A stretch of DNA of 64,000 bases from a bacterium (GTDB taxonomy: Bacteria; Chloroflexota; Anaerolineae; Caldilineales; Caldilineaceae), in NCBI GenBank assembly GCA_016124945.1, contig WGMT01000044.1, positions 62,001-126,000 on the forward strand, written 5' to 3'. The stretch's first letter is position 1, and each line of letters starts with the position of its first letter. The position numbers were made by a program, and so were the translations under genes. Below the pieces are notes generated by a model. It made no database searches. It saw nothing but the letters and a program-made list of their open reading frames with translations, and was not told where the DNA came from. Shown in pieces: positions 1 to 64,000 of this stretch.

Positions 1-2445
1 CCCATGCATATCTTCTACAGCCAAGAAGTGCGCATGTACGGCCTCGAACTACTGCTTGGTGTGCTGAGTACGGGCCTTTTCTGGCAGATGATCACATCGC
101 CGAACGCCTGGAAAGGTTGGCCGCGCAACCGTGTCCTCTACGTGTTGACGACAACGGCGTTGCTCTACACCGAGTACTACGCCGTCCTCTTGCCTGTGGC
201 GCACTTCCTTTGGGGCATGTGGCAGGCACGCACAGAACGAGGGCGTATTTGGGCGCTGCTTACCACCGGCGTTGCCATTTCACTGCTCTACCTGCCTTGG
301 TTGCTCTACGCTGTCCCCTCGTTGTTGAGCTACATTCCCAACAAAGTGATTGCCGACGCCGATCAATCGTTGTCTTTGCCGCTTTACCTTTGGCGTCATC
401 TAGCGGCTTTCCTAACCGGCCATGTCGCCCCCCTGTACGTGGACATCAGTCGACTTCAGTTTGGCGGCGTAGTGGCAGGATTGCTTTTGCTGATTGTCGG
501 CGGCCTTCTCAGCCGTCGCCCCAATCGTGGGCCTCTCGCACAATATCCCGCCCCTCGCCCCTCGCCCCTCGCCTTCCTATCGCTGATCCTGCTGCTTGCC
601 TTCACCGTGGGGTTTTTGCTCAACCTGCGCCTGCCGTTTTTCCCCGAAGGTGGCGAGCGTGTCCTTTTCTTTGTGCTGCCCTACTTTTTGCTGGGCATTG
701 CTACTTTATTGGCCACTTCCCGAGTCGCTCCGTTTGGGCTGCGTGCAGTGCAGGGGATGACCGCACTGACCATCGTCGTGTGTGCTGGACTGGGCGTCTA
801 CGTTTTTGCGACAACGCCCCGCTATGCAGAAAACGACTACCGCCCATTGATGCGCCAAATTGTGGAGCAAAGCCGCTCTGAAGATACCGTCTTCGTCGTC
901 TTTCCCTGGCAGATTGGCTATTGGCGCGCCTACGCCCCCGTCTGGGGACGCAACGTGATCGACGGCCCTCGTGCTGTACTCAGCCCTAGCCCGTCCTGGG
1001 GTGAGCCTGTGGCGCGCACCCTCGACGCTGCGCTTGCTGAGGGCGCTGTCTGGTTTCCGGCGCACCTGGCGCTAGGCGCTTTCCTCGAACGCGAAGTTGA
1101 GCGTCACCTTTCTGCGGCGGCGGTGCAGTTCGAAAACCGTTGGTACAACCCTTCCACTCGGCTTGGTGGATGGCGTCAAGTGGAGTTGTCACAGCCGAAG
1201 ACGTTGGGCGGTACCGTTGATTTTGGGCCGGTACGGCTAGGCACACGGAGCGGTGTGGACGGTCAACCTGTGCGCAGCGCCAACGAAGTGGTGGCTGTCA
1301 CCCTGGCCTTTGACGCCATCGCCCCTGAGGCCATGCCGCTGGTGATTGCGCTGCGTCTCATCGATGATGAGGATCGAATCTGGGCAGGCCGTGATATCCA
1401 GGTGAATGACGGTGATCCTTTGGCACAGGGAGAGCCTGTGATGGTGGGGTTTTTGGTGCCGGTAGGGCTGCCACCGGCCACCTATCGGGTGGCACTGGGG
1501 GTGCGCCCTGCAGACGCACTGCAACTTCTGCCTGTGAACACTGCCGCCGGCCCGCGCGATTTGGCGCCGTTTGGTAGCGTACAAGTGATGGAACCGGCAG
1601 AGGCACAGCTTCCCTTGCGTTTGCCGATCCAGCGACCACTGGCTGAACCTGTCCACCGCGATGGGGTTGATTTCCTCGGCTTTTCGGGTTACGATCCAGC
1701 GGTGCCCACCCTGGCGGGTACCGAGTTGAATCTCAGCCTATTCTTGCACAAAGAGGCGCTGAACCTGCCGCCATACCAGCTTTACGTCGGGCTTCTGGAT
1801 AGTGAAGGCCAGGGTGTCGCCGGCTGGGAAGGCTGGCCGTTGGGCGACTATCCCACCAGCATCTGGCCCGAAGACGCACTTGTGCGCGTGCCCATTGGCT
1901 TTTACCTTCCCGCTGCACTTACCCCGGGTGACTACACACTCGTCGCCGGCATTGTCGAGCCGAGCACCGGTTTGCGTTCGTCGCCGGTGCAATTGGGGAG
2001 CCTGCCGGTAAGCCAACGCCAAATTCGCGTTGACGTCCCCGCGCCGCAGTTTGCACTTACGCCGCCGGTGCAGGTAGGCACCCACGCACGCCTCATCGGC
2101 TACGACATGACCGTCCTTGAAGAGTCACTGGCTGTAACGCTCTACTGGGAAGTTTTACAGACATTGCTGCCGCCGCATCAGGTCTTATTCCACCTCACCA
2201 CCGCCGATGGGACGATCCTGGCGCAGGACGACGGCGTCCCCGGTGTTCGGGCCGTCTCCGCACCGTCGGGGACGTGGTTGCCCGGCGAGATCCTGGTCGA
2301 TCCACATGTGGTGCCCTACACAGCAGACTCCGCCGACAGCCTCATGATCCGCACTGGTCTCTATGTGCCGTCAACCGGCGTGCGCCTGCCTATTGTCGTC
2401 GATGATGTGATTGTCGGCGATTCGATTGAGCTGCCTGTGCCGTGA
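1..2445 (+). CDS. GT39/ArnT-like membrane glycosyltransferase, 5'-truncated
   Basis: The reading frame is open from the window edge, so the N-terminus is missing; the ATG at position 4 is probably internal, because it lies just before SQEVRMY, which matches the conserved 'SxExRMY' loop of dolichyl-phosphate-mannose-type (GT39/PMT/ArnT) glycosyltransferases. About eight hydrophobic segments follow within the first 290 residues, then a long soluble beta-rich C-terminal part of about 500 residues containing repeated immunoglobulin-like strands. Family knowledge: such enzymes move a sugar from a polyprenyl phosphate carrier to a lipid or protein on the outer face of the membrane. The large extracytoplasmic tail is unusual and could bind glycan. 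The donor-site Asp/Glu motif of the first loop is not in the window, so the catalytic assignment rests on the partial match. Confidence 0.7.
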   Translation, partial: PMHIFYSQEVRMYGLELLLGVLSTGLFWQMITSPNAWKGWPRNRVLYVLTTTALLYTEYYAVLLPVAHFLWGMWQARTERGRIWALLTTGVAISLLYLPWLLYAVPSLLSYIPNKVIADADQSLSLPLYLWRHLAAFLTGHVAPLYVDISRLQFGGVVAGLLLLIVGGLLSRRPNRGPLAQYPAPRPSPLAFLSLILLLAFTVGFLLNLRLPFFPEGGERVLFFVLPYFLLGIATLLATSRVAPFGLRAVQGMTALTIVVCAGLGVYVFATTPRYAENDYRPLMRQIVEQSRSEDTVFVVFPWQIGYWRAYAPVWGRNVIDGPRAVLSPSPSWGEPVARTLDAALAEGAVWFPAHLALGAFLEREVERHLSAAAVQFENRWYNPSTRLGGWRQVELSQPKTLGGTVDFGPVRLGTRSGVDGQPVRSANEVVAVTLAFDAIAPEAMPLVIALRLIDDEDRIWAGRDIQVNDGDPLAQGEPVMVGFLVPVGLPPATYRVALGVRPADALQLLPVNTAAGPRDLAPFGSVQVMEPAEAQLPLRLPIQRPLAEPVHRDGVDFLGFSGYDPAVPTLAGTELNLSLFLHKEALNLPPYQLYVGLLDSEGQGVAGWEGWPLGDYPTSIWPEDALVRVPIGFYLPAALTPGDYTLVAGIVEPSTGLRSSPVQLGSLPVSQRQIRVDVPAPQFALTPPVQVGTHARLIGYDMTVLEESLAVTLYWEVLQTLLPPHQVLFHLTTADGTILAQDDGVPGVRAVSAPSGTWLPGEILVDPHVVPYTADSADSLMIRTGLYVPSTGVRLPIVVDDVIVGDSIELPVP

Positions 2446-2532
2446 TGCAACTTTTCGTGCCTGCGTGCGTATTGATTTTTAGTGCGAACAACACATACTA
2501 TCACCGAGCGTAGACTCGCTAAGGAGACAAAA

Positions 2533-3060
2533 ATGGACGACAAACGACTTGAACAGGCCGAAGAGCAAGCAATTGACAACCTCACCGGTCACGCCAAAAC
2601 CGACGCTGCCTCAGAACAGGTCACTGGCGAGCAACCCACTGCTGAGCAATCTGCTGCTGACCAGAAGGCCACTGAAGAATTGACCGCTGAGATCGCGCGG
2701 CTGGCTGAGGCTTTCACCAACGCCGTGCGCGCCGCCTGGAACAGCGACCAGCGCCGTCAACTGGAACATGACCTCAGTCGAGGTCTGCGCGGGTTGGTAG
2801 AGAATGTCGAAGGCCGCCTGCTGGAGTTCAACCGCAGTGAGCAAGGACAAGACCTGCGCGAGCAAGCCGAACGGGTGGTCGAGAAAGTGCGCACCAGCAA
2901 GGTCACCGAAGACGTGCGCGACGGCCTCACCAAGGGCCTAAGCGCTGTCGCCGCCGAACTCCAGGAATTCGCCGAGCGCATGGAACAAGGCCGTGCCGAA
3001 GAAGGCAAGACGGCGGCGAGCGATGCGCAGGATATTCCGGTGGAGAAAGAGCAGAAGTAG
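2533..3060 (+). CDS. acidic, Glu/Ala/Gln-rich helical protein of unknown function
   Basis: This is a 175-residue protein with no family I recognise. ATG 2533 is chosen over an upstream GTG (2482) because AAGGAG lies at 2521-2526, six bases before it. The first 50 residues are low-complexity and rich in Glu, Gln, Ala and Thr. Residues 55-155 are predicted by eye to form long amphipathic helices with heptad-like spacing and many charged residues. There is no signal peptide or membrane segment, so it should be cytoplasmic or membrane-peripheral. The stop codon TAG is also the first base triplet of a 7-bp tandem repeat that opens a long inverted repeat downstream. It faces the epimerase gene convergently. 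Confidence 0.7.
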   Translation: MDDKRLEQAEEQAIDNLTGHAKTDAASEQVTGEQPTAEQSAADQKATEELTAEIARLAEAFTNAVRAAWNSDQRRQLEHDLSRGLRGLVENVEGRLLEFNRSEQGQDLREQAERVVEKVRTSKVTEDVRDGLTKGLSAVAAELQEFAERMEQGRAEEGKTAASDAQDIPVEKEQK

Positions 3061-3070
3061 TGCGTAGTCC

Positions 3071-3273
3071 GTAGTGCGTGTACCACTTGACGATCTGAAT
3101 TGATATTGGAAAGCGCCAAGTGTACACGTATCGCAGGGGTAAGACTTGGCGCGCTGTTGGCAAACATCAAAAAAACGCTCGGGGATATCTCCCGGGCGTT
3201 TTTTCATAAATTTGACCAAAGTGCATCCCAATGTCAACTCAAATCGTCAACTGGTCCACGTACTACGCACTAC
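3071..3273. repeat. ~200-bp imperfect palindrome filling a convergent gap
   Basis: The left arm 3071-3109 and right arm 3228-3273 are inverted copies: GTAGTGCGT, then CCA(C/G)TTGACGAT, then TGA(T/C)ATTGG can be matched in both. Further matches inside the arms lead into the central terminator hairpin at 3169-3204. The left end carries 7-bp units (TAGTGCG, TAGTCCG, TAGTGCG) that begin in the stop codon of the 2533-3060 gene. The right arm ends four bases from the stop codon of the epimerase gene. The element therefore occupies the whole space between two convergent stops. I see no ORF in it. Confidence 0.75.
3169..3204. terminator. bidirectional rho-independent terminator
   Basis: The hairpin pairs AAAAAACGCTCGGGGA with its complement (two G-T wobbles) around a short ATATC loop and ends in TTTTTT on both strands. 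It lies between the convergent genes ending at 3060 and 3277 and is the centre of the larger palindrome. Confidence 0.8.
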
Positions 3274-3276
3274 CTT

Positions 3277-4401
3277 TCACGGCCACCCAAACACAACCTT
3301 CGCCAGCTTCAAAATCCCCTGGCTCCAGGGGACGCGGTGTGAGACGCCGCTTTTGTTCTCGAATTCGTGTAGATGCTCGATATACCAGATGTAGTTGCGC
3401 ACCAACGCTTCTTTGTTTGAGTACACTGGCTGCCAGCCCAACACCTGCTTTGCCTTGTCTATGGAGACAAACGAGTCGGTGGAGGCCGTTTCGTAGACCC
3501 ATTTGTAGAGCGGCGACAGGTGCATCGCTTCGAGGACGCGTAACGTCCAGATCGCAGGCGCTGCCGGTAGGGGAATGATGCGCTTGCCGTGCCCTGCATA
3601 GTCGAGGACCGCCTGGTAGTCCTCTTTCATCGTTGTAAAGTTTTCGGCCCCGATGTTGAAGACGTCGTTGACCCGATCCCGCTCCAACGTGGCAGCAAGG
3701 TAGATGGCCGCGCACAGATCCGCCACATCGAGCAATTGGTAACGGTTGTTGCCGCTGCCCAGCATGGGGAAATTCTTGCCGTCTTTGGCCCAGTCGTAGA
3801 AGAGCGCAAAGACACCAAGCCGCTCCGGCCCGATAAATGATTTGGGGCGGATCACAGGCACGCACATGCCTTCGGCGCGGAAGTCGGCGCAGATCTCCTC
3901 GGCCTTTACCTTTGCCTCGCCGTACGGTCCTACGCCATCGAGCCGATCGTTTTCGAGCAGGGGGTGGTGATCGGGGATGCCGTAGACGGCCGTCGACGAA
4001 ATGTGGATCATGCGCTCTACGCCTGCATCCTGTGACGCCTGCAACACGGTGCGAATGCCGTCAATGTCGGTGGAGTAGATATCTTCGGCTTTGTAGAGCG
4101 GCAGGGCGGCGGCGGTGTGGATCACCATATCTACGCCCTGGATCGCCCGATCCACGTCGGCGCGGTTGCGAATATCCCCGATGTGAATCGTCACCTGTCC
4201 ACGTTCGGGGTAGTCGAAGTCGGCGATGTCCAGGGAAACTACCTTATGTCCGCGCGCCAGTAGGTAGCGCGTCATGTTGATGCCCAGGAAACCGGCCCCG
4301 CCGGTAAGCAAAAATGTCTTTGTGGCGACTGCTTTGTCGTCTACTGTTTTGTCTTTTGTGCCGGTGGATTGTGTTGGAACGCTCTGATCACTGATGGACA
4401 T
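3277..4401 (-). CDS. NAD(P)-dependent epimerase/dehydratase (extended SDR)
   Basis: This 374-residue protein starts at ATG 4401, with GGGAG nine bases upstream. A charged, disordered N-terminal stretch of about 27 residues precedes the Rossmann motif GGAGFLG at residues 34-40. The active-site signature of extended short-chain dehydrogenases is visible: Ser135/136, then Y160-x3-K164. Family knowledge: these enzymes use bound NAD(P) to epimerise, dehydrate or reduce nucleotide sugars or lipid-linked substrates; the closest subclass could also be 3-beta-hydroxysteroid dehydrogenase-like. The substrate cannot be read from sequence. It lies 44 bp behind the Nudix gene on the same strand, so the two are probably cotranscribed. 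Its stop codon is four bases from an inverted-repeat arm. Confidence 0.85.
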   Translation of the reverse strand: MSISDQSVPTQSTGTKDKTVDDKAVATKTFLLTGGAGFLGINMTRYLLARGHKVVSLDIADFDYPERGQVTIHIGDIRNRADVDRAIQGVDMVIHTAAALPLYKAEDIYSTDIDGIRTVLQASQDAGVERMIHISSTAVYGIPDHHPLLENDRLDGVGPYGEAKVKAEEICADFRAEGMCVPVIRPKSFIGPERLGVFALFYDWAKDGKNFPMLGSGNNRYQLLDVADLCAAIYLAATLERDRVNDVFNIGAENFTTMKEDYQAVLDYAGHGKRIIPLPAAPAIWTLRVLEAMHLSPLYKWVYETASTDSFVSIDKAKQVLGWQPVYSNKEALVRNYIWYIEHLHEFENKSGVSHRVPWSQGILKLAKVVFGWP

Positions 4402-4445
4402 GGAACTGTCTCCCAGAATAAGTCCAAGAAAAAGTACGTCTGATA

Positions 4446-4976
4446 TTAGTCGCCGTCAGGGCGCTGCGGCTGTTGCGCCAGCCACGCCTGGATTAGCGTT
4501 GTGGTCGACTCAAAAGCCAGATCGGCGGGGACGGCATCGGGTGGAAACCAACCGGCGTCGGTCACATCGTCGCCGATACGGTCAAGGGCAAGATCGCCGG
4601 CAGGAGACGCCGTAAAAGCTAACACGATCCCCACTCGTCGCCCTTCACCGTTGTTCATCGGGTAGATCTGAATCAAATCTTGCACATCAACGGCCAGCCC
4701 CACTTCTTCGGCCAGTTCCCGTTGCAGCGCGTTTGCCGGCATCTCACCTGCGTCCATGTAACCGCCGGGCAACGCCCAACGTCCTTTCGCCGGGTCTACG
4801 CCGCGCTGGACAAGCAAAATGTGGTCCTGGTGAATTACCAGCGCAATCACGGCAACCTTGGGATCAGGGAATTGGACAAAACCGCACGAGGGACAACAAG
4901 GGCGGACTTGTTCGAATCTAAACGCTTCCACCAGTGTGGTGGCGCAAAATGGGCAGAACCGATATCTCTTTGCCAT
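4446..4976 (-). CDS. Nudix hydrolase with N-terminal zinc ribbon
   Basis: The protein has 176 residues. An N-terminal zinc ribbon is formed by C8-x2-C11 and C28-x2-C31. A complete Nudix box follows: G72, E78, then REL-AEEVGL at residues 86-94, including the metal-binding RExxEE core. The zinc ribbon plus Nudix order resembles NADH pyrophosphatase-like and ADP-ribose pyrophosphatase-like enzymes, which hydrolyse nucleoside diphosphates linked to another moiety. The exact substrate is unknown. The start at 4976 is chosen because the Zn-ribbon begins immediately after it; the longer reading frame reaches into REP-like DNA. A TATAAT box lies ten bases upstream of the ATG and there is no Shine-Dalgarno sequence, so the message is probably leaderless. 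It is followed by the epimerase gene. Confidence 0.9.
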   Translation of the reverse strand: MAKRYRFCPFCATTLVEAFRFEQVRPCCPSCGFVQFPDPKVAVIALVIHQDHILLVQRGVDPAKGRWALPGGYMDAGEMPANALQRELAEEVGLAVDVQDLIQIYPMNNGEGRRVGIVLAFTASPAGDLALDRIGDDVTDAGWFPPDAVPADLAFESTTTLIQAWLAQQPQRPDGD

Positions 4977-4985
4977 CGACAGATT

Positions 4986-4991
4986 ATTATA
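4986..4991 (-). promoter_or_regulatory. -10 box giving a leaderless Nudix transcript
   Basis: TATAAT on the minus strand ends ten bases before ATG 4976, which places the expected transcription start at or within about three bases of the start codon. No good -35 box is seen at the usual distance. Confidence 0.55.
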
Positions 4992-5057
4992 CCGGAAGCA
5001 CTGTAGATTCCCTAAACAATAGCGGGGATGGGTGTACTTCAAGTTGGTGGCGCACCA

Positions 5058-5124
5058 CAGTGTCAGGCACTGTGGCGAGCGTACATGCTTTGACGGGTGA
5101 TGCACTGGCCCGTGCCTGGCACTG
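5058..5124. repeat. REP-like palindrome, copy 1 (GTGCCWGGCAC family)
   Basis: CAGTGTCAGGCACTG (5058-5072) and GTGCCTGGCACTG (5112-5124) are inverted copies separated by about 40 bases, with further weaker complementarity outside them. The same core occurs at 16960-17024 and 25820-25889. It lies between the divergent Nudix and radical-SAM genes. Confidence 0.75.
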
Positions 5125-5233
5125 TTAGCACCAGGTTGCATTACACCCTCCGTCGATGCTACTCGTGCATCCACACCTGGGCAATGGTATACTTGGATGG
5201 TATCCGCGTCGCCTCATTCTAAACCGATTCGCC

Positions 5234-6127
5234 ATGTCTGAACCGTCCACTACGCCCCAATTTCATCTGGAAGCCCGACCCGCCTCCGGCGCATTGACCC
5301 GCACCGGCGGCTTTCTGACGGGTTTCACCCACACCCTTCAGCCCTACATCGGCTGCCGCTTCGGCTGCGACTACTGCTATGTACAAGGACTTAGCGTCCA
5401 CCATTTTCAACGCAACGGTCGCGCCTGGGGAGACTATGTCTACCCACGCACCGGCATCGCAGAGAAGCTGAGCGCCGAACTGGCCCGTCTTGAGCGGCGA
5501 GGACAATTGGCACAGACTGCCATCTTCATGTCTTCCACCACCGATCCTTACCAGGGTGTGGAACGGCGCTGGGCGTTGACGCGTGCCTGCCTGGAAGCAT
5601 TGACTGTGTGCCCGCCCGGCCTGCTCGTGGTGCAGACTCGTTCCCCGCTGGTGGCGCGTGATTTCGATCTGCTAGGTAGGCTGGGCGAACGCTGCTGGCT
5701 CAGTTTTACTGTGGAAACCGACAACGATGACGTGCGACGTCAACTGACGCCCAACTGCCCCGCCGTGGCGCAACGCTTTGACACATTGCGTCAAGCGATG
5801 GATGCCGAGATCCAGGTACAGGCTGCTGTCAGCCCCTGCTTGCCCTTTTCTACTGTAGACCAATTCGGCGCGCTGTTGATTGCGCATAGCCACCGTGTGG
5901 TGGTGGACACCTACGCCAGTGGAGACGGCAACCTGGGCCGTCGTACCGCAAAGACGGCGATCCCCGCGGCTTATGCTGCGTTAGATCTGGGTGATTGGCG
6001 TTCTGAGGAGCAGGCTCGCTCCCTCTACGATTGGTTGCACGAACGTATCGGTGATCGCGCGGGGTGGTCACAGGACGGCTTTACAACATTGGCGCGTCAA
6101 GTGACAGGAGACGCCACGTGCGGCTAA
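5234..6127 (+). CDS. radical SAM protein, spore photoproduct lyase-like (Rv2578c-type)
   Basis: This 297-residue protein carries the radical-SAM iron-sulfur motif C41-x3-C45-x2-C48 (CRFGCDYC), with the aromatic residue expected next to the last Cys. The N-terminal arrangement 'GFLTGFTHTLQPYIGCRFGCDYC' region and the later 'SSTTDPYQGVER' stretch are typical of the SPL-like/Rv2578c group of small radical-SAM proteins. Family knowledge: the cluster cleaves S-adenosylmethionine to generate a 5'-deoxyadenosyl radical; the substrate of this subgroup is not established. ATG 5234 is preferred to the upstream ATG 5156, which would add a non-conserved leader. Its last ten bases overlap the endonuclease V gene, so the two are translationally coupled, which fits a role near nucleic-acid repair, though this is an inference. 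Confidence 0.85.
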   Translation: MSEPSTTPQFHLEARPASGALTRTGGFLTGFTHTLQPYIGCRFGCDYCYVQGLSVHHFQRNGRAWGDYVYPRTGIAEKLSAELARLERRGQLAQTAIFMSSTTDPYQGVERRWALTRACLEALTVCPPGLLVVQTRSPLVARDFDLLGRLGERCWLSFTVETDNDDVRRQLTPNCPAVAQRFDTLRQAMDAEIQVQAAVSPCLPFSTVDQFGALLIAHSHRVVVDTYASGDGNLGRRTAKTAIPAAYAALDLGDWRSEEQARSLYDWLHERIGDRAGWSQDGFTTLARQVTGDATCG

Positions 6128-6789
6128 CCGTCTATCACAGCCACGGATGGGACGTGTCTCCACAAGAAGCTGTCGCCATTCAGCATCGGCTGGCGCCCCT
6201 CGTGCGCGAGCAAGCACTCCCTGCACCGATTGCCAACATCGCCGGCGTGGACATGAGCGTGCGTGGCGACCAGGTGCAGGCGGCGGTTGTGGTCTTGCGC
6301 CTGCCCGGTTTGGCGCGCATCGAAACCGCCATTTGGCAAGGGCCGGTACAGTTTCCCTACGTCACCGGCTTGCTCAGCTTCCGCGAAGTGCCTGCCGTGA
6401 TGCACGCCCTGGCAAAGCTCTCGGCCTTACCCGACCTGATCATGACCGATTCGCAAGGACGCGCCCATCCTCGCCGCCTGGGTTTGGCTTCTCACCTGGG
6501 CGTCTTGCTCGATGTCCCTGCCATCGGCGTCGCCAAGACACGCCTCACCGGCCAAACCCGCAGCGAGTTGCCACCTGAAGCGGGCGCACACCTGCCCTTG
6601 TGGGACAGAGACGAGGTGGTGGGTGAATTGGTGCGCACACGTGCCAATGTCAAACCTGTCTACGTGAGTGTGGGCCATCGCATCACCCTCGACGAAGCGG
6701 TGTCGTTGACGCTTTCCTGTGCAATCGGCTATCGGCTACCTGAACCGACGCGGCAGGCGCATCTGCTTAGCCGCGGCGAACTTAAGTAA
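6118..6789 (+). CDS. nfi: endonuclease V (deoxyinosine 3'-endonuclease)
   Basis: The protein has 223 residues, the normal length for the family. The catalytic acidic residues are visible: D45 in AGVDMSV, E90 in LLSFREVP and D111 in [14 protein letters not shown]. The loop before E90 reads [11 protein letters not shown], close to the PYIPGLLxFRE signature that wedges into DNA at the lesion. Family knowledge: it cuts the second phosphodiester bond 3' of deoxyinosine in DNA, in the cytoplasm, starting repair of deaminated adenine. The GTG start at 6118 is chosen because AGGAG lies at 6106-6110; it overlaps the end of the radical-SAM gene by ten bases. Confidence 0.93.
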
Positions 6790-6817
6790 TCTCCAACCCA
6801 TCACCAAGGATCAAATT

Positions 6818-7714
6818 ATGACGCTTTTCGGTGGTATTGAAGCGGGCGGCACCAAATTTGTCTGCGCTGTCGGCAGTGGACCGGATCACATTCTGGCGGA
6901 GGCTCGCTTCCCCACCACCACGCCGGCAGAGACATTGGGCCGAGCGATAGCCTTCTTCGACGAACAACGTAAGCAACACGAGATTGCCGCCTTTGGCATT
7001 GCCTCTTTCGGCCCAGTTGACGCCGATCCCTCTTCGCCGACCTTTGGCTATATCACCACCACGCCCAAGGTCGGCTGGCCCAACACCGACATTGTGGGCG
7101 CTTTCGCCCGCCAATATGGTGTGCCTGTGGGCCTGGATACCGATGTCAACGGCGCGGCGTTGGGCGAACACCGTTGGGGCGCCGCGCAAGGACTCGATAC
7201 CTTCGTCTACTGGACCATCGGCACCGGTTTGGGTGGCGGCGGCATGGTCAATGGCAAGTTGATCCACGGTTTGCTACACCCCGAAATGGGGCACATGGTG
7301 GTGCCGCATGATCGCAACCGCGATCCTTTCCCTGGGAACTGCCCTTACCACGGCGACTGCCTCGAAGGTCTAGCCGCCGGACCGGCATTGGAAGCGCGCT
7401 GGGGGCAACGGGGCGAAACGCTGCCGCCTGACCATGAAGCCTGGCTGTTGGAAGCGCACTATCTGGCGCTCGGGCTGGTGAATGTCATCACCATTGTGTC
7501 GCCGCAGCGTATCATCCTGGGTGGGGGGGTGATGGCGCAGCCTAGCGTCTTCCCGGCAGTACGCAGCGAAGTACAACGGCTGCTCAACGGCTACATCCAG
7601 ATGCCGGCCATCCTCAGCGAGATTGATCGCTACATCGTGCCGCCTGCGTTGGGCAACCAGGCGGGCGTCCTCGGCGCGATTGCGATGGCGCAAGATGCGC
7701 TGGCAGCGGCTTGA
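6818..7714 (+). CDS. ROK-family fructokinase
   Basis: This 298-residue sugar kinase starts at ATG 6818 with AAGGA at 6806-6810. The N-terminal GIEAGGTKF phosphate-binding motif (residues 6-14), the catalytic Asp in DTDVN (D109) and the second glycine loop IGTGLGGGG are all present. A zinc site is indicated by H159 and C175-PYH-GD-C181, in the spacing typical of the ScrK/GmuE fructokinase branch of the ROK family rather than the glucokinase branch. Family knowledge: ATP-dependent phosphorylation of fructose (some members also mannose) to the 6-phosphate. It lies 28 bp after endonuclease V and 112 bp before galT, suggesting a sugar-entry group. Confidence 0.88.
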
Positions 7715-7732
7715 ATGGTAACCAGGTGACTA

Positions 7733-7812
7733 GCGCGCGAACCGCTCAGTAACTTGCCACTCGCAACTCAATGCATTGACTTGCAACCGCCACCTGCCAC
7801 CTACCACCTGAT
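7733..7812. repeat. intercistronic palindrome with 7-bp units
   Basis: Between the ROK stop codon and the galT ribosome binding site, GGTAACCAGGTGAC-like sequence is partly complementary to three 7-bp units CCACCTG/CCACCTA/CCACCTG at the far end, and CAATGCATTG forms the middle. No ORF is present. Confidence 0.5.
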
Positions 7813-7826
7813 TCAGGAGCCAATCT

Positions 7827-8879
7827 GTGACATCTTCCTTCGATCCAACGGAACACCCGCATCGGCGGCGTAATCTACTCACCGGTGATTGGGTACTGGT
7901 CTCTCCGCATCGCACCAAGCGCCCCTGGCAAGGACAGGTCGAGAAGACGCCGCCGGAAGAGCGTCCTCGCTATGACCCGACCTGTTATCTTTGCCCGGGC
8001 AATGCGCGCGCCGGTGGCGTCGTCAATCCCCAGTACGAGAGCACCTACGTCTTCACCAATGATTTTGCCGCCATCCTGCCAGGCACGCCCAGCATGGACA
8101 TTAGCTGTCCTCCCTTTTTCCTGGCCGAAGCGGAGACGGGCACCAGCCGTGTGATCTGCTTCAGCCCACGTCATGATCTAACGCTGGCAGAGATGGAATT
8201 GGCGGATATTCGGCGCGTGGTCGATGTGTGGGCCGAACAAATCGAAGAATTGGGCAGTGATCCCAACATCGGCTATGTGCAACTCTTCGAGAATCGTGGG
8301 GCGATGATGGGCAGTTCCAACCCTCACCCGCATGGACAGCTCTGGGCCAACCGGCGCATCCCCACCGAGCCGGCCAAGGAAGATCACAACCAGCGCGCCT
8401 ACTTTGAGCATCACAACTCGCCTCTGCTCCTCGATTATTTGGGGGCTGAGCTGGATGCAGGGGCGCGACTGGTGATTGAGAACGATGCCTGGGCTGTTGT
8501 GGTACCCTATTGGGCCGTGTGGCCGTTTGAGACACTACTGCTGCCCAAACGTCATGTGCTGCAACTGCCCGATCTGGGCGACGACGAGCGCAATGCACTG
8601 TCGTCGATCCTCAAACGGCTGCTTACCCGCTACGACAATCTTTTCGAGACGAGCTTCCCTTATTCTATGGGCTGGCACGGTCAACCCACCGATGGCGGAC
8701 GCTACCCGCACTGGCAGGTCCACGCGCACTTTTACCCGCCGCTGCTCCGTTCGGCTACGGTGAAAAAGTTCATGGTGGGCTATGAAATGCTGGCCACACC
8801 TCAGCGCGACATCACGCCGGAACAGGCTGCGGCGCGTCTGCGTGAGCAGAGTGAAGTCCATTATCGGCAGCGACTGTAA
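7827..8879 (+). CDS. galT: galactose-1-phosphate uridylyltransferase
   Basis: The protein has 350 residues, the usual length. It shows the Leloir-pathway GalT signature SNPHPHGQ at about residues 164-171, where H169 is the nucleophile that is uridylylated, and the Zn-site pair C53-x2-C56 in CYLCPGN. Further family blocks, [10 protein letters not shown] at the N-terminus and the LPKRH region, are clear. Reaction: UDP-glucose + galactose 1-phosphate to glucose 1-phosphate + UDP-galactose, in the cytoplasm. The GTG start at 7827 has AGGAG eight bases upstream. No galK or galE is adjacent; the preceding ROK kinase may serve a related sugar. A perfect hairpin terminator follows. Confidence 0.96.
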
Positions 8880-8913
8880 CCCTCCTTGGATAAAACTTGC
8901 GATCTGGGCCAAC

Positions 8914-8952
8914 AAATAGGGGCAAGGAACGTTTGGTTCCTTGCCCCTATTT
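8914..8952. terminator. bidirectional terminator, 17-bp perfect stem
   Basis: AAATAGGGGCAAGGAAC pairs perfectly with its complement around a GTTTG loop, with A/T-rich flanks on both sides. It separates convergent galT and the secreted-protein gene. Confidence 0.85.
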
Positions 8953-8993
8953 CTATTATGAATACCGAGGACTCTAGCCCTCAACTCGTCTGT

Positions 8994-10724
8994 TTACTTT
9001 CCGTTCAGTATCGGTAGGAAGAGCATTTCCTGCATTTGCAACTGATTACCGATCTGGCCGCTGGTCACCGCGGGCAAGAAGCTGAACAGTTGACCAATCT
9101 CTTCCTGGGGCAACGGCGCTTCGTTGACTGTCGGCGAGTTGTCCACTGGGATAGCGGGCGTCATGCGTGTTGTCTTGGCCACACCTTCCAACGTGCCGTT
9201 GTCGTCGGTGTTGCCGATGCCACAGGTGTCTTGGACGCTGATTGAGAGGTGGTAATGGGCATCGGTGAAGCCTTCCACCTCGATCTGATAGCTACCAGTT
9301 TCGGTCGGCTGAACGTAGACACTGTCGTGGAGACCGGCGCCGTTGATGCTGAACCCTTGTAGCGAGCCATCGGGGCCCCATACATAGAGATCTGCGTCCA
9401 TATCGGCCTGTGCCGGTGTCAACTCGACACTTAGACATCTGCCCGCTTCAACTTCTTGTCGGTAGACACGGATTTCACCTGCTGCGACGTCATCTTCTTC
9501 TGGGATGTAATTCAGTCGGCGACCATCCGGCAGGTTAGAAATGTTGCCGGCTGCATCGGCGCCCCATGCTTGTAGATAACGGACACCCCCTTTGGGATGA
9601 AGTTCAAAGTCATCAGGCGTTGCGTCGTAGGGTAGCCAGCCTGTCCAGTTGACAGGGATCCAGCTTCCGTTGCCGCTGCCGATGCCGGTGTACCAGTGCA
9701 GTTCGACGTAGTAGACACGACTGGGGCCGGAGACCAACGCATTTGGATTGGCCGGATCAATGCCGTCTTCAAGCGTTGTGGTGAGCTGAACCTGTGATTG
9801 GTAGACTTCAAGTAGACCACCGTTGATCTGCAAGTTGGAAATAACGGGTGGGTAGCGGTCTTCCGTCTGTGGTATGGAAACTCTACGTTCGGTAACAATG
9901 AGGTTGTTGTCTTCGTTTGTTTCTGCCACTACCTGTGTTGGATCAATCACGGTAATGATCTTCACTCTGCCGTGGGTTTGTGGTGTCCATGCCACCATGC
10001 TGCTTGAAGCTGCCCCATTCGGGCTGATGCCTGGCACTGTCGCCCGGCCGATAAAGTTTTCGGGGGTGATACTGTCTTGATAGAAGTCCACATCAAACGG
10101 TCCTGTGCCGCCTTGCCCACCCAAGCGTTGTACTCTTACCGTCAACTTTGTCTCTTCCCCTGCCCACAATTGATTGGGCACGGTGCTCAGGTGATACGAT
10201 TCTGCATAAAGATCGTTTACGCTTTCTGCATCGAAAACTCGGTAAGCTTTTTCGAGTAACTGACGCTGGTCAGCATACGCAAGCACGAAGTCGTAATAGC
10301 CTGGCTTAAGCGGTAAACCGGTGCCCCTGGCTGGAATACGCGCAATCATCTTGGTGCTGTTGATCACCTGCGAGTAAATTGGAATCAACGGACGCTCTGT
10401 CTCGCCGGCAGCCGGCTGTTGGTTCGAAGAGTAGCGTAAGTAGAGCTGTCCTCCGTTGCGCAGGTTTCTACCATAAACGTTTACATAAACGACAACCGAA
10501 TTGACCCCTTGGGACGGTTCAATGTCGAGGAGTCCTGCCGGATTTGGCGCCGGCAATGGAGATAGGGGCGAAGATGTCGTGAGATTTGTTAGCCCGTAAG
10601 CCGTCGCCTCACCTGAGTTAGCCAGCCCAAAAACGGCGGCAATGGAGAGCGCAAAGATCAGTGCTAAGATCCACTTGATGTGCGCTGATGGTGAGATGGC
10701 CTCTTGCTCTGGGTAATGTTCCAT
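8994..10724 (-). CDS. secreted CARDB/PPC-domain surface protein
   Basis: This is a 576-residue exported protein. A hydrophobic signal-anchor lies at about residues 17-36. After a Pro/Ser linker come three beta-rich parts: a domain at about 60-165, a CARDB-like domain at about 175-285 containing the characteristic 'VAETNEDNN' turn, and a C-terminal pre-peptidase-like (PPC) domain at about 390-500 with 'DADLYVWGPDG' and 'GSYQIEVEG'. Family knowledge: CARDB is an adhesion fold and PPC domains are usually found on secreted enzymes, where they are often cleaved. No catalytic domain is present, so it is probably adhesive or structural. The C-terminus FLPIL resembles motifs in two other exoproteins here. 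AGGA lies upstream of ATG 10724. Confidence 0.75.
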   Translation of the reverse strand: MEHYPEQEAISPSAHIKWILALIFALSIAAVFGLANSGEATAYGLTNLTTSSPLSPLPAPNPAGLLDIEPSQGVNSVVVYVNVYGRNLRNGGQLYLRYSSNQQPAAGETERPLIPIYSQVINSTKMIARIPARGTGLPLKPGYYDFVLAYADQRQLLEKAYRVFDAESVNDLYAESYHLSTVPNQLWAGEETKLTVRVQRLGGQGGTGPFDVDFYQDSITPENFIGRATVPGISPNGAASSSMVAWTPQTHGRVKIITVIDPTQVVAETNEDNNLIVTERRVSIPQTEDRYPPVISNLQINGGLLEVYQSQVQLTTTLEDGIDPANPNALVSGPSRVYYVELHWYTGIGSGNGSWIPVNWTGWLPYDATPDDFELHPKGGVRYLQAWGADAAGNISNLPDGRRLNYIPEEDDVAAGEIRVYRQEVEAGRCLSVELTPAQADMDADLYVWGPDGSLQGFSINGAGLHDSVYVQPTETGSYQIEVEGFTDAHYHLSISVQDTCGIGNTDDNGTLEGVAKTTRMTPAIPVDNSPTVNEAPLPQEEIGQLFSFLPAVTSGQIGNQLQMQEMLFLPILNGK

Positions 10725-11058
10725 CTCTCTGTCCTTTCTGGTCCACAGTTCACGACACGTATATGGTCGCGTGCTAGGGGGGCTCTTTGTTTGACTGTGA
10801 AGGTTGACTTTGGTGTCGGTAATCCTCGTGTTTACATTTTACGGGGTTGTAAGCCAGATGCATCTGGGGTAATCGTCTCATCATCCAAGTAAGGGGGCTA
10901 GTTAAGGTAAATAGCGCTGTCTATGCGTTGTTCCCATTCTGTCAATTAACTGCTATGAACATAAGCCTTTTCTAGACAAAAAACGAACCATCTCAGAAGT
11001 GAGATGGTTCGTACTCTTCTATTCAAGTGTAAGAAGCTAGTTTTTGCGCTGTACCTGT
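10725..11058. other. 334-bp non-coding leader between two minus-strand genes
   Basis: The region contains the ribosome binding site of the secreted-protein gene at its left end and the terminator of the lipoprotein gene at its right end. Between them I see no ORF with a ribosome binding site, no tRNA-like structure and no riboswitch pattern I know. Confidence 0.5.
10983..11012 (-). terminator. terminator of the LivK-like lipoprotein gene
   Basis: ACGAACCATCTCA pairs perfectly with its complement around GAAG; read on the minus strand it is followed by TTTTTTG. It lies 46 bp after the lipoprotein stop. Confidence 0.85.
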
Positions 11059-12198
11059 CTATTGATCGACTTGCTGGAACTCGTTACCGTTCACCTGGTA
11101 GATCCAAATTCCTGGATCAATGAGATCGCCATTGTCGTTAAAGCGCAGATCGCCGAGCAATGTGGATACGGCATTTTCTCGGAGTGCGTTTGCAATGCGG
11201 GCCAACTCCAGTGAATCTGCCTTACGAATTCCTTCTGCAAGCACCTGCATGGCAACATATCCGTTAACCGAGTATGTGTCTGGATCTCGGTATTCCACAG
11301 CCTGGTACCCTTCGATCCACTGTGCATCGGCTACGTTCTGTGGGCTAGGTGCGAAGGCACTGACATACATCCCCTCCGCCGTGCCGTTGGATTCGTCGAT
11401 AGTCGCCGCCAGAAAAGCGCCGTCGCTGGCAAGCATCGGCAGTGTAATGCCTGCATCCACCAGCGCTGCGCGCAGGTAGGGGGCTTCGATTTCGTAGCCG
11501 GCGTAGAAGATGGCGTCTGCGTTGGCGCTGCTTATCTGCTGCACCACAGTGGTGTAGTCGCTCTGTCCTTCGGCCACTTCGATACGCAGTGCCTCTGTTG
11601 CGCCATGTTCGCCCAATCGCTGCGCCAAGGAAGCGGCCAGCCCCTTGCCATAATCGGTGTCGTTGTGGATCACAGCTACGGATGTCGCGCCCATGCGCTC
11701 AGCCAGGAATTGGGCATCGACAGCGGCCTGTACAGCATCATTGGCGTTGACGCGGAAGAAGTGTGTATGTCCGCGCTCAGTCAAACTCTGCTCTGACGCT
11801 GTGGGGGTGATCACCACCAGCCCGAGGTCGCCATAGAGATCGAGCGTGGCGTCGGTCTGTCCACTGTTCAGGTGACCGATAACGCCAACCACACGGTCGC
11901 CGCCGGCGATGGCGCTGCGGATCTCGTCCACATTTGCCACGGCCACGTCGCTGTCCGACTCATCGTCTAGCGGACGGACGACGACGCGGTACCCAAGCAG
12001 GCCACCACTGCGGTTAATCTGCTCGGCTGCTAAACGCACACCGCCTAGCACCGTCTGCCCGCCATTGGCCTGAAAGCCGCTCAACGGTACCGCCACATAA
12101 ACGATGACATCCCCGCGCGTCGGTCCACTGGCCTGGTTCGTACAGGCGGCGAGAATGAGAGGGATTATCGCAAGAATGAAAATGAAACGTTTGAGCAT
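11059..12198 (-). CDS. LivK-like (type I periplasmic binding) lipoprotein
   Basis: The protein has 379 residues. A lipoprotein signal ends in LILAAC with the lipidated Cys at position 19, so it should be anchored on the outer face of the membrane. The rest has the Peripla_BP_6 (leucine/isoleucine/valine-binding) fold features: 'VAVPLSGFQANGGQ' near residue 36, 'GGVRLAAEQIN', and 'GVIGHLNSGQT'. Family knowledge: these proteins bind amino acids or other small ligands for ABC importers or act as sensors. No permease or ATPase gene is next to it; instead it closes a run of membrane-anchored binding-like proteins. The gene is separated from the upstream coiled-coil gene only by a heptad-repeat hairpin and a ribosome binding site (AAGGAAAG). 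Confidence 0.85.
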   Translation of the reverse strand: MLKRFIFILAIIPLILAACTNQASGPTRGDVIVYVAVPLSGFQANGGQTVLGGVRLAAEQINRSGGLLGYRVVVRPLDDESDSDVAVANVDEIRSAIAGGDRVVGVIGHLNSGQTDATLDLYGDLGLVVITPTASEQSLTERGHTHFFRVNANDAVQAAVDAQFLAERMGATSVAVIHNDTDYGKGLAASLAQRLGEHGATEALRIEVAEGQSDYTTVVQQISSANADAIFYAGYEIEAPYLRAALVDAGITLPMLASDGAFLAATIDESNGTAEGMYVSAFAPSPQNVADAQWIEGYQAVEYRDPDTYSVNGYVAMQVLAEGIRKADSLELARIANALRENAVSTLLGDLRFNDNGDLIDPGIWIYQVNGNEFQQVDQ

Positions 12199-12213
12199 GG
12201 TCTTTCCTTGTGT

Positions 12214-12333
12214 GGTGACTGGTGATTGGTGATTGGTGATTGGTGATTTGAGTCTCGTCGAGGAGCTGGTCCCTACATTGGAAACAGTGGCTCAACAAGA
12301 CCCAATCACCAATCCCTAATCACCAATCACCAC
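12214..12333. repeat. GGTGATT heptad inverted-repeat element, copy 1
   Basis: Left arm 12214-12249 has five GGTGATT/GGTGACT units; right arm 12302-12333 has the inverted units AATCACC. The core of about 50 bp is similar to that of copy 2 (13186-13292): TCGTCGAG, then ACATTGGAA, then AAGA. The element begins one base from the stop codon of the 12334-13170 gene and ends just before the ribosome binding site of the lipoprotein gene, so it fills the intercistronic space. Confidence 0.85.
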
Positions 12334-13170
12334 CTATCCCAAACCTTCCGTCTGATAGTTATAAACCTCGTTGATGCTGTCCACCAGGTCGTTGAGGCGG
12401 TTGACCTGTTCCTGAATGTCGGCGCTGAGGCGTTCGGCCTTGCCACTGGCCACATCCTGGGCGTCGATGAGGCGCACCTGGCTGTAGATGGTGGCCAGTG
12501 CGGTGAGGCTCTGATCCATCTGCAACTGCGCCTGCCGCATGCGGGCGTCCAATGCCTGGAGTGCCGCCAATTGCTTTCGCTTTCCGTCGACGACTTGCTC
12601 GATCTGGCTCTTGGTTTCGGGGTTGCGTTCGGCGTTGACCCGGGCGATTAGTTGCTCGATTTCCTGGGGGACGTTCTGCCGTTCCTGGCGTAGCAGGCTG
12701 TCTTGGTTGTAGGCATCAAGGCGCAGCGCCAATTTGAAAACGTTGCTTACCCAGTCGCTTAACTGTTCGGCGGTGTTTTCCAGCCGATCTCGCATCAAAC
12801 CGGGGCGTTGCTGTTGCACTGCCTGCTCGATGCGCCGTTGGTATTCGAGACCGCGGTTAACTTCATCTCGTAGCTTTTGATCGCGGATCTGACGCGGGTC
12901 GAACTCTTCTTGCATCAGGTCTACCAAAATCTTGGCATTGGCATCGCGGTCGGTAAGGCTGGAGTAGACGATGACGGCTACGCCAATCATGCCCAGCAGC
13001 GCCCAACCCCAGAGTGGCCAACCCGGCACCGGCCGCGGATAAAGCACCGTCAACATGAGTGCGCCGGCGATCAGCACCGCATTTTCCCAGCGGAAGAAGG
13101 CATATTGCAGGAGCATGCTCTTGGCGCGTTCCTGGAGTTCGGTGCGGGTGGAGGAGGTGCTCATTGTCAT
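12334..13170 (-). CDS. two-TM protein with long cytoplasmic coiled coil
   Basis: The protein has 278 residues from ATG 13170, which is preceded by TAGGAA; longer starts would translate repeat DNA. Two hydrophobic segments lie at about residues 24-41 and 46-67. The remaining 210 residues are charged and helical with heptad spacing (Gln/Glu/Arg-rich, no Cys), predicted coiled coil. I do not recognise a named family; the architecture resembles membrane-tethered coiled-coil partners found beside PspA or TelA-like proteins, but this is only a resemblance. It is flanked on both sides by copies of the GGTGATT repeat element and sits between the VWA gene and the LivK-like lipoprotein gene on the same strand. 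Confidence 0.75.
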   Translation of the reverse strand: MTMSTSSTRTELQERAKSMLLQYAFFRWENAVLIAGALMLTVLYPRPVPGWPLWGWALLGMIGVAVIVYSSLTDRDANAKILVDLMQEEFDPRQIRDQKLRDEVNRGLEYQRRIEQAVQQQRPGLMRDRLENTAEQLSDWVSNVFKLALRLDAYNQDSLLRQERQNVPQEIEQLIARVNAERNPETKSQIEQVVDGKRKQLAALQALDARMRQAQLQMDQSLTALATIYSQVRLIDAQDVASGKAERLSADIQEQVNRLNDLVDSINEVYNYQTEGLG

Positions 13171-13185
13171 GGTATTCCTACCCGG

Positions 13186-13292
13186 GGTGACTGGTGATTG
13201 GTGATTGGTGATTGGGATCTTGTCGAGCAGCAGACCCGACATTGGAACCAATTTCTCGAAGAGATCCCAATCACCAATCACTAATCACCAAT
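13186..13292. repeat. GGTGATT heptad inverted-repeat element, copy 2
   Basis: Arms 13186-13216 and 13266-13292 are inverted (GGTGATT) units. The core resembles copy 1, including TGTCGAG and ACATTGGAA. The element begins six bases from the VWA gene stop codon and ends just before the ribosome binding site of the next gene. Confidence 0.85.
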
Positions 13293-13298
13293 CCCTCC

Positions 13299-15053
13299 CT
13301 AAAAGTACGTCGAGATGATCCGATACAGCTCTTCAATATCTGTCTCGTCGGCACGCCGGAATTGACCGTTGCCGTCACGGGCAATCTCTTCCATCAGTTC
13401 CGCTTCGGCGTCGCCGCCGAAGGCAATCGTAAAGATGACCACCGGCGTGTTGTTGCTGCGTAGGGCGTTGCGCAGATCGTCGATGTTGTAGTAGCTGTCG
13501 TTTTCCTGGCCGTCGGTCATGACCACGATGGCATTGATGGCCTCGGTGTCGGCCAACCGTTGTAGATCGTCGTTGGCCTGCCATACGGCGTCGATGAGGG
13601 CGGTGTTGCCGTAGGCCTCCATGCTGTCGACCAGTTCGCTCATTTGCGCCCGTCCACTTTGGTTGACGCTACGTAGCGGTTCAAAACGCTTGACGCCGGA
13701 GCCGAATTCCACAATCCCCACCTGATCGCGGTCACCCTGGATCTGGCTGATGAAGGATTGTAGCGCTGTTTTGGTGAGCGCCATCTTTTCGCCTTCCATG
13801 CTGCCACTGGTGTCCACCACCAGGTAGACGTTGGTGGGGCGCTTGGTGTACCACCAGACGTTCTGGATCACGTCCACAACCGTGGCCGACGGGATCTGCA
13901 GGGTGGTGGCGGGCTGCCGCCAGTCTACCGCATCGGTGTTGGCGAATGGACTGCCCTCGGCGTCCAGCGCAATGTCGAGATCGGCAGGACGATACCCGGC
14001 GTCGAGGAAGGCACGCTGGCTCTCGGCGCTGTTTAGAAACTCGGAAAACGCATTAAAGGTGCGACGTTGGTTGTTAGTGACGGGCAATCGATCCGTGCTG
14101 CCCAGTTCAAGCAATGCCAGCGGGTGATCCGTCCACAATGTGCCTTCGGCTGGGTAGATGGCCACCAACCGGTTTCCGCGGCGCTGTGTATTCCACTGGA
14201 TGACTGTCTGTTCCTGGGCTACAAAGGCGTCGAGGAAATCCTGCCCTTCCTCGGCCAGGCGCTCGATGATCACCTCTTCGCCTTCGCCGTAGAAGCGCAC
14301 AGTCGCTTCCACCGCGCGGACGTAGTCGAGCACGTCCTGACGGGTGGCGATCTCTTCGGTGAGTCCGCGGGTGAGGCCGGCGCCGGCGTAGAACTCGGCC
14401 AGTGTGGCTAGTAGGCCGGCGGCATGCTGTGTGCTGGGGTGATTCCACTTGAAATTCGGGTCTTCGGTGGCCTTGCGCTGAATCTCTCCCCAGCCCACCG
14501 GCTGATCGGGCCAGCCCAGATCGCGGGCTGTCCCTTCCCACGCCGCCAGGACAATGGGGCTGATGGCAAAGCGTACCGCTTCACCCACGCGACGGGGAGA
14601 AATGTCCCCGGCTTCGGCTTCCTGCATCTGCGCCCAGCGTTGGTCGATTTGATTGAGCCAGATCGAACTGTCCGGTGCGATGGCCTGGAAGCGGGGTTGC
14701 TCGAGGCTTTGTTCCACAATCTCTTCCGGCGTCAGCGGCGTAAGGACAACGCGCATCGTCTGGCCGTCGGGCGTCTGAAGTCCACGGCTGTTGAAGACTT
14801 CCACCCGGCTGGCCAGGGTTGGGGCCATGACGGGGGCCACTGCCAGTGTCAACTCGGCGCTGTTCGGATCCCAGGAGAAGCCCTCTTCCTCTGTGATTTC
14901 GGGCGAATCGCTTTGGAAAACGTTGAGGACCTGTTGCCCGATAGTGACGGCTGCCACACCACAAATGCAGGTGGCGAAGAGCAACACCCCAATACCGATA
15001 ACAATGACGCGCCAGTTTTGCGGACGCCGATTACGTGAACGTGAATTGCTCAT
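13299..15053 (-). CDS. membrane-anchored solute-binding-like plus VWA protein
   Basis: The protein has 584 residues from ATG 15053 (GAGG eight bases upstream). A single membrane segment lies at about residues 16-38. Residues 65-395 form a substrate-binding-protein-like (SBP_bac_11) domain related to the protein encoded immediately upstream. The C-terminal von Willebrand factor A domain has a complete metal-ion-dependent adhesion site: D414-x-S-x-S (DTSGS), T484 and D514. Family knowledge: VWA domains bind a partner protein through the bound divalent metal. The protein should face outward. With no transporter nearby, I infer a ligand-sensing or scaffold role. An upstream start at 15077 would overlap the preceding gene and is less likely. 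Confidence 0.85.
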   Translation of the reverse strand: MSNSRSRNRRPQNWRVIVIGIGVLLFATCICGVAAVTIGQQVLNVFQSDSPEITEEEGFSWDPNSAELTLAVAPVMAPTLASRVEVFNSRGLQTPDGQTMRVVLTPLTPEEIVEQSLEQPRFQAIAPDSSIWLNQIDQRWAQMQEAEAGDISPRRVGEAVRFAISPIVLAAWEGTARDLGWPDQPVGWGEIQRKATEDPNFKWNHPSTQHAAGLLATLAEFYAGAGLTRGLTEEIATRQDVLDYVRAVEATVRFYGEGEEVIIERLAEEGQDFLDAFVAQEQTVIQWNTQRRGNRLVAIYPAEGTLWTDHPLALLELGSTDRLPVTNNQRRTFNAFSEFLNSAESQRAFLDAGYRPADLDIALDAEGSPFANTDAVDWRQPATTLQIPSATVVDVIQNVWWYTKRPTNVYLVVDTSGSMEGEKMALTKTALQSFISQIQGDRDQVGIVEFGSGVKRFEPLRSVNQSGRAQMSELVDSMEAYGNTALIDAVWQANDDLQRLADTEAINAIVVMTDGQENDSYYNIDDLRNALRSNNTPVVIFTIAFGGDAEAELMEEIARDGNGQFRRADETDIEELYRIISTYF

Positions 15054-15063
15054 ATTGTGTGCC

Positions 15064-16320
15064 TCACTGGGCGACATTCAGGTCGTACCAACGCAGCAGC
15101 GCCAGCAGGACGTCCCGGTTGGGCGAACGCATGGCGGTGGTACGTGGCACAACCGGCTGGACACCCTGATCCGCCCATCTGACGAAGAGACTCTCGTCGT
15201 TGGCGGTGACGGCGACATCGGCGTTGGCCGGGCGTAGACCAAAGGCCAGGGCTTCTTGCTGCTGTGCTTCGTCGAGCAGGAAGCGTTGAAATTCCAGCGC
15301 AGCGTTCTTCTCCAGCGCACTTGTCTCCGGTCCTACCCAAACGGTGAAAGGGAAATCAAACCAGGTGACAAATTCGGGATAGTAGATGCGCAGCGGATCT
15401 TCCCAGCGGGTGAGGATGCCCTGCATGTTCTGCAACAGGTCGCTTTCGAGTAACTGGCCGCCGTCGCCTACGCTGTAGCCGAAGAGGGCGAAGTCTTCTG
15501 CGGTGTAGGAACTACCGCCGCTGATGTTGGTGACGGCGTTCATCAACTCGGCCAGCCATGCCTGGAATTCGGGATCCGTGATGTCCTCGACGCCGATGTC
15601 GGTGCGGTTGTAGTAAGCGCCGGCCGCTGCAATCATGGCGGCTAGACCGCCTACGTTTTTGCTTGGATCAGGAACGGCCAGTTTGAAGTAGCCCCAAGCC
15701 GGGTTGCCGCCTAATTCGGGCCAGCCACCAGGCGCAACGGCGGCATCGTGGATTGTTGACCAGTTGACGTCGCCGAACTCGTTTTCAAGCACTTCGGCGC
15801 GGCTGGCGTAGATGCCCCACGTAAAGAGACTGATGGCAATGGGGCGGGCGCGGTATTGACCGTCCGTTAGGAAGACATCGCGGCCCAACCGTTCTTTGTA
15901 GGCGGCGTTAGCCAGCTCCACAAGATAACGGCTGTCAGGAATCCATGCCGTGGGGAAGTCGCCCAGCGCGGCACGTTCTTCTTCGGTAAGGTCCTCGGGG
16001 CGAACGTTGGCTGGGAGTGCGCCAAAATCGTTGCGATCCCAGCGGCCCAGGGCCGTGAGCCCATCCATGGCGATAACCTCCACCGTCACCACAGAGCCTT
16101 CGACGGTGCGTTGGGCAGCGTTGAAGGCTTCGGCGGCGGCGCGCACCCAAGGTTCTACGGGCAGCGCCGTGATCACACGTACTGTCACCTCTTCGGGGCG
16201 GTCTACGGTGAGGGCGGTATCCACGTCCGTGCCGGTGACGCTACGCCAGATCAACGTGGCGGTCACGATGACCAGGGCAACGGCGATAATTGATACAAAG
16301 AGCCAGCGCGTTCGATTCAT
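15064..16320 (-). CDS. membrane-anchored solute-binding-like protein
   Basis: This 418-residue protein has an N-terminal membrane anchor at about residues 6-26, without a lipobox Cys, followed by a periplasmic binding-protein fold of the SBP_bac_11 (molybdate/iron-binding-like) type. It looks paralogous to the binding-like part of the next gene: both have a 'W..(I)..' segment followed by an aromatic-Gly-rich 'AGAYYN'/'AGAG' stretch at similar positions. The stop codon is ten bases before the start of the VWA gene, so the two are cotranscribed and probably form a pair. The ligand is unknown. Confidence 0.8.
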   Translation of the reverse strand: MNRTRWLFVSIIAVALVIVTATLIWRSVTGTDVDTALTVDRPEEVTVRVITALPVEPWVRAAAEAFNAAQRTVEGSVVTVEVIAMDGLTALGRWDRNDFGALPANVRPEDLTEEERAALGDFPTAWIPDSRYLVELANAAYKERLGRDVFLTDGQYRARPIAISLFTWGIYASRAEVLENEFGDVNWSTIHDAAVAPGGWPELGGNPAWGYFKLAVPDPSKNVGGLAAMIAAAGAYYNRTDIGVEDITDPEFQAWLAELMNAVTNISGGSSYTAEDFALFGYSVGDGGQLLESDLLQNMQGILTRWEDPLRIYYPEFVTWFDFPFTVWVGPETSALEKNAALEFQRFLLDEAQQQEALAFGLRPANADVAVTANDESLFVRWADQGVQPVVPRTTAMRSPNRDVLLALLRWYDLNVAQ

Positions 16321-16356
16321 AGGTCTTCTCGTTTTGTAGGCCGGAAACCTCGGTCG

Positions 16357-16384
16357 GGTAATGCGTAATGCGTGATGCGTAACT
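16357..16384. repeat. TAATGCG 7-bp tandem repeat
   Basis: Units TAATGCG, TAATGCG and TGATGCG followed by TAAC stand in the gap between the GNAT gene and the start of the solute-binding-like gene. Confidence 0.6.
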
Positions 16385-16435
16385 CAGAAGGTTCGCTCGG
16401 ATGATTTTGGGTTAGTCGATTGCTACTTGGTATTG

Positions 16436-16930
16436 TTAGGGTTCTGCTTTGGATAATGCCGGATCAGGGTCAAAGGGCAGTGGATCGGGCCAGGGTTCGG
16501 CGGCACGACGTTCCAATGAACGGTTTTCGACGTTGGGAATGCGGGTGAAGCCAAATTGTTCATACAAACCATGGGCGTCGCGGGTGAAAAGCATCCACTT
16601 GCGCACGAATTGCAGTTCGGGGTGTGCCAGCATTGTCTGCACCAACCATTTACCCAATCCGCGTCCCTGGTATGATTCCAAAACAAAGACGTCTGCCAAA
16701 TAGGCGATGGCTGTGAAATCGGTAATCACACGCGCATAGCCCACCTGATCTTCTCCAGTGTAGACGCCGAAACAAAGCGAATTTGTCGCCGCCCGTTCCA
16801 CCACGCCCCTCGGCACCCCTGGCGACCAGTACGAGCGCTGCAAATAGCCGTGGACCACGTCAAAATTAAGCCGAGCCGGGTCGGTGCTGATGATGAAACC
16901 GTCTCGTGTCACTTCAAAGAGTCTATTCAT
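16436..16930 (-). CDS. GNAT-family N-acetyltransferase
   Basis: The protein has 164 residues. The acetyl-CoA pyrophosphate-binding motif appears as ESYQGRGLGKWL (Q/RxxGxG/A type) at about residues 85-96, preceded by the beta-4 strand 'IAYLADVFVLE' and followed by the conserved 'YEQFGF' near residue 130. Family knowledge: transfer of an acetyl group from acetyl-CoA to an amine; the acceptor is not predictable. ATG 16930 is chosen because the earlier part of the frame runs through a REP-like hairpin. A TATAAT box ends seven bases upstream and no ribosome binding site is present, so the message is probably leaderless. Its own promoter suggests it is an insertion in the surrounding operon-like block. 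Confidence 0.88.
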   Translation of the reverse strand: MNRLFEVTRDGFIISTDPARLNFDVVHGYLQRSYWSPGVPRGVVERAATNSLCFGVYTGEDQVGYARVITDFTAIAYLADVFVLESYQGRGLGKWLVQTMLAHPELQFVRKWMLFTRDAHGLYEQFGFTRIPNVENRSLERRAAEPWPDPLPFDPDPALSKAEP

Positions 16931-16936
16931 CGGCGA

Positions 16937-16942
16937 ATTATA
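16937..16942 (-). promoter_or_regulatory. -10 box giving a leaderless GNAT transcript
   Basis: TATAAT on the minus strand is separated from ATG 16930 by six bases, so transcription should start at about the first base of the codon. The -35 region falls into the REP-like palindrome and shows no clear TTGACA. Confidence 0.6.
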
Positions 16943-16959
16943 TCGGAAATTGGTCGAGT

Positions 16960-17024
16960 CAGTGCCTGGCACGGGTAGACTTTGGTTCTTAACATCAAGA
17001 GATTCTACCCCGTGCCAGGCACTG
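16960..17024. repeat. REP-like palindrome, copy 2 (GTGCCWGGCAC family)
   Basis: CAGTGCCTGGCACGGGTAGA (16960-16979) pairs with 17004-17024, with a single extra C. The right side continues into GACGGG, as in copy 3. It directly abuts the GNAT promoter and lies upstream of it. Confidence 0.85.
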
Positions 17025-17057
17025 ACGGGGCGTCGTGGCAACTTGCCCACAGCCACG

Positions 17058-17408
17058 CTATTCCTCTTCCGTCACCGGCGGGATATCCACAGCGTCGACG
17101 CCCAGGCTCTGCATCGTCTCTGTAAAGGACTCGCCCAGTTCGAGCCGTATGTAGAGCGGTCGGGGTTCGTCGGGCAAGTAGAGAAAGATGTTCTGGCCTT
17201 GTTCCTGGATCAGGATGCGTTCAATTTCGCCGCGCTCGATACGGGCGGCGGCGTCTTGGGTGGTGATCACTTCGTCCTCTTGCGGGAGGATGCTTCCTGC
17301 CCAGTGGACCATCAGGGTGAATGCCAGCAGCAACGCGGCCAGCGCCAGGACGAAAATTACGACAAAGCGCTTGCTACTCATGCCGGTGAAACTGTCGATT
17401 TCTACCAT
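17058..17408 (-). CDS. small single-TM protein with FtsH-extracellular-like domain
   Basis: The protein has 116 residues; an internal ATG at residue 10 is an alternative start. A hydrophobic segment spans about residues 15-36. The remaining part contains 'AAARIERGEIERILI' followed by strands and 'GVDAVDIPP', which resembles the small domain between the first two membrane helices of the protease FtsH. There is no AAA+ ATPase or protease part and the gene ends naturally, so this would be a stand-alone version. Family knowledge: that domain in FtsH contacts regulators outside the cytoplasmic face. The resemblance is weak and should be treated as a suggestion. It lies between the pspA-like gene and the GNAT gene on the same strand. 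Confidence 0.6.
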   Translation of the reverse strand: MVEIDSFTGMSSKRFVVIFVLALAALLLAFTLMVHWAGSILPQEDEVITTQDAAARIERGEIERILIQEQGQNIFLYLPDEPRPLYIRLELGESFTETMQSLGVDAVDIPPVTEEE

Positions 17409-17478
17409 GTTGTTTGATTTCGTTTTGTGTAGCGCGTATACCAGTTTTGTCTATGAACCAACCATTGTTCGCCGGAAT

Positions 17479-17542
17479 GTTGGGTTATCACCAAGCCAGT
17501 TAAAGCTACATTGTCTGTGGCAAGACAAGGTGATAACCCAAC
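17479..17542. repeat. inverted repeat with GTTGGGTTATCACC arms
   Basis: GTTGGGTTATCACC (17479-17492) and its exact complement (17529-17542) enclose a 36-base loop. It lies between the PspA gene and the small FtsH-like gene, next to a 7-bp repeat tract. Confidence 0.8.
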
Positions 17543-17553
17543 CTACGAGCTTA

Positions 17554-17603
17554 ACGTTCGTCCGTCGTTCGTCGTTGGTCGTTCGTCGTTGGTCGTCCGT
17601 CGC
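17554..17603. repeat. GGTCGTC/CGTCGTT 7-bp tandem repeat, copy 1
   Basis: About seven imperfect 7-bp units of the type (C/G)GTCGT(T/C) end four bases from the PspA stop codon. The outer end AACGTTCGTCCGTCGT recurs, slightly altered, at 26478-26494. Confidence 0.75.
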
Positions 17604-17607
17604 CCGG

Positions 17608-18288
17608 CTACTCAGTTACGCCCAACTTCTTGCGCCGTTCGGCTAGCTGGTTGTTGATGGCGCTGCGGTCGAGGACACGGTCCATTTCTTCGTCGAGACT
17701 CTTGGCGCGCATTTCGCTGGCAGCAGAGGCCTTGTCTAGGCGGGCGTAGATGCTCTGTGCGATGCGGTTGATGTCGCTGTCGCCCACGCCCATGAGATCG
17801 TCTAGGCTCTTGATGGCTTTGACGGTGGTCTCTTTGCTCTTGGCCAGTTCGAGTAGGGCCACCAGTTCCTCGCGCTCCTGTTTCATGGTCTGCAAGCGAG
17901 CTTCGAGCTTCACCTTGGCGCTCAGCAACTTGTCGAATTCATCTTTCTGGCGGACCAATTGCTCCTGGTAGGTGGCAACCAAACGTTGCGTACTGTTGAG
18001 CCTGCTCTGCATGGCGGCGGCCAGAGCTTCGTTGCCTTCAACCAGGAAGGCGTCAATAGCCTTGTCCTGTTCGTCGGCCTTCTGCTCAAACTCGTGTACC
18101 TTGCGCTGAATCGAGCGGACTTCACCACCGATGGTTGCGGCGGCGTCTTCAAGATCGGCCAGGTTGTTCTCTACCTGGCGAATGTACTGGTCGATGACGG
18201 CGGGGCTGTTGCTCTGCAACGCCTGGTCGATGATGCTGTGTAGGTTGGCCGAAATCAGTGTTGAGACTTTTTCGAGAAGCGAAGCCAT
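17608..18288 (-). CDS. pspA: PspA/IM30-family membrane-stress protein
   Basis: The protein has 226 residues, the normal length. It is almost entirely coiled coil, with the PspA/IM30 pattern: an N-terminal amphipathic helix, then 'AVIDQYIRQVENNLADLEDAAA' region and long Lys/Glu/Gln-rich helices, ending in a short Arg/Lys tail. AGGAGG lies directly upstream of ATG 18288. Family knowledge: PspA assembles into ESCRT-III-like rods or rings on damaged membranes and, in some bacteria, holds an enhancer-binding protein. No PspF, PspB or PspC is visible here. Its position at the head of a run of membrane-anchored proteins supports an envelope-stress function for that run. Confidence 0.92.
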   Translation of the reverse strand: MASLLEKVSTLISANLHSIIDQALQSNSPAVIDQYIRQVENNLADLEDAAATIGGEVRSIQRKVHEFEQKADEQDKAIDAFLVEGNEALAAAMQSRLNSTQRLVATYQEQLVRQKDEFDKLLSAKVKLEARLQTMKQEREELVALLELAKSKETTVKAIKSLDDLMGVGDSDINRIAQSIYARLDKASAASEMRAKSLDEEMDRVLDRSAINNQLAERRKKLGVTE

Positions 18289-18622
18289 GTGTTCCTCCTA
18301 ATGAAAGGTTCTTGGGAAACGTTTTTGTCGATGCAGTTTGTAGTTTGTAGATGTAGATAGTAGTGGATGTAGATAGTAACAGTATCGGGCGTGACAACCG
18401 TTGGCTTACTTCCCGTTGCAGAATCGCCCTCACTTACGCCTTCTAACTGTGCCTTCTAGCACTACCGTCTGACACTACGATATTGAGCCGATTTGGTTGC
18501 CGTTCTGATCAGTGTATGCGTAATTCGGTGCATGCGTAGTGAAGTATAGCGGCACACTCGTCAGGAATGTTGACACAATGCCGACATTGGCGCCGACGAT
18601 TGGCTGACAAGAAGTCCCTCCG
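18289..18622. other. 334-bp non-coding gap with TTTGTAG-like repeats
   Basis: The gap lies between the recQ stop codon and the pspA-like start. At 18330-18375 short units TTTGTAG and GATGTAGATAGTA recur. No promoter of canonical form, tRNA or ORF with a ribosome binding site is visible, apart from the AGGAGG of pspA at the left edge. Confidence 0.5.
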
Positions 18623-21600
18623 TCATTCTTTCGCCATCGCCTCTGCCACTATCTGCAAAATCGCCGGCACGTCGTCGCGGAGACCGCTGCTGCGGAATCC
18701 CATGATCTGGAGGAGATCGTCTTCGCTGCTGGGGGCGGTTTGTGAGATGGTTTTGAGCAAGCCATTGGCGGCAACCAGGTAAGGTTTGCCTCGCTCACGC
18801 ACTGCAATCTTCTGACGAAGTTCCTGCATTTTCATGTAGATGCGTCGTTCGGCTTGCGCCGAGACAGCGCGGGCGGCAACTGCTGCTTGTTTACGCTCGG
18901 CGGTGATGCCTTCGGCATCTTCTCTGGCTTTTTCCTCGCGTTGGGTTGTAAGGAGCACTTCGTCGTCCTCACCCGCAGGGGTAAGTTTGATAAGATCGAG
19001 GATCACATTGCCATAACGTTCCAGCCGTTGCGCACCCATGCCGGACATCTGCGCCAACTCTTCCATCGACTGTGGGTGCCCTTCGGCGATACGGAACATG
19101 AGATCGTTGCCCATGACCACGTAGGTGGGCACACCATGTTCATCTGCTGTACGCCGACGCCAGTTGTAGAGCGCCTTTTGCAGCGCTGTGTACTTTTCGC
19201 CTTCAGGCTTCGCCTCGGCTTCGCCCTCCACTACTTCGGGGGCGGCGCCGGTTGGATCGGCCAGATTCGGGTGTTCGGCCAACCATGCCTCAGCCACGGT
19301 ACGTCCTTTAAGCGTCGGCGCCAGGACAGGATAGCCGCTGCGTTCGTACTGGCGCAGCATCTTCTGGTTCACCAACTCGTCGATGAATTCGATTACTGTG
19401 CTTTCGCCCAACGCGATTAGGCGGCCATGATGGCGGCATTCATTGGCCGCTACCGGCGCGCGCAGGCTGCCGACCAAAATGCGTGCCAGCCCGCCACGAC
19501 CCACCGGCTTGGGCGAACTGACCAGACAATCGAGGATCATCGGCTCGATGTCGGCGTCGTCGGGGATGGGGTGATCCGGGCGGTCGAAGTGTGGAATTTC
19601 GGGGCGGATGCCGGTACAATTGTCGCACACGTCGCACTTGGTACGCGGTGGGCTGCCGAAGTGGGCGCTGATGAAACCATGCCGGCAGCTTTCCGCCGTG
19701 GCATAGCCCACTACATCGTCGATGCGCCGTTGCGAAAGCGCCTGCGACTGGCCAATCAGCAATTCCAGCCGTTCGCGTAGGTCGGCGGCGCGGTGGGGCA
19801 TGTTGATCGACATCTCGCGCTTGCTGCCGCGCACCGAAAACACACCCGCCGACTGCCACGCCAGCAAGCGCTGTTCCGTCTCCAGCACCGGCCAATCCAT
19901 GCCTTCTGCAATCGACTCGGTGGTGAATGTGCTTTTGCCTTTGGGACGTAAATTTAATTTGCGCAACAATCGCGCCAACTCAGGATCGGCATCGCTCAAC
20001 TTGCGCACCGTTCCTTCTTTGCCCACATAGGAAATCTCTACTTCGCGGGGCAGATCGAAGCTGCGTGTCAACAGGCCAGCGCGTTCTAGCAAACTCACGG
20101 CCACGCGCACTTCCGTCTCATCGGCGTTGAGGACCTGTTCCAGCCGGTAGGTGTTGACTGTGCCTTCGGCGCCGGTGAGCGCATCTGGGTCGAATTCTCC
20201 GCTGTCTGCAGCGGCGTTAGGCGCTTCTGCCAGAGAGGAAACACCTAATTGTGTTGCCACCGCGGCGTAGACCTTCTCTAAGAATGCAAGATCGTACTCA
20301 TCCGCCTTTGCCCAGCGCCGCAGGTTGGCCCAGTCGTTTCCACTGTAGAAGAGGACACATTGGGCCGGTTTGCCATCACGCCCGGCGCGGCCGGCTTCCT
20401 GGTAGTAGGCGGCCAGGCTGCGCGGCGGGTGAAAGTGCACGATAAAACGGATGTCGGATTTGTCGATGCCCATGCCGAAGGCCACCGTTGCCACCACCAC
20501 GCGCGTCTTGTTTGCCATGAAGCGGTCCTGTACCGCGCCACGATCACTGAGCCCGGCGTGATAGGCTTCGGCAGAGATACCTTCTTGACGCAATGTCAGA
20601 GCAATGGCTTCACACTTGCGTCGCGAATTGGCGTAAACGATGCCGCTGCCGTCGTTTTCCTTCACAAATTTGAGCAGCGCCGCCATTTTTTCTTCGTCGT
20701 TGAGGAACTTGATAGCCGACAGGTGCAGATTGGAGCGAAAAATGTCGAGAGAGACGACCTGTGGACGTTTGTGTGCTCGCTCTGACAGGGTGGCGTCGTT
20801 GCTCAGGTTGTCGAGGATCTCGTCGCGCACGCGGGGCGGCGCGGTGGCGGTCATGGCCAGCGCGGGTGGGTTGTCCAATTCCTCGCGCGCCTCTTGAATA
20901 AAGAGATAGTCGGGGCGGAAGTCGTGGCCCCAAAGGCTCACACAGTGGGCTTCGTCCACAACAAAGAGGCTGAGGCCGGCGTCGCGCAGTGCCCGTAAGA
21001 AAGGACGCTGCCGCAGCCGTTCGGGCGCTGCGTAAATTAGTTTGTATTTGCCCTGGGCTACGCCTTCGAGCCGTTCCTGCATTTCGGCGTCGGTGAGGGT
21101 GCTATTGATGAAGGTTGCCTTGGCCTGGGCAGCGGCGGGCAGACCTTCCACTTGATCTTTCATGAGGGCGATGAGTGGACTGATCACCAGGGTGGCTTTG
21201 GGTAGGACGAGCCCCGGCAGTTGGTAGCAGAGCGATTTGCCTGCGCCGGTAGGCATGACGGCCAGCACCGAATCGCCGCGCAAAATCGAGGCGATGATCT
21301 CCATCTGTCCTTGGCGGAGATTGGTGAAGCCGAAGTTGCGGATGGCGGCCAGTTTTACTTCGCGCTCTTCTTCTCTACTGACTGTAATCCGCTCGGGGCC
21401 GCTGAGCGCGTTGTAAATGTGATCAATATCGCCGCCGCCTTCAACCAGGCCGATAATGGGCTGCATGGCGGTCTTGAGCGCATCTTCGGCGAGGATGCGC
21501 TGCCGTTCCAATTCCAGGCCGGCGGCGTCGGCACTCTGGCTGTTGCCCAACATCTGGTGGATCCCCTGCAAGCCGCGCAGGAGGTCTGCGTCGGTGCCGG

Positions 21601-22180
21601 GGGTGATGCCTGCGCCCAATCGTTGCAGCCATTGACGTGCTGTGGCGTCCTCACCGTGGCCGAGGGCCAACTGTGCCAGGGTCAAAGTTGCCAACAGGTT
21701 GCCGGGCCGGTCGGCCAGGAATTTCTCAAGCAACTGCCGCGCCCGCTCAAAGCTGCCGATGGCGGCGAAGACTTCGGCAGCAGTTGTCACCGCGACAGGA
21801 CGGGTGGCGTGCGCAGTGACGATATCCTCGGCGACGGCGCGCGCCGCGTCTACGTGCTCTGCACCAAGCAGTGCACGTGCTTCCATCGCCTGACTTTCAA
21901 TGGTGGTACTGCGCCGCTGACGCTGTTCAATCGCCTCAATGGCTTTGGTGTAGTTGTGGGCGCGCAGGTGGATCTGTGCTTCTCGATCCAAAAATTGAAG
22001 CAGCGGGCCGTGGGCGGTGCGGTAGAGGGAAATCAGGCGGAGCACTTCGTTGGGGTTTCCCCACAGCGCCAAATAATCAAGCAATTGGTCGCGCACTTCT
22101 GGTGGAAGGGCAATCGCCTGCTCTTCCGTAAGATGCATGACGCTGAGCAGAGAACGGGTAACTCTGTTTGTTTCAGTCAT
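18623..22180 (-). CDS. recQ: RecQ-family helicase with long N- and C-terminal extensions
   Basis: The protein has 1185 residues from ATG 22180; a start at 22138 is also possible. The first ~275 residues are helical and TPR-like. The helicase core follows: Walker A MPTGAGKS at about residues 309-316, DEAH in VVDEAHCVSLWGHDFRP, the 'SGIVYANSRRK' motif IV and 'QEAGRAGRDGKP' motif VI. Next come the RecQ zinc site (C-x16-C-x2-C-x2-C) and a winged-helix region, then an HRDC domain ('ALYNWRRRTADEHGVP...'), and a second HRDC-like helical unit at the extreme C-terminus. Family knowledge: ATP-driven 3'-5' unwinding of forks and recombination intermediates. At nearly twice the size of E. coli RecQ, it is unusual for the added TPR part. 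Confidence 0.93.
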   Translation of the reverse strand: MTETNRVTRSLLSVMHLTEEQAIALPPEVRDQLLDYLALWGNPNEVLRLISLYRTAHGPLLQFLDREAQIHLRAHNYTKAIEAIEQRQRRSTTIESQAMEARALLGAEHVDAARAVAEDIVTAHATRPVAVTTAAEVFAAIGSFERARQLLEKFLADRPGNLLATLTLAQLALGHGEDATARQWLQRLGAGITPGTDADLLRGLQGIHQMLGNSQSADAAGLELERQRILAEDALKTAMQPIIGLVEGGGDIDHIYNALSGPERITVSREEEREVKLAAIRNFGFTNLRQGQMEIIASILRGDSVLAVMPTGAGKSLCYQLPGLVLPKATLVISPLIALMKDQVEGLPAAAQAKATFINSTLTDAEMQERLEGVAQGKYKLIYAAPERLRQRPFLRALRDAGLSLFVVDEAHCVSLWGHDFRPDYLFIQEAREELDNPPALAMTATAPPRVRDEILDNLSNDATLSERAHKRPQVVSLDIFRSNLHLSAIKFLNDEEKMAALLKFVKENDGSGIVYANSRRKCEAIALTLRQEGISAEAYHAGLSDRGAVQDRFMANKTRVVVATVAFGMGIDKSDIRFIVHFHPPRSLAAYYQEAGRAGRDGKPAQCVLFYSGNDWANLRRWAKADEYDLAFLEKVYAAVATQLGVSSLAEAPNAAADSGEFDPDALTGAEGTVNTYRLEQVLNADETEVRVAVSLLERAGLLTRSFDLPREVEISYVGKEGTVRKLSDADPELARLLRKLNLRPKGKSTFTTESIAEGMDWPVLETEQRLLAWQSAGVFSVRGSKREMSINMPHRAADLRERLELLIGQSQALSQRRIDDVVGYATAESCRHGFISAHFGSPPRTKCDVCDNCTGIRPEIPHFDRPDHPIPDDADIEPMILDCLVSSPKPVGRGGLARILVGSLRAPVAANECRHHGRLIALGESTVIEFIDELVNQKMLRQYERSGYPVLAPTLKGRTVAEAWLAEHPNLADPTGAAPEVVEGEAEAKPEGEKYTALQKALYNWRRRTADEHGVPTYVVMGNDLMFRIAEGHPQSMEELAQMSGMGAQRLERYGNVILDLIKLTPAGEDDEVLLTTQREEKAREDAEGITAERKQAAVAARAVSAQAERRIYMKMQELRQKIAVRERGKPYLVAANGLLKTISQTAPSSEDDLLQIMGFRSSGLRDDVPAILQIVAEAMAKE

Positions 22181-22204
22181 AAGATTGAACGGCTTTGGCC
22201 TGGA

Positions 22205-22243
22205 ACGACATTGTGAAACGACATTGTGAAACGACATTGTGAG
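22205..22243. repeat. 13-bp tandem repeat, three copies, in the recQ leader
   Basis: ACGACATTGTGAA occurs three times head to tail (last copy ends GAG). It lies 25-63 bases upstream of the recQ start codon, in a divergent promoter region. Confidence 0.85.
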
Positions 22244-22400
22244 TTGGCTCAGTGTTGCTCAAGTTTTCGTATAATATGAACGTATGGTTTCATGTCCAGT
22301 ATAGCATGCGCTCCCGGTTCCGGCCAACGATTCGACCAGAGATAGCGTCACCTATCACCGACTACCTATCATTTTGTACCCGGAGCGTGAGCCTAATTGT

Positions 22401-22429
22401 TTGACGCGCTGATTGCTCTGCCCTATAAT
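22401..22429 (+). promoter_or_regulatory. sigma-70-type promoter of the fabF-like gene
   Basis: TTGACG (22401-22406) and TATAAT (22424-22429) are separated by exactly 17 bases. The predicted transcript starts about 60 bases before ATG 22498. A second, weaker TATAAT at 22270-22275 faces the same way. Confidence 0.8.
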
Positions 22430-22497
22430 GTCGCATCAACCAGTTGAACACCCCATATCGTCGCTGGTCAAACTTCCAGACAGGAGAAGATCTCGGG

Positions 22498-23736
22498 ATG
22501 AAGCGCATTGTCATTACAGGCTTAGGGGCGATGACCCCTGTTGGCAATGATCCGGATAGTTTCTGGGCGAATCTCGTTGCCGGGAAATCTGGCGCCGGGC
22601 CTGTGACCCTCTTCGATCCGCAAGATATGCCGTTCAATATTGCTTGTGAAGTGAAAGATTTTGACGCGCAATCATTTATGGATAAGAAGTTAGTGCGCCG
22701 CACCGCGCGTTCGACCCAGTTCGCTATCGCTGTAGGCAAGCAGGCGTTGGCCGATAGTGGTCTCGCCATTACCGAAGAAAACCGCGACGACATCGGTGTG
22801 ATGATGGCGACGGGTGGTGGTGGTATCACCGAAATTGAATATGCTTCTATCGAAATGACAAAAGAGAGCTGGAAAACGGTGGGGCCGTTTGTGGTGCCCA
22901 TCTTCATGGCCAACGCGGCAAGCTGCCTTGTGTCCATGGAACTGGGCGCGCGTGGACCGGTGATGACCAGTACAGCCGCCTGCGCCAGCGGTCATTACTC
23001 GATTTTAGAAGGCTACCATGTGCTCCAACGCGGCGAAGCGAACGTGATGATTGCCGGTGGCACCGAGTCGGCCATTTCTATGCTAACCTTTGCTGCCTTT
23101 GGCCGCATGGGGCCGCTCTCTAAGCGTAGCGACACACCGGAATCGGCGTGCCGTCCTTTTTCAGTGGATCGCGACGGATTTGTCAGTGGCGAGGGCGCAG
23201 CAGCGGTAATCCTTGAAACAGAGGAACATGCCAAAGCCCGTGGCGCCAGAATCTACGCCGAAGTCCTCGGTGGCGCATTGACCGGCGACGCCTACCACAT
23301 TACGGCTCCTGATCCGAGCGGGGCTGGCGCCACCCGCGCCATTGAACGAGCGCTTCGCTACTCGCATCTACAACCTGCCGACATCGACCTGATCCTTGCA
23401 CATGGTACGGGCACCGTCCTTAACGACGAGGTGGAAGGATTGGCGATTCGGCGCGTCTTCGGCGAAGTCGATCCGCAACCCCGTGTCACCAGCATCAAGA
23501 GCATGATCGGCCATTCACTGGGCGCTGCCGGTGCACAGTCGGCTGTTGCGGCCATCTGCGCGTTACGCTCCGGCACCATCCCCCCCACCGTCAATTACAC
23601 CCCCGACCCGGCGCTAGGTGTCAATGTGGTTGGCAATGAGCCCGTTCACGGGTTGGATCTCAAACATGCCATTGTCAACGCCTTTGGCTTCGGCGGACAG
23701 AACGTCGTCGTCGCCTTCGGTCGCTATGACGGGTAA
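22498..23736 (+). CDS. fabF: beta-ketoacyl-ACP synthase II
   Basis: The protein has 412 residues from ATG 22498; AGGAG is at 22482-22486. The Cys-His-His triad of the elongating ketosynthases is complete: C162 in TAACASG, His in AHGTGT and His in GHSLGAAG, followed by the C-terminal NAFGFGGQN. Family knowledge: it condenses malonyl-ACP with acyl-ACP in fatty-acid chain elongation in the cytoplasm. It stands alone, without fabD/fabG/acpP neighbours, and has its own strong promoter, so a role in a small accessory acyl pathway cannot be excluded; the sequence is that of a normal FabF, not of a polyketide synthase module. Confidence 0.92.
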   Translation: MKRIVITGLGAMTPVGNDPDSFWANLVAGKSGAGPVTLFDPQDMPFNIACEVKDFDAQSFMDKKLVRRTARSTQFAIAVGKQALADSGLAITEENRDDIGVMMATGGGGITEIEYASIEMTKESWKTVGPFVVPIFMANAASCLVSMELGARGPVMTSTAACASGHYSILEGYHVLQRGEANVMIAGGTESAISMLTFAAFGRMGPLSKRSDTPESACRPFSVDRDGFVSGEGAAAVILETEEHAKARGARIYAEVLGGALTGDAYHITAPDPSGAGATRAIERALRYSHLQPADIDLILAHGTGTVLNDEVEGLAIRRVFGEVDPQPRVTSIKSMIGHSLGAAGAQSAVAAICALRSGTIPPTVNYTPDPALGVNVVGNEPVHGLDLKHAIVNAFGFGGQNVVVAFGRYDG

Positions 23737-23768
23737 AAACTTCTGCCCCGCCCCGCGGAGGACCTCCT

Positions 23769-24731
23769 ATGTCTGTCTCTAATCGTGATTGGGAACGGGA
23801 CGTGATTCGTTATCCCGACCCAGCGGTGGAAGCGCTCGATTCGCGTTTCGACCGGTACAAGTTGGGCAGCGCCGCCGTGGAACGGATCTGGACCGGTGCA
23901 CGCTGGGCGGAAGGGCCGGTCTGGTTTGGCGATGGGCGCTTTCTGCTGTGGAGCGACATCCCCAACAACCGCATCCTGCGCTGGTGTGAGGAAAGTGGCG
24001 TGGTGACCGTCTTCCGCAACCCGTCCAACTACTGCAACGGGCATATCCGCGACCGCCAGGGCCGCTTGGTGACCTGCGAACACGGGACGCGTCGCCTCAC
24101 CCGCACCGAGTACGACGGCTCGATTACCGTCCTCATGGACAGCTTCGAGGGCAAACGGCTCAATGCGCCCAACGATGTCGTCGTCCACACCGACGGCAGC
24201 ATCTGGTTCACCGATCCCGGTTACGGCATTTTGATGAACTATGAAGGCTACAAGGCCGAGGCCGAACTACCCACCAATGTCTACCGCATCGACGGGCAGA
24301 CGGGGGAAGTGACCGTCGTCGCCGACGACTTTGTACGCCCTAACGGTCTCTGCTTCTCGCCGGATGAGCAACTCCTCTACATTGTGGACACCGGCCGCTC
24401 ACACAACCCTGACGGCCCATCCCACATCCGCGTCTTCGACGTCATCGACGGGCGGCGGCTCGCCAATGGCCGTGTCTTCGTAGACATGTCCCCCGGCGGT
24501 GGTGACGGCATCCGCTGTGATGTCGACGGCAACGTGTGGGCGGCGGCCGGTTGGGCCGGCGAGGGCTTCGACGGTGTCCACTGCTACGCGCCCGACGGCA
24601 CCCGCATCGGCCAGATCCATCTCCCCGAACCCTGTGCCAATCTCTGCTTTGGCGGTCAACGCAAAAACCGTCTCTTCATGGCTGCCAGCCAGTCGATCTA
24701 TGCGGTGTATGTGGAGACGCAGGGCGCGTAG
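23769..24731 (+). CDS. SMP-30/gluconolactonase family protein
   Basis: The protein has 320 residues with GGAGG just before ATG 23769. It has the six-bladed propeller pattern of the SMP-30/gluconolaconase/LRE family: EGPVW near residue 48, NNRILRW, LNAPNDVVVHTDGSIWFTDP near residues 136-155, RPNGLCFSPDE near 200, and GDGIRCDVDGNVW near 245. The Glu of EGPVW and the Asn and Asp of the later blocks are the expected divalent-metal ligands. Family knowledge: hydrolysis of sugar lactones. No signal peptide, so cytoplasmic. It follows fabF by 32 bp and may be cotranscribed with it, though the functional link is unclear. Confidence 0.9.
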   Translation: MSVSNRDWERDVIRYPDPAVEALDSRFDRYKLGSAAVERIWTGARWAEGPVWFGDGRFLLWSDIPNNRILRWCEESGVVTVFRNPSNYCNGHIRDRQGRLVTCEHGTRRLTRTEYDGSITVLMDSFEGKRLNAPNDVVVHTDGSIWFTDPGYGILMNYEGYKAEAELPTNVYRIDGQTGEVTVVADDFVRPNGLCFSPDEQLLYIVDTGRSHNPDGPSHIRVFDVIDGRRLANGRVFVDMSPGGGDGIRCDVDGNVWAAAGWAGEGFDGVHCYAPDGTRIGQIHLPEPCANLCFGGQRKNRLFMAASQSIYAVYVETQGA

Positions 24732-24761
24732 GATTTGCGATTTAGTCAATCGTAAATCGTC
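24731..24761. repeat. GATTTGC/GATTTAC heptad hairpin at a convergent gene junction
   Basis: GCGATTTA and TCGTAAATCG form an inverted pair around a short GTCAA loop. The hairpin overlaps the stop codons of both convergent genes (24729-24731 and 24746-24748), so the last codons of the lipoprotein gene lie in the repeat. Confidence 0.7.
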
Positions 24762-25603
24762 ACACTGCCCGCGCCTTGGTCAATACGGATGTTTAAGGTC
24801 ACGTCTGAACTGCCGTAGGCGTCGTTGGTGTAGATGTTGCCGTCGACACGCAGGCCGCGGACATTGACATCACCCAGACCACTGTTGATTTCGAGCCGCA
24901 CGCCCACATCTTCGGGGATGGCAAGATCGATGCTGCCCAGTCCACCGCGAATTTCAGCGTTTAGATCGGCGTCCCAGTTGCCGGAAAGGTCGATGGAGAC
25001 GCTGCCTGCGCCGGCCTCAAACTCGAAGCTGTCGATGCGTCCGCCATCGAGTTTGACGGCACTATCACCGAGCCCGGCGCGTATGCGAATGCGCTCCATC
25101 TCCTGCCGGCCAACTTGCACGTTGATCTGCCCGGCGCCGGAGTTGATGTCGAGGTCGGTCAGCGTCACATCGCTGAGGTCGATCTGGCTGTCACCGAGGC
25201 CGAGGTTCATCTGAATGGCCAGTGGCACGTCATTGCTCAACTGGAGATCCCATCGGCTGATGACGTTGCCCATGGGCAGTGTATTGATGATATCTCGCTT
25301 AAGTTCCACATCGAGTCTACCAACGCCACTGTTGACGCGATAGTCGACGCGAGGCTCCAATTGATCCAAATTGAAGCTGAATTCGCCGTTGAAAAGGCCG
25401 TCTGCGCCACCACGCACCGTCAAATCTTGGATACCTGGGCTAATGTTGACGTTGACGCGCTCCGCACCTTGTGCGTCAACGCTTTCGGTGACGGTTTGCA
25501 GTTCGCCGGTACGTGTAAAAGGGCCCACACACGCGGCCGTCGCCAGAACGACCAGCAAAAGGGTGGCACCGATAGATCTGCTGATTGGGGTAAAAATTCG
25601 CAT
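24746..25603 (-). CDS. beta-solenoid lipoprotein (DUF4097/toast-rack-like)
   Basis: The protein has 285 residues, with a lipoprotein signal ending TAAC (Cys25). From about residue 90 it is built of repeats of about 20 residues, each starting with a G-x-G turn: GVG, GLG, GAG, GLG, GAG, GLG, GLG, GAG. The turns alternate between acidic 'GLGDS' and 'GAG' forms. This is the pattern of the beta-solenoid 'toast rack' and LiaF-type domains. Family knowledge: such domains occur in envelope-stress sensors and surface proteins; the ligand is unknown. It has no neighbouring kinase. Its C-terminal residues IYD and the stop codon are encoded in a 7-bp repeat shared with the convergent SMP-30 gene. Confidence 0.8.
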   Translation of the reverse strand: MRIFTPISRSIGATLLLVVLATAACVGPFTRTGELQTVTESVDAQGAERVNVNISPGIQDLTVRGGADGLFNGEFSFNLDQLEPRVDYRVNSGVGRLDVELKRDIINTLPMGNVISRWDLQLSNDVPLAIQMNLGLGDSQIDLSDVTLTDLDINSGAGQINVQVGRQEMERIRIRAGLGDSAVKLDGGRIDSFEFEAGAGSVSIDLSGNWDADLNAEIRGGLGSIDLAIPEDVGVRLEINSGLGDVNVRGLRVDGNIYTNDAYGSSDVTLNIRIDQGAGSVTIYD

Positions 25604-25915
25604 ACATTGCTCACTTTCGTGCTAGGGGGATGGACGCAAAGTTTCGTTGCATGAGGAATTCTTGTTTCCAATCCTAGCAACAGGCGCCGGTATGCACATC
25701 CATCTTTCGCGATGAGCAGGTCATGCAGATTGTGGGGAATGTACGGAGGCAAAAGGCGGAGCAGGGTCGGGCAAATGACGTAGAAAACAAAACTTGGCGG
25801 GTTTTGTGTGATCCGCAAAGTCAGTGCCAGGCACACCCCAAGCGCAATCTCGTTGACGAATCAACACGTGGGGTGTGCCTGGCACTGACGGGACGACCAC
25901 GCAGGTCGCCAATCT
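25604..25915. other. 312-bp non-coding gap holding a REP-like palindrome
   Basis: The gap lies between the start of the lipoprotein gene and the stop codon of the 4-TM gene, both on the minus strand. Its right part carries a perfect 21-bp inverted repeat (25820-25889). I see no ORF or RNA gene in it. Confidence 0.6.
25820..25889. repeat. REP-like palindrome, copy 3 (GTGCCWGGCAC family)
   Basis: The 21-base arms 25820-25840 and 25869-25889 are exact complements, with the core CAGTGCCAGGCAC. GACGGGACGACC follows, as GACGGGG does after copy 2. It lies 25 bp from the stop of the 4-TM protein gene. Confidence 0.9.
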
Positions 25916-26344
25916 CTACATGAATCCGGTAATCAGGGCCACACCCACAGCGATCAACAAACCCGTGACAATGAATGTCAACGCACCGTTGCGGAACTTG
26001 GTGGCATCGACCGGTGCTTTGCGACCGAGCACCCAGCCGACGTGCATCACAGCGATGGCAACCAGCATGATTGCAGGATGTTCCATCATTTGGATGCGGC
26101 GGAAACCTGCTTCAAGCTGATCGTAGTACGGCTGCATCGGCAGCATGCCCCACACTACCAGGCCCAGCACCAACTGAATGTCTACAGTAATCGTGGTGAA
26201 TAGACCAAGCCGACGATCCAAACCCGTCCACTGTCCTTTTTGTAGCCAGCCAATGACATACTTCACAATCACAGCAGCCAACAGTAAAAACACAAGATAA
26301 CGCCAGCCCGAGTGGGCTTCTCTGAGAATGGTGTACAGATCCAT
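25916..26344 (-). CDS. four-TM membrane protein, possibly b-type-cytochrome-like
   Basis: The protein has 142 residues, four hydrophobic segments (about 15-33, 47-68, 85-106 and 121-141), and three conserved-looking His residues at or near membrane edges: H11 in AHSGWRYL, His in MMEHP and His in VMHVGW. The 'HSGWR' start and His placement recall small cytochrome b561/CopD-like families, but the heme-ligand spacing is not diagnostic and I cannot name the family. It is encoded alone, divergent from the SDR gene, with repeat DNA on both sides. Confidence 0.65.
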   Translation of the reverse strand: MDLYTILREAHSGWRYLVFLLLAAVIVKYVIGWLQKGQWTGLDRRLGLFTTITVDIQLVLGLVVWGMLPMQPYYDQLEAGFRRIQMMEHPAIMLVAIAVMHVGWVLGRKAPVDATKFRNGALTFIVTGLLIAVGVALITGFM

Positions 26345-26688
26345 TGGGTTCGGGGTACCTTTCTACGTTGAATAGGTTTGATAATTGAAAGAACAGATTA
26401 GACCAGAAATGCCAGCATTGTACCATAAGCCGGCCATTGACCGGCGATCCATCATCCCATTTACACCAATTCGCCCAACGTTCGTGTCCGTCGTCGGTCG
26501 TCGGTCGTCGGTCGTCCGCCGTCTGTCGTCCTCTTAAATGCATCCCAAATCCTCTTGAAATGGACCTTTCGTACACTGTCTGATACACTGGTTTCGCTCT
26601 AACCCTGACGGTTATCTGTATATTCTTGCCCTGGGGACAACGATCCGTCGACCATCTCTGATTCGAATCCACGCTGCCTATTTTACTC
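26345..26688. other. 344-bp divergent non-coding gap with heptad repeats
   Basis: This space separates the divergent 4-TM and SDR genes. It contains a (G)GTCGTC heptad tract at 26486-26531. No clear promoter pair with good spacing is visible, and the SDR ATG has no ribosome binding site. Confidence 0.55.
26486..26531. repeat. GGTCGTC 7-bp tandem repeat, copy 2
   Basis: Six to seven units, (G/C/T)GTCGTC or CGCCGTC, follow the lead-in AACGTTCGTGTCCG, which resembles the outer end of copy 1 at 17554. Confidence 0.8.
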
Positions 26689-27501
26689 ATGAAACAGTCA
26701 AACGTCGCTCGAAAATTACAAGGCCAGGTGGCGATAATCACCGGTGGAGGCCGTGGCATTGGCGCGGCATCTGCCTTGATGTTGGCACAAGCCGGGGCTG
26801 CCGTGGTCCTTTCTGCGCGTAGCGAAGATGAGATCGAAGCCGTCGCCGCACAGATCCGTGGCAATGGCGGCAGAGCGGTGGCTGTCGTCGGAGATGTCAG
26901 TGATGTGGAGCAGGTAGAGGAAATCGTCGAGTCTGCCCTCACCGAATATGACCGTGTCGATATCCTCGTCAATAACGCCGGCATCATCTGGCCCGTAGAC
27001 GAAGCCGCCTACGCCGACGCCGACGAGTGGACCTACAACATCCACGTCAACCTGGTTGGCCCCTACTTGATGGCGCGCAATGTGCTGCCGCTGATGATTG
27101 AGCAGGGCAGTGGGCGCATTTTAAACATCACCAGCGGCGCGGCCAACCACGTCATCCCAGGGTGGAGCGCCTACTGTACCGCCAAGGCCGGCCTCAATAT
27201 GATGACCCAGGCCCTGGCCACCGAAATGGCTGCCAGCGGCGTGAAGATCAACGCCCTCAGCCCAGGCATGGTCGATACCGAAATGCAGGCCGACATTCGC
27301 AGCGTTGACTTTGAAGAGAGCGGCCTGGATTTTCAGCGTTTCCATCAAGCATTTCAGGCAGGACAACTGCGTAGCCCTGAAGAGGTGGCCCGTATGATCT
27401 ATTGGATCGTCGGCCCGTGGGGACGCAACGCCAACGGCAAAATCTTCGAAGCAGGCGACACCGCCTGGACTTCACAGATCGAGAAAGACATTCCCCTCTA
27501 A
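26689..27501 (+). CDS. short-chain dehydrogenase/reductase (classical SDR)
   Basis: The protein has 270 residues. The cofactor motif TGGGRGIG (about residues 18-25), NNAG (near 95), catalytic Ser in ITSGAAN and Y-x3-K in YCTAK are all present, as is the PGMVDTEM block after it. Ser14-Arg-type residues after the second beta strand suggest NADP preference but this is weak. Substrate unknown; FabG-like oxoacyl reductases, sugar and alcohol dehydrogenases all share this core. The ATG has no clear ribosome binding site; a TATTTT box nine bases before it could indicate a leaderless message. It precedes icd by 48 bp, in the same direction. Confidence 0.88.
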   Translation: MKQSNVARKLQGQVAIITGGGRGIGAASALMLAQAGAAVVLSARSEDEIEAVAAQIRGNGGRAVAVVGDVSDVEQVEEIVESALTEYDRVDILVNNAGIIWPVDEAAYADADEWTYNIHVNLVGPYLMARNVLPLMIEQGSGRILNITSGAANHVIPGWSAYCTAKAGLNMMTQALATEMAASGVKINALSPGMVDTEMQADIRSVDFEESGLDFQRFHQAFQAGQLRSPEEVARMIYWIVGPWGRNANGKIFEAGDTAWTSQIEKDIPL

Positions 27502-27549
27502 TCGGCAACAGCCCCCAGTGGGCATCAGAATCACAAATGGAGAATCCAA

Positions 27550-28800
<1,251 letters not shown>

Positions 28801-28808
28801 ATTCCTTA

Positions 28809-28845
28809 GGGGAGACCGGCACGCACACCTGTCTCCCCCTTTTTG
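28809..28845 (+). terminator. rho-independent terminator of icd
   Basis: GGGGAGAC (28809-28816) pairs with GTCTCCCC (28831-28838) and CTTTTT follows. It starts eight bases after the icd stop codon. Confidence 0.85.
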
Positions 28846-28850
28846 ATCTG

Positions 28851-28992
28851 GGTGATTAGTGATTGGTGATTAGGCTGTCGATTGGCGAACGAATGGATGT
28901 TCCAGGATCTCATCGGGTACATGGACATGTAAACTCACACACGTATTCCGAGACCTAATCACCAGTCACTAATCACCAGTCACTAATCACCC
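28851..28992. repeat. GGTGATT heptad inverted-repeat element, copy 3
   Basis: Arms 28851-28873 (GGTGATTAGTGATTGGTGATT) and 28954-28992 (TAATCACCAGTCAC repeated) are inverted. Its core, read on the opposite strand, matches copy 4 at 63782: TCCATGTAC, then GA-GAGA, then TCCATTCG occur in the same order. This suggests the two descended from one mobile element. Confidence 0.85.
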
Positions 28993-29021
28993 TCTGCTCC
29001 ACTAGATGAATTGTGTATTTG

Positions 29022-29048
29022 ATTCACCGTGAACGAATGTGCTAGAGT
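29022..29048 (+). promoter_or_regulatory. promoter upstream of the GH13 gene
   Basis: TTGATT (about 29019-29024) and TGCTAGAGT, an extended -10, are separated by 18 bases. The expected transcript start is at about 29055, which coincides with the GTG codon taken as the start. Confidence 0.5.
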
Positions 29049-29054
29049 AAATCA

Positions 29055-31007
29055 GTGGTTCCTTGTTGTACGGCAAGCGCTGTGGCTTGTCGATCACGAG
29101 CAGAAGGGTTCCTGGCACGCGTGTCTTCCCGTCTTCAGTCAAATGGCAAATTAACACCAACTGCGCCGGTTTTCGATCTTCGATCCTTGCCGGTTAACGC
29201 TGCTTTGCGCCCGCCGCAACCACTACGCGGCGGTTACCATGTAAATCTGTTGGGGGAGGGTACTGTCACCTTTGTTTTGCGCGCCCCCTTCAAGCCTTTC
29301 GTGAGCCTGGTGGGCGATTTTAACGGCTGGAACAGCCGCTCCAACATCATGTCCAGCGAAGGCGAAGGCATCTGGTGGACGACGATTCCCCATCCTGGCG
29401 CCACCCGTTACGGCTTCTACGTTGCCATTGACGAACAATCCCATGCCTGGATCGGCGATCCCTACGCCTACGAAGTCCACTGGGACGAGACAGGACCGTG
29501 GGCCTATCTGCCGGCGCAAGAGGTCCTGGCACAACGACAACAATTTGCCTGGGATGATGCGTCCTGGCAGACGCCGGCGTTGCGCGATCTGGTGATCTAT
29601 GAACTGGGCGTACGTGATTTCGGCGGACGTTGGGTGAGCAATCAACCTCAATTCGGTGGCTTCCAGGATGTCATCGAGCGGCTCGATTATTTGGCTGATC
29701 TTGGTATCAATGCTATCGAGCTGATGCCTGTACAGCAGTTCCCCGGTGAATCGAGTTGGGGCTATAATCCCGTCTTCTACTTTGCTCCTGCCCGTAGCTA
29801 TGGCACCCCTGATGAGTTCATGCGATTGGTGGATGCTTGTCACCGCCGCAACATCGCTGTGATTCTCGATGTTGTCTTAAACCATGTGTGGGGTGATCAT
29901 CCCTACTACCAGATTTACCCACCCATGTACGGGCCGAAAGGCGAGTGGTTACCTGATCTCAACCCGTTTTTTCACCACACGCCGTCATCGATAAATATGT
30001 GGGGTGGGGTGGATTGGGATCACTTTGTGGGTGAAACTACCGCCTATTTCCAGGATATGATCCGATACTGGTTAGAGCAATATCATCTAGACGGCTTCCG
30101 TTTTGACTGGGTGGGTGGTGTGGACTATGACAGCCGCAACCCTATGAACCCGGGGTTTGATCCGTATCACGGTATTGCGTCTGTTTGCTGGGCTGCACGT
30201 CAAGCCAAGCCGGATGTGATCCTGGTTGCGGAGTATTGGCCGCTGGGTGGCACCCATCCCGACAAGAGCGCCGCCAAGTTGGTGCACGAAACGGAAATGG
30301 ACGCGGTTTGGAACGGGCTGTTTCATCATACGATGGACGATCTACTCGTTCAACGTTGGCAGTGGGAAGAACGCGACATCTTCCGTGCCATCGGCGGCTT
30401 TCGCGACCAGGGCTTTGGATCCGCTGATCAGGTGATCAACTATTCGTGTAGCCACGACGAAGTGCGTCCTGTTCACGAAGTGCTTTTTTACGCTCGGCAG
30501 CACATCGTCAAACCCGACGCTTTTTCGTGGACAGATGTAGCGCTGCGCAAAGCGATGGTGGGCCTGATTGCACTGATGGCGGCGCCGGGTGTGCCGATGC
30601 TGTGGATGGGTGAAGAGTATGGTGAGGATCTGCCGCGCACCATTGATTTCCTGCCGCTCAAATGGGACAAGCTTCAAATTGAGCCTTTCCGCACCCATTT
30701 TGAAATTGTGCAACGGTTGATCCAGGCGCGGCGAAAACATGCCGGCTTGCGTAGTGATCACATCGAGTTTCTGGCTGATGACTTTGCAGCCACTCAGGTG
30801 ATACGCTTTCACCGTTGGGATACTGCCTTCGGTGATGAAGCAATGGTTGCGCTCAATTTCGGCAACGTTTCCCGTTCTACGTCGTTGCCTTTTGGGGCCG
30901 ACGGCACCTGGCAGGAAGTAGTGTCGGGCAAGTTGCACTACGTGAAGAACCAAAAGCGTTCTTTCACCCTGGAACCGTGGTCCGGCCGGCTCTACGTACC
31001 GGCTTAA
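29055..31007 (+). CDS. GH13 alpha-glucan enzyme with N-terminal CBM48
   Basis: The protein has up to 650 residues. A CBM48/isoamylase-N-like domain (about 60-145, with '[11 protein letters not shown]') precedes the TIM barrel. The four GH13 regions are intact: DVVLNHVW (region I), GFRFDWVGG with the Asp nucleophile (II), AEYW with the Glu acid/base (III) and YSCSHDE (IV). The layout resembles branching enzyme/maltooligosyltrehalose trehalohydrolase-type members; the exact product cannot be fixed. It is cytoplasmic (no signal). The GTG start at 29055 coincides with the predicted transcript start; the first ~40 residues are not conserved, and GTG 29121 is an alternative. sdhC follows 42 bp later. 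Confidence 0.88.
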
Positions 31008-31049
31008 CCATTTTTTTCTTTTTATCTACCTAATTCTGAGGAGGCTCCA

Positions 31050-31754
31050 TTGCAAGCTCAAAGGGTTCTTCCAACAGGGCTATTGGGTCTTACCAATTCG
31101 ACGATTGGTAAGAAGGTGATCATGGCCGTCACCGGCCTGGTCTGGATCGGGTTTGTTGCGTTCCACATGTATGGCAACCTGAAGGTTTTTCAGGGTGCTG
31201 AGTATTTTAATCATTATTCAGAGGGGCTGCGTGAGTTAGGGGGGCCGATTTTCGGTTATGCGCATCTACTCTGGGTGGCGCGCATCGGCTTGATCGTGAC
31301 GATTGTGTTGCATGTATGGGCGGCAGTGTCGCTCTACCGGAGGGCGGCGAAGGCACGTCCTCGGAGCTATGAAATGCAGCGAACGGTGCAGGCAAATTAT
31401 GCCTCTATTACCATTCGCTACGGCGGTCTTGTGATTTTTCTCTTTATTCTTTTTCATCTTATGCATCTGACTTGGGGGGTTCCCGGTGTTCACAATTCGT
31501 TTGTCCACGGGGATCCGTACGCAAACGTGGTTAGCGGTTTTCAATCAATCCCTGCTGTGATTGTCTACATGCTTGCTCTGACTGCCCTGGGTTTTCACCT
31601 CTTCCACGGCACATGGAGTATGTTCCAAACGCTGGGTTTCAACAACAAGAGTTACGATCGCGCTTTGCGTGGTCTGGCCTTGGCCTTAGCGCTCATCGTT
31701 CCAATTGGCTTCGCTACCGTTCCGCTGGCGATCGTCTTCGGTTTCGTCAGCTAG
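31050..31754 (+). CDS. sdhC: succinate dehydrogenase cytochrome b subunit
   Basis: The protein has 234 residues and five membrane helices. Several His residues expected to ligate two hemes b are present, e.g. FHMYGN in helix [10 protein letters not shown] and FHLFHG in later helices. A single five-helix anchor with no sdhD gene is the class B arrangement seen in Bacillus and epsilon-proteobacteria, which work with menaquinone. A TTG start at 31050 is used, with GAGGAGG at 31038-31044. It precedes sdhA by 19 bp, forming an sdhCAB operon. Confidence 0.92.
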
Positions 31755-31773
31755 GATAGGAGAAATCTCTCGC

Positions 31774-33738
<1,965 letters not shown>

Positions 33739-33821
33739 GCGTCGCCAACGTTCACTGCAACGTTAACCTGTCAATTGCCTCCCTGTTGTTGCAGGGCAGG
33801 TTTAGGAGGGAATCCGTCAAT

Positions 33822-34577
33822 ATGAAGTTGAAGTTACGTATTTGGCGTCAGAAGAACGCCAGTCAAGCGGGTAAGATGGTCGATTACGTGCTGGATGGGG
33901 TCAGCTCGGAGTCGTCTTTCCTCGAAATGCTGGATCTGCTCAACGAAGCATTGATTCACAACAACGAAGAGCCGGTCGCCTTCGATCACGATTGTCGTGA
34001 AGGGATCTGCGGCATGTGCAGCTTAATGATCAACGGTGTTGCCCACGGTCCGGCTAAGGCAATTACCGCGTGTCAGCTACACATGCGCCATTTTAAGAAT
34101 GGCGACACCATTGTCATCGAGCCCTGGCGCGCCGAGCCATTCCCGATTATCAAGGATCTGGTGGTAGACCGCCGGGCGTTTGACCGTATTGTGCAGGCGG
34201 GTGGATACATCACTGTTTCCACGGGTGCTGCGCCGGATGCAAACGCCATTCCTGTGCCCAAAGATAAAGCCGATCTCTCGATGGATGCTGCTGCCTGTAT
34301 CAGTTGTGGGGCCTGTGTGGCGGCGTGCCCGAATGGATCGGCAATGTTGTTCACGGCGGCCAAGGCTTTGCACCTCAACCTGCTTCCACAAGGACAGGCC
34401 GAACGCTACGATCGTGCCGTCAACATGGTGCACCAACACGACGTAGAGGGCTTCGGCGGCTGCACCAACATTGGTGAGTGCGAGGCAGTTTGCCCTAAAG
34501 AGATCAGCTTGGACTTCATTGCGATGCTGAACAGGGATCTGACTGTCGGTATGTTAAAGGGTGCCGGTAAGCGTTAA
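33822..34577 (+). CDS. sdhB: succinate dehydrogenase iron-sulfur subunit
   Basis: The protein has 251 residues. The [2Fe-2S] ligands are C58, C63, C66 and C84 ([11 protein letters not shown]), and the two further clusters are bound by C159, C162, C165, C169 and C214, C220, C224 ([24 protein letters not shown]). ATG 33822 has AGGAGGG upstream. The gap after sdhA (83 bp) still allows one transcript. A very strong terminator follows, marking the end of the operon. Confidence 0.96.
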
Positions 34578-34584
34578 TGACGAC

Positions 34585-34628
34585 AAACAGAAAAGGGCCC
34601 GACCATTTGGTCGGGCCCTTTTCTGTTT
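34585..34628. terminator. bidirectional terminator, 21-bp perfect stem
   Basis: AAACAGAAAAGGGCCCGACCA (34585-34605) pairs perfectly with 34608-34628 around a two-base gap. It lies eight bases after the sdhB stop codon and 20 bp before the stop of the convergent gene, so it serves both. Confidence 0.9.
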
Positions 34629-34648
34629 CCAGGAGGAGAAGCAGCTCC

Positions 34649-35074
34649 TTATTTGGAAGATAAGGAAGCAGTTGGCTTGAGGGTGCGCTGCTTGATTGGC
34701 TTGCGCATTGGTATGACAGATTCTGTGACAGCCGTAGGGCGATTTTCCACTGGTATTTCGCCTTTTCGTATGGCATCAACCAGGGCCATTGTTTGTTCAG
34801 CGAAGCTTTGCAGCGTTGTGGCTTTGATGTTGGCCAGCAGTACCTTTTCTTCGTGCAAGAAGGAGAATGATTCCCCATTAAATCCGATCTCAATGGCGCG
34901 CAATGGGTCACTGAGTAAAAGGCTGCAGAAGCGTTGATTGATGACGGCAGCGCTAAGCAGCCGGTTGATCTCGATGCTAAACAAAGATAACTTGCTGCAC
35001 GCGCCCGTCTTATCAGTCAAGCGTTGTTCTTTTTGTTGATTATGAATGTGTACAAATGGCGTAAAGTAGTTCAT
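34649..35074 (-). CDS. unknown protein resembling NHLP/Franean1_4349-type precursors
   Basis: The protein has 141 residues from ATG 35074, but the start is uncertain (35128 also possible; neither has a good ribosome binding site). The middle part reads 'INRLLSAAVINQRFC', 'LLSDPLRAIEIGFN' and 'HEEKVLLANIKATTLQSFAE', which resembles the leader-like domain of nitrile-hydratase-like and Franean1_4349-type peptides: a helix ending 'LLxDPxxA' then a short 'E..LL..I.A.(T/S)L..FA' helix. The tail after it is Lys/Pro/Thr-rich. No RiPP maturation enzyme is in the window, so a regulatory or structural use of the domain is as likely. It is the third gene of a small minus-strand group. Confidence 0.45.
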   Translation of the reverse strand: MNYFTPFVHIHNQQKEQRLTDKTGACSKLSLFSIEINRLLSAAVINQRFCSLLLSDPLRAIEIGFNGESFSFLHEEKVLLANIKATTLQSFAEQTMALVDAIRKGEIPVENRPTAVTESVIPMRKPIKQRTLKPTASLSSK

Positions 35075-35099
35075 TGAATTTGCACTTTTCTTGAACGAG

Positions 35100-35705
35100 T
35101 TATGCAGGCTGAACGTCGAACTGCTCATCCGATCTATATCCGGATGCCTGCCAGAAAAACAGTACAATTCCGAAAGCGAGTACAACATCCCCGAAGCTAA
35201 AGGCAGTAGGTTCTGGATACCAGGCAGGTGTGACGAACCGATCAGCCAACCAAGGTAGCCGCATCTGTTCCATAGCCAGGATCACATCTTTGGTCCGCCC
35301 AAGCCGCTCACCGACAATCCAAGTTTCGCGGGGTACATCGGGGACCATTCGAACGATGGTATCTGGGCTGATGGGCATCAGCCCACCGTTGGCCAGAATG
35401 ACAATAAGATTCAAAATCAAACCCACGCCTACAACATAGAACGCGTTGATGTGCCGATTCAGCCAAATGAAGAGCAGCAACCCACTCTGTGATGCCACCA
35501 GTGCAATGCTTGCCATTTCCTTCGAGAATGTTGTAGCTGTGAAGGGAAGATAGAAAGCTAGAAACTGTGGAATCAATGCAAGGGTCACGATCCAGGCCCG
35601 GCGGATGACGGGAAGGCGAAAAGGGCGCTTCGTCCATTTTGCACGAACCACCCCCGCCACGTATCCGACTATCAAAGCCAGGAGTAAGATCACAGTAAAG
35701 AGCAA
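35100..35705 (-). CDS. DUF5317-family membrane protein
   Basis: The protein has 201 residues and starts with TTG at 35705, directly after the stop codon of a 47-codon ORF. Six hydrophobic segments are visible. The stretch 'LNLIVILANGGLMPIS' and its Pro/Asp-rich loop match the DUF5317 pattern as I remember it, seen mostly in Chloroflexota, Actinobacteriota and Firmicutes; function is unknown. The direct junction with the small peptide gene implies translational coupling. Confidence 0.75.
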   Translation of the reverse strand: MLFTVILLLALIVGYVAGVVRAKWTKRPFRLPVIRRAWIVTLALIPQFLAFYLPFTATTFSKEMASIALVASQSGLLLFIWLNRHINAFYVVGVGLILNLIVILANGGLMPISPDTIVRMVPDVPRETWIVGERLGRTKDVILAMEQMRLPWLADRFVTPAWYPEPTAFSFGDVVLAFGIVLFFWQASGYRSDEQFDVQPA

Positions 35706-35849
35706 TTATCCACTGAAAGAACCGACAGCCGCAGGTGCACCTGCACCGAGCACAAGCAGGCCGAGTGTGAAAAGAGCGAGCAGAACCTGCACGTGGCGGC
35801 TATTAAGCTTGCGGGAAACGATGTCGATCTGCTGTAGTTGGCTTTTCAT
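35706..35849 (-). CDS. 47-aa small single-TM peptide
   Basis: The ORF has ATG at 35849 preceded by AAAGGAGATATCC, a near-perfect Shine-Dalgarno at good spacing, and stops at TAA 35706-35708, with the DUF5317 gene starting on the very next base. The peptide has a charged, helical N-terminal half (about 20 residues, Gln/Arg/Lys/His), then a hydrophobic segment of about 18 residues and a short tail, APAAVGSFSG. It could be a small membrane peptide, an exported signal peptide-like molecule, or a leader regulating the next gene. No homolog is recognised. The spacing and ribosome binding site argue that it is a real gene. Confidence 0.6.
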   Translation of the reverse strand: MKSQLQQIDIVSRKLNSRHVQVLLALFTLGLLVLGAGAPAAVGSFSG

Positions 35850-36024
35850 GGATATCTCCTTTTATTTGCTGTCTGCTGTTGAAAGCATCTGCTCTTGTTT
35901 CAGAGCACATTTGATGATTTCATCATGCCAGGGTGGTGGCTCAGCAGGGGCATCAAAAGAGACTCACAAATACATGAAAGCCAGTTTCTGTGTCACTGAA
36001 TATAAGACTGATTATAAGATCGAC

Positions 36025-36055
36025 AAGACCGGCACTCAATGCCGGTCTTTCATTT
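36025..36055. terminator. hairpin terminator with T-tract on the plus strand
   Basis: AAGACCGGCA pairs with TGCCGGTCTT around CTCAA, then TCATTTTTTC. It lies in the gap behind the MalT/SARP gene. The T-tract is on the plus strand, where no gene ends, so for the minus-strand gene it would act only as a weak terminator. Confidence 0.55.
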
Positions 36056-36118
36056 TTTCTTTACCCAGAAATCCTAGTGTGCAGCATCAAGCCATTCTCA
36101 ATTGCCATCTGGCAAACT

Positions 36119-39100
36119 TTATGCCATGAGTCGATCGTAGAGCATTTCGGTTTCCTGTGAGGGAGGAACACCAAACTCTGCCATTAAGGCATCGCTACAC
36201 TGTTCAAACTGACGCGCCACGCCGGCACGGTTGCCAAGCTGAGCGTGAGCACTCATGGCAAGACGGTGTGCACTCTCTAAGCAAGGATCATCGCTCAGGA
36301 GCAGGCGCGATCGGTCGAGCGCTCTGTTGGGATCGTTCATTGCCAGGCAAATCTCTCCAAGATCCAGCATAGCATCGACGTAGAGGCCACGTAGGCGTGT
36401 CCGTTCTAATTGGGCCCAGGCCGGCTCAAACTCAGGCAGAAAGTCGCCTTGATACAGCGCTGTTGCTTGTAGCAGTGCGACGCGTTTGGCTTCTATGTCG
36501 AGTGACCGTTTCGCTTTAGAGATGGCATCTTCGAAGTGCTCTACATCGTACTCATAATCGAGGGTGCGGTTAAAGAAGTAGAGATCGTTCTCGAAAATCA
36601 CGGCGTCAGGACCAACGGCGCTGCGCAGTCTGTAGATTGCGTTCTTGAAGCGGGTCTTTAATTGACCGGGAGTTGAATCGCTCCAGAAAATTTCACCCAC
36701 TTCTTCTTTCGTCAAGCCGTCGTCGTGGGCGACGAAACAGAAGAATAGTTCACGCGCCGATGTCGTTTGCCAGTCACTATTGTCGAGCCGGTTTCCATTG
36801 TATGTGACTTCACCACGACCCAACGCTCGAATTTGTATTTTCGCTACTTGGGCAGTGGAAAGCTGGCCATGTGATGTCGCCATTTGGCGAAGTGTACGCC
36901 GTAATTCGGGTAGGCGGCGCTGGAAGGTGTAAATGTCCTTGAGCAGGCGCTCTTTTGCCGAATTCCACTGGCTTTCCATCCGAATTACTTCCAAAGAGCG
37001 GGCCGTACGGTGTCCTGAGACAATCACCGGATGCCGACTTTCTAGCTCTGTACTAATTTGCAGGCAAGAGACAAGCGCAACGGTTGCCTTTTCTGATGCC
37101 GCCGATTCTTGATGGGCAACTGCCAGGAAGAGATAGGCCCGTGCCAATTCTGCCTGGTGATCCGTCTTCGCCAAAGAGGCAACCGCCTGTTCGAGTGTAA
37201 GCAGTGCTTCTTCCGTACGCTTACAGGTTAGATAATGCTGGCCAAGCGCCAGCCGGAACAACCCGTGTTCAAAAGGAGACGTTTCTTCAGAAATCAGCCG
37301 ATTGGCCGCCTCCATATAGATCCCTGCATCTTGTTGCCTGTCCATAGGCAGCGAGATCAAGAGCAGTGAGAGGTTGATGTGGAGAAGGAGAAAGCGTTCG
37401 TTTAGCGAGCGGGCCAGTGGATAGGCACGTTCGTAGAACTCAATGGCAATGCTTGGGAGATCTAGGTCTGCATAGAGATCACCAATGCTGGTGAGTGTAT
37501 AGGCTTCAATGCGTGAGAGGCCGATACGTCTGCAGAGATCTAGTGCCTCAGTGAGACGATGGTATGCTCCGTAGTAATCTCCCTGTAGGTGATTCAGAAC
37601 ACCCATGTTGTTAAGCACATAACTCTGGCCGACGATATTGTGTTGTTCACGCCAGCTTTCCAGTGCTTCGTTAAAGAAGTCTATGGCAGATTCGTAACGC
37701 CCACTGCCCATGTGTGCTGTGGCCAATTCCAGCGTCATACGGGCACCGTTGTGGTGATCTTGGATCTGTGCGTAGATTTGTTTTGCTTGTGTTAGTTCAT
37801 GCACTGCAGCTTTGTAATCGCCCATAATGTAGAAACATAGGCCTTGTAGCCTGATTGCTTCTGCATGGAGTGCCTGTGTGTTTTCGCTCGCTGGTGTGCC
37901 CGGCACTACTTTGTTGTGGCTCACCAGCTTTAAAGATGTTGTCGCGTCTTCCAGCACCAGGGCATAGTTGCCACGTTGAAAGTGGGTGGTTGCACGCCGT
38001 ACGAGCGTCTGTGCCAAGTCCAAAGGCGACTGCACATTTTCCAGGGCATAGACTGCTTGATTGAGGTCATGCAAGCCTTTTTCCACTTGGCCAAGATTGA
38101 CGGCGACGGTGCCACGCAAGGAAATGAGCGCCGGTTCTTTCGTAAACTCTTCTGGCGGGAGTGCCTCAAGCCATTTGTCCAGCGTCGTATAACGTCCACT
38201 GCGAATAAGTGGGGGACCGGCAGCCTTGATTAAGTTGATCAGCGCTGGGGTGTTGCGCAGTTTCTCGAAAATGGCATACGCGCGCTCCCAGTCACTCCTT
38301 TGTGTGTAGTAATCACCAGTTCGTTGTTGGATAAGAAGCGCTTGTTCCGGCGATTCTTCGAGGAGTGTTTGCTGCAAAAACTGTTGGAACAGATGGTGAT
38401 AGCGAAACCAGTCTTCGTCGTCATCAACTTTCAAAACGAATAGATTGTTGCGAAATACAGAATCGATAATCATCTGCCAGGTCTGCCCGTTCGGTGCATC
38501 TCCAAGCACCCGCGCACACAAAGCGGCGTTGAATTCTTGAAACATAGATGTTTGAAGCAGAAACTGACGTGTTGTCCCTGGTTGCCGATCCAATACTTGT
38601 TGTGCCAGATAACTGTACAGATCGACGGCGGACACACGCGACAGGCGAGCCCAATTGCTAATCTCGGCATTGGCGCGCAGCGACGACAGCAGTAATCCTG
38701 TAATCCATCCTTCGGTCGACTGTAGGAGGTTTGCAAGTTCGTCTTCAGAAAGCGTAACACCATAGTTGTGGCGCAACAGATGGTTAATTTCCTCTTTTTG
38801 AAAACGTAGCTCCTCAAAACTCAGCCCACCCACATAGGAACGGGCAATCATGAGGGGGAGATCCGGAAGGGAAATCAGGCTGCGCGACAGAAGCGCAATA
38901 TGGCCGTGCTCACCAACCATTTGCACAAATATACTGATGAATTCATTGATTTCGGGAATATCACTAACAAGATGAAAGTCGTCAATAATCACCAAAAAGT
39001 GCTCATGCACCTGTTCGTAGAGTTCATTGACAACAACAGTGACGATCTGTTCAACGGTAAGACGGCTGTTTAACAATACATCCATATTCGACAGCACAGT

Positions 39101-39385
39101 ATCGGCCAACTGCGGAAAGCGGCGGATGATTGTGCTGACAAAGTAGGTGATAAATCGAGAAAAATCAGCATCGGTTCCATCTACCGCATACCAACAGATC
39201 GACATCTCACTTTGATGAGCAAAGTCAATAAAAAGAGACGTCTTCCCATACCCGGCAGGCGCCACTGCCAGGATCAACCGATAGTCTGCAAGTTCATGCA
39301 GTAATTCGGTCAACCGCTCTCGCGAGAGTAGATCAGGGCGTCGGCGCGGTATAATAATCTTGGTCTGAGCAATAGTCTGTGGCAT
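36119..39385 (-). CDS. giant MalT/SARP-like ATPase transcriptional regulator
   Basis: The protein has 1088 residues. An NTPase (STAND) domain begins the protein, with Walker A APAGYGKTS at residues 43-50 and a Walker B 'FLVIIDDFH' near 125-133, followed by the arginine-rich sensor region. From about 400 to 760 it is a TPR array (AfsR/MalT-like). The last 240 residues form a BTAD-type (SARP) region with a winged-helix DNA-binding part, 'RELFFCFVAHDDGLTKEEV' near 900 and the paired TPR of BTAD. Family knowledge: ATP and ligand binding switch such regulators on. The DNA-binding domain is at the C-terminus, unlike AfsR. AGGTGG precedes ATG 39385. No target is obvious; the neighbouring peptide/DUF5317 group is a candidate. 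Confidence 0.9.
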   Translation of the reverse strand: MPQTIAQTKIIIPRRRPDLLSRERLTELLHELADYRLILAVAPAGYGKTSLFIDFAHQSEMSICWYAVDGTDADFSRFITYFVSTIIRRFPQLADTVLSNMDVLLNSRLTVEQIVTVVVNELYEQVHEHFLVIIDDFHLVSDIPEINEFISIFVQMVGEHGHIALLSRSLISLPDLPLMIARSYVGGLSFEELRFQKEEINHLLRHNYGVTLSEDELANLLQSTEGWITGLLLSSLRANAEISNWARLSRVSAVDLYSYLAQQVLDRQPGTTRQFLLQTSMFQEFNAALCARVLGDAPNGQTWQMIIDSVFRNNLFVLKVDDDEDWFRYHHLFQQFLQQTLLEESPEQALLIQQRTGDYYTQRSDWERAYAIFEKLRNTPALINLIKAAGPPLIRSGRYTTLDKWLEALPPEEFTKEPALISLRGTVAVNLGQVEKGLHDLNQAVYALENVQSPLDLAQTLVRRATTHFQRGNYALVLEDATTSLKLVSHNKVVPGTPASENTQALHAEAIRLQGLCFYIMGDYKAAVHELTQAKQIYAQIQDHHNGARMTLELATAHMGSGRYESAIDFFNEALESWREQHNIVGQSYVLNNMGVLNHLQGDYYGAYHRLTEALDLCRRIGLSRIEAYTLTSIGDLYADLDLPSIAIEFYERAYPLARSLNERFLLLHINLSLLLISLPMDRQQDAGIYMEAANRLISEETSPFEHGLFRLALGQHYLTCKRTEEALLTLEQAVASLAKTDHQAELARAYLFLAVAHQESAASEKATVALVSCLQISTELESRHPVIVSGHRTARSLEVIRMESQWNSAKERLLKDIYTFQRRLPELRRTLRQMATSHGQLSTAQVAKIQIRALGRGEVTYNGNRLDNSDWQTTSARELFFCFVAHDDGLTKEEVGEIFWSDSTPGQLKTRFKNAIYRLRSAVGPDAVIFENDLYFFNRTLDYEYDVEHFEDAISKAKRSLDIEAKRVALLQATALYQGDFLPEFEPAWAQLERTRLRGLYVDAMLDLGEICLAMNDPNRALDRSRLLLSDDPCLESAHRLAMSAHAQLGNRAGVARQFEQCSDALMAEFGVPPSQETEMLYDRLMA

Positions 39386-39621
39386 GACCACCTGTGTACA
39401 TCGCTAGCTGCAAAAAGACGGCAAAGAGCTACTCTATTCGTAAAGTATACTACATACGCACTTTGGGTGCCTAGAAAGAAGTAACTAGCATAGAGGCAAA
39501 TACAGGAGGCTGAAACAAGGGCTCTGTGCGAAGTTTATCCAACGGATCGTTAGCAAGATCTGCCATCATTGATGTAAAGCGCAGATCGCAGTAGAGCCAT
39601 AATCTGTATCATTCTGAGCAT

Positions 39622-40551
39622 TTAGTCAGTTGTTCTAGTGGGTGTGCCACGGAACCATTGGAGTATTTTTCGTGGAAACGACTCAGGTTGCTCCATGGGT
39701 ACGGCTGTCTTCGCTACTTCCATCTCTTCAGCAAATGCACTGCCTGTCTGATATCTTGCAGTGGGATCTTTGGCAATGGCCTTGAGGATGATTTCTTCGG
39801 TTGCCGAAGTGACAAACGTAAACTGCGAAGGTTTTGGTGGGGGGGTAAGTAGGTGTGCATCCAAAACTTCCAATCGGCTGCCGTAGAAAGGCTTCCGCCC
39901 TGTAACCATACGGTATAAGATAATTCCCAATGCATAGAGATCCGCTCGCCCGTCAATGGCGCAATCATTGCGGATCTGTTCCGGTGCTAAAAAAGCGGGT
40001 GTACCATAAATGCCGTCTTCTTCGGTATCCATGGGGTTTTGGCTGTCCAGCGCCGTACCGAAATCGAAGAGCATGACGCGCCGGTCTTGTGTGATTAAGA
40101 TATTGGCAGGTTTGAGGTCGCGGTGTACGATTCCCTGCGCATGGACATAGTCCAATGCAGACGCGATCTGTTGGGCGATGGTCAACGCGGCAATCTCGCC
40201 GAGCACTTTGTTTGTGCCCAAAAACTCTTCCAGCGTTTGGCCCACCACAAGCCCCATTGCAATGTATGGACGGCCATCCTGTTCGCCAAATTCATACACC
40301 GGGACAATATGTGGGTGACGCAACCGAGAAAGCAGTTGATACTCTTGGCGGAAGAGCATACGGATCTTCGGCTGGCTTGCTGCCACCGGCGTCAGCACCT
40401 TTAACGCCACCTGTCGCCCGTCTTGTGTGCGCGCTGCATAGACCGCAGCCACCGCGCCTTCACCAAGCTTGCGCTCAATCTGATAGGCACCAAACTGCTG
40501 GTTTGGATACAACTGCGCCACACCGGCATACCCATAGATCGGGCGACTCAT
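39622..40551 (-). CDS. soluble Ser/Thr protein kinase (Hanks type)
   Basis: The protein has 309 residues from ATG 40551 (GGAG nine bases upstream). Kinase subdomains are complete: glycine loop LGEGAVAAVY (29-38), K51, E70, HRDLKPAN at 143-150 with catalytic D145, DFG at 163-165, and GTPAFLAPEQ in the activation segment. There is no transmembrane segment, PASTA repeat or other sensor, so it is cytoplasmic; only a short tail follows the catalytic domain. Family knowledge: phosphorylation of Ser/Thr on proteins. It lies between the MalT/SARP regulator and the ammonium transporter, each apparently with its own promoter. Confidence 0.94.
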   Translation of the reverse strand: MSRPIYGYAGVAQLYPNQQFGAYQIERKLGEGAVAAVYAARTQDGRQVALKVLTPVAASQPKIRMLFRQEYQLLSRLRHPHIVPVYEFGEQDGRPYIAMGLVVGQTLEEFLGTNKVLGEIAALTIAQQIASALDYVHAQGIVHRDLKPANILITQDRRVMLFDFGTALDSQNPMDTEEDGIYGTPAFLAPEQIRNDCAIDGRADLYALGIILYRMVTGRKPFYGSRLEVLDAHLLTPPPKPSQFTFVTSATEEIILKAIAKDPTARYQTGSAFAEEMEVAKTAVPMEQPESFPRKILQWFRGTPTRTTD

Positions 40552-40591
40552 GAGACACTCCGTCGTTTGCACACACACAAACCTTTTGTGC

Positions 40592-40619
40592 ATTATATAC
40601 GAAAAAAATGCCTTGACAA
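40592..40619 (-). promoter_or_regulatory. sigma-70-type promoter of the Ser/Thr kinase gene
   Basis: On the minus strand TTGTCA (complement of 40614-40619) and TATAAT (complement of 40592-40597) are 16 bases apart, about 41 bases upstream of the kinase ATG. Confidence 0.8.
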
Positions 40620-40662
40620 GTGGGCATCTTACACAATATGACTAAGCGCACCAATAGAAAAA

Positions 40663-40686
40663 CAGCGCCCGATGCACTGGGCGCTG
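40663..40686 (-). terminator. terminator of the ammonium transporter gene
   Basis: CAGCGCCC pairs with GGGCGCTG across an 8-base loop; on the minus strand it is followed by TTTTTC. It lies 36 bp after the transporter stop codon. Confidence 0.8.
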
Positions 40687-40721
40687 GAGAGTGCCTACGA
40701 TAAATTAAGCGAGCGCTGGAA

Positions 40722-42071
40722 TTAGTCGCCAGATGCCGCTGCGCCGGTCATCGGGGTATAGGCACGTGCACCATGCTCGGAAATGTCCAGACCTTCCATC
40801 TCTTCTTCAGGCGATACACGCAGCATCTTGAGTGCCTTCAACACCGAGAAGAGGGCGAAAGCCATCACGAACGCCCACAGCGGAATCGCCAGCGAACCAA
40901 CCAACTGGGCGATAAATGGCTTGCCACCAAAGATAGCCGCTGCCAAACCACCCCAAACACCACATGCACCATGTACAGGGAAAGCGCCTACGGCGTCGTC
41001 AATCTTGAACCGCTCTAGCAGAAGCGTGGCACCGATCATCACCACACCAGCCACCAAACCGATGATGATGGCGGAGACATTGGTAACGGTGTCACAGTTG
41101 GCGGTGATACCCACCAGACCACCTAACATGCCATTCAACGCCAACCCCAAATCGAACTTACCTCTAACAAAGTGCGAAAGGATCAACGCCGCCACAGCAC
41201 CACCTGCCGCCGCCAGTGTTGTGTTGACTGCAATCAACACCACCGCATCGGTGTTGCTGGCACCGACAAAGGCCAACTGGCTACCTGGATTGAAACCGTA
41301 CCAACCAATCCAGAGGATGAACACACCCAAAGTTGCCAGCGTGTAATTATGTGGCGCTGATATTGAACTGCCATCCTTTGCAAAGCGTCCGATACGTGGC
41401 CCAAGCAGTATGGCACCGGCCAAACCGGCAAACCCACCTACCGCATGCACAACCAATGAACCGGCGAAGTCGTGGAAGCCCATTGCATCTAACCAGCCAC
41501 CACCCCACTTCCAGTAGCCACTGATCGGGTATACAATCGCCGTGATGAAGACAGTGTAAACAAGGTAGCCGGAAAACTGCATACGACCTGCCACAGCGCC
41601 TGATACAATGGTAGCTGCCGTCGCCGCAAAAGCGACCTGGAAGAGCCAGTCGATTTGCGGGTTGAGTGCGCCTGCTTCCGGCGTTGGGCCGGCGGCGCTA
41701 ATGCCAAAACCACCCCAGGCCAACCAGCCAGGGATAATGGCATCGCCGTACATGATGCCATAACCAAAGAGCCAGAATATCAGAATACCCACATTGACAT
41801 CAATGAAATTCTTGAACATGATGTTCAATGCGTTCTTGGATGCATTGAAACCCGATTCAACCAGCGAAAAACCTGCCTGCATGAACAGCACCAAGATTGC
41901 CGCAATGAAGAGCATCATGTTGTCGATGGCGTATCCAACCTCAGCAACGCTAGGGCCTTCATCCTGTGCAAACGACTTCTGCGAAAACAGGATGGTTAGA
42001 ACAGCAACTAACGGCAGCGCACGGAGCCAGTTACGCTTCCCATAGTCGGCAAGACGAGCAATGGACTTCAT
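40722..42071 (-). CDS. amt: ammonium transporter, Amt family
   Basis: The protein has 449 residues from ATG 42071 (AAGGAG upstream; the longer frame extends into the divergent promoter region). A signal peptide ends at SFAQ near residue 35, then about 11 membrane helices. Family motifs include 'MLFIAAILVLFMQAGFSLVESG', 'DFAGSLVVHAVGGFAGLAGA' with the first pore His, and 'VHGACGVWGGLAAAIFG' with the second pore His. Family knowledge: electrogenic ammonium uptake as a trimer, usually controlled by GlnK. No glnK gene is adjacent, which is unusual; it must be elsewhere or absent. No N-regulator site is recognised. Confidence 0.96.
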   Translation of the reverse strand: MKSIARLADYGKRNWLRALPLVAVLTILFSQKSFAQDEGPSVAEVGYAIDNMMLFIAAILVLFMQAGFSLVESGFNASKNALNIMFKNFIDVNVGILIFWLFGYGIMYGDAIIPGWLAWGGFGISAAGPTPEAGALNPQIDWLFQVAFAATAATIVSGAVAGRMQFSGYLVYTVFITAIVYPISGYWKWGGGWLDAMGFHDFAGSLVVHAVGGFAGLAGAILLGPRIGRFAKDGSSISAPHNYTLATLGVFILWIGWYGFNPGSQLAFVGASNTDAVVLIAVNTTLAAAGGAVAALILSHFVRGKFDLGLALNGMLGGLVGITANCDTVTNVSAIIIGLVAGVVMIGATLLLERFKIDDAVGAFPVHGACGVWGGLAAAIFGGKPFIAQLVGSLAIPLWAFVMAFALFSVLKALKMLRVSPEEEMEGLDISEHGARAYTPMTGAAASGD

Positions 42072-42325
42072 GGAAAACTCCTTCAGGTGGGGTAAAACTA
42101 GAAAATAGCCATAGTACAATCTCAACTTCCCCATTGAAGTCTTCGGATAGGGTACGTCCATCGCTCTTTTGGTTCAACTGGCAAAGTTGCACAAAAAGTG
42201 GCACAATGCGCTGGACATTCTGCACGACCATTCAGAATTTCAGCAGGATTTACACCGTGTTTTGCCTGTAATTAGCGTCTATACGTTTTGTTTGTCTAGC
42301 ATATGTCTAATTTCTCTGAACAATC

Positions 42326-43243
42326 ATGACGATCCCTCCTGATCAGACCACGCATGCTTTTGATACACTGTACAACTTGCACATAGGGACATCTTCGTGG
42401 ACCTTTGCCGACTGGCGCGATGTTTTTTACCCACCCACCCTCGCCGTCAAGGATCAGCTCTCCTGGTACACGACACAATTCAATAGTGTCGAAGTCAATA
42501 CAAGCTTTTACGCCCTGCCGGCGCCGTCTACAGTGTTGCAGTGGGTTGAGAATGCACCTGCCGAGTTCACCTATGCCCTCAAAGCGCCACGCCTTATCAC
42601 CCACGAGAAAAAGCTAGTCGATTGTCGCACCGAAACACTTGCTTATCTCGATGTACTGCGTTCGCTGGGGCCGTTGGCCGCGCCCGGTTTCCTGCAATTC
42701 CCAGCACAATTTACCCGCGCCCGTTATGGTCGCATTTTGGCCGACTATCTCGATTGGCTCGCCGGCGAATTGAATGGTTTACGCCTGGCTGTAGAGGTAC
42801 GCGCTGTCGATTTGATCACGGAAGCCTTTGCCCGTTTCCTGGCAGAACGTGCCATGTCGCTCGTTGTCATCGAACGCACAGGGACGCCCGACCACTTTGA
42901 CGCCTGGCAGGCCGCCAAAGCCGTCCAGCAAACAGCCACGTCGACCGGGGCATTCCTTTTTGTGCGCATCATCGGCAACGACCGGGATCCGCTGCCCAAT
43001 GATCGGGAACTGCAACGCCCGCAAGAAGAGATCCTCGACGCCTGGGCACAGCGGATTGCCTTCCAACTCGATCAAGAGACAGAGACATTCGTCTACATTC
43101 ACAATCCCTTCGAAGGACATTCCCCAGCCAGTGTTCGTCGCCTCCTTGCACGCGTCGATTCGCTCCATCCGCTCCCCGTCTGGTCACCGCCGCTCACCCC
43201 ACCTGACCAACAAGACGACAGCGGACAGTTGTCCTTATTTTAG
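42326..43243 (+). CDS. DUF72 (YecE-like) protein ending in a clamp-binding-like motif
   Basis: The protein has 305 residues with the TIM-barrel DUF72 pattern: 'IGTSSWTFADWRDVFYP', 'FNSVEVNTSFYALP', 'FTYALKAPRLITH' and 'RLAVEVRAVDL' near residue 155. Function of DUF72 is not established. The last five residues, QLSLF, match the QL(S/D)LF consensus for binding the DNA polymerase sliding clamp, preceded by a disordered 'PPDQQDDSG' linker, exactly the arrangement of clamp-binding tails. It has no signal peptide. Divergent from amt. Confidence 0.9.
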   Translation: MTIPPDQTTHAFDTLYNLHIGTSSWTFADWRDVFYPPTLAVKDQLSWYTTQFNSVEVNTSFYALPAPSTVLQWVENAPAEFTYALKAPRLITHEKKLVDCRTETLAYLDVLRSLGPLAAPGFLQFPAQFTRARYGRILADYLDWLAGELNGLRLAVEVRAVDLITEAFARFLAERAMSLVVIERTGTPDHFDAWQAAKAVQQTATSTGAFLFVRIIGNDRDPLPNDRELQRPQEEILDAWAQRIAFQLDQETETFVYIHNPFEGHSPASVRRLLARVDSLHPLPVWSPPLTPPDQQDDSGQLSLF

Positions 43244-43344
43244 AGCCTGCGGATTTTAGAGCCTGCGGATCTTCTTGCCAGAACGGCGCGCCGGTGGTAC
43301 TTTACAGGTAGACATCTCACTGGACTCATATGAAGGACCGCCCA

Positions 43345-45174
43345 ATGGACCGCACTCCCCCGACCGCGGGTAATGAAGAAATCGAGCTTTACGTTCGTAC
43401 CATCTACTCCTTGCTACGTAGCACCGGCCCGATCCGCCTGCGCAGCCTGGAAGAAACGCATGTAGGCATGAATTCCAGCCTGCATTACCGCGCCGGCTCT
43501 CCGGAAACCGAAATGGCGGCGCTTAGCTATGCCGCCATGCGCCTGCCACCCTGTTTCCCCGATGTTTCAATGGTGGTTTTGGGGCAGATGGAAGAAGTGT
43601 TCAGCCGCCGTGGCTACCCCGACGTGGAATCGTGGCCGCGGGTAAAGGCGCGTGCCCGCCGTCGCAAAATGTACTTCGACACCGATCGCCGCATCCTGGC
43701 AGCCTTCATCGCCAGTGTTAGCGACATCGACGACATGATCCCCTGCATGGTCACCTATCAAATCGAGTGGAACAAACTGCACGACAAGCTCCTGCGCAAC
43801 CGCTCTGATTTGGATTTCCTTGGCTTGCCTGATGCCACATCCTTTGCGCACACCGCGCTATCTGAATCTTCGCAGCCGCCGTTGACTACAAACGAGCTGG
43901 AAGTGGTGCGCTCTGTACTTGAACTCACCCCGGATGACTTCGAAAGGCTGCAAAGCGCCTGGCCAGGACGTTACTTTGTGGAGAATCTGCGCAAAGCCGC
44001 CACCAACCGGCTCGATGTACGCCTTAACGTTTTGGGGAGTGGCCTAAGCGACTATCGTAAGGCTGTGCAAATTTGGTGGCAGCAGCTCGAAGACGATTTT
44101 TCCAACGATCTCACCCATCGGCCCGTCTACTTTGTCAGCAGCAACACACACAGCATGGTCAACCTGCTCTCAGGCTTTGTCACCCGCCTGAAAGCCGAGA
44201 TCGTCTCATTCGTGCTGGCCGAAAAGCCTGAGGGCCTTGATCTGGAGTATCAGCGCCTGCAAGAGGAACACCATGATCAATTCGGCAATTTCCTCTACTA
44301 TGCCTCGCGCCTCTACCTCAACCATCCTCGCTACGCCGAGCGTGCTCAGCGTATGCTCAGTGAACAAGAAGCCGCTGCCGGTTCGGTGCGGGTGAGCAAC
44401 CCACGCTGCCTTGATGTGGAAGCGCAGTTGATCGAAATCGGCAAACTGGTGCCGGAATGGTTCGATGGCCGTCTAGGACGGTTTAGCCAGGCCGATCTCG
44501 AACTGCTGCATCAGAGCGACGCCCTCATCCTCAATATTGATTACCCGTTGGGCATGGCTGCCTACCACGTCTTGAGCCAGGTGAGCACAGCCGTCAGCGG
44601 TGATCTATTGGGTGTTTACATCATGGGCAAAGCCGCAACGTTGAATGGACGGGTGGGCGATGTCATGATCCCCAACGTGGTCTACGACGAACATTCAAAG
44701 AACACCTTTCTCTTCCGCAACTGCTTCACAGCACAGGACGTCGCGCCTTTCCTCAACTATGGCACCGTCTTCGACAACCAGAAGGGCGTCACCGTGCGTG
44801 GCACCTTCTTACAGAATCGCGACTTTATGCACGTCTTCTATGAAGAGAGCTACACCGACATCGAAATGGAAGCGGGCCCCTACCTCAGTGCTATCTACGA
44901 AGACATCTATCCGAGGCGCTACCCGCTCAACGAGATCGTCAATATCTTTATCAATGCACCCTATGACATCGGCATCTTACACTACGCCAGCGATACGCCG
45001 ATTAGCCGCCGCCAGACACTCTTGAGCAAAAGCATGAGCTATTTCGGCGTCGACGCCACCTATGCAACGTCGATTCCGGTGGTCCGTCGCATTTTGCAGC
45101 AGGAGATTGCGCGGCAGCAGCGTTTGCACCAGCACGATACCGCACCACATCAACCTGTGTCGGCTATTGCCTAG
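43345..45174 (+). CDS. 610-aa protein with nucleoside-phosphorylase-like C-terminal domain
   Basis: The start at ATG 43345 has AAGGA upstream; ATG 43330 is an alternative. The first ~370 residues are helical with no motif I recognise. From about 390 the protein resembles the purine-nucleoside phosphorylase/AMP nucleosidase fold: 'VYIMGKAATLNGRVGDVMIP' around residue 435 looks like the family's nucleotide-sugar loop, and 'DIEMEAGPYLSA' near 520 like the D-MEA catalytic segment. I recall a DUF6909-type family with this shape, but I cannot verify it. If enzymatic, it would cleave or transfer a nucleoside/nucleotide. It heads an apparent operon with the SirB1-like, plsC genes. Confidence 0.6.
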   Translation: MDRTPPTAGNEEIELYVRTIYSLLRSTGPIRLRSLEETHVGMNSSLHYRAGSPETEMAALSYAAMRLPPCFPDVSMVVLGQMEEVFSRRGYPDVESWPRVKARARRRKMYFDTDRRILAAFIASVSDIDDMIPCMVTYQIEWNKLHDKLLRNRSDLDFLGLPDATSFAHTALSESSQPPLTTNELEVVRSVLELTPDDFERLQSAWPGRYFVENLRKAATNRLDVRLNVLGSGLSDYRKAVQIWWQQLEDDFSNDLTHRPVYFVSSNTHSMVNLLSGFVTRLKAEIVSFVLAEKPEGLDLEYQRLQEEHHDQFGNFLYYASRLYLNHPRYAERAQRMLSEQEAAAGSVRVSNPRCLDVEAQLIEIGKLVPEWFDGRLGRFSQADLELLHQSDALILNIDYPLGMAAYHVLSQVSTAVSGDLLGVYIMGKAATLNGRVGDVMIPNVVYDEHSKNTFLFRNCFTAQDVAPFLNYGTVFDNQKGVTVRGTFLQNRDFMHVFYEESYTDIEMEAGPYLSAIYEDIYPRRYPLNEIVNIFINAPYDIGILHYASDTPISRRQTLLSKSMSYFGVDATYATSIPVVRRILQQEIARQQRLHQHDTAPHQPVSAIA

Positions 45175-45189
45175 AAATCTGGTGATCCT

Positions 45190-46092
45190 ATGGACTTCCT
45201 TGCTGCCTTTGAGCATGAACTAAATCTGCCTACTGTAGAACCCGAACGACTTGGGTTGCTTCTGGGCTCTTTGGATAGACCGAACCTTGACATTGAAATG
45301 TACCTTAAACAGATTGACGAGTTAGCCTGGCAGGTCGATGAGCATCTGCCCGATGCCGACGACCGGGCCCGCGCCGAGGGGCTGTTGTCTGTCCTCCACG
45401 ATGAGATGGGTTTTGTGGGCAACGAAGCCAACTATTACTTACCGGGCAACAGTTTTTTGCACCGGCTACTCGAACAGCGTACTGGGCTGCCCATCACCTT
45501 GAGCCTTCTCTACATGGCTGTGGGGCGTCGTCTTGAGATTCCGCTTGAGGGGATGGGTTTCCCAGGGCATTTCATGCTGCGCTTTCAAGATGATGACGGC
45601 GCCATCCTCCTTGATCCCTTTCATGGGCGCAGTACCGCCGCTGCTGCTGTTGACGTCTACCTAACTGAGATCTTCAACCAAGATGTCGTCCTTGAACTCC
45701 CATTGGATGGCTACCAGGTAACCGCAGATGCACTGATCCTGCGTATGCTCAACAACTTGCGCGTCATCTACCTCGGTCAAGAGAACCTGGAGCAAGCACA
45801 GGCGGTGCTGGATTTCATGGTGATAATTGCTCCGCACGAGACTGCCTTCTGGCGTGAGAGGGCGCTCTTACGCTTCCAGACCGGTCACTTTTTAGGGGCC
45901 GAAAGTGATCTCCGTCGCGTCTTTTATCAGCGACAGCAGATTCAGCACTTTATCGAAGCCCGCCCGGCGGGCGTGGCGCAGCCTTTCCTGCCTATTTTCG
46001 GTACGGAACAGTCCATGCAGCCTTCTCGCGACACCCTCGACTTGATGTCTGTCCTCGATCGGATTCGCCAAAACATTTCACGCATGAATTGA
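45190..46092 (+). CDS. SirB1/transglutaminase-like protein
   Basis: The protein has 300 residues. It shows the SirB1 transglutaminase-like N-terminal core: 'GNEANYYLPGNSFLHRLLEQR', 'GLPITLSLLYMAVGRRL' and 'GMGFPGHFMLRF' at about residues 75-135, where the catalytic Cys of true transglutaminases is absent. The C-terminal part (200-290) is a TPR-like helical pair ('AQAVLDFMVIIAPHETAFWRERALLRFQTGH' stretch). Family knowledge: SirB1 homologs often sit beside methyltransferases; role unclear. It follows the upstream gene by 15 bp. Confidence 0.85.
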   Translation: MDFLAAFEHELNLPTVEPERLGLLLGSLDRPNLDIEMYLKQIDELAWQVDEHLPDADDRARAEGLLSVLHDEMGFVGNEANYYLPGNSFLHRLLEQRTGLPITLSLLYMAVGRRLEIPLEGMGFPGHFMLRFQDDDGAILLDPFHGRSTAAAAVDVYLTEIFNQDVVLELPLDGYQVTADALILRMLNNLRVIYLGQENLEQAQAVLDFMVIIAPHETAFWRERALLRFQTGHFLGAESDLRRVFYQRQQIQHFIEARPAGVAQPFLPIFGTEQSMQPSRDTLDLMSVLDRIRQNISRMN

Positions 46093-46099
46093 GCAATGC

Positions 46100-46780
46100 A
46101 TGTGGCCACCTAAAGATGCCCATTTTGTCTGGAAGATCTGTTATTTCATTGTCACGGCCAGCCGTCCTTTTACGGCGAAAATACACATCGAAGGGCGCGA
46201 AAACGTCCCTGCGCAGGGTGGGGCGATTGTCGCCTGTAACCACCCCGGCGAGTTGGATGTGATTGTGCTGGGCTATGCGTCGCCGCGCCAGATTTTTTAC
46301 ATGGCCAAAGAGGAACTGTTTCAGATCTCGCCTTTGCTCAGCCGGCTGCTCTACAACGTGGGTGCATTCCCTGTACGCCGCGGTCGCCAGGACGTACAAG
46401 CCGTGCAAAATAGTATGCGCATCGTGCGCGAAGGCAGAGTGTTGGGGATGTTTCCTGAGGGAACACGCAACCGCGATGGAGGGCTCAAACAGGGGCGTAA
46501 CGGGGCTGTGCGGATCGCCCTGGAGACGGGTGCACCGATTGTTCCCGCCGCCGTTATCGGTGTAAGTCGTCTGAACCGCGAGTGGAAGAACCCACTGCGC
46601 CGCTCACCTGTCACCGTACGCTTCGGCAAACCCATTCACGTAGACGCCAATGGCAACACGTCACAAGAGCAACTTCAACTGCACACCGATCAAGTAATGA
46701 CCGCCATTGCCGCCATGCTCCCGCCCGAACTACGCGGCGTTTATGGCGATGATAATTCACGCCTGAAGATTGACGCCTGA
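46100..46780 (+). CDS. plsC: 1-acyl-sn-glycerol-3-phosphate acyltransferase
   Basis: The protein has 226 residues. The acyltransferase motif I, NHPGELD with H48 and D53, and motif III FPEGTR at 118-123 are present. Family knowledge: acyl transfer from acyl-ACP or acyl-CoA to lysophosphatidic acid, on the inner membrane face, in phospholipid synthesis. It begins eight bases after the SirB1-like stop. Its last codons (LKIDA) and stop lie in a 14-bp tandem repeat, so the C-terminus is a product of that repeat. Confidence 0.92.
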   Translation: MWPPKDAHFVWKICYFIVTASRPFTAKIHIEGRENVPAQGGAIVACNHPGELDVIVLGYASPRQIFYMAKEELFQISPLLSRLLYNVGAFPVRRGRQDVQAVQNSMRIVREGRVLGMFPEGTRNRDGGLKQGRNGAVRIALETGAPIVPAAVIGVSRLNREWKNPLRRSPVTVRFGKPIHVDANGNTSQEQLQLHTDQVMTAIAAMLPPELRGVYGDDNSRLKIDA

Positions 46781-46829
46781 AGATTGACGCCTGAAGATTG
46801 ACGCCTGAAGATTGACGCCTGAAGATTGA
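46760..46829. repeat. 14-bp tandem repeat, five perfect copies
   Basis: CGCCTGAAGATTGA occurs five times head to tail. The first copies encode the end of PlsC; the last ends two bases before the stop codon of the convergent sua5 gene (46832). Confidence 0.95.
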
Positions 46830-46831
46830 GC

Positions 46832-47908
46832 TTAGTTGTCGACCTCTATCACTCGGCCTTCCGTTGCACGGATGAGACGGTCGGCAATGGCGAGGCCGAG
46901 GCCATGTCGATCAAAGGTACGTGTGACAATCACGTCCACGCCCTGATGTTCAAGGGCGCGCATCCCGGCGAAGAGTCTTTGTGCAATGTGTGGCAAGTCC
47001 GCCTGCGATCCTAGCGTTGTGACGGTCGCCCCGGTTTCAGCGAATTGCTCACCATCCTCATCCGCGATCAACACCCCCACTGTTTTGCCGGCGGCTATTC
47101 GTCTCTCTGTTGCCAATCGCATCGCTTCGAGGACCTTCCCACGTCGCCCCACAAAGAGCAACACTTCGGCATTGGGGGCATAGTGTTTGATCAACATCCC
47201 CGGTGACGGCGTCGCCATCGTTTCGCCGGCCATGGCTGCATATTTCGGGCTGTATGTGACCGCAGAGACGACCTTGCGCAACTGTTCAATGGGCAGCCCC
47301 CCCGGGCGAAGAATCGTAGGGATCGGCTGCGTCAGATCGAGGACGGTGGATTCGACGCCGATATCGGCGGGGCCGGCGTCGAGGATCAGCGGCACCCGCC
47401 CGTCCAAATCGTCCATAACGTGCTGGGCCGTGGTAGGGCTTGGCCGCGAGAAAAGGTTGGCGCTGGGCGCAACGATTGGCACATCCGCCAGGCGCAGCAA
47501 ATGGTAGGGCACACGATGGTTGGGCATGCGCACGGCAACCGTCGCCAGCCCCGCCGAAACATTGTCGGGGATGCACGCTCGTTTGGGCAGCACCAGCGTC
47601 AGTGGGCCGGGCCAGAAAGCCTGCGCCAAATCCCACGCAATGTCTGGGATTGTATGGGTGATCTGCTCCAACTGAGCAATGGCGTAGATATGCGCAATCA
47701 GTGGATCAGAGGCTGGACGTCCCTTCGCAGCGAAGATTTTGGCCACGGCGGCGGCATCGAATGCGTTCGCCCCCAACCCGTAGACAGTCTCCGTTGGGAA
47801 AGCCACCAACTCGCCGGCGCGGATCAAATCTGCTGCCACCTGGATCATCGCCAGATCCGGATTCTCCCGATCCACTATCACAACCTGTGTCTCTATTACT
47901 TCCTTCAT
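46832..47908 (-). CDS. tsaC: threonylcarbamoyl-AMP synthase (Sua5 form)
   Basis: The protein has 358 residues, the long Sua5 form with a C-terminal Sua5 domain after the ~200-residue YrdC domain. Signature regions are 'GELVAFPTETVYGLGANAF' (residues 32-50), 'KGRPASDPLI' and 'FWPGPLTLVL'. Reaction: threonine + bicarbonate + ATP to L-threonylcarbamoyl-AMP, for the t6A37 modification of tRNAs. It is cytoplasmic. It converges with plsC through the tandem repeat. Confidence 0.95.
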   Translation of the reverse strand: MKEVIETQVVIVDRENPDLAMIQVAADLIRAGELVAFPTETVYGLGANAFDAAAVAKIFAAKGRPASDPLIAHIYAIAQLEQITHTIPDIAWDLAQAFWPGPLTLVLPKRACIPDNVSAGLATVAVRMPNHRVPYHLLRLADVPIVAPSANLFSRPSPTTAQHVMDDLDGRVPLILDAGPADIGVESTVLDLTQPIPTILRPGGLPIEQLRKVVSAVTYSPKYAAMAGETMATPSPGMLIKHYAPNAEVLLFVGRRGKVLEAMRLATERRIAAGKTVGVLIADEDGEQFAETGATVTTLGSQADLPHIAQRLFAGMRALEHQGVDVIVTRTFDRHGLGLAIADRLIRATEGRVIEVDN

Positions 47909-47924
47909 CGCCTAATCTCAATTT

Positions 47925-48045
47925 CATAGAAATTCCAAAATATGCTCCACCGATAACACCGATTATAAGGATTGAAGAGAGAAGGTACACAAAAATTCTC
48001 TGGAAATCCTAAAAATCTGTGTTATCGATGGATGAAATCTGTCTG
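47925..48045. repeat. ~120-bp imperfect palindrome (GTGTTATCGATGG type)
   Basis: CCACCGATAACACCGATT on the left and AATCTGTGTTATCGATGG on the right are inverted. Additional pairs AAGGATT/AATCC and GAAATT/AATTTC are found inside and outside. It lies upstream of the Sua5 start and downstream of the korB terminator. Confidence 0.65.
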
Positions 48046-48051
48046 ATCCTG

Positions 48052-48098
48052 ACACAAGAAAGGCCGGAAACCTTCGCGGTTTCCGGCCTTTCTTGTGT
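48052..48098. terminator. 21-bp perfect hairpin after korB
   Basis: ACACAAGAAAGGCCGGAAACC pairs perfectly with 48078-48098 around TTCGC. It lies nine bases from the korB stop and would end its transcript, though the T-tract is short. Confidence 0.8.
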
Positions 48099-48106
48099 TC
48101 TTCTGG

Positions 48107-49201
48107 CTAGAAAGAGGCCATGATGTCTGCCAGCGCCTGGCGGCTGGGCCGCAGCTTTTCGACAGGCAGGTGGGCCAACGGTGTGGGCGTCACGTTGAGG
48201 AGCTCGATCAGATCGGGTTCCTCTTCGGTGACGTAGAGCAGACCGGTAATCAGCTTGCCCTCTTTCTGTCCACGGTCGATGGCGCGATAGGCGGCCGCTT
48301 TGTCTGTCGGATCGTGACTCGGATCAAGTTTCTTAAGGCGCAATTTCGAGCCATCATGCAGATCGACTTCGGCTTCGTCTTCGTACTCTTCGATTTCAAT
48401 TTCGGTTAACGTTGACGGCACGAAATTGAGTTCGTGTAGCGCAATCTCGTTCTCTTTGCCGAAGGTGTAGCTCTTGGTCGACGTATCGTGGTTGTTGAAG
48501 GTGACGCACGGGCTGATGATGTCGAGCACGGCAATGCCACGGTGGCTGAGCGCTGCTTTGAGCAGTTCTTCAACCTGACGAGGATCGCCGGCAAAGCTGC
48601 GCGCCACGAAAGTGGCATTGGCCGTCAGCGCTTCCATACAGATGTCGAGCGGAGGCAACTCGTTGACGCCATGATATTTGAGATGCTGACCTTCGTCTGC
48701 TGTGGCGCTGAACTGCCCCTTGGTCAACCCATAGACGCCGTTGTTCTCAATAATGTAGACCATGGGGACGTTGCGGCGCACGGCATGTTTGAATTGACCG
48801 ATGCCAATGGATGCCGTGTCACCGTCGCCGCTGACGGCGATGGTGGTAAGGCTCTGGTTGGCCATCATGGCCCCTGTGGCCACCGACGGCATACGTCCGT
48901 GGACGCTGTTGAAGCCGTGGCTCCAGCCCAGCCAGTAGGCCGGCGTCTTGCTGCTGCAACCAATGCCGCTCATCTTGATTACCTGGGTTTGGTCAAGTCC
49001 CAAGTCCCAGGCAACGGTCATGATGCGCTGGCTGATGCTGTCGTGGCCGCAGCCTTTGCACAACGTCGACGGTTTACCCTTGTAATCGTTTTTGTCCAAC
49101 CCGAGTGCATTGACCTTCTGGGTGGGCGCAGTGGCAGTCTTGCGCGCCGCTGCTGCTTTCTGTGCTGCCAGTTTCTTAAGCTCTTCGGCTTTGGTGCTCA
49201 T
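48107..49201 (-). CDS. korB: 2-oxoglutarate:ferredoxin oxidoreductase, beta subunit
   Basis: The protein has 364 residues. The N-terminal CKGCGH iron-sulfur/TPP motif (about residue 48) and the TPP-binding 'SGDGDTASIGIGQFKHAVRRN' to 'ENNGVYGLTKGQ' region (about 120-165) are present. No ferredoxin-type 4Fe-4S insertion is seen, so electrons pass to external ferredoxin. A 40-residue Lys/Ala-rich N-terminal leader is extra. It forms a KorAB pair with the gene 55 bp upstream. Reaction (by family): 2-oxoglutarate + CoA + oxidised ferredoxin to succinyl-CoA + CO2 + reduced ferredoxin, or the reverse. Other 2-oxoacids cannot be ruled out. Confidence 0.9.
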   Translation of the reverse strand: MSTKAEELKKLAAQKAAAARKTATAPTQKVNALGLDKNDYKGKPSTLCKGCGHDSISQRIMTVAWDLGLDQTQVIKMSGIGCSSKTPAYWLGWSHGFNSVHGRMPSVATGAMMANQSLTTIAVSGDGDTASIGIGQFKHAVRRNVPMVYIIENNGVYGLTKGQFSATADEGQHLKYHGVNELPPLDICMEALTANATFVARSFAGDPRQVEELLKAALSHRGIAVLDIISPCVTFNNHDTSTKSYTFGKENEIALHELNFVPSTLTEIEIEEYEDEAEVDLHDGSKLRLKKLDPSHDPTDKAAAYRAIDRGQKEGKLITGLLYVTEEEPDLIELLNVTPTPLAHLPVEKLRPSRQALADIMASF

Positions 49202-49256
49202 GGATGTTTACCCCTATGAAAACGTCTGCGACGTTGATATTTGCAGGAATTGCAGC

Positions 49257-51089
49257 TTATTCGATGTTCGCCGTCACGCCTTCAGTAATGAACCGCGCAC
49301 TGAGCGAGAGACCATCACACTTGCGTAGCGAAATCAACTTGTCGGCATGGGTCGGTTCCTCACTGCGCAGGATTGTATGCAACTGTCCATCGAAGTTCGT
49401 TTCGACCACAAAAGTAATGTCGTGTTGGTGGATGAAGTCGCGTACGCTGCTGCTGATTGGTAGTGCCCGTAGCCGCAGGTAACTGCTGTCGATGCCCTGG
49501 CTGGCCAAGCGCGCACGTGCTTCTTGGATCGCTGCATCGTTGCTACCGAATCCGATCAGGCCAATACGCGCATTGGGGTGCTCGGCGATCTCCGGTGCCG
49601 GTACAAGCTGGCGCGCCGTTTCAAACTTGCGGTGCAGACGTTCCAGGTTCTGCTCCCAATCGTCGGGGCGTTCACTGTAGCCGGCATACTCGTTGTGGCC
49701 CGTGCCACGGGTGAAGTAACCGGCCATCTTGTGCCGTGTACCTGGGAGCGTGCGGTAGCCGATACCGTCTCCGTCTACATCTTTGTAGCGGCCCCAGGAG
49801 CCGCCTAGCTCCTGTAGCTCTTCAGCGCTGAGCACCTTGCCCCGCTTCATCGGTTCTTCGGGATATTCGAACTGATCGCTGATGTGCATGTTCATGCCCA
49901 GATCGAGGTCGCTGAGCACGAAGACCAGTGTCTGCAACTCTTCGGCCAGATCGAAGGCGGTGCCGGCAAACTCGAAGCACTCAGCCGGCGTCGATGGGAA
50001 GAGGACTACGTGACGGGTGTCGCCGTGGCTGGCGTAGTAAGCTGCGAGGATGTCGCTTTGCGCCGTGCGTGTAGGCAGGCCGGTGCTTGGCCCCATGCGT
50101 TGAATGTCCCAGATCACGGCGGGAATTTCGGCGAAGTAGGCCAGGCCTGCAAACTCAGCCATCAGGCTAATGCCAGGGCCGCTGGTTGCTGTCAACGAAC
50201 GGGCGCCGGCCCAGCCTGCACCGATGATCATGCCTGCTGCGGCCAACTCGTCCTCGGCCTGGATAATGGCGTAGGTCGCCTTGCCGGTGTCGGGGTCGGT
50301 ACGCAACTTTGGCCCATATTGTGCGATGCCCTCGGCCAAACTTGAAGACGGCGTAATTGGGTACCACGCAGTCACCGTCACGCCGTTGAAGAGCGCGCCC
50401 AGCGCCGCAGCGCTGTTGCCGTCGACCAGGATTTTGCCTTCGTTAAAGCCTGTCATCGGCTCGACTCGGTACGGATCGGTCTTGGTGAGGTTCTCTTTGG
50501 CCCAGTTATAGGAACGGTTCACCATGTCCATGTTCAGTGCAATGGGCTTGGGTTTGCCGCCGAAGTTCCACTTCAGCGCATCCTCGATCTGCACCATGTC
50601 CATTTCAAGTAAATAGGCGAGTACGCCCACGTAGACCATGTTGGCGACATAATCGCGCAAGTTGAAAGGCAGATCGGCAGCCTTCACCAGATCCTTCACC
50701 GGCATTGGATAGTAGGTGACGTCTTTGCGGTGATTGGCGATAGGAAGTGCATCATCGTAGAGGATGATGCCGCCGGGTGCCACCGATTCCATGTCCTCAG
50801 CCACCGTGCGCGCATTCATGCAGACCATCACTTCCGTGGTCTCGCGACGGGCGAGGAAACCGTCTTTGCTCAATCGGATGATGTACCAGGTGGGCAGCCC
50901 TTGAATGTTGCTGGGAAATAAGTTCTTGCCGTTGATGGGAATGCCCATCTTAAACAGTGTGCGGATCAAAATGCCGTTGCTGGTCTGACTACCGGAGCCG
51001 TTGACAGATGCGACGTTGATCGCAAAGTCATTGACGACCCCTCGTTCTTCTGACTCCTGTACGGGTGCGTCTTGCACGAGTAGGCTCAT
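49257..51089 (-). CDS. korA: 2-oxoglutarate:ferredoxin oxidoreductase, fused gamma-alpha subunit
   Basis: The protein has 610 residues. Residues 15-200 form the gamma (POR_N-linked) domain with 'VNGSGSQTSNGILIRTLFKMG', and residues 215-600 the alpha domain with 'YPITPSSSLAEGIAQ' and 'TATSGPGISLMAEF' and the 'RMGPSTGLPTRTAQ' motif of the active site. The fused gamma-alpha form with a separate beta subunit is typical of KorAB. AAGGAGAG lies just upstream of ATG 51089. Several imperfect 14-bp repeats lie in the leader. A GntR/FCD regulator is encoded upstream on the same strand. Confidence 0.93.
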   Translation of the reverse strand: MSLLVQDAPVQESEERGVVNDFAINVASVNGSGSQTSNGILIRTLFKMGIPINGKNLFPSNIQGLPTWYIIRLSKDGFLARRETTEVMVCMNARTVAEDMESVAPGGIILYDDALPIANHRKDVTYYPMPVKDLVKAADLPFNLRDYVANMVYVGVLAYLLEMDMVQIEDALKWNFGGKPKPIALNMDMVNRSYNWAKENLTKTDPYRVEPMTGFNEGKILVDGNSAAALGALFNGVTVTAWYPITPSSSLAEGIAQYGPKLRTDPDTGKATYAIIQAEDELAAAGMIIGAGWAGARSLTATSGPGISLMAEFAGLAYFAEIPAVIWDIQRMGPSTGLPTRTAQSDILAAYYASHGDTRHVVLFPSTPAECFEFAGTAFDLAEELQTLVFVLSDLDLGMNMHISDQFEYPEEPMKRGKVLSAEELQELGGSWGRYKDVDGDGIGYRTLPGTRHKMAGYFTRGTGHNEYAGYSERPDDWEQNLERLHRKFETARQLVPAPEIAEHPNARIGLIGFGSNDAAIQEARARLASQGIDSSYLRLRALPISSSVRDFIHQHDITFVVETNFDGQLHTILRSEEPTHADKLISLRKCDGLSLSARFITEGVTANIE

Positions 51090-51109
51090 GCTTCTCTCCT
51101 TGTTGCTAG

Positions 51110-51180
51110 CAAAATGATGTGCTGACAAAATGTTGCGCTGACAAAATGTTGCTGTCGAAATGTTGCTGACAAAATGTTGA
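51110..51180. repeat. GCTGACAAAATGTT tandem repeat in the korA leader
   Basis: Four to five imperfect copies (units of about 14-16 bases, core GACAAAATGTTG) directly precede the korA ribosome binding site. Confidence 0.8.
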
Positions 51181-51252
51181 ATTCGGGAATTAGTTCCTGG
51201 CGGTTCACTGGGGAAATCCAGCCCTTACCCGGTTTAGGGCCTTTTACATGAA

Positions 51253-52044
51253 TCAAGTAGCACGCTCATCAACTGCCTCTTCGTCTATTCCGTTCGTTTC
51301 ACTGCTGCCCGTTCCATTGTTGCCATTGCGCCCGTAAGGGCCGTCCAAAAGTCGCGATCCCATGGCGTCGCCGTTAGGTGAAACGCCGCGGGAGATCAGC
51401 AGTTGCATGTGTTCTTCAAGCAACTGCCTCGCTTCGTTATACTCACCGCGGGCAATGCCCTCGGCGATCTGCTGGTGATAGTGCCAAACGGCCGTGAGGT
51501 AGCGATAGTCGGCGTAGGTATTCAGTTCCACTGCTTCATAGGCATCCCAGTAGGCTTCCAGCAGGCCCAAGACAAACGGGTTGTCCAGCCGGCGGAAGAT
51601 GGTGAGGTGAAAGGCGCGGTGTTCAGCGTGTGGAATCTGTACCCGCTCGTCCTCTAATTTCGACCAGGCGGCGTTGACAAGCCCCAGTAGCTCATCTTTG
51701 TCTTGCGCGGTGAGACGCTGCACAGCTTCTTCCCAAAAGGAAAGCTCAAGCTGACGGCGTAGCACACTATAGGCATTGAAAAGGGAACGATCAATCGTGA
51801 GGGCGAAAATGAGGCTCTGGAAAACTGCGGGTTGAAAAGAGTAGGCATTGCACTCAATGCCCCGACGTGGCCTTGCTTCAATCAGCCCGAGGACACGCGC
51901 AACTTCCATCTGTTCACGTAATTTGCCTACGCTGATCTCAAGCTCATCGCTGATCTGATTCAGCGAAGGCAGGCGGGTGCCTTGTTCACACCCATGTGTA
52001 ATCAAATAACGAAGAAAATCTGAGTCTATTTGCGAGAGCGCCAT
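51253..52044 (-). CDS. GntR-family regulator with FCD domain
   Basis: The protein has 263 residues. An N-terminal winged helix (GTRLPSLNQISDELEISVGKLREQ, residues 22-45) is followed by an FCD all-helical effector domain with likely metal-ligating His residues, e.g. 'HRAFHLTIFRRLDNP' and 'HYHQQIAEGIARGEY' near 140 and 185. Family knowledge: FadR-class regulators bind carboxylic acids and repress or activate nearby genes. A Gly/Asn-rich tail of about 40 residues is extra. Divergent to none; it reads into korA 160 bp downstream, so korAB are its likely targets. Confidence 0.88.
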   Translation of the reverse strand: MALSQIDSDFLRYLITHGCEQGTRLPSLNQISDELEISVGKLREQMEVARVLGLIEARPRRGIECNAYSFQPAVFQSLIFALTIDRSLFNAYSVLRRQLELSFWEEAVQRLTAQDKDELLGLVNAAWSKLEDERVQIPHAEHRAFHLTIFRRLDNPFVLGLLEAYWDAYEAVELNTYADYRYLTAVWHYHQQIAEGIARGEYNEARQLLEEHMQLLISRGVSPNGDAMGSRLLDGPYGRNGNNGTGSSETNGIDEEAVDERAT

Positions 52045-52218
52045 TGGTCCGCTTCCAAAAAATAATTTCCCAAAAACAACAGTGGCATAACAATGCCGCC
52101 GGTTGTGATTCGGTAATCATCCAATTGATTCGATTTATTCGATAATTCAGCGGCGACGCCAAGATCATACCAGAATCGGGGATCTCCGTCAACTCAGCAA
52201 GGTGGCGCAGATTGGGGA

Positions 52219-52331
52219 ACGACGGACGACGGACGACGGACGACGCCATGTCATAGCAGTGTTCGAGACGAAAGTTGACCGCACATGTCACGCAAATGGA
52301 ACCGATGGTCTCTAGCGTCGTCCGTCGTCCA
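52219..52331. repeat. GACGGAC heptad inverted-repeat element
   Basis: Left arm 52219-52247 has four ACGACGG units; right arm 52314-52331 is the inverted GCGTCGTCCGTCGTCC. The right arm touches the stop codon of the GGDEF-EAL gene (52332-52334). The core of about 65 bases contains no ORF. Confidence 0.8.
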
Positions 52332-54449
52332 TCAGGACGCAATCCAGCGCGGTTTCTGCGTGAGCAGCACGCGACTGCTGCGAGAGTCGATGGCCTTCGA
52401 AAAGAGCGATCCTTGGCCGAATTCGCAATTGAGGGCTTGTAGTTGATAAAACTGATGGGGGGTTTCCACGCCTTCGGCAATCACTTCAAGATCGAGGTCA
52501 TGGGCGAGTGTGATAATGGTGCGCACAATGTCCATGTTGCCCGATTCGCCGTTCATGCTCATGATGAACGAACCGTCGATCTTCAATGTGTTGATGGGGT
52601 AATAATGGAGCGAACTAAGCGAGGAGTAGCCGGTGCCGAAATCGTCGATACAGAGATGAACGTTGAGTTTCTGTAGCGCTGTCAGTGTGTGCATAATGCC
52701 GACAATGTCGCTAAGGACGGCGCCTTCGGTGATCTCCAATTTCAGCGTGTTGGGGCTGATTTTGGTCTCTTGCAGCACCGATTCCACATAACCTGCTAGA
52801 TCTGACTGGTTGAGCAGGCTCCCAGACAGATTGACGTTTAGGAAAAGTGCCGGCTCTTGAGGATGTTCGTCTTGCCAGGATTTTAGCTGTTCTGCGCCGC
52901 GGCGGATTGTCCAACGATCAATGATGTTGAGTAGCCCAGTCTCTTCTGCGAGTGCAATGAAATCGGCCGGATAAAGTAGCCCACGCTCGGGGTGATTCCA
53001 GCGTACCAGCGCTTCAAAACCGGCTAGTTGCCCTGACTTCAACGAAACGATCGGCTGATAATAGATGGCGAATTCGTTGCGTTCAACAGCGCGGCGCAGG
53101 TCGGTCTCCAATTGCCAGAGCGCCATGGCGCGCACGTGCATGGTCGTATCAAAGAGACGATACTTGCCCATCCCAGCTGCTTTGGCACGATACATAGCCG
53201 TATCGGCATCACGCAGGATCTCTTCTGTGCGTGTGTAGGCGTCGGCGCTGAGCGCGATCCCGATACTGCCGCTGGTGAAAACTTCGTGCCCATGGATGAG
53301 AAAAGGCTCATCCATGGCAAGAAGCATGCTCTTGGCCACGCGTGCGGCATCGTTCACGGCGGTGACATTGTGCAGGAGTACGGCAAATTCATCGCCGCCA
53401 AATCGGGCGATCAAGCCTTCGGGTGGAATGCAGCGTTCCAACCGGCCGGCAATGGCGCTGAGCAACCGATCACCGATGAGGTGGCCCAGGCTGTCGTTGA
53501 TGGTTTTGAATCGATCTAAATCGAGAAAGAGTACGGCAAACTGTTCGCTTCGATCCGCTTCAAAATTGCGCAGAGCGCTTTCGAGCTGCTCCTGAAAGTA
53601 AAGACGGTTGGGCAGGTGGGTCAACGGATCGTGCAGTGCATCGTAGATCAGCCGTTCCTCGGTGTGTTTTCGGACTGTGATATCCGACTGCGAACCGGCC
53701 ATACGATAAGGCTGTCCGTGCTCGTTGTAAAGCGCCATGCCGCGACTAAGCATCCAGCGGTAACTGCCGGAACGATGACGGATGCGATATTCCTGTTCAA
53801 AGTGGGAGGTCTTGCCTTGAAGATAGAGATCGATGGCGTTGCGGGTGGCTTCCAGATCATCGGGATGGAGGCGGTGAAACCATTCAGAAGGCGAATTGCC
53901 AATCTCTTCTTCGTTGAAACCGAGCATTAAACACCAGCGCGGCGAATAGTAAATTTCGTTGAGGGTCAGGTTCCAATCCCACAGGCCGTCGTTGGCAGCA
54001 CGGGCTGCCAACGCATACCGTTCTTCGCTTTCGCGTAGCGCTCCCAGCGCGCGTTGACGTTCCAACGCATATCGAACCGAGCGGGTAATCAATTCCCCGT
54101 CAATGCGTCCTTTCACCAGATAGTCTTGAGCACCTTTGCGCAGGGCTTCAACGGCTGTCTCTTGATCATCATGGCCGGTCAACACAACAATCGGAATCTC
54201 TGGATTGAAATGACGAAAGCGGACCAACGTCTCTAACCCCTGACTATCCGGTAGCGAGAGATCGAGCAAAACAAGATCGAAGTTCTTCTGCTCGAAGAGA
54301 TCGAGCGCCTCAATAAACCGGCTGACATGGACAATCTGAAAACCGGTAGGGTCAACTTCGCGAAACAATTCGCGCAAAAGCACGGCATCAGCCGAGTTAT
54401 CCTCGATGAGGAGCAAGTGTAACACTTGTTTCGCTGTCGACGATTCCAT
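52332..54449 (-). CDS. REC-PAS-GGDEF-EAL response regulator
   Basis: The protein has 705 residues. An N-terminal receiver domain (about 8-125) has acceptor D63 in LLDLSLP; a PAS domain with PAC extension follows (about 150-265); then a GGDEF domain with the intact catalytic motif RFGGDEF, and an EAL domain with EALVRW and DDFGTGYSSL. Family knowledge: GGDEF makes and EAL degrades cyclic di-GMP; both sites look complete, so net direction cannot be said. ATG 54449 is preferred to a TTG start at 54512, though its ribosome binding site is weak. No histidine kinase is adjacent. Confidence 0.94.
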   Translation of the reverse strand: MESSTAKQVLHLLLIEDNSADAVLLRELFREVDPTGFQIVHVSRFIEALDLFEQKNFDLVLLDLSLPDSQGLETLVRFRHFNPEIPIVVLTGHDDQETAVEALRKGAQDYLVKGRIDGELITRSVRYALERQRALGALRESEERYALAARAANDGLWDWNLTLNEIYYSPRWCLMLGFNEEEIGNSPSEWFHRLHPDDLEATRNAIDLYLQGKTSHFEQEYRIRHRSGSYRWMLSRGMALYNEHGQPYRMAGSQSDITVRKHTEERLIYDALHDPLTHLPNRLYFQEQLESALRNFEADRSEQFAVLFLDLDRFKTINDSLGHLIGDRLLSAIAGRLERCIPPEGLIARFGGDEFAVLLHNVTAVNDAARVAKSMLLAMDEPFLIHGHEVFTSGSIGIALSADAYTRTEEILRDADTAMYRAKAAGMGKYRLFDTTMHVRAMALWQLETDLRRAVERNEFAIYYQPIVSLKSGQLAGFEALVRWNHPERGLLYPADFIALAEETGLLNIIDRWTIRRGAEQLKSWQDEHPQEPALFLNVNLSGSLLNQSDLAGYVESVLQETKISPNTLKLEITEGAVLSDIVGIMHTLTALQKLNVHLCIDDFGTGYSSLSSLHYYPINTLKIDGSFIMSMNGESGNMDIVRTIITLAHDLDLEVIAEGVETPHQFYQLQALNCEFGQGSLFSKAIDSRSSRVLLTQKPRWIAS

Positions 54450-54710
54450 AGGTTGAATGCCTGCTTTTTCCCTTCGTTGACTACGTTGCCTGATATGATG
54501 AACCGCACTCAATACGTTTTGTGCAAGTGCAATTCATTATAATGTTACCCTTAATGGAGTGGTAAGGGAACAATGGGGGGGTGCGCAAAAAACAATCGAT
54601 GTCATCTGTTCTGCAACTTGATGTGATGTACTCGATATTTTGATTTAAACCGAATAAATGAGATTGGTGATGAGATTAGTGATGAGATTAGTGATGAGAT
54701 TAGTGATGTA
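54450..54710. repeat. GATGAGATTAGT 12-bp tandem repeat (54658-54706) in a 261-bp gap
   Basis: The 12-bp unit occurs about four times, 6-50 bases from the stop codon of the M20 gene. The rest of the gap contains no ORF or clear promoter. Confidence 0.8.
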
Positions 54711-55913
54711 CTAGGTCAGCGATTGCTCCAGGTATGCAAACGCTGCACCCGCCAGCAGGGCAACCCCAGTAGGCAGCGTGCGTTCGTCGAGATCAAAAGT
54801 CGGGGTGTGATGTGGGCTATGCCATTTGCCATTGGGATCAGACGCGCCCACGAGCACAAAACAGCCTGGGGCGCGGTTGAGAAATTCCGACATATCTTCG
54901 CCAACCATCATCGGCGCGATCTGCGCGATCTGCGTTTCGCCCACCACCTGCGCTGCGACGCCGTGTATCAACGTTGCCCCTTCTTCGCTATTGACCGTGG
55001 CCGGGCAGCCGCCCAGGTAAGAAAATTGGGCCGTGGCCCCGAATGCCTGTGCCACCCCCACGGCGATCTCCTCCAGCCTGCGCAAGAGCAGGCTCTGCAC
55101 CTCTTTTGAAAAGGATCGAATTGTGCCGCGCAGGTCGGCCTGATCCGAGATGATGTTGCTGGCGCTCCCGCTGTGCAAACTGCCCACGGTGACAACTGCT
55201 GTATCTTGTGGGTTAACATTGCGCGCTACAATCGATTGCCAGGCCACCACAATGTGGCTGGCCACCACCGTGGCATCGACTGTTTCATGTGGCATGGCGC
55301 CATGACCAGCTTGGCCGCGGACCGTTAACCCAAACATATCTGCGTTGGCCCACAGAGGGCCAGACTGTACGATCACCTGGTTGAGCGGCAGCCCCGTCCA
55401 AAGGTGGAGGCCGAAGGCAGCCGCCGGTTTTGGATCGGTGAGTACGCCGTCTGCGATCATGGCCGAAGCGCCGCCAAGCCCTTCTTCGGCCGGCTGGAAG
55501 ACGAGCTTGACCCGCCCGCGCAAAGACGCACGTTGCTCATTCAACACTTGCGCCACGCCCATGCCGATGGCTGTATGGCCGTCGTGCCCACAGGCGTGCA
55601 TCACACCCGGCGTCTGTGATTGGTAGTCTGTATTGTTTTCTTCATGGATGGGGAGGGCGTCCATATCAAAGCGCAAGAGCACAGTCGGCGCGTTGTCGTC
55701 GATGGCGTCCCCTTCGATGATGGCGACGACGCCTGTTTTGCCGATGCCGGTGCTCACTTCAAGGCCGAGGCCGCGCAAGTGATCGGCGACGATTCCGGCG
55801 GTGCGTACTTCTTGAAAACCCAATTCGGGATGGCGGTGAAAATCGCGCCGCCAGGTTACCAATTGAGGGTAGAGTTCGGCGGCGGCGGCGCGAATCTTGT
55901 CGAGCTGATTCAT
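54711..55913 (-). CDS. M20-family amidohydrolase/peptidase
   Basis: The protein has 400 residues from ATG 55913 (GAGGAC upstream). It has the metal-site motifs 'LLRFDMDALPIHEEN', 'GVMHACGHDGHTA' and 'KLVFQPAEEGLGGA', the order and spacing of the aminoacylase-1/IAA-amino acid hydrolase/carboxypeptidase Ss1 branch of M20D. Family knowledge: a dimetal enzyme removing an N-acyl group from an amino acid or cleaving a dipeptide. No signal peptide, so cytoplasmic. It is separated from the SNF2 helicase gene by a heptad repeat. Confidence 0.9.
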   Translation of the reverse strand: MNQLDKIRAAAAELYPQLVTWRRDFHRHPELGFQEVRTAGIVADHLRGLGLEVSTGIGKTGVVAIIEGDAIDDNAPTVLLRFDMDALPIHEENNTDYQSQTPGVMHACGHDGHTAIGMGVAQVLNEQRASLRGRVKLVFQPAEEGLGGASAMIADGVLTDPKPAAAFGLHLWTGLPLNQVIVQSGPLWANADMFGLTVRGQAGHGAMPHETVDATVVASHIVVAWQSIVARNVNPQDTAVVTVGSLHSGSASNIISDQADLRGTIRSFSKEVQSLLLRRLEEIAVGVAQAFGATAQFSYLGGCPATVNSEEGATLIHGVAAQVVGETQIAQIAPMMVGEDMSEFLNRAPGCFVLVGASDPNGKWHSPHHTPTFDLDERTLPTGVALLAGAAFAYLEQSLT

Positions 55914-55939
55914 GTGTCCTCGTGGGGGTGGTGATTTGG

Positions 55940-56008
55940 GATTGACGATTGACGATTTACGAATGACGACAGATCGACCTGAGCACGCTCGGTCGTCTGT
56001 CGTCATTC
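55940..56008. repeat. GATTGAC/GGTCGTC heptad hairpin between SNF2 and M20 genes
   Basis: Left units GATTGAC, GATTGAC, GATTTAC, GAATGAC run into a GAATGACGACAGATCGACC arm whose inverted copy GGTCGTCTGTCGTCATTC ends at 56007. The SNF2 stop codon lies inside the right arm (56003-56005), and the left end leads into the M20 ribosome binding site. Confidence 0.8.
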
Positions 56009-57964
56009 ACTCTCAAACACGGCGTCGAGATAGCGGTTGTTCTCACGAATATCTTCGTAGCGACGTCGCGCCTGGACGAGTACCGTACCGACTTCTTCGA
56101 GCCTGTCTTCGAGATCGTCGTCGCTGGTGCTGGATTCCCAGGCCTGACGCAGCAGATCTTCGAACGATTTTGCCCCATCGAGGTTGCCTAGGATCAGGTC
56201 TAGCTCGCCAATCACCAGTTCGAACATGCGGATCTTGCGCGCCAGCAGTTCGATAATGTGCGCCTCGATGGTTTCGTGACATGAAAGGTTGAAGATGGTG
56301 ACATCTTTTTCCTGGCCGAGACGATGGAGCCGCCCAATGCGCTGTTCTACTCGCATCGGGTTCCACGGCAGATCGTAGTTGATCAACTGATGGCAGAATT
56401 GAAGGTTGCGTCCTTCGGCGCCGCTCTCTGTGCTTATCAGCACACGTGCACCGTCTTCGGTTTCAGAACGGAAACGGGCCACCGCCGCCTCTTTCTGGCG
56501 AATGTCCATGCCCCCGTGGAAACCCTGGGTTGATACACCCCACGACTCCAATTGCTTGACAACAGTCTCTAGCGTCTGGCGGTACTCGGTAAAGATGAGG
56601 AACTTGCCGGGGAATCGATCCAGGATTTCGCGCACGGCCTCTAACTTGCGGCCAATCGGGATCGATTCAGCCAGTTCCAAGAAACCCATGAGTTCGGCGC
56701 GCACGTTGTCTCCGTGTTCGCGATCCTGCACCATCTTGCGCAGGGTGGAGGCCACGGCCTGTGGGCTGCTACAGACTTCTTTTTGCAGTGTTATCAGCGT
56801 CAGGCGCAGGTGCTTGTTGCTGTCTACATCGCGGAAACGGCGGCGAATGTAGTCGGTAACACGTGTATAAAGCTGCCACTCAACTTCCGACAGACCCAGG
56901 TGGTAGATGGCGGCACGGCGGCGCGGAAAGGTTACATCGACGCTGCTGCGCCGGTTGCGGATCATGACGTCGTTGAGGAGACGGCGCAGCGAACTCTCGT
57001 TCTTGGGCTGGCGCTTGTCGGCGTTTTGCAGAAAATGGCGACGGAAACTGCGCACCGTCCCCAGTTGGCCGGGCGATAGGATCGTAATCAGGCTGTAGAG
57101 TTCCAGCAGATCGTTCTGGATCGGCGTGGCTGTGAGCATAAGTACATAGCGTTTGCGGATCTGATTGACGAACTTCCAGGCCAGTGTGCCGCGGTTCTTG
57201 AGTTTGTGCGCCTCGTCGACGATGAGCAGATCGTACTCACGGCCCAGCACACCCTGGCTATGACGATCCATCTTGGCGCGATCCAGGCTGACGATCCAGC
57301 GCCCACTTTCGGCTTCGGCCACTTCTCGCCACTGTGACACGTCGTCCACCACCGCAAAGGACTCGCCGAATTTGCTGTGCAGTTCCTCGCGCCACTGTTC
57401 GGTGAGCGATGCCGGCGTCAGAACGAGGACGGTACGCACCAGCCCACGCTCAATGAGTTCCTTCATCACAATGCCCGCTTCAATGGTTTTGCCCAGCCCC
57501 ACTTCGTCGGCGAGGAGGGCACGCCCGCGCATGTCGCGCAGCGCTCGCAACGCCGTCTCCAACTGGTGTTCATAGTGTTCCACCGAAATGTCTTCAAGGC
57601 AGATCAACTGATCGAAGCCGCGACTTAGGCGCAATTCCTCTGCCTGAAGGCGTAGCTGGTAGGTGTCCAGTGGACCCGGTGGGTGGACGCGGCCGTAGAT
57701 GCGGAAGAAGTTTTCCAGATCCTGTTTGGTTTCAATCAGGCGAGGCGGTAGCGAAACGCCCAGCTTTTCGATGCGCTGGGCCATCTGTACATCCACGTTG
57801 TAGCGGTAGCCACAGCGGAAACAGACTGTCGCCGTCTCTTCATCAAGCCACTTACATTGTGGGCAGCGTTTGCCCATCACCGCCTGTAGCTCCGGGGATT
57901 TCTTTTTTCGTTTTGACAATGGCTCTTCTGGGATTTCGAGCCATTCGAAACGCTCTTGGGTCAT
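56003..57964 (-). CDS. SNF2-family DNA helicase with N-terminal zinc ribbon
   Basis: The protein has 653 residues. A zinc ribbon (C-x2-C...C-x2-C, residues 34-53) comes first, then helicase motif I ADEVGLGKTIEAG near residue 150, DEAH in IVDEAHKLKN, motif III 'LMLTATPIQN', and the C-terminal 'STESGAEGRNLQFCHQLI' and 'QRIGRLHRLGQ' motifs of SNF2 translocases. It resembles RapA-type single-polypeptide remodellers but is shorter. Family knowledge: ATP-driven translocation on double-stranded DNA. The start at ATG 57964 is chosen because earlier frame content is not conserved; a TATAAT box lies about 45 bases upstream on the minus strand. Confidence 0.92.
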   Translation of the reverse strand: MTQERFEWLEIPEEPLSKRKKKSPELQAVMGKRCPQCKWLDEETATVCFRCGYRYNVDVQMAQRIEKLGVSLPPRLIETKQDLENFFRIYGRVHPPGPLDTYQLRLQAEELRLSRGFDQLICLEDISVEHYEHQLETALRALRDMRGRALLADEVGLGKTIEAGIVMKELIERGLVRTVLVLTPASLTEQWREELHSKFGESFAVVDDVSQWREVAEAESGRWIVSLDRAKMDRHSQGVLGREYDLLIVDEAHKLKNRGTLAWKFVNQIRKRYVLMLTATPIQNDLLELYSLITILSPGQLGTVRSFRRHFLQNADKRQPKNESSLRRLLNDVMIRNRRSSVDVTFPRRRAAIYHLGLSEVEWQLYTRVTDYIRRRFRDVDSNKHLRLTLITLQKEVCSSPQAVASTLRKMVQDREHGDNVRAELMGFLELAESIPIGRKLEAVREILDRFPGKFLIFTEYRQTLETVVKQLESWGVSTQGFHGGMDIRQKEAAVARFRSETEDGARVLISTESGAEGRNLQFCHQLINYDLPWNPMRVEQRIGRLHRLGQEKDVTIFNLSCHETIEAHIIELLARKIRMFELVIGELDLILGNLDGAKSFEDLLRQAWESSTSDDDLEDRLEEVGTVLVQARRRYEDIRENNRYLDAVFESE

Positions 57965-58167
57965 AGAAAGTATACCTAATTTATTAGACGGCGCGCATTC
58001 AGGCCCTATTATACCAGGGCTTATGCTGGGATTGGAAAGCAGTTTGGCTGAAAGCACAATGTGAGATGAGTTGGGGATATGGAGCAGGGGCTGGGGCGTT
58101 GCATGTCGCGTGCCTCGATGGCACGCGACATGCAACTCGAAGAATTGCTTACGGAGCTTTTCTCTCT

Positions 58168-60999
58168 TTACCTACCCGTGCGCCTAGACGCAAAGACCAC
58201 CGGCTCAACGTTGATGGTGACTGTATCGGTAGCAACATCAGTCGGCACCAATGTCACGGTCGCTGTGACCGTCGCTGTGACCGTCGCCGTGACCGTCGCT
58301 GTGACCGTCGCCGTGACCGTCGCCGTGACCGTCGCCGTGACCGTCGCTGTCGCCGTGCTAGTGGCCGTTACAACCGGTGTGACGGTCTCCGTGGCGGATG
58401 GAACGGCCGTCGCCGTGGTTGTTGCCGTTGCTGTGCTGATCGGTGTACTGGTTGTTGTGGCAGTAACCGTCGCCGTGGTTGTTGCTGTTGCAGTGATCGT
58501 TGGCGTGATTGTGCCGGTTGCGGTCGTCGTTGCTGTGGCAGTTCCCGTTGCTGTGGCAGTTCCCGTTGCTGTGGCAGTTCCCGTTGCTGTGGCTGTGGCA
58601 GTTGCTGTGGCAGTTCCCGTTGCCGTCGCTGTGCCTGTTCCTGTGGGCGTTGGGCTGCCGGTGCTTGTAACGGTTGGTGTTGGTGTTGGTGTTGGTGTTG
58701 GTGTTGAACTTGACGTTGAAGTGGCCGTTGCCGTTGCCGTGGGCGTTCTAGACGGCGTGGGCGACGGCGTGTAGGTTGGTGTATAGGTCGGCGTCCATGT
58801 CCAGGTCGGCGTCCAAGTTGGTGTGTAGGTTGGCGTCGGTGTGCGCGTTGGTGTGGGTGTGTTTGTGGGTGTCGGCGTTGGTGTGCCGCTACATGGCCCA
58901 GGACGGTCGTCCCTGCGGCTGAAGTTGCTGGTGTCCCTACCGTCACGGCGGCCGGCGGCGTCGACGCTGTAGCCGTTCCAGTTTTTGTCTTCGTCGCCGT
59001 CGAGCCAGCCGCCGTTGTCGTTGTCGGGATCGACTTCTTTGCGCAATCCGTCGCCGTCCCAGTCGGGCCAGCGCTTCTGGTATTGGCCCAGGTGGTTGAA
59101 GACGTAGCCGCGGATGTCCTGCTTGTCGTTGACACAGTCTTTGTCGGTGTCGCGGTTGTTGGGCGAGGTGGCGAAGCGGAACTCTTCGTCGAAGTCGACG
59201 ATGCCGTCGCCATCGCTATCGATGCTGAGGCTGGCTTCGTCCTGGCGCGGCTTGACGTTGGCGGGCGGCACGTGATACTCGGACACATTCCACCCGTTGT
59301 ACCAGATCCAGCCGCCGCTGTTCGTCCACGGATCGATGCGGTAGGCGAACTGGTAGCTGAAGAAGAACCAGTTGAATTCATAATAGCCCGCCATGACAAC
59401 ACTGTGTGCGTCGTTGTTTTCTACGAAGAGGGCAGGGCGGCCTTGGTCGATCCATCCTTTCACCTGGGCAAAGGACGGTTTGCCACGTGCACAGACACCG
59501 GTGGCGTCGTTCATGGCCCACCACATTACATTTTTGCCGCCGCCGCCGGTGCAGCCTTGATTCGGCCACATGCCGATGCCGTGGCCCAGGTCACCTTCGG
59601 GGACGCCACCGCCGTAGGCATAGTACGAGATCCGATCCTGGCTGAGTTTGCTGTCGTAGTAGTCGGCGATCATGGAGATTGAGGCGCGAGTGCAGTACCA
59701 GTCGCCGTGAGGATTGCCGCGCCGCGGTGCGCCGTTGCCCACAATCAGGTCGCCGTCGGCTTCGTGGGCCGAATCCCAGCGGTGAACGCCGAATTCGGGG
59801 TTGCCGTCGAGGCAGAGCATGCGCGTGTCTTTGTGTTGAAGTTGTGGCCGCACGCCGAGGATGCGCAGCGCGTCAGTGGCGGCGGCTTCGACGGGCATAG
59901 GGATCACTGTCACCGAAATGGGGACGGACCAATCGCTCTGGCTGCCGTCTGCCTGGACGCTCTGGCTGCGCACAAAGTAGGTGCGCGACATTTCGACGGT
60001 GGTTGTCAGCTCAGTGGTGTAGGTCGCTTCGCTGACTTCAAGATCAAGGCTGGGCGCGGTGAAAGTCACTTCGTCGGCCACCTGGAAACGATACCCCGTG
60101 GCTTCGGGGACATTCGACCAGCCGAAGACGACATCGCCGGCAAAGGTCACCGCGCCGTCAAAGGGGGTACGGAAGTAGGGTGCCGGGGCGCGATTGACAG
60201 CGCCGGGTGTCTGTTCGCCGGGTTTGTAGATGGTCCACTCGGCGGGGCTGTTGGTGTCGAAGAGCGGGTAGCGTCCTAGCGATCCGCCGCGCACCAGCAC
60301 ATCACCGCCGGGGATCTGCTCGGTGGGGCCTGCAAATGTGTCCGCCGGCCATTGCCCTGCTTGTACAGCCATGTCGGCATCATCCAGCGGAAAATCGCCG
60401 TAGGCCACGAAATCAACCATTGTGGTGGTGGTGTGGACGTTGCTGCTGTAGAGCGTGAGTTGGTCAACGGCGTCGAGGAAGTTGACCAGGCCGGGCGGTG
60501 TGTGCAGTTCCACCACGCCGTCGCTGGCGTCGTAGTCGTTGGCCTCCTCGCCTTGACCATCGAGATAGAGCACAATGTAAGTGCCGGGGGGGAGCGGCGG
60601 CATCGCAGCGGGGAAGGTATAGACGTTGCCATCACCGTCGCTGATCTGCCAACCGTTGAGCGCCGCGGCCGCAATGCCGTAGTCGCTGCCGGGCGGGACA
60701 AGGCTGGCCGCTGCTTCAGAATCGCCGCCGCCAGCCACCAGCGGCAGGAAGAGTGGCGTGGTGTTCTGAATCAATTCGATCCACTGTGTTTGGCCTTCGG
60801 TTGGCAGCGGCACGATTTCGCTGAACACCATCGGGCTTTCTGCACCGAGCTGGGTAGCCGGCGTCGGTGACTGTTCTTGCGCGAAGGTAGTAGGCGTCCT
60901 CTCGCGCATAGCTGCGAGGAGCAGGAGTGAGACAATACCAATCACGGTACAACAGGTAAACACGAAGAGTAGGAATGGTGGACGAGGCCGTTGATGCAT
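58168..60999 (-). CDS. multidomain exoprotein: lamin tail, C39-like peptidase, Ca-repeats, Thr/Pro-rich tail
   Basis: The protein has 943 residues from ATG 60999 (AAGGAG twelve bases upstream). A signal/membrane segment lies at about 10-32. Next are a lamin-tail-like beta domain (about 60-260), a fibronectin-like domain (275-370) and a papain-like C39-type domain with Cys in [10 protein letters not shown], His in [12 protein letters not shown] and Asp in YRIDPWTN. Acidic thrombospondin-3-like Ca loops '[14 protein letters not shown]' and '[12 protein letters not shown]' follow, then about 270 residues of Thr/Pro/Ala/Val low complexity (TPTPT, then TATVTATV). Family knowledge: C39 domains cleave peptides, often leader peptides. 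No anchor is visible at the C-terminus. The DNA of the tail is itself repetitive. Confidence 0.78.
58257..58660. repeat. tandem repeats in the Thr-rich tail of the exoprotein gene
   Basis: Units GTGACCGTCGCTGT / GTGACCGTCGCCGT (58257-58345) and TTGCTGTGGCAGTTCCCG (58540-58620) are repeated, coding the TATV and TATG stretches on the minus strand. They look like slippage-prone coding repeats. Confidence 0.85.
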
Positions 61000-61301
61000 G
61001 AAGTCGAATTCTCCTTGATGGTTCGAGGGTGTTGCATTTGATCGACACAATTGTGTAGGGGAAGGTAAGCTGATCATCCAGAATAGATCACAGTCGGGCT
61101 GTGCGCTAGTGCACAGCCCGACTGTGATCTCAGAACTTGATTTGGTTATCACTTCTCTTCTACACAACCCGTTTTGGCACTGACTATTTGTCACGTGTGT
61201 CTTCGATCACACCACCCATGCATTGAGTACTCTGGTGGTGGACAGCGTACCTGCTACAATTTTGATCATCACCCACAATCTGCCATTCGCAAAGGATTTC
61301 T
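61000..61301. other. 302-bp divergent intergenic region with a 20-bp palindrome
   Basis: It separates the two large divergent exoprotein genes. Its middle contains the perfect hairpin 61085-61130. No clear sigma-70 promoter pair of good spacing is visible on either strand. Confidence 0.6.
61085..61130. promoter_or_regulatory. 20-bp perfect palindrome with 6-base spacer, possible operator
   Basis: AGATCACAGTCGGGCTGTGC (61085-61104) is repeated as its exact complement at 61111-61130. There is no T-tract on either side, so it is not an ordinary terminator. Its place between divergent starts suits an operator or leader hairpin. Confidence 0.65.
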
Positions 61302-63797
61302 ATGACGTCGCGCACTTGGCTTCGTAACATGGTTGGTCTACTGGTTCTCGTTCTGTTGGGATGTGCAGGCTTGGGGGGAATGTCGTTACCTTCTACACCA
61401 GCCACCGCTTCTGTGGATCAACCGGCGCAACCAGGCGATGGTAACTTTGAGATCGGCAACCCAGTGCTTATGGACATCTGGGTCGATCCTGTCAACGGGG
61501 ACGACGCCCACGACGGCGCTACCCGCGCCCAGGCGCTGCGCACGATCCGCGCCGCCTGGAACCGCATCCCCTCTGGCACAACGCTCGCCGAAACCGGCTA
61601 TCGCATCCAACTGGTGGCGGGCGACTACACCATCGAGAACTTCCCTGTCTACTGGGAAAATCGTCACGGCACCACCAACTTCCCCATTATTTTGAATTCG
61701 GTGGACGGCGTGGGGGCGGCGCGCTTGAACGGCTATGTTAATGTCTACGATGTCCACGCGCTCTACCTGATCGGGCTGGAAATCCGCAACCAGGGCGATG
61801 TCTTCCACTGTGAACAGTGTACCTATCTGCTGCTCCGCTCGCTCCACCTCGACGGCGGCGCACGTTTGGCCCACGAAACGGTGAAGGTCAACCAATCTCA
61901 GTTCATATTCATCGAAGAGAGCAACATCCACGGCGCAGGGGACAACGCCATCGACTTTGTGGCGGTGCAGTTCGGCCACATCCGCCGCAATCGTGTTCAT
62001 GATGCCGGTGATTGGTGTGGCTACGTCAAAGGCGGATCGGCCTACATTCACGTTGACAGCAACGAGTTTTTCAACTGTGGCACCGGCGGTTTCACCGTCG
62101 GGCAGGGGACCGGCTTCGAGTACATGACATCTCCCTGGCTGCACTACGAAGCCTACGGCATCGTCGTCACCAACAACGTGATCCACGACACCGAAGGCGC
62201 GGGACTGGGTGTCAACGGCGGCTATCAGGTGCTGATGGCGCACAACACCCTCTACCGCGTGGGCGAACGTAGCCATGTGATCGAGGTCGTCTTCGGCTTG
62301 CGCACCTGCGACGGCATCACCGCAGCGTGCGCCGCCCGTCTGGAGGAAGGCGGCTGGGGAACCGTCACCGTCGGCTTTGACGGCGAACAGCCCATCCCCA
62401 ACCGCAATGTTTACATCCTGAACAACATCATCGCCAACCCATCCGGCTACCGCAGCCAGTGGCAACACTTTGCCATCCACGGACCACGCACCCCCGCGCC
62501 CGGATCGAATGTCCCGTCCCCGGCGCACAGCGACGACAATTTGCAGATCCGCGGCAACGTCATTTGGAATGGGCCGACAGATTGGCCGTTGGGCGTTGGC
62601 GACAATAGCGGCTGCCAGGAGACGAACCCTACGTGCAACGTCGCCCAACTACTGGCCGACAACAGCATCAACGGCGTTGAGCCTCTCTTTGTGGACGCTG
62701 TAGGCGGTGATTTTCGGCTGGCGAACCCCACCGAACTGCCTGCGCCTGCTCCGTTGCCTGAATTTTTCCTCGACTGGGATCTGTTAACCCCTACGTTGCC
62801 CATTGTTTCTGTCGGCGTAGAGGTGTTTTGGGATCACGACAACCGGACACGTGCTGGCTATGATCTGGTGGGCGCGTACGCCGCCGAAGGTGCACCGTCT
62901 TCTGTGGTCTCCACGAGCACGCCGGTTGTCAACTATTTGCCGCTGCTAAGTCGTCACCCTGCGCCGGCAACGGCTACGATGACACCCACACCCACTGCCA
63001 CTACCTTCGCCCCTCCAACCGCAACAGAAACCGCCACGACGACCGCCACGCCCACCGCCACCGCCACGCCCACGCGCACTGACAACCCACTCCCTACATC
63101 TCCTTTAACCGTGGTCAGCCTGGGCGACAGCCTAACCGAAGGATCGCGCGACGACTCGCCGCAGGGCGGTGGATACCCGCGGCGTTTGTTGGATGCGCTA
63201 CAGGATGCGCGTCCTGGCTCAACGGTGCTCAATCTGGGCAAATCGGGGTGGACGTCTGGGGATCTGATCAACGGTGCCAACGGGGAAGCGGGGCAATTGG
63301 GGCAGGCGCTGACCCATTTTGAAAGCGCCGACGGCGTCAAAGTCGTCCTGATTTGGATTGGCAGCAACGATCTTTGGTATCTCTACGAATTTGGCCCCGA
63401 TCCCATCACCGCAGAGGTAGAAGGGGACGATCTGGCCAACTACACGGCCAATCTCACGTCCACTGTGCAGCAACTGCGCGCCGCCGGGGTCATCGTCTTC
63501 CTCGGCCTGATGGATGACCAGTCACAGCGCCCGGTGGTGGCGAATTCGCCTACACCCAACGAACCGGCCTTCCCCAGCATCAGCGCCGAGGACCGCACGC
63601 GCATGTCGGCGCAGGTGGATCGCTACAACGCCGTCCTCACCGAGCTGGCCGCCGCCGAGAACGTCTACATCGTCGACTTCTTCCACACCGACATCTTCAC
63701 CAACCCCGTCACCCTCGCCGACGACGGCAATCACCCGAACGCGGCGGGGTACGATGTGATCGCGGGGATGTGGCGGGAGAAGGTGATTGGTGATTAG
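61302..63797 (+). CDS. exoprotein: right-handed beta-helix plus SGNH/GDSL hydrolase
   Basis: The protein has 831 residues. A membrane segment with a Cys (LLGC, residue 21) suggests a lipoprotein or signal peptide. Residues 60-470 look like a right-handed beta-helix (pectate-lyase-type), with repeated 'N.I..' and 'H.....' turns. A Thr/Pro-rich linker (about 560-600) leads to a SGNH-hydrolase domain: block I SLGDSLTEG (Ser nucleophile), block III GSNDL and block V DGNHPNAAGY (Asp/His). Family knowledge: beta-helix domains bind or cleave polysaccharide; SGNH enzymes often deacetylate. The combination suggests polysaccharide processing outside the cell. The last residues VIGD and the stop codon are encoded in a GGTGATT heptad repeat. 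Confidence 0.85.
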   Translation: MTSRTWLRNMVGLLVLVLLGCAGLGGMSLPSTPATASVDQPAQPGDGNFEIGNPVLMDIWVDPVNGDDAHDGATRAQALRTIRAAWNRIPSGTTLAETGYRIQLVAGDYTIENFPVYWENRHGTTNFPIILNSVDGVGAARLNGYVNVYDVHALYLIGLEIRNQGDVFHCEQCTYLLLRSLHLDGGARLAHETVKVNQSQFIFIEESNIHGAGDNAIDFVAVQFGHIRRNRVHDAGDWCGYVKGGSAYIHVDSNEFFNCGTGGFTVGQGTGFEYMTSPWLHYEAYGIVVTNNVIHDTEGAGLGVNGGYQVLMAHNTLYRVGERSHVIEVVFGLRTCDGITAACAARLEEGGWGTVTVGFDGEQPIPNRNVYILNNIIANPSGYRSQWQHFAIHGPRTPAPGSNVPSPAHSDDNLQIRGNVIWNGPTDWPLGVGDNSGCQETNPTCNVAQLLADNSINGVEPLFVDAVGGDFRLANPTELPAPAPLPEFFLDWDLLTPTLPIVSVGVEVFWDHDNRTRAGYDLVGAYAAEGAPSSVVSTSTPVVNYLPLLSRHPAPATATMTPTPTATTFAPPTATETATTTATPTATATPTRTDNPLPTSPLTVVSLGDSLTEGSRDDSPQGGGYPRRLLDALQDARPGSTVLNLGKSGWTSGDLINGANGEAGQLGQALTHFESADGVKVVLIWIGSNDLWYLYEFGPDPITAEVEGDDLANYTANLTSTVQQLRAAGVIVFLGLMDDQSQRPVVANSPTPNEPAFPSISAEDRTRMSAQVDRYNAVLTELAAAENVYIVDFFHTDIFTNPVTLADDGNHPNAAGYDVIAGMWREKVIGD

Positions 63798-63915
63798 TGA
63801 TTGGTGATTGGGTCTCTATACACGAGTATGGATTTACGCATCCATGTACTTGACGAGACAGTTGAGCGTCCATTCGCTGACGAATTCAGATGCCCAATCA
63901 CCAATCACCAATCAC
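63782..63915. repeat. GGTGATT heptad inverted-repeat element, copy 4
   Basis: Arms 63782-63811 and 63893-63915 are inverted (GGTGATT)n units. The core resembles that of copy 3 in the opposite orientation. The element overlaps the stop codon of the upstream gene and ends six bases before the stop codon of the gene on the other strand. Confidence 0.85.
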
Positions 63916-63921
63916 CTCTTC

Positions 63922-64000
63922 TCAACTCGCCTTACGCGCCCGCTTATCCGCCCAGGCGCGCAGACGGTCGATCTCTTCCTGCATCATGGTGCTAAGGGGG
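63922..64000 (-). CDS. C-terminal end of an unidentified gene, truncated at the window edge
   Basis: On the minus strand an open frame ends at TGA 63922-63924 with at least 25 residues before it: helical, charged, ending in the sequence ...DRLRAWADKRARKAS. I cannot identify the product from this fragment. Its continuation lies outside the window. Confidence 0.5.
   Translation of the reverse strand, partial: PLSTMMQEEIDRLRAWADKRARKAS

Follow-up and report, generated by a model that had tools for sequence, protein, structure and literature searches.

Genes and features of the locus

The host genome (G000, 8.7 Mb) belongs to the Chloroflexota and has members of the Caldilineaceae as its closest named relatives. 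Within the window, by which we mean the whole stretch of 64,000 nucleotides that was analysed, the minus strand carries seven ORFs, all of which are present as described before; they were scanned for Pfam and NCBIfam domains (Table 1). As the original prediction had it, neither an ABC permease nor an ABC ATPase is among them. A CARDB and PPC surface protein, kept in few near relatives, is encoded downstream (window 8994-10724).

Table 1. Genes and sequence features of the locus, in window coordinates
Feature	Position	Strand	Basis
PspA/IM30 (ESCRT-III family), core gene 1	17608..18288	-	Pfam PF04012, E 7e-19
Stand-alone FtsH-extracellular-like protein, accessory	17058..17408	-	one TM segment and FtsH N-terminal domain, without AAA/protease
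GNAT acetyltransferase, lineage-specific insertion outside the module	16436..16930	-	Pfam, E 7e-13
SBP, membrane-anchored type-2 substrate-binding protein, core gene 2	15064..16320	-	TM segment, structure match
SBP-VWA, membrane-anchored, complete MIDAS, core gene 3	13299..15053	-	Pfam; TM 16-34
CC2TM, two-TM hairpin and ~200-residue helical domain (predicted cytoplasmic), core gene 4	12334..13170	-	AlphaFold2, alignment
LivK-like type-1 periplasmic-binding lipoprotein, core gene 5	11059..12198	-	Pfam PF13458, E 2e-45; lipobox LAAC
Intrinsic-terminator-like hairpin 3' of the LivK-like gene	10983..11012	-	13-pair stem, then TTTTTGTCTA on the minus strand
Inverted repeat of TGATTGG heptamers between SBP-VWA and CC2TM	13184..13298		44-nt arms, 86% complementary
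Second TGATTGG-repeat copy between CC2TM and the LivK-like gene	12212..12333		32-nt arms, 91% complementary

The Pfam match of the SBP is weak (SBP_bac_8, E 9e-4). Its predicted structure, a mediocre model with a pLDDT of 73, matches the type-2 substrate-binding fold with a best E of 4e-6, and at a median identity of 66% it is the most conserved of the five core genes. SBP-VWA, whose ATG (15053) lies 10 bases from the SBP stop codon as noted before, combines an SBP_bac_11 domain with a VWA domain (E 2e-10 and 1e-21, respectively). The complete MIDAS motif (DxSxS, T, D) that had been claimed for the latter is indeed there, with D415, S417, S419, T485 and D515, as numbered in the aligned row, invariant in 35 sequences. 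Both proteins have one N-terminal TM segment, and these anchors, together with the lipobox of the LivK-like protein, suggest that all three sit outside the membrane. In the small FtsH-extracellular-like protein, Pfam alone gave FtsH_ext at an E of 0.031; a profile made from ten relatives then matched the N-terminal domains of two bona fide FtsH proteins encoded in G000 (with the search space fixed at 20,000, E 2.5e-10 and 1.4e-8), by which the earlier assignment is upheld. Comparison of this domain with the sequences in the PDB gave no match.

The AlphaFold2 model of CC2TM is all-helical with a mean pLDDT of 85. The protein belongs to no Pfam or NCBIfam family, and a search of its fold against the PDB returned nothing below an E of 0.06, only scattered helical proteins. 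Hydropathy shows one strongly hydrophobic segment only in the window's CC2TM, the first TM segment being taken from the model and the alignment; from the count of two TM segments, the helical part is predicted to be cytoplasmic. CC2TM was also considered as a homologue of PspA, and the profile comparison was negative.

The hairpin that follows the LivK-like gene is likely the end of the operon, to judge from its sequence, although a scan of terminator-like hairpins gave an overall number no higher than chance. The TGATTGG heptamer pattern has 355 matches in the genome (182 forward and 173 reverse) and none in a reversed control; the inverted repeats made of it are a dispersed genomic repeat and are not thought to be functional. 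A search for structured RNA in the region gave sub-threshold matches only, which fell on the repeat hairpins. Whether the genes share a single transcript is uncertain, since the gaps between PspA and SBP are often long (median of 258 bp; 300 bp or less in 35 of 60) and two hairpin repeats split the operon of the window.

Conservation of a five-gene core

The order PspA, SBP, SBP-VWA, CC2TM, LivK, on one strand, recurs in about 25 families of Anaerolineae, Caldilineae and Thermoflexales, as surveyed in 40 loci from a genome survey and 80 named loci. Recurrence of both order and strand in dozens of genomes argues that the arrangement is not due to chance. Unlike these five genes, the upstream RecQ gene and the downstream CARDB gene track near relatives only. 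The FtsH-like gene is confined to the window's own subclade, and a GNAT gene, of 57% identity, occupies the same place in a single further relative (L075/L034); thus both are extras, and the conserved unit is five genes, fewer than the seven of the original prediction, from which FtsH-like and GNAT have to be struck out. The same distribution agrees with the earlier suspicion that the GNAT gene is an insertion. Its supposed own promoter found no support, promoter-like sites being no commoner than chance. A perfect 18-nt inverted repeat (GTCAGTGCCTGGCACGGG), possibly an insertion scar, lies 5' of the GNAT gene (window 16958-17026).

The PspA of the window was the single match in a genome-wide search of G000 and is therefore the sole PspA of this genome. 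Its identity ranges from 51 to 89% across the 33 loci holding all five genes, and seven loci have a tandem pair of PspA genes inside the operon. A STAND-like NTPase, possibly a regulator of the operon, is encoded 5' of PspA in L047 (4891-6306) and in eight other loci; in L047, the sole one scanned, its C-terminal end is a transcription-regulator domain.

CC2TM is kept in 79 loci, and a homologue follows SBP and SBP-VWA in other Chloroflexota families (E 3.5e-13). In one genus, all eight of eight genomes have kept SBP and SBP-VWA, while PspA and CC2TM are both absent from the whole assembly; in G011, PspA and CC2TM are kept without SBP, their stop and start codons overlapping as ATGA; and in G055 the two genes adjoin each other away from the SBP genes. 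PspA and CC2TM are thus genomically coupled. PspA occurs in 36 of the 45 genomes with SBP and in one of the 16 without it (Fisher p 2e-7, kinship ignored), and in G006 and G013 it is missing only where the contig stops within the block. As SBP and SBP-VWA persist in a genus that has neither PspA nor CC2TM, the putative receptor can do without these two. In the loci of that genus (L059-L067), the gene preceding SBP encodes a small TM protein whose tail resembles a zinc ribbon, and relatives of it adjoin the FtsH-like gene in L032 and L038.

Kinase-linked relatives and a proposed envelope sensor

In one family of another class of Chloroflexota, the SBP partner is the C-terminal part of a zinc-ribbon, Ser/Thr kinase and TM protein. 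Seven such loci were collected (L154, L155, L156, L169, L185, L186 and L187), of which L154 and L169 were submitted to Pfam. The glycine loop, the catalytic lysine and DFG are present in all seven kinases, FRD(M/L)KPSN was read in two, and SBP-VWA adjoins the fusion gene in every locus except L186, where the contig ends. Fusion to a transmembrane kinase places the SBP as the ectodomain of a receptor, and this supports the idea of external sensing that the original prediction had put forward.

Five loci of Anaerolineae (L093, L095, L098, L104 and L105) lack PspA. WD40 proteins are encoded upstream there and, where the contig reaches and the genes were tested, a Ser/Thr kinase, PP2C and LRR proteins as well; by Pfam, the kinase is present in L093 and L095, while PP2C is present in L095 and L105. 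In the tree, the SBP-VWAs of the PspA-less loci form one supported clade, to which L100, with its upstream region unassembled, was joined by relationship. Since this clade is nested among the PspA-linked SBP-VWAs, the kinase/PP2C/WD40/LRR cassette has replaced PspA, and has done so once.

Our preferred reading, which we hold to be fairly probable, is a transmembrane envelope sensor where SBP, SBP-VWA and the LivK-like protein form a receptor outside the cell that signals through CC2TM to PspA. The anchored SBP would bind, outside the membrane, either some conserved ligand or a component of the envelope and would pair with the anchored SBP-VWA, probably by the MIDAS face of the VWA domain, while the LivK-like lipoprotein may supply a second ligand or compete for it. 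CC2TM would relay the state of the receptor over the membrane to its own cytoplasmic helical domain, which could in turn recruit or release the only PspA of the cell and so lead to PspA assembly on the membrane. In the relatives discussed above, the same outside module would drive the kinase/PP2C cassette instead. Counting against this reading are the often long gap between PspA and SBP and the hairpin repeats within the operon, the genus that has SBP and SBP-VWA but neither PspA nor CC2TM, the single strongly hydrophobic segment of CC2TM and the mediocre model of the SBP.

Alternative readings and known systems

Related genes are also found with TelA. Plasmids of Burkholderiales (Variovorax and Sphaerotilus) carry together a protein resembling an anchored SBP, assigned from layout and sequence only as it has no Pfam match, TelA, SBP-VWA and a two-TM protein. 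In G006 (locus L181), of the window's own family, an SBP-VWA gene lies between those of TelA and of a two-TM protein, the latter protein being 39% identical to that of Sphaerotilus. G008 (L182), of the same family, has TelA with a two-TM protein. Moreover, SBP_bac_11 is the ModA-like family. Perhaps, then, the locus serves against stress by metals or oxyanions in the manner of the tellurite-resistance systems (TelA, TerY-P), where the SBPs would bind a metal or oxyanion and PspA would replace TelA as the membrane-protecting output. The combination of kinase, PP2C and VWA in the PspA-less loci also recalls TerY-P (PMC11090510). Yet the TelA-linked SBP-VWAs make up a deep, separate branch of the SBP-VWA tree, and a possible homology of CC2TM to the two-TM protein in the TelA operons was examined and none could be detected, which makes the resemblance one of arrangement. 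TelA (PF05816), considered as a hidden partner, is absent from G000 as well. We therefore regard this explanation as unlikely, though it deserves to be kept in sight.

It could also be argued that the binding proteins serve an ABC importer with its permease and ATPase encoded at another place, PspA being a mere neighbour. SBP, SBP-VWA and LivK do have transporter-type binding folds, and orphan SBPs exist in general. Nevertheless, an ABC ATPase signature was found near only four of the 78 named loci, each time 5.8-8 kb from SBP and never in the module, and among the 38 loci of the genome survey the only ABC ATPase within 5 kb is that of L047, where it lies with an exporter-like membrane protein immediately 5' of PspA. 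Homologues of the SBP and SBP-VWA pair are thus not usually found beside ABC permeases, and the earlier view that uptake is unlikely is supported. While the fold is like that of importer SBPs of the ModA, sulfate or sugar type, the SBP here has a TM anchor, is fused to kinases elsewhere and comes without permease or ATPase, and a fused VWA domain is no feature of importers. The importer explanation is accordingly improbable. A role in quality control or assembly of membrane proteins, with VWA and PspA (and the FtsH-like domain) in a chaperone-type complex that would insert or repair membrane proteins and have the SBPs as scaffold instead of sensors, is very hard to credit, for although VWA domains frequently work together with ATPases of the chaperone type and the FtsH-extracellular-like gene is confirmed, that gene is limited to one subclade, the core has no AAA+ protein, and the SBP is strongly conserved and kinase-fused elsewhere.

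Returning to the envelope sensor, a broader form of it may be put forward, tentatively. The extracytoplasmic pair of SBP and SBP-VWA could be a plug-in sensor, and as such a new class of bacterial receptor, with exchangeable cytoplasmic outputs (PspA, kinase/PP2C and TelA), such that in Anaerolineae an external ligand directly controls a bacterial ESCRT-III protein. Beyond the classic Psp and Lia systems, little is known of how PspA senses trouble. If the proposed reading is true, a binding-protein receptor wired to the sole PspA of a cell would make external control of PspA directly testable, while PspA, TelA and kinase/phosphatase switches would be alternative outputs of related sensors. It would also give a clue to the role of TelA and of the unexplained proteins that are often annotated as “substrate-binding and VWA domain-containing”.

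With the PSP and Lia systems, the locus shares PspA as a cytoplasmic effector (PF04012 is over its cut-off) and an adjoining gene for a membrane partner. The input differs, being here a putative substrate-binding/VWA complex, and none of PspB/C/F, LiaF, LiaRS or Toastrack was found among the seven genes with Pfam and NCBIfam. The main text of a 2024 survey of PSP systems contains no VWA or von Willebrand, and the PspA operon with a solute-binding protein in that text has an ABC ATPase and a permease as well (PMC11237479). TerY-P, composed of VWA, PP2C and Ser/Thr kinase, has in common with the locus a VWA domain with an intact MIDAS, and in the clade of L093, L095 and L105 a kinase and PP2C adjoin the MIDAS VWA protein; by Pfam, the window's module has neither Ser/Thr kinase nor PP2C. 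In contrast to TerY-P, the VWA domain is here predicted to be extracytoplasmic and is fused to an SBP, and WD40, LRR, SBP, CC2TM and LivK are additional. As for MoxR-VWA systems, where the partner is a MoxR-type AAA+ ATPase, Pfam and NCBIfam gave no AAA+ protein among the seven genes of the window. An anchored SBP, SBP-VWA, a two-TM helical protein and a cytoplasmic helical protein are common to the locus and the TelA operons, the differences being PspA in place of TelA, the presence of LivK, and the SBP-VWA branch and two-TM protein already described.

NCBI has already named the SBP-VWA architecture “substrate-binding and VWA domain-containing protein”. TerY-P and the TelA systems are known as well. 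The five-gene block is apparently undescribed; in agreement with the original prediction, no system with this gene set was found in the open literature searched. That related blocks are wired to kinases or to TelA suggests a widespread kind of envelope sensor.
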